From a virus, in IMG/VR virus record IMGVR_UViG_3300025785_000087, positions 1-25,062 of that record: a stretch of 25,062 nucleotides of DNA. One strand, written 5' to 3'. Both the position numbers and the translations under genes were made by a program. This document shows, piece after piece, positions 1 through 25,062 of the stretch; the first letter of the stretch is position 1, and each line of letters starts with the position of its first letter. Below the pieces are notes generated by a model that was not told the DNA's origin, searched no databases, and saw only the letters and a program-made list of their open reading frames with translations.

Positions 1-260
1 ACATCAGGAATACAAGCAAAGTCACATGAAGGCACTTTTTTAAGGTTTAGCGCCCAATCATAATAAGCATCCCAATTAGTAACTGGTTTACCGCTTTTCC
101 ATGCGCTAAATGCGCCATTGTCTATAGCAAAAGATTGACATACTTCAATAGCCGTACCAATTTGGTCTGAATGGGCATAAGAAACAAATGCATGACCAGC
201 TTGCACGGCATAGTTTGCTACAGTTGCTGGTGTTATTGGCAATCCATGATAGTGAATCAT
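1..260 (-). CDS. TGT/DpdA-like phage protein, N-terminal part (cut by window edge)
   Basis: The first 86 codons are visible; the gene continues past the left edge. The start at 260 overlaps the previous stop as ATGA, which fixes it. The protein opens MIHYHGLPITP, then VSYAHSDQI, then IDNGAFSAW near residues 49-57, and CDFACIPD at the edge. I recognise this pattern from a widespread family of roughly 200-residue phage proteins. The DNGAFS motif resembles the DSGGFQ active-site motif of tRNA-guanine transglycosylases, and DpdA enzymes of that superfamily insert 7-deazaguanines into DNA. Membership of the phage family is well supported; the transglycosylase function is inference. No preQ0 synthesis genes (folE, queC, queD, queE) are in the window. 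It is the last visible gene of the operon holding the cytosine methyltransferase. Confidence 0.6.
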   Translation of the reverse strand, partial: MIHYHGLPITPATVANYAVQAGHAFVSYAHSDQIGTAIEVCQSFAIDNGAFSAWKSGKPVTNWDAYYDWALNLKKVPSCDFACIPD

Positions 261-442
261 AAAAAATGCTCTTTTTGAAAATTATTATTTTTCATATATT
301 TTCTAAATTTATAGAAAATCCCCTTTAACGCAGTTTCTACTTCTGTTTTTGACAATCCCAATTCTTTAGCAATTTCTTCAATGTTCATGTCAGTACCTTG
401 TTTTGCAAAGGTATTTTTGTTTTTACATCTTTTTCGGCTCAT
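257..442 (-). CDS. small sigma-70 region-4-like HTH protein
   Basis: A 61-residue basic protein. Residues 19-50 read like a sigma-70 region 4 or LuxR-type helix-turn-helix: EEIAKELGLSKTEVETAL followed by a basic helix. It would bind DNA and may act as a transcription regulator, but it lacks sigma regions 2 and 3 and cannot be a complete sigma factor. The ATG at 442 overlaps the upstream stop as ATGA, favouring the long start over the internal Met at residue 19. Its own stop overlaps the next start as ATGA. Stand-alone region-4-like proteins of this size are common in phages. The HTH reading is good; the target is unknown. Confidence 0.6.
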   Translation of the reverse strand: MSRKRCKNKNTFAKQGTDMNIEEIAKELGLSKTEVETALKGIFYKFRKYMKNNNFQKEHFL

Positions 443-768
443 TTTGTAAGCCTTTCAATGTTGCGGTTTGTTGCTTGTTCTGTACGCCATGCTTCAAATC
501 TCATTTTAGCAGCTTCTAATTGCCATTTAAGCGCTTCCGTTTGTTCTGTTGCTGCGCCAATAGCTTTGCATAAATCTTGGTAGTCTTGCGAGCGATAAGC
601 CTCTCGTTCTTGAGCGCCCAGACTTTGTTCGTCTGTTTGCGCCATTTTAATCGCTTTAAGACTACTTTTAAAAGTTTCAAGCTCTGCCAACTCGCCCTTT
701 GCTTTTGCATATTTAGGCGCTGTTTTGAAGATGAAGTCAATTGCATCATTTGGGTCATATTCTTTCAT
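439..768 (-). CDS. conserved phage helical protein, function unknown
   Basis: A 109-residue, charged, largely helical protein with likely coiled-coil stretches at residues 18-45 and 70-100. It ends in a motif familiar from many phages, KMRFEAWRTEQATNR, with GAQEREAYRSQDY near the middle. Proteins of this type usually sit close to replication or recombination genes, but I know of no assigned activity. The 5' end overlaps the methyltransferase 3' end by 14 nt and the 3' end overlaps the next start as ATGA, so it belongs to the same polycistronic message. Confidence 0.6.
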   Translation of the reverse strand: MKEYDPNDAIDFIFKTAPKYAKAKGELAELETFKSSLKAIKMAQTDEQSLGAQEREAYRSQDYQDLCKAIGAATEQTEALKWQLEAAKMRFEAWRTEQATNRNIERLTK

Positions 769-1777
769 AATTGTTTATCCTTTCCCCTATCCAACGCATT
801 ACTGGCACAGCCATAGAATTTCCTAATGCTCGGTATCTATTTCCATCTGGACAATTTTCTTTTATGTTGGTGTAATCATCTGGAAAACCTTGCAATCTTT
901 CGCATTCAATTGGTGTCAGCCTACGAACCGCCATATTGTTATAACAACCAGACCTTTGACTAGTAGTTAAAGTATTAGATTGTTCATTTAAAAAATTCAT
1001 TTCAGCAGGTCTAGCATTTGTGTTAAATCCGTAAGAAACTGCAAATGTTTGAGTATGGTGACTTTGAACGGATGGCTGCGTTTTTTGCAATGTTGTTGCT
1101 ACATTAGTTGGTGTTGCATTAAATGTACCGTCTGCTCTACTGTAGTCGTTTGAAGTTGTTTGGAGACAGTTAGCAACGCTTGGTATAAAGTTTCCGGCAA
1201 TTTCTTGTTTCTCTTTGCGGCTCTGTTTAATATCCCCTTGCAAGCTTTCGGACTCAAATAATATTTTTGCGGCAGATTCCCAGTTTCCAAGACATCCGAC
1301 AACAAACACTCTTCTGCGTCTTTGGGCGACTCCGAAGTTTTGAGCATCAAGCACCCTGTAGGCCCACCCATAGCCGAGTTCGCCCAACGCCCCAAGGAAG
1401 GCCCCAAAATCCCTTCCGTTGCCACTACTGAGGACACCTGGCACATTTTCCCATATGCACCATTTGGGTCTAAATTTATCAAGAATTCCAACATAGGTAA
1501 GAGCAAGGTTACCTCTTGGGTCGTCAAGTCCTTTGCGTAAGCCTGCAACGCTAAATGATTGGCAGGGAGTTCCCCCGACCAAAAGTCCAACTGAGTCATT
1601 AATATTCCATTCTTTATATTTAGTCATATCACCAAAATTGGTGACTTGTGAATAGTGATGTGCAAGCACTTGGCTAGGAAATTTCTCAATTTCACTAAAA
1701 CCTACAGGCTTCCAACCCATGTGATGCCACGCAACGGTGGCAGCTTCAATACCAGAACAAACGCTTAAATAATTCAT
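755..1777 (-). CDS. DNA (cytosine-5-)-methyltransferase
   Basis: This enzyme transfers a methyl group from S-adenosylmethionine to C5 of cytosine in DNA. With the start at 1777 it has 340 residues and the standard C5 motif order: motif I SVCSGIEAATVAWHHMGW (5-22), motif IV GGTPCQSFSVAG with nucleophile Cys72, motif VI WENVPG (Glu110), motif VIII QRRRRVFVVG (152-161), then a target-recognition region of about 110 residues, and motifs IX/X LTPIECERLQGFP and GNSMAVPVMRWIG. The start at 1777 is chosen over an upstream in-frame ATG at 1825 because it forms an ATGA overlap with the stop of the 49-aa gene and motif I begins immediately. No restriction endonuclease lies nearby, so it looks like an orphan phage methylase protecting phage DNA. 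The recognition sequence cannot be read from the protein. Confidence 0.93.
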   Translation of the reverse strand: MNYLSVCSGIEAATVAWHHMGWKPVGFSEIEKFPSQVLAHHYSQVTNFGDMTKYKEWNINDSVGLLVGGTPCQSFSVAGLRKGLDDPRGNLALTYVGILDKFRPKWCIWENVPGVLSSGNGRDFGAFLGALGELGYGWAYRVLDAQNFGVAQRRRRVFVVGCLGNWESAAKILFESESLQGDIKQSRKEKQEIAGNFIPSVANCLQTTSNDYSRADGTFNATPTNVATTLQKTQPSVQSHHTQTFAVSYGFNTNARPAEMNFLNEQSNTLTTSQRSGCYNNMAVRRLTPIECERLQGFPDDYTNIKENCPDGNRYRALGNSMAVPVMRWIGERINNYERI

Positions 1778-1923
1778 TTGAGGTTCATCCATAGACCAAC
1801 TTGGGCGGCAGCGTAACCAATCCAAATTAATGCGTTACTGTTTGAACCTTTAAAGTATTGAGCCAATCCTACGACTAAATACCCAAGCCCTGTTGCTGCG
1901 ACAATGTATTTTTCAATATCCAT
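1774..1923 (-). CDS. 49-aa two-segment membrane protein
   Basis: Read directly: starts MDIEKYIVAATGLGYLVVG and ends AAAQVGLWMNLK. Two hydrophobic stretches (about residues 7-22 and 31-45) flank a short polar loop FKGSNSN, suggesting a two-pass inner-membrane hairpin. Support comes from a purine-rich GGGGAG/AAAGG stretch upstream of ATG 1923, and from its TGA overlapping the methyltransferase ATG as ATGA, which implies translational coupling. It overlaps the 3' end of the upstream gene by 49 nt in another frame. No function is recognised; holin-like or superinfection-exclusion roles are possible but unsupported. Confidence 0.6.
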   Translation of the reverse strand: MDIEKYIVAATGLGYLVVGLAQYFKGSNSNALIWIGYAAAQVGLWMNLK

Positions 1924-2093
1924 TGACCTTTTTCTCCCCTGTTTCCTAATTCATATTGCGTATAAAAATCACGCAGTAATTGTTCGTCTAAACTATGTTT
2001 GCTCAAGTATTGCCTAAACTTTTGCAAACCCCATTCTTTGCGCCATTTGCACAACTGCCTTACAGCACACTCATGCCGAGCTTGTTCATACAT
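1875..2093 (-). CDS. conserved phage protein, unknown function
   Basis: A 72-residue basic, helical protein with the pattern RHECAVRQLCKWRKEWG near the N-terminus and LGNRGEKGQWIL near the C-terminus. Short phage proteins with a cysteine-containing helix and an RG.WGQW-like end are often found next to replication genes; no biochemical role is known to me. The start lies inside the 3' end of the replication-like gene (34-nt overlap). It could bind nucleic acid given its charge, but this is inference. Confidence 0.5.
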   Translation of the reverse strand: MYEQARHECAVRQLCKWRKEWGLQKFRQYLSKHSLDEQLLRDFYTQYELGNRGEKGQWILKNTLSQQQGLGI

Positions 2094-2431
2094 TTTCGTT
2101 TAAGTGTTTCGTAAGAGTCATAACCAGTACCTAATACTCCTAATTCCCTAGCTTTTAATTCAATACCTTCGTTAGAAAACATCCACCGTTTGTCAATCTT
2201 TTCTTTCTTGGGTTCAATAACAATTTCATCTTCGTAGCGTTCACCGTTTAGCCATGAGCTTGCATGGGGTATGAATTCTAGCTCAGTTTGTTTTGCTTTC
2301 CAGTATTGACAATGTGTGTGAATAGCTTTTGCAACCATAAGTTGTTGCTCTGCTGATAATTTGCTCCAGGCTTTTCTTGCAGCTGCTTTAGCAATTTTTC
2401 GTGGATATAAAGACCAGAATTCATCAAACAT
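2060..2431 (-). CDS. phage replication-protein C-terminal-like domain (helicase-loader type)
   Basis: A 123-residue protein with two hallmark motifs of phage replication proteins: FDEFWSLYPRK at residues 2-12, with a following AARKAWSKL helix, and PHASSWLNGERYEDE at about 55-69. In most phages this module is the C-terminal part of a larger DNA-binding replication initiator or helicase loader with an N-terminal winged helix; here it stands alone, so a partner DNA-binding protein may be encoded elsewhere. The start at 2431 overlaps the stop of the upstream 39-aa gene. The domain assignment is fairly sure; the helicase-loading role is inferred from the family. Confidence 0.65.
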   Translation of the reverse strand: MFDEFWSLYPRKIAKAAARKAWSKLSAEQQLMVAKAIHTHCQYWKAKQTELEFIPHASSWLNGERYEDEIVIEPKKEKIDKRWMFSNEGIELKARELGVLGTGYDSYETLKRKCMNKLGMSVL

Positions 2432-2543
2432 TCCTATGATACCTGTCGTGTGGGTTGTTAATCATACTTTTAAGAAGGTCATCAACGGTACTAAACCATT
2501 GAATGACTTTCAAGCCATCATGCGTATAAATGGTAAAACTCAT
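2424..2543 (-). CDS. 39-aa small phage protein
   Basis: Read directly: starts MSFTIYTHDGLKVIQWFST and ends NNPHDRYHRNV. The ATG at 2543 overlaps the stop of the secreted-protein gene as ATGA, and its TGA at 2424-2426 overlaps the next ATG region. This tight coupling is the main evidence for expression. The N-terminus looks like a short beta hairpin followed by a helix. No function is recognised. Confidence 0.5.
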   Translation of the reverse strand: MSFTIYTHDGLKVIQWFSTVDDLLKSMINNPHDRYHRNV

Positions 2544-2854
2544 TGTAAAACACGATGGCTGGCTAGTGTCGTTGGGCTAGGCGGTACAAAGTAGCTTGGC
2601 TGACCAATAGTAATGGATTGATTAGAAATACTAGGGTTTGTAATAACAACCTGGTTAGGGTATAGAGTAGCGGTCTGTGTTGTATATCCCATTGGGTTTA
2701 CAAATTGTGCGGTGTTGCCGTTAATTTGCACAGTACCCATGCTGTAACCACGACTATCGGTTAATTGAACCGTTTGTGCTTTTGCAGGTACGCTATAGCC
2801 AAACATACAACCTAAAAATGCACCTAACAAACAAGCGCCTAAAAAATCTTTCAT
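2540..2854 (-). CDS. secreted/periplasmic protein with signal peptide
   Basis: A 104-residue protein with a clear Sec signal: a short charged start (MKD), a hydrophobic core (FLGACLLGAFLGCMFG), and a probable signal peptidase I site after VPAKA (residue 26). The mature part has two related halves, QLTDSRGYSMGTVQINGN and QFVNPMGYTTQTATLYPN, each an x-(S/P)-x-G-Y-x-x-x-T strand pattern, followed by a Ser/Pro-rich tail. It is unlikely to be a lipoprotein because no lipobox precedes the cleavage site. A phage early-region exported protein could act in the periplasm, for example in superinfection exclusion, but nothing in the sequence proves this. Confidence 0.65.
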   Translation of the reverse strand: MKDFLGACLLGAFLGCMFGYSVPAKAQTVQLTDSRGYSMGTVQINGNTAQFVNPMGYTTQTATLYPNQVVITNPSISNQSITIGQPSYFVPPSPTTLASHRVLQ

Positions 2855-2856
2855 TT

Positions 2857-3048
2857 TTAAACCCTTTCAATCCAAACAGAAGAAAAACCATAAACAATTT
2901 TGTAGTTTTTGCAGCCAGTTTCAAAATCAAACTTAGCTTTTTTAATATCTTTTTCATCTACATAAATATGTTCATTAGCCAATTTAAATGCTTCTTCTAA
3001 AGAAAGTGGCTTTTTATTTATTACATGATTTGTTATTACATTAAACAT
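2857..3048 (-). CDS. small hypothetical protein
   Basis: A 63-residue, Lys-rich soluble protein beginning MFNVITNHVINKKPLSLEEA and ending KNYKIVYGFSSVWIERV. A strong Shine-Dalgarno stretch AAGGGGAAA (3053-3061) sits five bases upstream of ATG 3048, matching leaders of the plus-strand operon. It is the first gene of a run of coupled genes leading to the methyltransferase. The middle is helical (LEEAFKLANEHI). Function unknown. Confidence 0.6.
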   Translation of the reverse strand: MFNVITNHVINKKPLSLEEAFKLANEHIYVDEKDIKKAKFDFETGCKNYKIVYGFSSVWIERV

Positions 3049-3357
3049 TTAATTTCCCCTTAAATGGTTACTCGTTATTGAGTAAATGTAGTTTGCCCAT
3101 TAGTCTTTAATAAGTCTACTAATATCTTAAATTATGTTGTTTTTATGCCAATCCCAAGAGGCTTAAGCACACCTAGCCTACCTAAGTGTGCCTTCAGGAC
3201 ATCCCATTGAGGAATCGCCCACCCAACAGTCTTGCGAGGCACAGGCACTATCTTCGCCACCTGTATTGCGCTGTTTCAGCCTCTTACCCTTCTAGTAACG
3301 CTATAACCTTATGACGCTACGATGTCGTTAGAGCCGCCATCATAAGGGGTATTGAGT
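3049..3357. other. 309-nt intergenic region with inverted repeats
   Basis: It lies between the Cro-like gene and the downstream minus operon and looks richer in G+C than its neighbours. Inverted repeats visible: GCACAC/GTGTGC around a 13-nt loop near 3166-3190, and CCTTATGA (3307-3314) with TCATAAGG (3340-3347) enclosing a smaller CTACGA/TCGTTAG hairpin. The latter lies just after the Cro-like stop codon on the minus strand and may stabilise or terminate that transcript, though no U-tract follows. A minus-strand open frame of 42 codons starting GTG (3132-3260) has no good ribosome site, so I do not call it a gene. Confidence 0.45.
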
Positions 3358-3639
3358 TTACTCCTCGTCTAAGTCCTTTTGCAAGCCAAAACTGTTGGGT
3401 TTTTCCAACATTTCAGGCCATATAAGCCAAAAGTTGTTTGGAAACAAATCTTTACGAGTTACAAGCCCATGACTTTCTTTTTCAATTCTGGCGGCTAAAA
3501 ACAATAAATGTTGCCTAGGTATGCCTTCTTTGCGCCAAAGCGAAACATTTGATGACGCAACTTTGCACATTTTGGCGACTTTGTTAGTGCCTCCCATAAG
3601 GTCAATAATTGCCGACTCAGTTATTTTTAACTTTTCCAT
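3358..3639 (-). CDS. Cro/YdaS-like transcriptional regulator
   Basis: A 93-residue protein from ATG 3639. Residues 6-45 form a helix-turn-helix of the Cro/YdaS type (AIIDLMGGTNKVAKMCKV, then NVSLWRKEGIPRQHLLFL), and the C-terminal FPNNFWLIWPEM is typical of phage Cro-like proteins. An upstream in-frame ATG at 3708 would add a hydrophobic Cys-rich stretch overlapping the divergent promoter, so I prefer 3639. It is transcribed away from the plus operon, and the shared control region carries repeated GCTAT half-sites that could be its operators. No CI repressor or integrase is visible, so a lysis-lysogeny role cannot be claimed. Confidence 0.72.
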   Translation of the reverse strand: MEKLKITESAIIDLMGGTNKVAKMCKVASSNVSLWRKEGIPRQHLLFLAARIEKESHGLVTRKDLFPNNFWLIWPEMLEKPNSFGLQKDLDEE

Positions 3640-3647
3640 TTCTAAAA

Positions 3648-3731
3648 TAATAGCACAAAAACAACACAAGTAAAATACTTTGACAAATATGCTATTTTTA
3701 TGTAACATGACTATATAGCAACTTCGCTATA
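3648..3731. promoter_or_regulatory. candidate operator half-sites for the Cro-like regulator
   Basis: Four copies of the pentamer GCTAT or its complement occur between the divergent genes: AATAGCA at 3648-3654, TGCTATT at 3690-3696, and a perfect inverted repeat TATAGC-N6-GCTATA at 3714-3731. One copy lies within the promoter spacer and the palindrome lies just downstream of the -10, suitable positions for repression by the adjacent HTH protein. Binding is inferred. Confidence 0.5.
3680..3708 (+). promoter_or_regulatory. sigma70-type promoter for the plus-strand operon
   Basis: A perfect -35 hexamer TTGACA (3680-3685), a 17-nt spacer, and TAACAT (3703-3708), which matches TATAAT at four of six positions. 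It would start transcription at about 3715, near the TATAGC/GCTATA palindrome and upstream of the AAGGGGAAA ribosome site at 3738. It is well placed to drive the recombination operon using host RNA polymerase. Confidence 0.65.
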
Positions 3732-3751
3732 ACTTTTAAGGGGAAACTTAA

Positions 3752-3961
3752 ATGGATGAAATGTACCAAGTAATGACTGAAATGGAGCAACGCCTTGAAT
3801 TGGCATTGTCAGACATGGAAAACGGTATTGACTTAACACAAGACGACATTGATGTAATTCGTGCAGCTTGTGGCAAACCAAGCAATAAACGCAACCAACT
3901 ATTGCAAACCGTATTTAACGATTTTGGCAAAGTATTTGGAGGTAACCATGCAACAGTCTGA
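3752..3961 (+). CDS. small acidic leader-operon protein
   Basis: First gene of the plus operon, 69 residues, acidic and Met/Glu-rich at the N-terminus (MDEMYQVMTEMEQRLELALS) with a helix DDIDVIRAAC in the middle. Ribosome site AAGGGGAAA lies five bases before the ATG. The 3' end overlaps the ERF gene start by 14 nt. Position immediately before the ERF gene suggests an early regulatory or recombination accessory protein, but no family is recognised. Confidence 0.6.
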   Translation: MDEMYQVMTEMEQRLELALSDMENGIDLTQDDIDVIRAACGKPSNKRNQLLQTVFNDFGKVFGGNHATV

Positions 3962-4385
3962 AAACATTGCAAATTTAGCCAAAGCGTTATCAACCGTACA
4001 GGGGAAACTTACCCATGCTAAAAAAGACTCTGCTAATCCTTTTTTCAAAAGTAAATATGCTGACCTTGAGTCTGTGTGGGATGCTTGCCGTCATTTGTTG
4101 GCTGACAATGGTTTGGCTGTGGCTCAATTCCCTGGGACTTATTCGGACTTAGACAAGTCTATGTCTTTAACAACCATTTTGACCCATGAGTCTGGAGAAT
4201 GGATTAGCCATGAAATGTCTGTACCTGTTACCAAAGCTGACGCACAAGGCGCTGGTTCGGCTTTGACATATATGCGTAGGTACGCATTGGCAGCAGTAGT
4301 AGGTGTAGTTCAAGCGGATGATGACGGCAATGCTGCCAGCAACCCACAATTTAAACAACCAGTAGTAAAACCAAAGGAAATCTAA
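3948..4385 (+). CDS. erf: ERF-family single-strand DNA annealing protein
   Basis: ERF proteins anneal complementary single strands during phage recombination and genome circularisation. The 145-residue product has the family landmarks: LAKALSTVQGKLTHAKKDSANP at the N-terminus (write-up abridged), FFKSKYADLESVW (32-44), and the diagnostic SALTYMRRYALAAVVGV (104-120) followed by the acidic DDDGN. The start at 3948 is preceded by GGAGG at the right distance; an upstream in-frame ATG (3861) lacks a site and would add sequence unlike the family. It is short, with little of the C-terminal tail of P22 Erf. It is coupled (TAATG) to the SSB-like gene and precedes an exonuclease, forming a recombination module. 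Confidence 0.88.
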   Translation: MQQSENIANLAKALSTVQGKLTHAKKDSANPFFKSKYADLESVWDACRHLLADNGLAVAQFPGTYSDLDKSMSLTTILTHESGEWISHEMSVPVTKADAQGAGSALTYMRRYALAAVVGVVQADDDGNAASNPQFKQPVVKPKEI

Positions 4386-4642
4386 TGGCCTATGTACCAA
4401 AAGAAGGAAGCGGTAGCCTATTTAAAAATGACCGCAAAAGCACAGAAACTCACCCAGACTATACAGGGTCAATTATGGTCAATGGGCGTGAGCATTATTT
4501 ATCTGCGTGGATTAAAGAAGGCACTAAAGGGAAGTTTTTTAGTGTATCTATTGGCAAAGAAAAGCAACCAAAGGGATTTACGGCTCGTGGCGAAGATGAA
4601 TTGCCTAAAAACACGCTAGAAGACAGCGACTTACCATTCTAG
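4385..4642 (+). CDS. SSB/DUF736-like single-strand DNA-binding candidate
   Basis: An 85-residue protein. The core, GSLFKNDRKSTETHPDYTG followed by VNGREHYLSAWIKE and KFFSVSIGKEK, matches the DUF736-like fold (a small beta barrel). The last six residues, DSDLPF, mimic the acidic tail by which bacterial SSB recruits partners (DDDIPF type). The ATG overlaps the ERF stop as TAATG. The likely role is binding ssDNA or bridging the annealing protein to host replication proteins. The barrel assignment is moderately sure; ssDNA binding is inferred from the tail and neighbours. Confidence 0.65.
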   Translation: MAYVPKEGSGSLFKNDRKSTETHPDYTGSIMVNGREHYLSAWIKEGTKGKFFSVSIGKEKQPKGFTARGEDELPKNTLEDSDLPF

Positions 4643-4651
4643 GAGATGACC

Positions 4652-4849
4652 ATGCTAAGTCATATACGAGATGTTATTGGCGACAAAGCTAAAATTTCTA
4701 CAGAACCATTTGGCGTTGATGAAGAAAGGCAATTAATAGCATTTGAGGTAAATGACTTAGCTGCAGTTATTAAAGATGTAATACAAACTTGTGCAGACTG
4801 TTGTGTAAACGCAACAGACCGCCAAGCAATTTTAGAATTACTTAACTGA
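4652..4849 (+). CDS. small acidic hypothetical protein
   Basis: A 65-residue protein from ATG 4652, which has AGGAG (4641-4645) six bases upstream; an in-frame ATG at 4646 is too close to that site. Sequence MLSHIRDVIGDKAKISTEPF, then a helix with CADCCVNA and an end QAILELLN. Three cysteines cluster in CADCC but no fourth ligand is obvious. Function unknown; its position inside the recombination operon is the only clue. Confidence 0.5.
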   Translation: MLSHIRDVIGDKAKISTEPFGVDEERQLIAFEVNDLAAVIKDVIQTCADCCVNATDRQAILELLN

Positions 4850-4859
4850 AAGGTAACAA

Positions 4860-5012
4860 ATGATTAACTTGCAATTAGATGTAGCAGAAGTAGAAGCGCT
4901 TTTAAAGCATATTGAGCAATCAGCAAAGGCTTTAATTGCTAAAGTCCATGCACAGGCAGCGCCACAAGTTGCACAACAACAAGCGCCTGTAGAAACGCCA
5001 GAAGCAGAATAA
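4860..5012 (+). CDS. 50-aa Gln/Ala-rich small phage protein
   Basis: Read directly: MINLQLDVAEVEALLKHIEQ, a helix ALIAKVHAQA, then a Gln/Pro/Glu-rich tail ending ETPEAE. Ribosome site AAGG lies eight bases before the ATG at 4860. Proteins with this helix plus QAQPQ-like tail are frequent near recombination genes of phages, with no known function. It ends 22 nt before the exonuclease gene. Confidence 0.55.
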   Translation: MINLQLDVAEVEALLKHIEQSAKALIAKVHAQAAPQVAQQQAPVETPEAE

Positions 5013-5034
5013 TGCTAATAAAAGGGGAAATGAA

Positions 5035-5784
5035 ATGTCACAACATTGGTATTGCGCCCAAACTGGGCAACCCAGATATACAACTGTCAGTAAAAAAACT
5101 GGAAAAATCCGCAATACTACACTTAGAGATGCAAAAGCTGCGCCAGGAACGCTTGTACCAAGCGTTAGCACTATTACAGGACAATTATCGAAAGATGGTT
5201 TAAACACATGGTTTCAGACTGAAGCTATTTTGGCGGCAATGGAAAACCCAAGGCCGTTAGCTGAAGATAAAAAAGACTATGTAGCCAGAATACTGGATTT
5301 GGCTAAACAAAAGTCAAGAGAAGCGCAAGACCGAGGCACTCTTATACATGACTGGATAGAAGCGTTTTACAGCCAAGAATATGTGCCAGATATGCCTAGC
5401 TATGTCCGCACCGTAGATGACGCTATAACGGCTCATTTTGGGCATCAGCTATGGATTCCAGAGCAAAGCCTAGTAAACCAAGAAGGCTATGGTGGGCGGT
5501 GCGATTTATATTGCAAAGCAAGACATGACTTTTCAGGGGTCGTAATTGACTTTAAAACCACGCAAAAAAGCCCTGGTGAATTAACACCCTATTATGAGCA
5601 TACACTACAGTTAGCAGCTTATAGGGAAGTTTTAGCCCCTACAGCACGGTGCGCCAATGTATACATTAATGGTGACACAGGGGAAGTCGCCATATACGAG
5701 CATAAAGAGCAAGACTTAAAAGACGCTTATGAAGCCTTTTTATGCCTACTCAAACTTTATAAATTAAAGAATGGGTTAAACTAA
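5035..5784 (+). CDS. PD-(D/E)XK exonuclease (RecB/Cas4-like)
   Basis: A 249-residue nuclease of the PD-(D/E)XK superfamily. Landmarks in order: GTLIH (101-105) matching the GxxxH helix, GGRCDLYC with Asp157, VIDFKTT with Asp172 and Lys174 as the metal/catalytic pair, and LQLAAYREV (191-199) matching the conserved QxxxY motif. It would resect DNA ends to give substrate for the ERF annealing protein and SSB-like protein upstream, as in other phage recombination modules. Start at 5035 follows AAGGGGAAA (5022-5030). No Fe-S cysteine set of true Cas4 is evident. Confidence in the nuclease fold is high; polarity and substrate are unknown. Confidence 0.82.
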   Translation: MSQHWYCAQTGQPRYTTVSKKTGKIRNTTLRDAKAAPGTLVPSVSTITGQLSKDGLNTWFQTEAILAAMENPRPLAEDKKDYVARILDLAKQKSREAQDRGTLIHDWIEAFYSQEYVPDMPSYVRTVDDAITAHFGHQLWIPEQSLVNQEGYGGRCDLYCKARHDFSGVVIDFKTTQKSPGELTPYYEHTLQLAAYREVLAPTARCANVYINGDTGEVAIYEHKEQDLKDAYEAFLCLLKLYKLKNGLN

Positions 5785-6040
5785 TCACGAGGGCGCAGGT
5801 GGCTTTCCCCTTGCCAACCGCACACATCACGGAGTGTCCTGCCCCTCACCTTATTCTATGGGCGTTAAGCCGCCAATGTAGGATGCAGTAATTGGGTAAT
5901 TTTGCGGCTTTCTGACCCATTGTTAGCAACTGCCAAATACAGCCCTGTTGCATATAAGCAACAACATAGGGTTTTCCCTAGTTATGCACCCTTGAAATTT
6001 ATAAGAAACTGACTTCGCTGTTTACTTAAAAGGGGAATTT
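5785..6040 (+). ncRNA. 256-nt gene-free spacer with many inverted repeats; candidate structured RNA
   Basis: Four stems are visible. GAGGGCGCAGG (5789-5799) pairs with CCTGCCCCTC (5838-5847) apart from one bulge, enclosing TGGC/GCCA (5800-5803/5813-5816) and ACAC/GTGT (5822-5825/5834-5837), a three-way-junction arrangement. AAGCCG (5867-5872) pairs with CGGCTT (5905-5910), enclosing CCAAT/ATTGG. GTTGC/GCAAC (5947-5951/5958-5962) and TAGGG-TTTT-CCCTA (5967-5980) follow. No convincing gene is present. A weak promoter-like pair CTGCCA-N17-TATAAG (5930-5958) could serve the downstream genes. The structure is seen; the RNA function is inferred. Confidence 0.4.
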
Positions 6041-6232
6041 ATGAAAGCAACTTATTTATTAACGATGTGCCTTGGTGACACCGAGATTGATGTGCATGGG
6101 TCTGACGAACAAGTTGAAGAAATTTATATTTCTGGCACAGACCACGAAATTAGCGAATTAATTTACGCATTAAACAAAACTGGCTTTGAAAAAGCATACA
6201 AAGAATATGCATATTACGCTAGGGCTTATTAA
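6041..6232 (+). CDS. small acidic hypothetical protein
   Basis: A 63-residue protein, MKATYLLTMCLGDTEIDVHG at the start and a Tyr/Ala-rich end (EYAYYARAY). Ribosome site AAGGGGAA lies three bases before the ATG. The leader, ACTTCGCT followed about 18 bases later by AAGGGGAA, resembles the leader of the first gene of the plus operon. Its stop overlaps the next start as TAATG. Function unknown. Confidence 0.6.
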   Translation: MKATYLLTMCLGDTEIDVHGSDEQVEEIYISGTDHEISELIYALNKTGFEKAYKEYAYYARAY

Positions 6233-6480
6233 TGGAAGATTACATTCGCAGAGTATTTGAGGGCGAAGCGCCATGCGACAAATGCGACCAGGCGCAAGAC
6301 TGCAAAGAAAATGAATTGGCTTGTAGGGCGTTTTCTTATTATGTGCGTCATGGGACATTCCATGAATATACGGTCAGAGCGCCAACCAATTATTTATTCA
6401 ATTTAATTTTTAAAGACGATGATGTAGGCCTTAAAAATTACTATAAAAATGTCAAAGGAGAGCAAAGTGATTTACTCTAA
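6232..6480 (+). CDS. four-cysteine phage protein (putative metal-binding)
   Basis: An 82-residue protein with the cluster CDKCDQAQDCKENELAC (residues 15-31, pattern C-x2-C-x5-C-x6-C), followed by RAFSYYV. I recognise this cysteine cluster plus a C.AF.Y-type helix from short phage proteins of unknown function. It could hold zinc or possibly an Fe-S cluster; the spacing alone does not decide. Start is coupled to the previous gene by TAATG. Confidence 0.6.
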   Translation: MEDYIRRVFEGEAPCDKCDQAQDCKENELACRAFSYYVRHGTFHEYTVRAPTNYLFNLIFKDDDVGLKNYYKNVKGEQSDLL

Positions 6481-6643
6481 AAAAGTGCAAATACGCAACA
6501 ACATTGACTTTGAAATTAAAAACTTGTCATTAGAAATGAAGCGCAAAGAAATAAAACAATACAATCCTTTACATTACATTTTTGGGTATGTTTTGGAGTC
6601 TAAGCCTTGGTTACTTTATGAGGAAATGTATGACTGCAAATGA
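6467..6643 (+). CDS. small basic hypothetical protein (GTG start)
   Basis: A 58-residue Lys/Tyr-rich protein starting (fM)IYSKKVQIRNNIDFEIKN and ending LLYEEMYDCK. I choose GTG at 6467 because AAAGGAG lies six bases upstream, whereas the in-frame ATG at 6449 has no ribosome site. It overlaps the previous gene by 14 nt and the next by 14 nt. Function unknown. Confidence 0.5.
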   Translation: MIYSKKVQIRNNIDFEIKNLSLEMKRKEIKQYNPLHYIFGYVLESKPWLLYEEMYDCK

Positions 6644-6920
6644 ATTAGCTGATAAATTAGAACAGGGTCATTGGGAAGGTGGCACAAGAGAACAAGCTGC
6701 CACCATGCTACGCCAGCAACAAGTTGAAATTGAGGCGTTGAAAGCAAAGACACTAACAGATGACCCATTGGTTAATTTCAAACCTGTATGGCAAGAAGCT
6801 GAAAAGACACTAACAGATGAGGAAATATTGAAAATGGCAGCAAATACATTTCATTATTCTGAATACAAGTTGGTGATTGATTTTGCTAGAGCAATACTAA
6901 GAAAGGCACAAGAGAAATGA
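6630..6920 (+). CDS. conserved phage helical protein with internal repeat
   Basis: A 96-residue protein from ATG 6630 (GAGGA a few bases upstream). It contains a helix REQAATMLRQQQVEIEALK, then two copies of KTLTD (KTLTDDPLV and KTLTDEEIL) encoded by an exact 18-bp direct repeat 57 bp apart. The first helix pattern (TxxxAATMLRQQxxEIEAL) is widespread in phage accessory genes. No activity is known. The stop overlaps the next start as ATGA. Confidence 0.6.
   Translation: MTANELADKLEQGHWEGGTREQAATMLRQQQVEIEALKAKTLTDDPLVNFKPVWQEAEKTLTDEEILKMAANTFHYSEYKLVIDFARAILRKAQEK
6746..6820 (+). repeat. exact 18-bp direct repeat within a gene
   Basis: AAAGACACTAACAGATGA occurs at 6746-6763 and 6803-6820, 57 bp apart, in the same reading frame (19 codons). 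It encodes KTLTD twice and looks like a small intragenic duplication or slippage product. Confidence 0.8.
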
Positions 6921-7105
6921 AGTTGCAAATTGAAGTAATTAGCGAAAACGCAGATGGCAGCGCAAATGCTATGGTGCATTTTGACAAAGAAGCGCTTGAG
7001 TTATTGGTAGAAGAAGGAATTATCTCAATACTGCGTCAATATATTGAAAACAAAAAAGACACCAAAAAGCGTAAAAAGTCTTTGCATAAAATAGGTGATT
7101 TATGA
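6917..7105 (+). CDS. small phage protein, unknown function
   Basis: A 62-residue protein with an N-terminal strand-rich part MKLQIEVISENADGSANAMV, then HFDKEALELLVEEGIISILR and a strongly basic tail (KKDTKKRKKS). The pattern of a DGSA-containing strand pair followed by a 'D.E.L..L.E.G' helix is common among phage proteins of unknown function. Starts and ends with ATGA overlaps. Confidence 0.6.
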   Translation: MKLQIEVISENADGSANAMVHFDKEALELLVEEGIISILRQYIENKKDTKKRKKSLHKIGDL

Positions 7106-7200
7106 CTATATTTTTGGTTTTTATGGCATTAAGTGGTATGTTTGTATGGGTTGGTATTCTTGTTTTATTGGTTTTAATTTACATGGAGAATGAATTATGA
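7102..7200 (+). CDS. 32-aa single-pass membrane protein
   Basis: Read directly: MTIFLVFMALSGMFVWVGIL, a continuing hydrophobic run LVLLVLIY and a short tail MENEL. Nearly the whole protein is one membrane segment of about 25 residues. Both ends form ATGA overlaps with neighbouring genes, so it sits exactly in the gap between them, which strongly suggests it is translated. No function is recognised. Confidence 0.6.
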   Translation: MTIFLVFMALSGMFVWVGILVLLVLIYMENEL

Positions 7201-7400
7201 ATGACCATATTTGGACTGCCTCTGGTACAGACATTACTATTCGTTGGCGTTTGCAAGGGTGGATTCCACCGTCAGAATTGCCAGAATACAAAGCTAAATG
7301 GAAATATTTTCAAGAAATGCCATTACGAGGCTTAGACGACAAAGCCGTAGAAGAATACGAAAGAGTAATGAAAAAGGCTAAAGTCGTTAGAATTCGTTAG
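7197..7400 (+). CDS. conserved phage protein (W-x-P-P-S-E type)
   Basis: A 67-residue protein with the pattern IWTASGTDITIRWRLQGWIP followed by PSELPEYKAKW. Short phage proteins with this RW...GW.PPSE...KW signature are common in Gram-negative phages; function unknown. It is the last plus-strand gene and its 3' end overlaps the convergent endolysin by 4 nt, with no terminator between the two operons. Confidence 0.6.
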   Translation: MNDHIWTASGTDITIRWRLQGWIPPSELPEYKAKWKYFQEMPLRGLDDKAVEEYERVMKKAKVVRIR

Positions 7401-7918
7401 CTATTCTTTGCCATGTCAAGGGCTTCGGTTTCTTCTTTGTCTACACGAGAAAGCCAGCCCTTACCAAAGATTTCAAATGTCTTTAATGAACGGTAGTAGT
7501 CCCTGCGTGATTCTGAGAATTTATTGATAAGAGTTGCACAATTACTGGCGGAAATAAGGCTTCTTGTTGCTGGGCCAATAACTCCGTCAGGTACGCAACC
7601 AATAGCTGACTGAAGCAGCTTAACGCTTCTACCTGGCCCTGCATTAACTCCCATTGAAAAGACAACAAAGTCGAGTCCCCTAGGTAATACTTCGCCATAG
7701 CAAGGCCTCCAATATTTCTGTTCATACAAAGGTGCTACATCGTCTGCTGTGAGGTTTCTAAGAGTGTCTACAGGGTGACCTACATATTCTTCCCAAACAG
7801 CCTTGGTAACGCCTAAATTGGTTTCGCCGCCTGGGTCGCCTTCAAGTCCTTTTGCGCCAGTCCAACCACCTTCGGACTTTAAAACTAATGCTAAACATGG
7901 TTTAAAGTTATTTTCCAT
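7397..7918 (-). CDS. endolysin, GH108-type muramidase with C-terminal PG-binding domain
   Basis: A 173-residue peptidoglycan hydrolase that cleaves the glycan backbone at the end of infection. Residues 9-45 show the GH108 signature LKSEGGW with catalytic Glu16, then GDPGGETNLGVTK. The second half has the PG-binding-3 type pattern FSMGVNAGPGRSVKLLQ and DGVIGPATRSL. There is no signal peptide or signal anchor, so it needs a holin for release. It overlaps the Rz gene by 11 nt and ends the late operon. Confidence 0.9.
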   Translation of the reverse strand: MENNFKPCLALVLKSEGGWTGAKGLEGDPGGETNLGVTKAVWEEYVGHPVDTLRNLTADDVAPLYEQKYWRPCYGEVLPRGLDFVVFSMGVNAGPGRSVKLLQSAIGCVPDGVIGPATRSLISASNCATLINKFSESRRDYYRSLKTFEIFGKGWLSRVDKEETEALDMAKNS

Positions 7919-8336
7919 CTATTCCTACCTGTTGGTTAATCCAGTCTTGTAATGACTCTAGTTGCTCTGTTGTTTGGGCGCATTGCTCGGCAACAGATAA
8001 TAAGTTATGGGTTTGACCATTAATTGTGATGGTGGCTGTGCCATTGGGGGACATTGCACCGCTACTGGTGTCGAGCATCCTGCCATAAAAAGCGTGAATA
8101 TTATTGATGTTATCTTGGTAAGTTTTGGCAACATTTTCATTAATTATCTCCTGTTCTTTTGCCTTAGCTTTGTTCTCTGCAATCTGTCTTTCTCCTGCTG
8201 CCACAACCTCAGTTTTATATTCAGCATATCGTAAATGCTCAACATAAAACCCAGCACCAAAACCACCAAAAACCAAAGCCAAATAAATGTAGACTTGTCC
8301 ACTTGTACCGCCTAACAAATTGAGTAAAAAGCCCAT
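7908..8336 (-). CDS. Rz: Rz-like inner-membrane spanin
   Basis: A 142-residue protein with one N-terminal membrane segment (about 13-31, QVYIYLALVFGGFGAGFYV) and a long charged helical periplasmic domain, the i-spanin layout. Identification rests on this topology, on the fully nested lipoprotein gene in another frame, and on position between the holin candidate and endolysin. With Rz1 it would fuse inner and outer membranes in the last step of lysis. The start overlaps the preceding stop as TAATG. Confidence 0.82.
   Translation of the reverse strand: MGFLLNLLGGTSGQVYIYLALVFGGFGAGFYVEHLRYAEYKTEVVAAGERQIAENKAKAKEQEIINENVAKTYQDNINNIHAFYGRMLDTSSGAMSPNGTATITINGQTHNLLSVAEQCAQTTEQLESLQDWINQQVGIDGK
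7958..8140 (-). CDS. Rz1: Rz1-like outer-membrane spanin lipoprotein (nested in Rz)
   Basis: A 60-residue lipoprotein encoded wholly inside Rz in a different frame. It has a lipoprotein signal peptide ending LFMAGC with Cys22 as the lipidated residue, and a short mature part with Pro-rich patches (CPPMAQPPSQ), as in known Rz1 proteins. The nested arrangement is the classic lambda-type spanin architecture and implies a Gram-negative host. Confidence 0.82.
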   Translation of the reverse strand: MKMLPKLTKITSIIFTLFMAGCSTPVAVQCPPMAQPPSQLMVKPITYYLLPSNAPKQQSN

Positions 8337-8572
8337 TATTGAGCCTCTGGTTCAGCGCCAGCCATTTGTTTGCCAGCTACAGAAGCAGCGCCACTACCAG
8401 ACACAATTCCAAGCGCTCCAGCAATCTCTGTGAGGCTTATAGCGTGTCCTAGGTATATTTGGTATAGGGCGGTACAAGAAACCAAAAAAAAGCCGCCAAA
8501 CCACGCCCAACGAGCTATGTCATGGGTTTGATTGTCTTTGCCTGTCAATATATGTGTAAGCATTTCTTTCAT
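8336..8572 (-). CDS. holin candidate
   Basis: A 78-residue protein with two hydrophobic segments: WAWFGGFFLVSCTALYQIYL (about 23-42) and a second, Gly/Ser/Ala-rich one around ISLTEIAGALGIVSGSGAAS. A charged polar N-terminus and short tail fit a small two-segment holin. Its place immediately upstream of the spanins and endolysin supports the role, but the sequence alone does not prove hole formation. ATGA and TAATG overlaps link it to both neighbours. Confidence 0.6.
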   Translation of the reverse strand: MKEMLTHILTGKDNQTHDIARWAWFGGFFLVSCTALYQIYLGHAISLTEIAGALGIVSGSGAASVAGKQMAGAEPEAQ

Positions 8573-9018
8573 TTAATACCCCAAGTTAAATACCATGCAA
8601 TAAAGCCAGCTACTAACCAGCAATAAAATTGCACCCTACGCACCGCTTTTAAGTCATGCTTAAATTCGGCAATATTTTGTTTCTCAAAAGCCTCAATTTC
8701 ATTCTTTATTTTTAATAAAGACTCCCATTCACGCCCACCATACTTTTTAACAAAGTCAATTTTTAGCTTGGCTTCTTGGTCAGAAATGAGCTTTCTCTTA
8801 TTATATTCGTTTAGGGCTTTTATGATTGCGGTTTGTTTTTTAAATTCCGCTTCCCTTTGCGCCCTGACTCTTTCTTGGGCTTTTAAAAGGGCTACATCCG
8901 TCGCGTCTTGCTGGGTAGCTTCTATGCTATGGGTGAGGCTTTTTGTAGCCTTTCTAGCCTCATTTAAGGCGCTAGAAACGCCTTTTATGCCATGCGATAT
9001 GCCAAATGGGTCTGACAC
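8569..9018 (-). CDS. coiled-coil protein with C-terminal membrane anchor
   Basis: A 149-residue protein starting MSDPFGISHGIKGVSSALNE, with a long Lys/Glu/Gln-rich coiled coil (about 20-125) and a single C-terminal hydrophobic segment FYCWLVAGFIAWYLTW. I have seen similar 'MSDPFGI' proteins next to lysis genes of podovirus-like phages; they may be virion or lysis accessory proteins. Function is not established. The stop overlaps the holin candidate start (ATGA). Confidence 0.55.
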   Translation of the reverse strand: MSDPFGISHGIKGVSSALNEARKATKSLTHSIEATQQDATDVALLKAQERVRAQREAEFKKQTAIIKALNEYNKRKLISDQEAKLKIDFVKKYGGREWESLLKIKNEIEAFEKQNIAEFKHDLKAVRRVQFYCWLVAGFIAWYLTWGIK

Positions 9019-9019
9019 A

Positions 9020-9229
9020 TCATTTACCCATGAAATAGTGCGTTACAAACCCTATAAATGTGGAAAATGCGGAAACGACAGCCATGCCAACCCAGAAACC
9101 GCCTCGACCTTTGTTAGCTAAAGCCAGCAATTCTTCCATGCCAGCTTCTAGCTTATCTACTTTTGTAGTTAATGAATCAACTTTTTCCCAAAGCTGTCCA
9201 TATCTAACAGGGTCAATTTCAAACGACAT
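9020..9229 (-). CDS. XhlA-like small coiled-coil membrane protein
   Basis: A 69-residue protein with a heptad-like coiled coil (LWEKVDSLTTKVDKLEAGME) and a C-terminal membrane segment (GGFWVGMAVVSAFSTFIGFV). This coil-plus-anchor layout, with the ALANKGRGGFW junction, is typical of XhlA/hemolysin-like proteins found beside phage lysis genes. It may modulate lysis; evidence is topology and neighbourhood only. Confidence 0.6.
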   Translation of the reverse strand: MSFEIDPVRYGQLWEKVDSLTTKVDKLEAGMEELLALANKGRGGFWVGMAVVSAFSTFIGFVTHYFMGK

Positions 9230-9236
9230 AACTCAC

Positions 9237-9413
9237 TCACTTGGTTTTGGGTTTGCGAGTAGTCGCTTTTGGTATTTTAACAGTTTTCTTGGCTACTTTT
9301 TTGGTGGCTTCTTTTTTGACTGGTGGAAAAGGCCATTCTTGAAGGTCAATTTTAATGGCAGGTTTGGGCATATAGCCTAATTTGTCCATAATCCATGTAA
9401 ATGTAAAGTTCAT
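9237..9413 (-). CDS. 58-aa protein with histone-like basic tail
   Basis: Read directly: MNFTFTWIMDKLGYMPKPAI, then EWPFPPVKKE, then a Lys/Thr/Pro-rich tail (KKVAKKTVKIPKATTRKPKT). The ATG at 9413 lies just downstream of the preceding gene's stop and its stop lies 8 nt before the next ATG, so it fills a gap in the operon. The tail resembles H1-like or antifreeze-like basic repeats and could bind DNA or membranes; this is inference. Confidence 0.55.
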   Translation of the reverse strand: MNFTFTWIMDKLGYMPKPAIKIDLQEWPFPPVKKEATKKVAKKTVKIPKATTRKPKTK

Positions 9414-9414
9414 A

Positions 9415-9666
9415 TTAAGCTCCTAATAGCGCTTTTACTTCGTCAGCAGTTAAACCAAGTGCAGTTAATTTAGCTAGTGCAGATGCCTTTGCATCTTTAG
9501 CGGCTTGTTCAGCTTGTGCTTCTTGGGCTTGTAATTCTACCAATTTAGCTTGTGCTTGAGCCATGTCATATTGAACAATTCCACCATCTTGATTGTATGC
9601 AGTTATATCATCAATGGTTACAACTAAAGGATTTAATGCACGAATAGCATCATGTAAATTTGCCAT
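9415..9666 (-). CDS. small fibre-region protein, unknown function
   Basis: An 83-residue protein. The N-terminus (MANLHDAIRALNP) is followed by a short strand region and then an Ala/Gln-rich coiled coil ending KLTALGLTADEVKALLG, a helix-turn end seen in many small tail-fibre-region proteins. AGGAG lies upstream of the ATG. It may be a fibre assembly helper, judging only by place. Confidence 0.5.
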   Translation of the reverse strand: MANLHDAIRALNPLVVTIDDITAYNQDGGIVQYDMAQAQAKLVELQAQEAQAEQAAKDAKASALAKLTALGLTADEVKALLGA

Positions 9667-9667
9667 A

Positions 9668-10168
9668 TTAAGCTCCTGTTATTTCCATAGCTGTAATTGT
9701 TGATGGAACTTGTGAATTTTGCGATGCAGTTCCATTGCTATAAGTAGATTGATTTACATAACAAGTCTGACTTTGTAATGACCGCATTTGTAATTTATAA
9801 GTTACAGCAGAAGTTGTTGAAGGAGAATCTAACCATTGCATTGAAACATTGTCTATTAATGTAGCATTTTGAGTATTTTGAGAAAAATCAATAGTTACTC
9901 TTGAATTACTACCATTAGCATCACCAATAGCAATTTGAGTTCCATTTCTTAAAAGAACCATTTGCGAACCAAACCATCCACCATTGTTTGCAGATATATT
10001 TACATTAAAAGAAACTAAAATTGAACTGGTTGTAGCATTTGGAGTAATGGTTACAGATAATCCAGTAATATCTACAAAAGAACTAGAATTACTAGAAAAA
10101 GTGCTAGTTTTTTGAGTTTGGACTACTTGAACTGGAACTTGTCCGCTTCCATAAATAGATACTGACAT
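9668..10168 (-). CDS. beta-rich tail or receptor-binding-type structural protein
   Basis: A 166-residue Ser/Thr/Asn-rich beta protein: TFSSNSSSFVDITGLSVTIT, then SSILVSFNVNIS, QMVLLRNGTQI and TYKLQMRSL. This succession of strands (SF.DITGLSVTITP, T.S.ILV) is widespread in uncultured marine and freshwater phages and suggests a jelly-roll virion surface protein. It sits directly after the fibre-associated genes. The structural role is likely; receptor binding is a guess. Confidence 0.6.
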   Translation of the reverse strand: MSVSIYGSGQVPVQVVQTQKTSTFSSNSSSFVDITGLSVTITPNATTSSILVSFNVNISANNGGWFGSQMVLLRNGTQIAIGDANGSNSRVTIDFSQNTQNATLIDNVSMQWLDSPSTTSAVTYKLQMRSLQSQTCYVNQSTYSNGTASQNSQVPSTITAMEITGA

Positions 10169-10177
10169 AATATGTCC

Positions 10178-10570
10178 TTAAATAGCCACTAATTCGGCAG
10201 TAGTTGTTGCACTAGCAATAGAAGCACGACCAGCAGTTAAACTAGCTGTAAAGTTTGCATCGCTAACAGCATTGTCAATTCCAGCTAAAGTATTGAGTTG
10301 TCGCTTTTGGGCTTCTTCTACAGCTTTAGCGTTAAATTGTGCCAGCTTGATTGCTTTAGCTTTTTCAAAGTTTACTGTGACTGTAGAGCCTGACAATTCC
10401 CAAGCATCAAAGAATTGAGCATCTGCACCTTGTGGCAGAGTGCTGTCATCAACAATAATTGAGCCTTCAGGGGTATCTTTTTCCTTAACAGATTGGATGC
10501 TGATTTCGCCTGTTGGGACTGTTACAGATACTCCACCATTGGAGTTTGCATGAATAATTACTTGTGACAT
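10178..10570 (-). CDS. tail-fibre-assembly-like conserved phage protein
   Basis: A 130-residue protein with MSQVIIHANSNGGVSVTVPT, then VDDSTLPQGADAQFFDAWEL and a helix VNFEKAKAIKLAQ. The same order (IIH.N..GG..V..P, DD..LP, F.DAWEL.G..V) recurs in phage proteins located after fibre genes, where some act in fibre assembly. The helical C-terminus resembles a chaperone tail. AAGGA precedes the ATG. Confidence 0.55.
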   Translation of the reverse strand: MSQVIIHANSNGGVSVTVPTGEISIQSVKEKDTPEGSIIVDDSTLPQGADAQFFDAWELSGSTVTVNFEKAKAIKLAQFNAKAVEEAQKRQLNTLAGIDNAVSDANFTASLTAGRASIASATTTAELVAI

Positions 10571-10583
10571 TATTTTTCCTTAT

Positions 10584-10976
10584 TTAAACCATAAAACTAA
10601 CCATAACAACTGTATGGTCAGCGTTAGTAGAGTTGTATTGAGCAACACCAATTTGACAAGTAGATGTCGTTTGCTGATTACTGCTTGTTCCACCAGTTAA
10701 AACAAAACAAGGAGTTCCGCTTGCACCAATAGTTCCATCTAATGACACACAACCAGCAACAGCATAATAATTACTCGCTAAAGCATTTGTAAAATTAATA
10801 TTATAGTTTCCTGTGCCGTTTCTAGTTACAGAACTAACATTATAAGAACGATTAATTGAACCACTAGAACCAACAAAATTTACCCAAGCCTTTGCACTAC
10901 CATAAATGGCATTATCCATTGCTGTGCTATTACCAGCACCATCTTGTAGAGTATCTGCGACTATTGTTCCTGCCAT
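10584..10976 (-). CDS. fibre-type structural protein, paralogue A
   Basis: A 130-residue beta protein starting MAGTIVADTLQDG, with SAKAWVNFVGSSG, YNVSSVTRNGTGNYNINF and YYAVAGC. The shared core AKAW.NF.G...I..S.NVSS.TR.GTG.Y.INF is common in phage tail-associated proteins. It is a clear paralogue of the upstream neighbour (10987-11349), sharing the N-terminal MAGT-V-A-T and the central core; the C-terminal halves differ. Likely a virion surface protein. Confidence 0.65.
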   Translation of the reverse strand: MAGTIVADTLQDGAGNSTAMDNAIYGSAKAWVNFVGSSGSINRSYNVSSVTRNGTGNYNINFTNALASNYYAVAGCVSLDGTIGASGTPCFVLTGGTSSNQQTTSTCQIGVAQYNSTNADHTVVMVSFMV

Positions 10977-10986
10977 GATTTATCCT

Positions 10987-11349
10987 TTAGTTTCCAAATA
11001 TTGCTACAGTAACAACAGAAGCATCTGAAGCTGTCGCCACATAATACATACAAAGAGTAAGTGCGGAAGTAGTTTGTGCAGTAGTTGAAGAAATATTGCA
11101 ATATGCTTGTTGATTATTGTTCATAGCAACTGCAACATAATTGGCATCCGTCATAGTTGTTCCAAAGTTAATTTGATAAATGCCTGTGCCAGTTCTAGTA
11201 AAAGAACTTACATTAAAAGAAGCTCTTATTGTTCCACCACTATTACCATTAAAATTTATCCATGCCTTTGCCACACCAGTAAGTGCATTATTGGTGTTAT
11301 AAACACCTGTATCTGTATTAATTGTGTTTGCTACTAAAGTGCCAGCCAT
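10987..11349 (-). CDS. fibre-type structural protein, paralogue B
   Basis: A 120-residue beta protein starting MAGTLVANTINTDTG, with VAKAWINFNGNSG, FNVSSFTRTGTGIYQINF and a divergent C-terminus with cysteines (AYCNISSTT, ALTLCMYYV). It lies directly behind the tail fibre gene and is paralogous to the next gene. Each has its own AAGGATAAAT ribosome site. Paralogous small fibre proteins could give alternative receptor tips or two layers of one structure. Confidence 0.65.
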   Translation of the reverse strand: MAGTLVANTINTDTGVYNTNNALTGVAKAWINFNGNSGGTIRASFNVSSFTRTGTGIYQINFGTTMTDANYVAVAMNNNQQAYCNISSTTAQTTSALTLCMYYVATASDASVVTVAIFGN

Positions 11350-11358
11350 AATTTATCC

Positions 11359-12189
11359 TTAAATAATTGCCCAACGACTGCTGGTTGGTACGGTTACAAC
11401 TACACCTGTAGCAATAGTTACCGTTCCTGTTGTATTTGCATTATAACCGCTTGGAATGGTATATGACGAGTTAATAGTCTGTCCGTTTAGGTTGAATATT
11501 TGGTCTGTTCCGCCACCAGTTGCGCCACCGCCAATAGCTGACCAAGCTCCATAAGTATATGAACCTACTGAAGTAGCGTTCGCGCCTGGGTTAGTCGCCA
11601 TCGTATAAGTAAAGGTGTTTGTACCTGTTACTGTTACGGTAAATGTGCCGTTATAAGCACTTGGGGAAGCGCCAGAAATGACCACAATTTGACCTGTTGC
11701 CAAGCCATGTGCGCTTGTAGTCGTTAAAGTAGCTGTAGTAGTGGAATAGGTAATACCACTAATAGAAATGCCTGTAATGCCGTTTTTATAACCTTCATAA
11801 GCCTTTGTTGTGGTGTTATAGCGCACCATGCCTGTAGATGGGCTTGCGGTTCTTTGGGCGGTTGTACCGCTAGGAAGTTGGACTTCACCTGTGCCAGTAA
11901 AAATACCGTCAGCATTAAAAGTTGCTACACCTGTAAATGTAGGAGTAGAAAATTGGAAAAATTCAACCGCATTACCTTGCACAGTACCTACTGGCAAATT
12001 GGTAATTTGGTTGTTATTCATGTTAAATGGGCCAGCCATAGGTGTCTGACCGTCTGAAGCAATAGACCCTGTTAATGCTGTAGCAATGTCAGAAAGAGTC
12101 GTATTAGCCCATGCAGAGCTAATAGTAGTACCTGTTACTACAGGATTCCCTGATGGGAGTGAATATATACCGCTACCGTTACGACTCAT
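11359..12189 (-). CDS. tail fibre protein with FCCH-like domain
   Basis: A 276-residue fibre. The N-terminus MSRNGSGIYSLPSGNPVVTG, with SSAWANTTLSDIATALTGSI, is a familiar phage fibre attachment region. Next come FNMNNNQITNLP and TGMVRYNTTTKAYEGY, fibre-shaft and 'phage tail repeat' type motifs. Residues 141-214 form a TTTSAHGLATGQ...YNGTFTVTVTGTNTFTY unit like the FCCH domain of E1 enzymes, which also occurs in other phage structural proteins. The last 45 residues (232-276) form a tip related to the end of the gene at the right window edge. The start is coupled (TAATG) to the upstream ejection protein. Confidence 0.82.
   Translation of the reverse strand: MSRNGSGIYSLPSGNPVVTGTTISSAWANTTLSDIATALTGSIASDGQTPMAGPFNMNNNQITNLPVGTVQGNAVEFFQFSTPTFTGVATFNADGIFTGTGEVQLPSGTTAQRTASPSTGMVRYNTTTKAYEGYKNGITGISISGITYSTTTATLTTTSAHGLATGQIVVISGASPSAYNGTFTVTVTGTNTFTYTMATNPGANATSVGSYTYGAWSAIGGGATGGGTDQIFNLNGQTINSSYTIPSGYNANTTGTVTIATGVVVTVPTSSRWAII
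11362..11496 (-). repeat. C-terminal tip module, copy in tail fibre
   Basis: The last 45 residues, including SSYTIPSGYNA and VTIATGVVVTV, match the last 45 residues of the fibre-like gene at 24690-24824: by eye 23 identical positions with no gap. It appears to be a shared C-terminal tip. Confidence 0.65.
11548..11769 (-). repeat. FCCH-like module, copy in tail fibre
   Basis: A 74-residue unit aligned without gaps to the stopper-like protein copy at 17837-18058; I count about 44 identical residues, including TTTSAHGL/TTSSAHGL, YNGTF and TFTYTMAT. Confidence 0.7.
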
Positions 12190-14252
12190 TATTTATTCTC
12201 CTCTGGGGTTAATTCTGGCTTTTGACCAACATAACCACCAACTACACTATTGACAATATTTCTAGCTTTTGTTGAATTTGGCTTGGTTTTTGCCAATTCG
12301 TTTAATTTTTCGACTGATTGAGGGTCAGTCAGCATTTTAGCAAGTAATTCGCTATTTTTACCCAATTCCCATGCCTGTATTCCTTCTCTTACCATTGTTG
12401 GCAATGAAGTACCGTATTTCAAGAAAGCGCCTTTACCGCCTGACTCCATTTCTTGAGTAATCATGTTATTAAAGGTTGTGGCTGAACCTGCTGGCATACG
12501 CTGACCTTGTGCGTCTAATACCTCAAGCATATTGTTAAATCCTGTCCATGCTGGTTTACCAGCAGACGACTCAACTAATGCTTGTAAGTTAGCTCTTTGT
12601 CCTTCGTTACCTGTAATTTTTGAAGCAAATTTAGCGCCACCAAATTGGTTTTGTTTGCCTTGCATGGTTTGAGTTGTTTCATCAAATATGCCTTGCAAGT
12701 TTTGACGAGTCCAATCGGCTACAACGGTTGGGTCTTTTCTACGCAATAAATCAACAGTACGCTTAATGTCTGTTGGAGTTGTTGCTTTTGGCGCTTCTGG
12801 TGTCAAAATTCTTGACTGTTGTGACATTACATTTTCTGGCAAACCAGTTGTTTCTGAAATAGCGCCAACTTGACCGCCTCTTAATTGGTTAAATTGCCTA
12901 TTTTGGGCATTTTCATAAATTTGGCTGCCTTTGGCATATTCAGGAGAAACATGGTTTAAAAAGTCATCTAATTGACGGTTTGCAGACCATGTAACACGCC
13001 CAGCATTTTTTTGTGCGCCAGTAAGTGCAGAAGATTGCATTGCAAATTCATCGTCTAAATACTGTTTAGCAGCAATAAGAGTTTTTAATGAATTTTGTGG
13101 CTCATTTTTAACCCCATATTTAGGCGTAGAGCGTACATAATCAACTGCTTCTGCAATTTTAGGGTTTTGCAACATACCCTCAATTTCAGTTTTAGCAACT
13201 GCATTTTTACCAGCTTCAATGAAATAAGGGTTTACATTAGAAGTTAAATTAGACTCAGCGCCACGCAAAAGTTTTGCGGCAGCAGATTGCAGTCTATTAG
13301 GTGTTGCAGAAGTTGTTTGTGTAGGGCTAATTTCATTTAAAGCATTGCCAACCATTTGGCGATTAGCTTCAGGGCGATTAGCCATAAAATCACCCATAAT
13401 TGAGGCGCTTTCGCCTCTTGGTTGATTTTCTACATAACGCTGAATTGAAGGCAGTTTGCTTGTACCCATTACTTGTGCAATAGCTTCTGCGCCAGTAATC
13501 GGTGAGCCTAATTTATAAGACCTATCTACCAATGTTTGTGCGGCAGACAACTGCTCTGGTGTCATGTTACGCATAGCTTGGTTTACAACCGTAGCTGGTG
13601 TATTACGCATTGCATAAATAGACCCTGGAACAGCCATAGAAGCACCAGCAATTAATTGCTCTGCTAATGGGTTTGTAAATCCTGATGCTTTGCCAAATTC
13701 AGTTGTTGCTCCACCTATTAATCCTTGTCCTAATTGTTCTGCCGCTACCTTTGCAACTTGAGGCAATGTTTTGGCTTTGCTAAATAAAGTGCCTGGAGTT
13801 GCTGATTGAATAGCAAAATCAATAGCTTTTAATGCTGGAGTATTTGGTTCATTTTCAGGCTTTAAAATATCATGTTGAATCAATTGATTAGTTACAGGAG
13901 TTGCATATCTAGGAAATTCAACATCTTTTCCAGCTAATTTTCCAACAGTATAAGCGCCTAATTTTGCTAAATTTTGTGGGGCTCCAAAAGCAAAATCTCC
14001 AATATTTGCAACGCCTTTAATGGCGCTTTGACCCAATACAGCAGGAATACTGCGTTCATTAGCTTGTGGATTTAATAAACTTTCATGTCTACCAGCTTCT
14101 AAATTTGCTTGTTTTGTTTCTAATACTTTTGCGTCAAACTCTGCTTTTGGCATATCCGCATAAAATTTAGCGTGTATTGCGTCAGCCAGTTGTGCATCTG
14201 AAACATCTGCATACTGAGGAAATTGTGAGCGAATTTCAGCAATACTAGCCAT
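12189..14252 (-). CDS. large internal virion/DNA-ejection-type protein
   Basis: A 687-residue protein, mostly helical and Ala/Gln/Asn-rich. The N-terminus IAEIRSQFPQYADVSDAQLA, with DAIHAKFYADMP, is a short repeat-like helix pair known from phage structural proteins. Residues about 68-230 carry Gly/Ala-rich amphipathic stretches (IKGVANIGDFAFGAP, GLIGGATTEFG), which fit membrane-interacting ejection proteins. It is third in a row of ejection-type genes between stopper and fibre, the usual place in podoviruses. No enzymatic motif was seen. The role is inferred from size, composition and position. Confidence 0.6.
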   Translation of the reverse strand: MASIAEIRSQFPQYADVSDAQLADAIHAKFYADMPKAEFDAKVLETKQANLEAGRHESLLNPQANERSIPAVLGQSAIKGVANIGDFAFGAPQNLAKLGAYTVGKLAGKDVEFPRYATPVTNQLIQHDILKPENEPNTPALKAIDFAIQSATPGTLFSKAKTLPQVAKVAAEQLGQGLIGGATTEFGKASGFTNPLAEQLIAGASMAVPGSIYAMRNTPATVVNQAMRNMTPEQLSAAQTLVDRSYKLGSPITGAEAIAQVMGTSKLPSIQRYVENQPRGESASIMGDFMANRPEANRQMVGNALNEISPTQTTSATPNRLQSAAAKLLRGAESNLTSNVNPYFIEAGKNAVAKTEIEGMLQNPKIAEAVDYVRSTPKYGVKNEPQNSLKTLIAAKQYLDDEFAMQSSALTGAQKNAGRVTWSANRQLDDFLNHVSPEYAKGSQIYENAQNRQFNQLRGGQVGAISETTGLPENVMSQQSRILTPEAPKATTPTDIKRTVDLLRRKDPTVVADWTRQNLQGIFDETTQTMQGKQNQFGGAKFASKITGNEGQRANLQALVESSAGKPAWTGFNNMLEVLDAQGQRMPAGSATTFNNMITQEMESGGKGAFLKYGTSLPTMVREGIQAWELGKNSELLAKMLTDPQSVEKLNELAKTKPNSTKARNIVNSVVGGYVGQKPELTPEENK

Positions 14253-15442
14253 TATTTTCTAATTCCAAGTGGGTCATTATTTTCTGAAGCCATTGGGTTT
14301 ACTTCAAAGTATGGCGCTAAACCTTTTGTTTCAGGGTTTTGTTGCATTACTTGTAATTTTTGTTTATGTGACTGTACTTGGTATTGTGCAGAGCGTTTAG
14401 CAGCATTAGCTAATTGAGCTATTTCACCAGGAGTTAAATCAATGTTACCTGACATAGCTCTTTCAGCAATTCCGCTTTCAGAATTGGTAATTGCGCCCTC
14501 ACCATGCATTTGCTGGCGACCTGCCAATGTTAATTTGGCAAGGTTTTGTACCATTGTGCGAGTATTTGCAAGTTTTTCTGCGTCATCTTTACCGCCAGCA
14601 CCAATCATGGTTGCTACTTGCGCTAAAGGTAAACGAATATTAGCGCCTGTGCCAGCAATAACATTACCAGTTTGAAGTGATTTAAGAATTTGGTCAGCAG
14701 CGTCAGCAGTTTTCATTGCACCAACAGTTTGTGCAGCAGACTCTTTCATCATTGGGCCAATTTGTTCAGCCAATGAGTTACCAGTTTTAACACTAACATT
14801 AGTTGCACCAGCACGCTTTAATGCTTGTTGATAATCAAAGAATGTGCCTTTAAAACCACCTTCAGCAGCTTTTTGATATTCTTTATATTCAGTAGGTAAT
14901 TTTTCACCACCAGAAGCAAATGGCGTAAGTTGTCCAGTATTAAAATTAAATCTATTAAGAGTTTCGCCTTCACCCAATTTTTGTGGTTTAAGCATTTCAT
15001 AGCCAGCAGCCTGCAATGGTGCAGGTGCATAAGGGCTAGTAGCCGCTTGGAAAGCTCTGTTATAGTCAGGCTGATTAACGGTTTGCAAAGGTGCGCCAGT
15101 AGGTGTTGGGCCAGCCAATTCACTTTGTTGTGGGTTAAGCGCTTGCATATATTGTTGTACAGCTTCTTGCTGTTTACCACGCAATGCATTAGCCAATTCT
15201 TTTGCGCTGGTTTCAGCTTTATTGCCTAAATAAGCACCAGTTAAAGTTTTAACTAATGGGTTTAATGATTGCAACGCTGAAGGTTTAACATAAAAACCGC
15301 TAACCATTTGACCTTGTGGTTGGTCATTCATGCCTTGACCTAATAATGCTTGTGCATATTGTTGTTGGCGGTTTAATGTTTGCAACTCAGGATATTCTGG
15401 TTGCAATAATGACGCTTGAGTTGTAGGTGTAAAGTCTGCCAT
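14252..15442 (-). CDS. internal virion/ejection-type protein
   Basis: A 396-residue, Gln/Ala-rich helical protein. N-terminal QPEYPELQTLNRQQQYAQAL, a Gly/Ala stretch near residues 55-75, a Pro-rich linker (AGPTPTGAPLQT), then EYKEYQKAAEGGFKGTFFDY and a helical half with KLTLAGRQQMHGEGAITNSE. The last resembles C-terminal parts of ejection proteins that end in a helical bundle. It is coupled to the next gene by a one-base overlap of stop and start. No catalytic lytic transglycosylase motif is evident. Confidence 0.6.
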   Translation of the reverse strand: MADFTPTTQASLLQPEYPELQTLNRQQQYAQALLGQGMNDQPQGQMVSGFYVKPSALQSLNPLVKTLTGAYLGNKAETSAKELANALRGKQQEAVQQYMQALNPQQSELAGPTPTGAPLQTVNQPDYNRAFQAATSPYAPAPLQAAGYEMLKPQKLGEGETLNRFNFNTGQLTPFASGGEKLPTEYKEYQKAAEGGFKGTFFDYQQALKRAGATNVSVKTGNSLAEQIGPMMKESAAQTVGAMKTADAADQILKSLQTGNVIAGTGANIRLPLAQVATMIGAGGKDDAEKLANTRTMVQNLAKLTLAGRQQMHGEGAITNSESGIAERAMSGNIDLTPGEIAQLANAAKRSAQYQVQSHKQKLQVMQQNPETKGLAPYFEVNPMASENNDPLGIRK

Positions 15443-15451
15443 TTTTATTCC

Positions 15452-16318
15452 TTACATTGCCGCTAAAGCTAAAGAGTCAGAAATTGGTACACCACTCATT
15501 GTTCCACCAAAACCGCCCAAACCACCAAATAAACTGCTTCCACCACCGCCCATTAAATAAGCGCCACCTAATGTGCCGCCAAGACCTAATAAACCATTCA
15601 TTTGGTTTGTTTGGTTAGCTTGACTAGCGTTATATGCGCCTAATTGGTTTTGGTATTGTGCGTTTACAGCACCTAAATAATTAGGGCCAGCAGGTGTTTG
15701 TACATAACTAGGATTTGCCAATGCTTTTACATTACTTGCGTAATTAAAAGGCGCTGCCAAATTAGTATTGTAAGTATTGAGGTTTTGGTTAAATTGTTGA
15801 TTATTGGCATTTAAACCTGTTTGCATACCGCCCACAACAGCACTAGACAATAGACTATTTTCTCTATTATTTTGGTCTTGCATTGCGTTTTTATATGCTT
15901 CCGAACCAGGTTGAATACCTTGGTTTGCCAATTGAGTTGTTAGCATTTGACGCTGGCGGTCTAATTGAGGCTGAAGAATACCCATTTCAGCGCCATAATA
16001 TGTTTCGCCTGGGTTAATTCCAAAAGACGGTAAATTGCCAGGATTAAACTGACCAAATTGGTAATTACTTACAGCATTTTGTGAGTTTTGTACCGCAGGT
16101 TGCAAATTAGGCGCAACCGTTTGGTTTGCCGTGTACATTGGGTTGCCATATTGGTCAGTCCCAGACTGTGCATAATTTAAACTACCATAGGGCGTATTTT
16201 GCCCAATCATGTTTCCTGCGGCTGTTGCCCTTGCCGCTTGTGTATAGTCTGGTGCTGGGGGTGGACTTGAACCGCCTCCGCCACCACCGCCAAAAATATC
16301 GCTTACTACTGAACCCAT
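15452..16318 (-). CDS. Gly/Asn/Gln-rich internal virion protein
   Basis: From ATG 16318 (AAGGAG six bases upstream), 288 residues starting MGSVVSDIFGGGGGGGSSPP. After the Gly/Pro-rich head come QLDRQRQMLTTQLANQGIQP and GSEAYKNAMQDQNNRENS, a pattern known from phage virion proteins ('NQGI..GSEAY..A..DQ'), and a Gly-rich hydrophobic C-terminus (LLGLGGTLGGAYLMGGGG) that may interact with membranes. First of three ejection-type genes. An in-frame ATG at 16354 is less likely because it overlaps the GNAT gene and lacks a good site. Confidence 0.6.
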   Translation of the reverse strand: MGSVVSDIFGGGGGGGSSPPPAPDYTQAARATAAGNMIGQNTPYGSLNYAQSGTDQYGNPMYTANQTVAPNLQPAVQNSQNAVSNYQFGQFNPGNLPSFGINPGETYYGAEMGILQPQLDRQRQMLTTQLANQGIQPGSEAYKNAMQDQNNRENSLLSSAVVGGMQTGLNANNQQFNQNLNTYNTNLAAPFNYASNVKALANPSYVQTPAGPNYLGAVNAQYQNQLGAYNASQANQTNQMNGLLGLGGTLGGAYLMGGGGSSLFGGLGGFGGTMSGVPISDSLALAAM

Positions 16319-16319
16319 T

Positions 16320-16736
16320 TCATTCTCCTTGTTGTAACCAAACACATCGGTCACGCTTCATAACCATCACTATTAAATCCCCATCTTGATGCCCATAGGG
16401 GATGTCAGCTACCTGTTCAAAGCCAAGTTTTCGGCACAGTTTCAAAGACTTATAATTATCCTTGCATATAGGTGCGATTATAACCTTGACTTCTAAAATA
16501 TTAAAGGGATAGTCAAAAATAGCGTTAAGTAAGGCTTTATTTAGCCAATAAACATCCGTACTAGCCACATGAATTTGACAAGCATTTGGGGTGAAATTGT
16601 TATAACCGACAACTGCTATTAATTCACCGTCTTTTTCCTGCCCAATACACATGGTGTTTTCTGGGTACTCAACTTCTCCTACTTTTGACAACCACTTCTT
16701 TAATTCTTTTTGGTTTTCCGTTGTAAGCCTACGCAT
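16320..16736 (-). CDS. GNAT-family N-acetyltransferase
   Basis: A 138-residue protein from ATG 16736, which overlaps the previous stop (TAATG). It shows the GNAT layout: helix, strand ELIAVVGYNNF, strand ACQIHVAST, helix WLNKALLNAIFDYPF, strand KVIIAPICKDN and helix YKSLKLCRKLGFEQV. The N-x-x-S-x-x-x-x-x-x-KLGF end is the acetyl-CoA-binding part. GNAT enzymes of this compact kind occur within phage virion gene clusters; the acceptor is unknown. It could acetylate a virion protein, a glycan or a host factor. Confidence 0.78.
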   Translation of the reverse strand: MRRLTTENQKELKKWLSKVGEVEYPENTMCIGQEKDGELIAVVGYNNFTPNACQIHVASTDVYWLNKALLNAIFDYPFNILEVKVIIAPICKDNYKSLKLCRKLGFEQVADIPYGHQDGDLIVMVMKRDRCVWLQQGE

Positions 16737-18502
16737 TACAGTACGGCCCCCTTCTCCATCACAAAATCGGTAGAATCCCAATGTAATTCAATGTTTTGCG
16801 AAGCAATGCTAATGGTTAAACTAGCGGCATAACCCACGCCAGTAACCCCTTGCCATTGTTTTGTAGTAATTAAACCAGCAGTCCAAATATTATTGTCCCA
16901 TTTGGCTGTGTCCCAAAGGCCAACTGTAGAGGTTGCTGGGTTATAACTTAAAGAATTAGTTGGTGGGGCAGCGTCAAAGTCATAGCTCATACCTGCCAAA
17001 ATAGTAGGCACTCCGTTATCCGTCTGAATAATAGGGCGAACCATAGAAAAACGCTTTAATTGACCTCTAGCTTCAAAATAATTGTAGGCTTGTTGCGCCA
17101 CAGCATTAATGTTTGTGTTAGCGTCACTATCGCCATTCCAAAACTGACCAACAAAGCCATTTCCGCCAAAGTAGCAGTTGTCATAAAACATTTCAAAGCA
17201 AGCGGCATTAATATTGGTGAAATTAGCCCAAGACTTTGTAATTGTATGCATTACATATTGCTGTGTGCCACTAGAAATAGGAATATTTAATATAAGCATT
17301 TGTGGCTTTGCAAAATATATAATTTGCCAGCCAAAATTGGTGTTATACAGGCTTGTAGCGTTGGCTACTGCTTGGTATATTTTGTCAGTAAGGTTAATAC
17401 GAGGGTCAAGGCGACTAGACTGCAATTCAGCAGTAAGCGGTATTAAACCGTCATTAGTAAGGATTAGAAGGTCACCAGCCCATTTAAACATACACCTACG
17501 ACTAAATGTGTAACCAATCTGCCAAACGCCTTTTAAAGCCCATGTGGAAGCAGAAGATGGGTCAGTTCCTTGGTAAACGATAACCTCACCCATATTGGTA
17601 ATAAATACAGCAAAGTCATCCACGCCATAACCAGCGTCAAGAGTCCAAGTACCCATTGCTTGAATAAATCCACCATTTCGTGCAATTCCTCCAAAGTTAA
17701 GCACATTGGCAGCGCCACCCAATGAGTTTGTAGGTAAATACCATACATTCATTGAGTTATTTTGGGTAAAGTAAAGACGGTTTTTAAATAGGTTTACATT
17801 AATAAATGTGTTGCTATTTACGCCAGTTACATAAAAACCAATAGTATATGTGCCGACTACACTAGCATTTCCGCTAGGTGTTGTAGCCATTGTGTATGTA
17901 AATGTTGTAGCGCCAGTAACAGTAATAACAAAAGTGCCGTTATAGTCATTTGGCGTTGCACCTGTAACGGTAATTTGATTTCCTGTAATTAAGCCATGTG
18001 CTGAAGAAGTTGTAAGAGTTGCAACATTTCCTACATGGGTAATGCTAGAAATGGTCTGCGCAGTCCCAGTTGTAGCCATTTTTATCCAGCTTGTGCCGTC
18101 ATAAATCAACACAGGGTCAGCACCGTTACAAGCTACAAGGTAATTTCCGCCAATATTAGAAAAGTTTACAAATTGAAATTTGTCGTTTGTAAGACCTGTA
18201 ACCTTGGAAACTGCGGTGCTATTAGTAGCGTCATAAATAACTCCACCAGCGGCAGCAAATAAGGTTTGGCTAGTTGTGCCAGCATAGGTCATTAGGGTGT
18301 TTACTTGCCCTGTAATGCCTGTAGAGTATTTGGTATAACCCCTTCTTAATTGGACATCATAAGGTGTCGGAAAGAAGTTAGTAAGTTGCACAGCGTCAGT
18401 TGGGGACATTTCTGCAAGAGAGTCCCTAGCGTTCCAACCGCCAATAGGCGCTGGAAGTGACGCAGTTGTAGCGTTAAACTTTTTTTGCTGACCAAAAATC
18501 AT
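16736..18502 (-). CDS. head-to-tail stopper/stabilisation-type protein with FCCH-like insert
   Basis: A 588-residue beta-rich protein. The N-terminus SLPAPIGGWNARDSLAEMSP, with DAVQLTNFFPTPYDVQLRRG, is a recognisable phage signature for a protein downstream of the adaptor, comparable by position to P22 gp10 or T7 gp12. Residues 149-222 are an FCCH-like unit nearly 60% identical to that in the tail fibre. The remainder has propeller-like strands (NRLYFTQNNSMNVWYL, DFAVFITNMGEVIVYQG). The family and location are good; exact structural role is inferred. Confidence 0.7.
   Translation of the reverse strand: MIFGQQKKFNATTASLPAPIGGWNARDSLAEMSPTDAVQLTNFFPTPYDVQLRRGYTKYSTGITGQVNTLMTYAGTTSQTLFAAAGGVIYDATNSTAVSKVTGLTNDKFQFVNFSNIGGNYLVACNGADPVLIYDGTSWIKMATTGTAQTISSITHVGNVATLTTSSAHGLITGNQITVTGATPNDYNGTFVITVTGATTFTYTMATTPSGNASVVGTYTIGFYVTGVNSNTFINVNLFKNRLYFTQNNSMNVWYLPTNSLGGAANVLNFGGIARNGGFIQAMGTWTLDAGYGVDDFAVFITNMGEVIVYQGTDPSSASTWALKGVWQIGYTFSRRCMFKWAGDLLILTNDGLIPLTAELQSSRLDPRINLTDKIYQAVANATSLYNTNFGWQIIYFAKPQMLILNIPISSGTQQYVMHTITKSWANFTNINAACFEMFYDNCYFGGNGFVGQFWNGDSDANTNINAVAQQAYNYFEARGQLKRFSMVRPIIQTDNGVPTILAGMSYDFDAAPPTNSLSYNPATSTVGLWDTAKWDNNIWTAGLITTKQWQGVTGVGYAASLTISIASQNIELHWDSTDFVMEKGAVL
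17837..18058 (-). repeat. FCCH-like module, copy in stopper-type protein
   Basis: Residues 149-222, including SITHVGNVATLTTSSAHGL and YNGTFVITVTGATTFTYTM, align without gaps to residues 141-214 of the tail fibre. Confidence 0.7.
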
Positions 18503-19398
18503 GTGCCATAACCTGTGTCAGGAATATTAGCCCAACCAATAAGTACTTTGCTTGGGTTAGGATTGAATGACAGGTTAGGTGCGCCTTTGTCGTTGGCTTT
18601 AGCAATAGACAAATAACGCTGGTAATCTTGCATTAGCGAGGTCGTGTCAAACCCTTTAACTTGGAAGTATTTGAGTTTGGTGTAAAGAACCATAATACGA
18701 GTATCAAATAAAGCTGTATCGGTGTCATTTACTAAGCTCTGCTGTGGTGTGCCTGAAGCTGATTGCGCCCATGCGTTACTGCGGTATTCAAAGCCCAAAT
18801 ACTCTTGGGTGTTCATTGGAGGCCATATTTGGAATGTACCGCCAAGAATACGCCAACGGACACGAGGGCCAGTTGAAATATAACCAGATTTTAACCATTG
18901 CCATTGCTGTGCATCTTCAGGGCCAAGCATTTCCCAATGCTTTGTCTTATCCCAATGAGTGCGGTCTGTAATGGTTTCAAAATCGCTAGGAAGCGTATAT
19001 TCTGTTTGTGCAAATAAGACGCTATTTGTGCCAGTTAATGAAGCCTCTTGGCTCATTGTGACAGTATTGCTTGTGGTGCTGACAACATAAGTGTCTTGTG
19101 CCACATTGTAGCCAGTAATAGACCATTGAGGCGTTAAACCTGTGGTATTACTAACATTAGTAAGAGTGTAGCCACCTTGTGTGGAGGTGGCTGTGGCATT
19201 TAAAAACTGAGTGTAAAAACGATACTCCTTCTCCAGCATTTGCCAGTCATACTCTTTTAGCAAATCGTAACCTGCGCCATTCATCAAAGCCAAAATTTGT
19301 TGCGTATCTTGGCTAGGATTACCAGCTACATAGGTTGGTACTGTAAGATTTAGCTCGGCAGTTACCTGCTGAACCATTTGGAGCATCGTTGCACTCAT
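18499..19398 (-). CDS. head-tail adaptor-type protein (gp4/gp11-like)
   Basis: A 299-residue protein. The N-terminal helix MLQMVQQVTAELNLTVPTYV is followed by QILALMNGAGYDLLKEYDWQ and LEKEYRFYT, the usual start of podovirus adaptor or tail tubular A-like proteins. Later come YTLPSDFETITDRTHWD and TFQIWPPMNTQEYLGFEYRS, and a C-terminal YQRYLSIAKANDKGAP. It would attach below the portal and connect to the stopper. Its stop overlaps the next start (ATGA). Confidence 0.75.
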   Translation of the reverse strand: MSATMLQMVQQVTAELNLTVPTYVAGNPSQDTQQILALMNGAGYDLLKEYDWQMLEKEYRFYTQFLNATATSTQGGYTLTNVSNTTGLTPQWSITGYNVAQDTYVVSTTSNTVTMSQEASLTGTNSVLFAQTEYTLPSDFETITDRTHWDKTKHWEMLGPEDAQQWQWLKSGYISTGPRVRWRILGGTFQIWPPMNTQEYLGFEYRSNAWAQSASGTPQQSLVNDTDTALFDTRIMVLYTKLKYFQVKGFDTTSLMQDYQRYLSIAKANDKGAPNLSFNPNPSKVLIGWANIPDTGYGT

Positions 19399-19399
19399 A

Positions 19400-20023
19400 T
19401 TAGGCCTCTACTGCTTTTGTTTTGCGTGTTTTGGGGGTTTTTTCCGCAACAGCAGCAAGTATCGCTGACATTTGCTCTTGCATTTGAGCCAGCTTCGCCT
19501 CTGTTTCTGCCTTGATTTTAGCATTTTCCTCTTTAAGTTGTGCTAATTCCGCATTGCGCTTGTCAATTTCTGCGGTATCTTGCGCCAAATTCAAATAGGT
19601 GCGAGCTTTTTCTCTAAAAGAGTGTGGACTCATGCCAGCAATCATGCCAATACGCTGTAATTGCTGGTCAGAGCAATTAGCAACATCTTCTACGGTACGA
19701 AATTTAATGCCTTTTAGCTCCTCGGCTTGGGACATACTAACCAAAGGCCAATGTTCAATAGGAGTGCCTGTTAATGACTCCTCATTTCCTACCTTATTTT
19801 GGTATGCCGCCCATTGGACTGGAAAACGCAGTTTATGGCGGTCTTGGGCGATAGTGTCAATAATGTTTAATTGGTCTCCAGGGGTGTAAATAGTAACCCA
19901 GTCAGCATCTCTAAAAATAGGTCTGCCTTGGGCAATAGTTTCATCTTTAATTTCGATGGGTTTGCGGTAAAACTTTACCGTTAATAGTGCGTCAGCACCT
20001 CGTACATCTGATTCAATAGCCAT
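19400..20023 (-). CDS. structural-cluster protein with C-terminal coiled coil
   Basis: A 207-residue protein with a globular N-terminal part (DWVTIYTPGDQLNIIDTIAQ, RLRFPVQWAAY-like stretch with KLRFPVQWAAYQNKVG), an HhH-like segment (ATVEDVANCSDQQLQRIGMI-type: TVEDVANCSDQQLQRIGMIAG), and a coiled coil at about 150-190 ending in a Lys-rich tail (KTPKTRKTKAVEA). I recognise it as a type found between capsid and adaptor genes in related phages; function is unknown. It is separated from the decoration gene by a terminator. Confidence 0.5.
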   Translation of the reverse strand: MAIESDVRGADALLTVKFYRKPIEIKDETIAQGRPIFRDADWVTIYTPGDQLNIIDTIAQDRHKLRFPVQWAAYQNKVGNEESLTGTPIEHWPLVSMSQAEELKGIKFRTVEDVANCSDQQLQRIGMIAGMSPHSFREKARTYLNLAQDTAEIDKRNAELAQLKEENAKIKAETEAKLAQMQEQMSAILAAVAEKTPKTRKTKAVEA

Positions 20024-20050
20024 TTAATTCTCCTAAGGGATTAGGTTGTT

Positions 20051-20085
20051 AAAAGAAAAGGGACTCCCCTTTTGAGGGAATCCCT
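20051..20085 (-). terminator. rho-independent terminator after capsid/decoration genes
   Basis: On the minus strand AGGGATTCCC and GGGAGTCCCT form a stem with one mismatch and a 7-nt loop, followed by TTTTCTTTT. It lies between the decoration gene (stop at 20107) and the next gene (start at 20023), so it would end or attenuate the capsid transcript. Confidence 0.75.
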
Positions 20086-20106
20086 AGTTTACTACAGGGG
20101 TAAAAC

Positions 20107-20415
20107 TTATACGCTTGCAGCAGAGAACCAAGCGCAATCACCAGAAGCCAAAGCAACGCCAGGTGAAGTGTAAGCACCACCAGTAGCAGCTACTTGGAAA
20201 GTAGTGGTGTTGATAGCGCAAACAGTTGTAGAAGCAGAGATAGCAGCACCAGCTTGTGCGAATACATAACGCAAGCCTGTGTTACCAAAAGTTTCAGCAC
20301 CTAATGGGCCAAATGCTGGGATTACTTCAGCAGTTGAACCGTTAGTTAAAGCAAAATCAACTGGGGTTACACCGTTAAGGTTTACGCCAGCGATAGGGAG
20401 AGTACTATAAGCCAT
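20107..20415 (-). CDS. capsid decoration-like protein
   Basis: A 102-residue, Ala/Thr/Gly-rich small beta protein: MAYSTLPIAGVNLNGVTPVD, ALTNGSTAEVIPAFGPLGAE, RYVFAQAGAAIS and an end GDCAWFSAASV. Small proteins of this composition right after the major capsid gene typically decorate or stabilise capsids. Its own strong ribosome site (AAAGGAAAAAATC-ATG) and flanking RNA hairpins suggest separate, high expression. Confidence 0.6.
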   Translation of the reverse strand: MAYSTLPIAGVNLNGVTPVDFALTNGSTAEVIPAFGPLGAETFGNTGLRYVFAQAGAAISASTTVCAINTTTFQVAATGGAYTSPGVALASGDCAWFSAASV

Positions 20416-20450
20416 GATTTTTTCCTTTGTAAATTAAATAGACCTTTATA

Positions 20451-20470
20451 AATAGGGGTTTCCCCCTATT
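20451..20470 (-). promoter_or_regulatory. 8-bp hairpin with GAAA loop between capsid and decoration genes
   Basis: On the minus strand AATAGGGG-GAAA-CCCCTATT forms a perfect 8-bp stem capped by a GNRA tetraloop, three bases after the capsid stop codon. No U-tract follows, so it is more likely an mRNA stability or processing element, or weak attenuator, than a terminator. Confidence 0.6.
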
Positions 20471-20472
20471 CA

Positions 20473-21453
20473 TTAGTTGGTCAAAATGCCTTGTAGGAAG
20501 CGGTTAGAAGTTGTCAAGTTACCAGCCCAACCGTATAACTTCACGATTGCGTCTTGGTTAATTGCTTGACGCTCGCCACCGATAGGTACAAAGTTACGCT
20601 CTTTGTGTGGGCGTAGGAAAATGTAATTGGTGTTCAAGAAGTACATTGTGTTAGAAGGCTGCTCGTTACCATAACCGCCACCCAATACAACATCAGCAGA
20701 TGTACCGCCACCGTAGAATTTCATAGAGGCGAAACCAGCAGAACCGCTTTCCTCAGAAGTAATACGCTGAATAGCTTGCAATGACTGTACATACAGGCTG
20801 TAGAAGTTAGTGTCAGCAACAATCAAGTCAGCCTTGTCTGTGCCACGAACCAACTGGAGTGCTGTAGAGGTCATCTTAGCTTGAATGTTGGTAGCTGTGA
20901 TGGTTGTACCAGTTGTAGCAGTATTCTGCCAAAAAGCCCAGTTAGCAGCGTTAATACCACCGTAAGTACCAGAAGTAGGAGTTGCGGAAACCGCAGCAGC
21001 CAAACCATCCAAGTTCTTACCACCGTTACCTGTACCGTCTAGGAATAGGTCACCAGAAATACGGTTTAGCAAACGAGCTTCAGAAACTTGCATACGACCA
21101 TCCAAGAGGTCAATGATTGCTTCTTTGCTTGAGTTTTGCAACATTTCTAAGCCAGACATTGTAACTGCGTCAGCGTACTGAGCAATTTTATACTGGGCAG
21201 CAGAAATTGGGCTATCTGGAGAAATATTCAATACTTCGTAACCGCTATAAGAGTTAGCGTTGTTAGTATTTGGGTCGTTGTACATGATTTCTTCCAAAAT
21301 CACATTACCACCTGAGAATGGGCGTACATTGCCCTTCTTGTCCAAATGCATCAAAATTGCATTGTTTTGTGTTAAGTTGTCTGCCAATTCACCGCTACGA
21401 CTTTGAATAGTGGTAGCGATAATATCGGTAATTGCGCTATTAGCAAATGCCAT
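20473..21453 (-). CDS. major capsid protein
   Basis: A 326-residue protein I recognise as a major capsid protein of an HK97-fold phage family: NNAILMHL-type start (LTQNNAILMHLDKKGNVRPF), SGGNVILEEIMYND, SGYEVLNISPDSPISAAQYK, VTMSGLEMLQNSSKEAIIDL, NRISGDLFLDGTGNGGKN and GINAANWAFW. Length is typical. It follows an acidic scaffold gene and precedes a decoration gene, the expected order. Its ribosome site is AAAGGATATATC-ATG. Confidence 0.92.
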   Translation of the reverse strand: MAFANSAITDIIATTIQSRSGELADNLTQNNAILMHLDKKGNVRPFSGGNVILEEIMYNDPNTNNANSYSGYEVLNISPDSPISAAQYKIAQYADAVTMSGLEMLQNSSKEAIIDLLDGRMQVSEARLLNRISGDLFLDGTGNGGKNLDGLAAAVSATPTSGTYGGINAANWAFWQNTATTGTTITATNIQAKMTSTALQLVRGTDKADLIVADTNFYSLYVQSLQAIQRITSEESGSAGFASMKFYGGGTSADVVLGGGYGNEQPSNTMYFLNTNYIFLRPHKERNFVPIGGERQAINQDAIVKLYGWAGNLTTSNRFLQGILTN

Positions 21454-21478
21454 GATATATCCTTTAAAAGTATGTTAA

Positions 21479-22540
21479 TTAAACCCTGCCGCCCATTTCA
21501 CCCATTTGGGCTGCAATAAGCGAGCGTCTATCCTTCGAATCTACCTTGTTCACCACACCGCTAGGAGTAACGGATTTGGGGCTTACTGCGGCAGCTTTGG
21601 CTTTAGCTACTTGCTGTGCTTTAGACGCTTCTTTTTTAACTTGGTCAAGGAGTCGTTCTTGCTCAAGTTTAAAGACTTCATCATTCATACGCACCGCTTT
21701 GGCATAAGCCGATTCGAGGTCTTGGGCTAATCCACGCTCAAGTAGTTGAGCCATATCTTCCCTTACCACCTCAAAGTGCGGAAACTTCTCCGCATTACTT
21801 CTAACTCTTTCAATCTCGCCCATAAGACGAGCTTGTTCCTGTTGTTCTTTCCAGCCTCGCACCTGTTGTACTTCATTTTGCAAAGCTGCTAGTTGCTGGT
21901 TCAACGCATAAGACTGTGGGTCTTGGTACTGTTGTGTGGGAGCAACACTTTCGCCTAATTGTATTCCATAATCTTGTGCAAGTCTATGAAAAAGTTGGAC
22001 TCTTTGCTCATAAGGTGCTTTTGACAAAATCATGTGCGCTCTGCCAAGGTTATTAATCCATGCGGCAGGATGAATGTTTTGTTGTTGCAACTCTGGCATA
22101 AATGGGGCAATGGCTTCTACCAAAGACTTAGCATTGTCAGCTTCTTGCTTATAGGTAGAAACGCCTTTTTTATACTCAGACTCACGCTGGTTAGAATATT
22201 CTGCTAATTTGAGTGCTTCTTCAGGGCTTAGTTGCTGACCTGTTGTCAGTTTGTCCCAAATTGGCAAATACTCTTTTTTCCAAGTTGTAGGGCGTGGAAT
22301 AGCAGGTTTTACTTCCTCCTGCGGTTTCTCATCCGACTCCTCAGATTGAGCAGCTTCAACAGCTTCGGCAGGTTTTTCGCTATCTTCCTCGCTAGTTTCA
22401 ACTTCGTTGGACTCCTCGGAAACAGGTTCACTTTCAACCTCCTCTGCTTCCACAGGTTCTTGTACAATTTCGTTCTCCTCTGGTTGCTCTAAAGCCTCAT
22501 TCATTGCTGCTTCTAAAATACTTCTGCGGTCATCACTCAT
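21479..22540 (-). CDS. capsid scaffolding protein
   Basis: A 353-residue protein with a strongly acidic Glu/Pro/Ser-rich N-terminal third (residues 15-78), then PTTWKKEYLPIWDKLTTGQQ, long helices (ALAEYSNQ-like, QLAALQNEVQQVRGWKEQQE) and a basic C-terminal region (KDRRSLIAAQMGEMGGRV). Acidic head, helical coiled-coil middle and basic C-terminus immediately upstream of the capsid gene is the scaffold layout: the C-terminus binds coat protein during prohead assembly and the protein then leaves. Confidence 0.85.
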   Translation of the reverse strand: MSDDRRSILEAAMNEALEQPEENEIVQEPVEAEEVESEPVSEESNEVETSEEDSEKPAEAVEAAQSEESDEKPQEEVKPAIPRPTTWKKEYLPIWDKLTTGQQLSPEEALKLAEYSNQRESEYKKGVSTYKQEADNAKSLVEAIAPFMPELQQQNIHPAAWINNLGRAHMILSKAPYEQRVQLFHRLAQDYGIQLGESVAPTQQYQDPQSYALNQQLAALQNEVQQVRGWKEQQEQARLMGEIERVRSNAEKFPHFEVVREDMAQLLERGLAQDLESAYAKAVRMNDEVFKLEQERLLDQVKKEASKAQQVAKAKAAAVSPKSVTPSGVVNKVDSKDRRSLIAAQMGEMGGRV

Positions 22541-22560
22541 GGTTTCTCCAAGTTGTCGGA

Positions 22561-22938
22561 TTATCGGTAACTGAGCTTTTCATAAGCCATTTCAGCAATT
22601 TGACGCTTACGCTTCTCGTTGCTTTGACGGCTTAACTCAATCTTCTTGTGCTGCATTGGTACATCATTTCCTAACTCAATCATTCGGTGCTGTTTTAGGT
22701 GGTTTCTATGCTTGTTACGGCTGTCAATCCAACTGCCGTCTATTTGGCTTACATAACCACCAATATCAGACTGCACCATAGGCGCTTCTCTGAATGTCAT
22801 TTCTTGCTTTTCTTTCCATGCTTGTTCGGCTTCAGGGCTACCAAGGGTATATCCCCAAAACTCTAGGTAATAGTCTTTGTCAGATTGTTTAGCTTGCACA
22901 TGGTTGCCTTCGCTATATCCACATTTAGGGCAAATCAT
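22561..22938 (-). CDS. CxxC virion-cluster protein
   Basis: A 125-residue protein from ATG 22938, with GGAGG upstream and a TAATG overlap with the glycosyltransferase stop. It starts MICPKCGYSEGN, an N-terminal CxxC knuckle. The middle, GGYVSQIDGSWIDSRNKHRN followed by HLKQHRMIELGND, is a pattern well known in phage proteins encoded between portal and scaffold ('YVSPV.G..I.SR..R...LK......'). The basic C-terminal tail is helical. Function unknown; one CxxC pair alone would need dimerisation to hold a metal. Confidence 0.6.
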   Translation of the reverse strand: MICPKCGYSEGNHVQAKQSDKDYYLEFWGYTLGSPEAEQAWKEKQEMTFREAPMVQSDIGGYVSQIDGSWIDSRNKHRNHLKQHRMIELGNDVPMQHKKIELSRQSNEKRKRQIAEMAYEKLSYR

Positions 22939-23843
22939 TACATCCTCCTTAATAAATCGGGAATTTTGTCCCACTCATTTGGTTTGATTGCTACTACAGA
23001 GTCATACCACTTTCCATGCTTCCAACGCCAGCAAACATAAGGGTCGTCAGGAAGCAACATAATGCACTTAACGCCTAAAGCGCCAGCAAGATGGGCTGTG
23101 CCTGTGTCTGGGCAAATAACGCCACGCATAGACTTCATGTGTCTTGCGGTTTCATACCAGTTGTTTTTCCAGCCGTCTGGCAATGGAATAAAAATGTCGT
23201 CACCATTGTAATTAAGGCTGTATGCGTCAGCACCTAAAAGCCTACGCATTTCTTGGACTGGAATAGACTTGGCATAGTGCAAATGGCCTTTAGAAGCCAT
23301 CCAATTAACGCCTATTTTGCGCTCAATATTAGAGGGTTCAGCGTCTAAATAACCTTCGCTACCTACAATCTTATTAAGACCTACAGGAAATAATTGGCGC
23401 ACATGGGCAGGTGAGTGCATAGCAAAATATGGCAGGGACATTGACCCAACCCAATAGTCTGCATTGAGAATTACAGGGTCATTAAAATCATTAGACAAAT
23501 GGTCAATACACTCCATCTGACCCAATAACAAATGTAGGGAAAAGTGTTGAAAAACATAGACTTCCTTTGCGCCCCATGCTTTAAGCATAGGCAAAAATCG
23601 TGACATTTGAATGATGTCGCCATAACCTTGCTCCATTTGTACTACTATGGTTTTCCCTAATAGTCTTTCGCCTTTCCATGTTGGCGCTGGCAAATGTTTG
23701 TCGTGACTAGCAGAAATAGCTTGTTTTACATCAGGGTGGTAACGGTTCTCGTATAGCCTAAAGCCTGGCAATAAGTGTCCAGAATGTAGAAGGTCGAGTG
23801 ATTGTTTGTAAAGTGAGTAAGGGCTTTGTGGCAGTTCGGTCAT
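22938..23843 (-). CDS. GT9/heptosyltransferase-like TPR-type glycosyltransferase
   Basis: A 301-residue GT-B-like enzyme of the type usually fused to TPR repeats in bacteria. A single TPR-like helix pair opens it (LLHSGHLLPGFRLYENRY, 18-35), followed by the linker LPAPTWKGERLLGKTIVVQM, then EQGYGDIIQMSRFLP (71-85), the nucleotide-sugar fold signature, and CPDTGTAHLAGALGVK (244-259) with a C-terminal WRW (272-274) and WD. These match GT9-related proteins in which the D-T-x-x-x-HLAGALG motif binds the donor. Donor and acceptor are unknown: host LPS, a virion protein or a fibre are all possible. It sits between two structural genes, coupled to both by stop/start overlaps, so it is made with the virion. 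Confidence 0.82.
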   Translation of the reverse strand: MTELPQSPYSLYKQSLDLLHSGHLLPGFRLYENRYHPDVKQAISASHDKHLPAPTWKGERLLGKTIVVQMEQGYGDIIQMSRFLPMLKAWGAKEVYVFQHFSLHLLLGQMECIDHLSNDFNDPVILNADYWVGSMSLPYFAMHSPAHVRQLFPVGLNKIVGSEGYLDAEPSNIERKIGVNWMASKGHLHYAKSIPVQEMRRLLGADAYSLNYNGDDIFIPLPDGWKNNWYETARHMKSMRGVICPDTGTAHLAGALGVKCIMLLPDDPYVCWRWKHGKWYDSVVAIKPNEWDKIPDLLRRM

Positions 23844-24685
23844 AAGAGCATTAGTAGAGCTTCTTCATCATCCATTTCGGCTTTGAATTTAGCGTCTAGA
23901 ATCGCAAGGGCAGTCATTGTTTCTGCCAATACTTTTCTGTGGGCTATCGCTTGGTTTAATTCCTTTTCTTGTCTGTCAAGATTGGCGATAACCGCTTCTA
24001 AGCGTGTGACTTCGACTGACGGTGTATCAATCCTAATCTCTTGTTTTAATTGTACTTTATTTTTCTTAGTTTGTTGCTTTGGCGCAACAGGGTCAATCAA
24101 ATCCCTAAAGCGTTTCTTACGAGCTTCTGCATCTGCTCTGCGAGCTTCAATAAGTTTTTCTTCCGCTGCCCTACGCTTACGGTCTAATGCTTTAGCTCTT
24201 TCAATTTCTTTCTTAGTAAAGCCATCGTGCATGTCCATTGGCTGACCGCCAGTCACAGTACCTATAAAAAGGGCTGTGTCATTGTCATCAATGGTGTAAA
24301 TTTGGGCTGTTTCAAGTGCTTGAGCCTCAAAATCGGCTGTATCTGTGCCGTCTGTGGCGCTAATATAGGCGCTTACAAGGTTTTGTGCGGTGAATGTGGC
24401 GGTGTCAGTACCATCTGTGGCTGAAATCGTGCCTGTGACCGCTACAGCGCCTTCTAAATCGGCTGTGTCATTGCTATCTGTTGCTTGAATATAGCCAGAA
24501 ACAAGCTCTTGGGCGTAAATCGTACAAGTATCTGTACCGTCTGTAGCAGAAATAGTGCCTGTAATGGCAACTTGACCTGTAAGGGTCGCAGAATCGTTGC
24601 TATCTGTTGCGTAAATCGTGCCAGTTATTTTCGGCTGTTGTATGTCCGAAATTGGCTGGTTTGATATGGGGGTAAAACCCAGCAT
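23840..24685 (-). CDS. repeat-domain plus coiled-coil virion-cluster protein
   Basis: A 281-residue protein in two parts. Residues 20-145 are six 21-residue repeats with the core ATDGTDTA (for example ITGTISATDGTDT), likely a beta-strand stack. From about 150 comes a highly charged helical coiled coil (KKEIERAKALDRKRRAAEEK, LEAVIANLDRQEKELNQAIA). I have seen the same pairing of 'ATDGxDTA' repeats and charged coil in phage structural clusters, function unknown. The stop overlaps the glycosyltransferase start (ATGA); the ATG is one base after the stop of the fibre-like gene. Confidence 0.65.
   Translation of the reverse strand: MLGFTPISNQPISDIQQPKITGTIYATDSNDSATLTGQVAITGTISATDGTDTCTIYAQELVSGYIQATDSNDTADLEGAVAVTGTISATDGTDTATFTAQNLVSAYISATDGTDTADFEAQALETAQIYTIDDNDTALFIGTVTGGQPMDMHDGFTKKEIERAKALDRKRRAAEEKLIEARRADAEARKKRFRDLIDPVAPKQQTKKNKVQLKQEIRIDTPSVEVTRLEAVIANLDRQEKELNQAIAHRKVLAETMTALAILDAKFKAEMDDEEALLMLL
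24251..24628 (-). repeat. six tandem 63-bp (21-residue) coding repeats
   Basis: Six consecutive units of exactly 21 residues with no gaps. Units 2, 4 and 5 carry ATDGTDT, units 1 and 3 ATDSND, unit 6 the degenerate TIDDNDT. The units alternate in their first residues (ITGT or VSGY type), suggesting a two-unit higher period. Confidence 0.85.
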
Positions 24686-24686
24686 T

Positions 24687-25062
24687 TTAGACTACCACCA
24701 AACGGCTACCAGTCGAAACTGTAACGGTGACTCCTGTATTGATAGTGACTTTGCCAGCCATCATTGCGTTAAAGTTTGTAGGAATGGTATAACTTGCAGA
24801 AACGGTTGTGGCGTTCATAAAAAATGGGTTTGTAGATGAAGCCTGAATACCATTGTTAAATGTAGCTAAACCAGCGCTAGAAATTGTTAAAGCATCAGTA
24901 GCGCCATTATTTACAATAAAGTGAATATTATTAACGCTGTAAGTTCCAAGTGCTAAATCACCACCATTTGTATAAATATAACCAGCATTTGCAAGGCTAA
25001 AGTTGCCTGTTCCTGTAAATGCGCTTGAATTAATACCAATATCAATATATTTGCCTAAGGAA
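24687..25062 (-). CDS. tail-fibre-like protein, C-terminal part (cut by window edge)
   Basis: The last 125 codons are visible and end two bases before the next ATG; the gene continues past the right edge. Strand-rich, Asn/Gly/Thr-rich sequence (SLGKYIDIGINSSAFTGTGN, YIYTNGGDLALGTYSVNN, ALTISSAGLATFNNGIQASS) is typical of fibre shafts. The final 45 residues (ASYTIPTNFNA, VTINTGVTVTV) match the tip of the tail fibre at 11362-11496. A second fibre or spike gene upstream of the capsid genes is unusual in position. Confidence 0.65.
   Translation of the reverse strand, partial: SLGKYIDIGINSSAFTGTGNFSLANAGYIYTNGGDLALGTYSVNNIHFIVNNGATDALTISSAGLATFNNGIQASSTNPFFMNATTVSASYTIPTNFNAMMAGKVTINTGVTVTVSTGSRLVVV
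24690..24824 (-). repeat. C-terminal tip module, copy in right-edge fibre-like gene
   Basis: Forty-five residues aligned without gaps to the tail fibre C-terminus, with SYTIP, VTI-TGV-VTV and SR shared. Confidence 0.65.

Follow-up and report, generated by a model that had tools for sequence, protein, structure and literature searches.

A GT9-like glycosyltransferase in the head operon of Mx8-like podoviruses and its allele linkage to a putative capsid decoration protein

Results

The window, i.e. the whole IMG/VR virus fragment of 25,062 bases analysed here, encodes a major capsid protein (MCP) that is about 50% identical to the MCPs of Mx8, BUCT555 and ppBjS10J-1, and its gene order is that of the Mx8-like podoviruses. 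On its sequence, the window phage is a member of this family. Its head region comprises the following features:

20107..20415, minus strand: dec102, a 102-aa putative capsid decoration protein directly after the MCP gene (allele linkage; weak fold matches)
20473..21453, minus strand: major capsid protein (phrog_9953, E 6.6e-98; 50% identical to Mx8)
21479..22540, minus strand: scaffold-position protein (p47 position of Mx8; role suggested by position)
22561..22938, minus strand: CxxC protein (p46 position of Mx8), likely start ATG 22938, 125 aa (sequence, synteny)
22943..22949, minus strand: AAGGAGG, an SD-like motif in the last codons of the glycosyltransferase gene, serving the CxxC ATG (read from the sequence)
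22938..23843, minus strand: GT9-like GT-B glycosyltransferase (GT), 301 aa, ATG start (ORF list, Pfam, AlphaFold2 model)
23840..24685, minus strand: repeat and coiled-coil neighbour (rep), with N-terminal 21-residue repeats and a C-terminal coiled coil ending in DDEEALLMLL (sequence)

Among the relatives, the order portal, variable fibre module, coiled-coil neighbour, GT, CxxC protein, p47-like protein, MCP and dec102 is stable, with adhesin/fibre genes lying directly upstream, between the portal and the coiled-coil neighbour. Mx8, BUCT555 and ppBjS10J-1 have the order portal-p46-p47-MCP in common with the window, and BUCT555 and ppBjS10J-1 also carry a GNAT gene downstream; they differ from it in that they yield no match to GT, have neither GT nor the coiled-coil neighbour between portal and p46, and encode another protein after the MCP. 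Elsewhere, the window encodes a C5 cytosine methylase (755-1825, minus strand), an ERF recombinase (3861-4385, plus), a PD-(D/E)XK nuclease (5035-5784, plus) and a GH108 endolysin (7397-7918, minus).

A first-pass annotation had described a GT9-like enzyme between a repeat protein and a CxxC protein, coupled to both, and the ORF, the fold and both overlaps were indeed found. At the rep/GT junction, the last rep codons overlap the GT start in an ATGA, while GT and CxxC overlap in a TAATG with the AAGGAGG located inside the C-terminal GT codons. Since it fits this conserved SD motif and the TAATG overlap, ATG 22938 is most likely the CxxC start, and not GTG 22974, from which a 137-aa ORF (22561-22974) would result. 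Apparently start-less CxxC genes in relatives turned out to be an alignment artefact.

The window GT scores 19.5 bits against Pfam Glyco_transf_9 (PF01075; E 6.5e-4, residues 231-263), which is below the curated cut-off of 22; of the 38 family members searched, 31 reach E<=0.01 against the same model (best E 2.1e-5). No relevant match was obtained in direct sequence searches of the PDB with GT or its profile, and none for GT in PHROGs. The AlphaFold2 model of GT (pLDDT 87, pTM 0.87) adopts a GT-B fold, with the Veillonella parvula GT9 protein 3tov (Z 16.2), WaaF (1psw, 15.8), WaaC (15.4) and TibC (14.7) as the closest structural neighbours. Four motifs are invariant in 38 diverse members, namely E71-Q-G-(Y/F)-G-D76, D246-T247-x-x-x-H251, C271-W-R-W-K275 and W279-Y-D-S282, so that the catalytic-type motifs, the loss of which in relatives had been named as a refuting outcome, are retained. 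From the alignment offset, we take D76 to occupy the position of the catalytic Asp D13 of WaaC, and D246/H251 presumably represent the D-x-G-x-x-H donor motif of the GT9 family. GT thus shares with WaaC/WaaF and 3tov the fold (Z 15-16), the Asp at the D13 position and a motif like D-T-G-x-x-H, and differs from them in being only 12-14% identical, scoring below the Pfam cut-off and residing in a phage structural operon. TibC is a protein heptosyltransferase that acts on protein in the cytoplasm; its identity to GT is about 10%, and it is larger and an iron-containing dodecamer (PDB title). Taken together, GT is most likely an active, cytoplasmic GT9-like enzyme that would use a nucleotide-sugar donor.

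The bacterial homologues of GT are TPR-GT9 proteins with about 30% identity over most of the GT domain; the whole phage GT aligns with them, and the C-terminal glycosyltransferase layout is the same. The earlier label "TPR-type" hence fits these relatives, yet not the phage enzyme itself, which at 301 aa lacks their TPR substrate-binding domain and gave no TPR match in the Pfam scan. A characterised protein that is similar in architecture is FlmG of Caulobacter, a flagellin O-glycosyltransferase in which a TPR part that binds flagellins is combined with a GT-B domain of ~288 aa (PMC7591256). Flagellin genes were present within the fetched flanks of 4 of 84 bacterial loci. Distant phage homologues (S-SRM01, BUCT-ZZ01, AG-345-E08) adjoin tail-fibre or adhesin-like genes. 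In AG-345-E08 (L138, 7158-19364) and S-SRM01 (L224), they cluster with RCC1-like repeat proteins and 2OG-Fe(II) oxygenase-like proteins, as well as with sulfotransferases and other glycosyltransferases.

Relatives of GT are encoded at more than 450 IMG/VR loci. When distinct relatives were sampled by their capsid protein, 78 of 84 had kept GT, directly before CxxC in 76 and with an HNH-type insertion between the two genes in two more; in the remaining six, which have no GT, the coiled-coil neighbour abuts CxxC. By reading, the insertions are HNH-type endonuclease ORFs (L266:7041-7523; L278:7000-7482). Among 112 GT loci, CxxC follows immediately downstream in 110, and the other two end inside GT. 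The dN/dS of GT is 0.05-0.1 in most comparisons, similar to that of MCP. Given the number of relatives, this selection and the synteny with CxxC, the GT ORF is not a chance reading frame. In four loci (L015, L069, L071, L074), GT is 63% identical to the window GT with saturated dS and the flanking genes are mostly 76-98% identical; as read from these comparisons, the GT allele has been swapped there by recombination.

Across 98 distinct relatives, GT distances correlate with those of dec102 at a partial r of 0.53 (given CxxC, scaffold, MCP and p207), a value reached in none of 500 permutations (maximum 0.069), while CxxC, scaffold and MCP, all of which lie between the two genes, reach a correlation of only 0.24-0.30. 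In a set of 91 loci, the partial r is 0.51, and 0.52 after thinning, with no other of the 21 gene pairs as high; restricted to the largest GT cluster, it is 0.57. At third codon positions the linkage is weaker (0.26), and the dec102 distances derive from ~100 aa. For rep, GNAT, p300, p396, p588, tail299 and fib276, partial r values with the GT alleles are near or below 0. In matched phages of similar background (MCP differing by <=6%), dec102 diverges by 12% if the GT allele is the same, by 33% if it is different and by 47% if GT is absent in one of the two; as the pairs are not independent, these values are only descriptive.

Within dec102, the signal lies in residues 45-102 (0.56) as opposed to residues 1-44 (0.20), and within GT it is not sharply confined to the acceptor-side domain (0.22 vs 0.13). 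There are exceptions, namely the GT-negative L091, whose dec102 is close to that of GT-positive relatives (0.15), and L259, which is GT-positive with a GT-negative-like dec102. Arg49 of dec102 (window 20107-20415) is present in 109 of 112 GT-positive phages and 1 of 7 GT-negative phages. A role as strict GT marker is broken by L123, L116, L259 and L091; it is possible that Arg49 is a contact or modification site.

The dec102 gene directly follows that of MCP. All fold matches of its product are low (best Z 6.3), with decoration or head proteins making up many of the highest-ranking ones: residues 45-102 match, at low Z, phi29 head fibre gp8.5 and proteins of HFTV1, Sf11, Pam3, YSD1, SHP and lambda (gpD). 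These matches make a decoration role likely, with a predicted location on the capsid. Profile comparison of dec102 with what Mx8, BUCT555 and ppBjS10J-1 encode after their capsid genes revealed no similarity, and neither the CxxC protein nor dec102 found a match when the phage collection was searched by tblastn.

The partners originally suggested for GT behaved differently. The 21-residue repeat protein had been named as acceptor, and co-occurrence of the two had been proposed as a check, but the repeat array is missing in 72 of 119 distinct GT-positive neighbours, GT-negative phages keep the neighbour, and its alleles do not track GT (partial r -0.05); as a general acceptor, the array is therefore rejected. 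The coiled-coil neighbour has two alternative N-termini among relatives: either the array of 21-residue ATDGTDTATF-type repeats or, in many of them, an AFQxNAFQ-type sequence in its place. At the other end of the protein, several GT-less phages retain a DDEEALLxLL-like tail. For the fibres, likewise named, the one tested (fib276) has no allele linkage to GT (partial r -0.02) and is not supported as partner; the upstream fibres are too variable to compare. Nor is there support for GNAT, which had been suggested to form a decoration system with GT: it occurs with and without GT (72/9 vs 4/2), is present also in Mx8-like phages that have no GT, and shows an allele partial r of -0.05. Since GNAT persists in GT-negative phages and there is no allele tracking, neither the repeat protein nor a GNAT plus GT pair is supported.

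At 77 of 202 GT loci examined (about 40%), neither ATG, GTG nor TTG precedes the conserved N-terminal core; four further loci stand beside these, three of which have only a doubtful internal TTG. In a first set of such ATG-less loci, one has to go 13-110 codons into GT to reach a canonical start; L030, L044, L056, L081, L109 and L123 are examples of ATG-less loci. Each of the 55 distinct ATG-less junctions contains an ATT in the GT frame, located 2-4 codons behind the stop of the upstream gene, and in 54 of them an SD-like GAGG, GAGGA, GGAGG or AGGAG precedes it at a distance of 3-9 nt. Three sequences have lost the usual ATT, and in these another lies exactly one codon further on. The triplet has been kept although the codons of the upstream gene would have been free to vary: on the tree, 18 changes fall on the first base of codon +5 and two on its third base, and Ile at this position is almost always ATA, whereas other genes use ATA for 16% of their Ile; TTA encodes Leu +6 in 54 of 55 cases, while the third base of Leu +8 changed 23 times. 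All other genes checked in the ATG-less loci have ordinary starts. The missing canonical starts together with a conserved ATT behind an SD-like motif imply AUU initiation, and the ATG-less GT genes thus appear to start at AUU. The window GT itself starts at ATG, so this reading does not apply to the window copy.

One could instead imagine that a -1 ribosomal frameshift yields the ATG-less GT fused to the coiled-coil protein encoded upstream, as the GT frame is indeed -1 relative to the upstream gene and the overlap is about 8 codons long. However, the conserved NTA-TTA and its vicinity contain no slippery heptamer, conservation concerns A-TT-A and the SD-like motif, a lost ATT is replaced one codon later, and the window clade has a normal ATG. 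We consider frameshifting very unlikely, and a rep-GT fusion was rejected for want of a slippery site.

Discussion

From the allele linkage and the decoration-like fold matches, dec102 emerges as the best candidate acceptor or partner of GT, and we propose that GT glycosylates dec102. According to this model, GT would be made late, together with the head proteins, and would attach a sugar from a host nucleotide-sugar to dec102, so that the heads of the Mx8-like podovirus family would carry glycans. Exchange and evolution would affect GT and dec102 jointly, as matched partners, whereas the intervening genes would go with the phage backbone. For a large clade, GT would be translated from an AUU behind an SD-like sequence in conserved C-terminal codons of the upstream gene, an arrangement that probably holds enzyme levels low compared with those of the structural proteins. 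We give this mechanism as a whole a probability of about one half. More tentatively, and with somewhat less confidence, we would describe the two as a dedicated enzyme-substrate pair that sugar-coats phage heads, consisting of a TPR-less GT9-type enzyme and a decoration protein that are exchanged together, with the enzyme throttled by AUU in a large clade.

The linkage could, however, reflect a shared host, which is the main alternative to enzyme-substrate pairing, or selection on both proteins without contact. The main rival explanation holds that, late in infection, GT modifies the LPS core or another surface glycan of the host and that its alleles follow the host; such a modification might, for instance, reduce re-adsorption of the progeny or keep competitors out. 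It would account for the fact that the closest solved structures are the cytoplasmic LPS heptosyltransferases WaaC and WaaF, for the recombinational replacement of GT in the four loci described above, as expected for host-interaction genes, and for the other sugar genes near the S-SRM01 homologue. It sits less well with the finding that the GT alleles are linked to those of a protein encoded next to the capsid gene, and to none of the fibre, tail and GNAT genes tested, with a late structural operon in which translation overlaps, and with the fact that FlmG, the characterised TPR plus GT protein, modifies a protein (PMC7591256). From our point of view, modification of a host glycan is unlikely, while still the most serious competitor of dec102 glycosylation.

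Less probable again is that GT glycosylates another virion protein, such as a fibre, a neck protein or the coiled-coil neighbour, and that dec102 is linked to it via the same host or head state. The neighbour would be well placed, as its coiled-coil part adjoins GT and is translationally coupled to it, and so would the adhesin/fibre genes just upstream; the dispensable repeat array and the missing allele linkage of both neighbour (-0.05) and fib276 (-0.02) argue against such targets. That GT glucosylates or hypermodifies phage DNA is the least probable of all, and we would be surprised if it held. DNA modification is a common role of phage glycosyltransferases, and the window does encode a C5 cytosine methylase, but the location in a late structural operon and a GT9-like fold close to heptosyltransferases speak against it, no hydroxymethylase or base-hypermodification gene was found among the Pfam-scanned window ORFs, and it gives no reason for the linkage to a head protein. 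Of the original proposal, the general idea that virion parts rather than DNA or the host are the target is thus favoured by GT being a core gene of the structural operon under capsid-like purifying selection and by the dec102 linkage, while the acceptors it named are not.

A virion-decoration system of GT and GNAT had also been regarded as not described before. In so far as the source cited here covers it, glycans are carried by capsid and tail-tube subunits of mycobacteriophages (Freeman et al., 2023, cited in PMC12619734), so that phage virion glycosylation as such is known. The present case would differ from these other phages in that a separate decoration protein, allele-linked to the enzyme, is proposed as acceptor.

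Starts at AUU are rare, with infC and pcnB as the cases in E. coli (PMC9410913), and in Staphylococcus aureus the AUU start of cvfC1 gives ~10% of the AUG output (PMC13009471). A conserved AUU start and low expression are common to these three genes, and cvfC1 also has an SD motif (PMC9410913; PMC13009471). Unlike in these genes, the SD-like motif and the AUU of the phage GT lie within the final stretch of the gene upstream, which overlaps GT. Our literature search for an AUU-started phage gene found none, and as far as this search shows, the apparent AUU starts of GT would represent the first family-wide natural case in a phage. Gene callers limited to ATG, GTG and TTG misplace or miss the starts of genes of this type.

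For phage virion glycosylation, enzyme and acceptor have seldom been identified from sequence. For a very common freshwater phage group, with the more than 450 loci mentioned above, the present analysis provides a named enzyme and a named candidate acceptor, and it does so via allele linkage and not gene adjacency. If true, this would explain the role of a conserved "metabolic" glycosyltransferase in a head operon, and suggest that glycans on phage heads are of importance in lakes, and not only in animal hosts.
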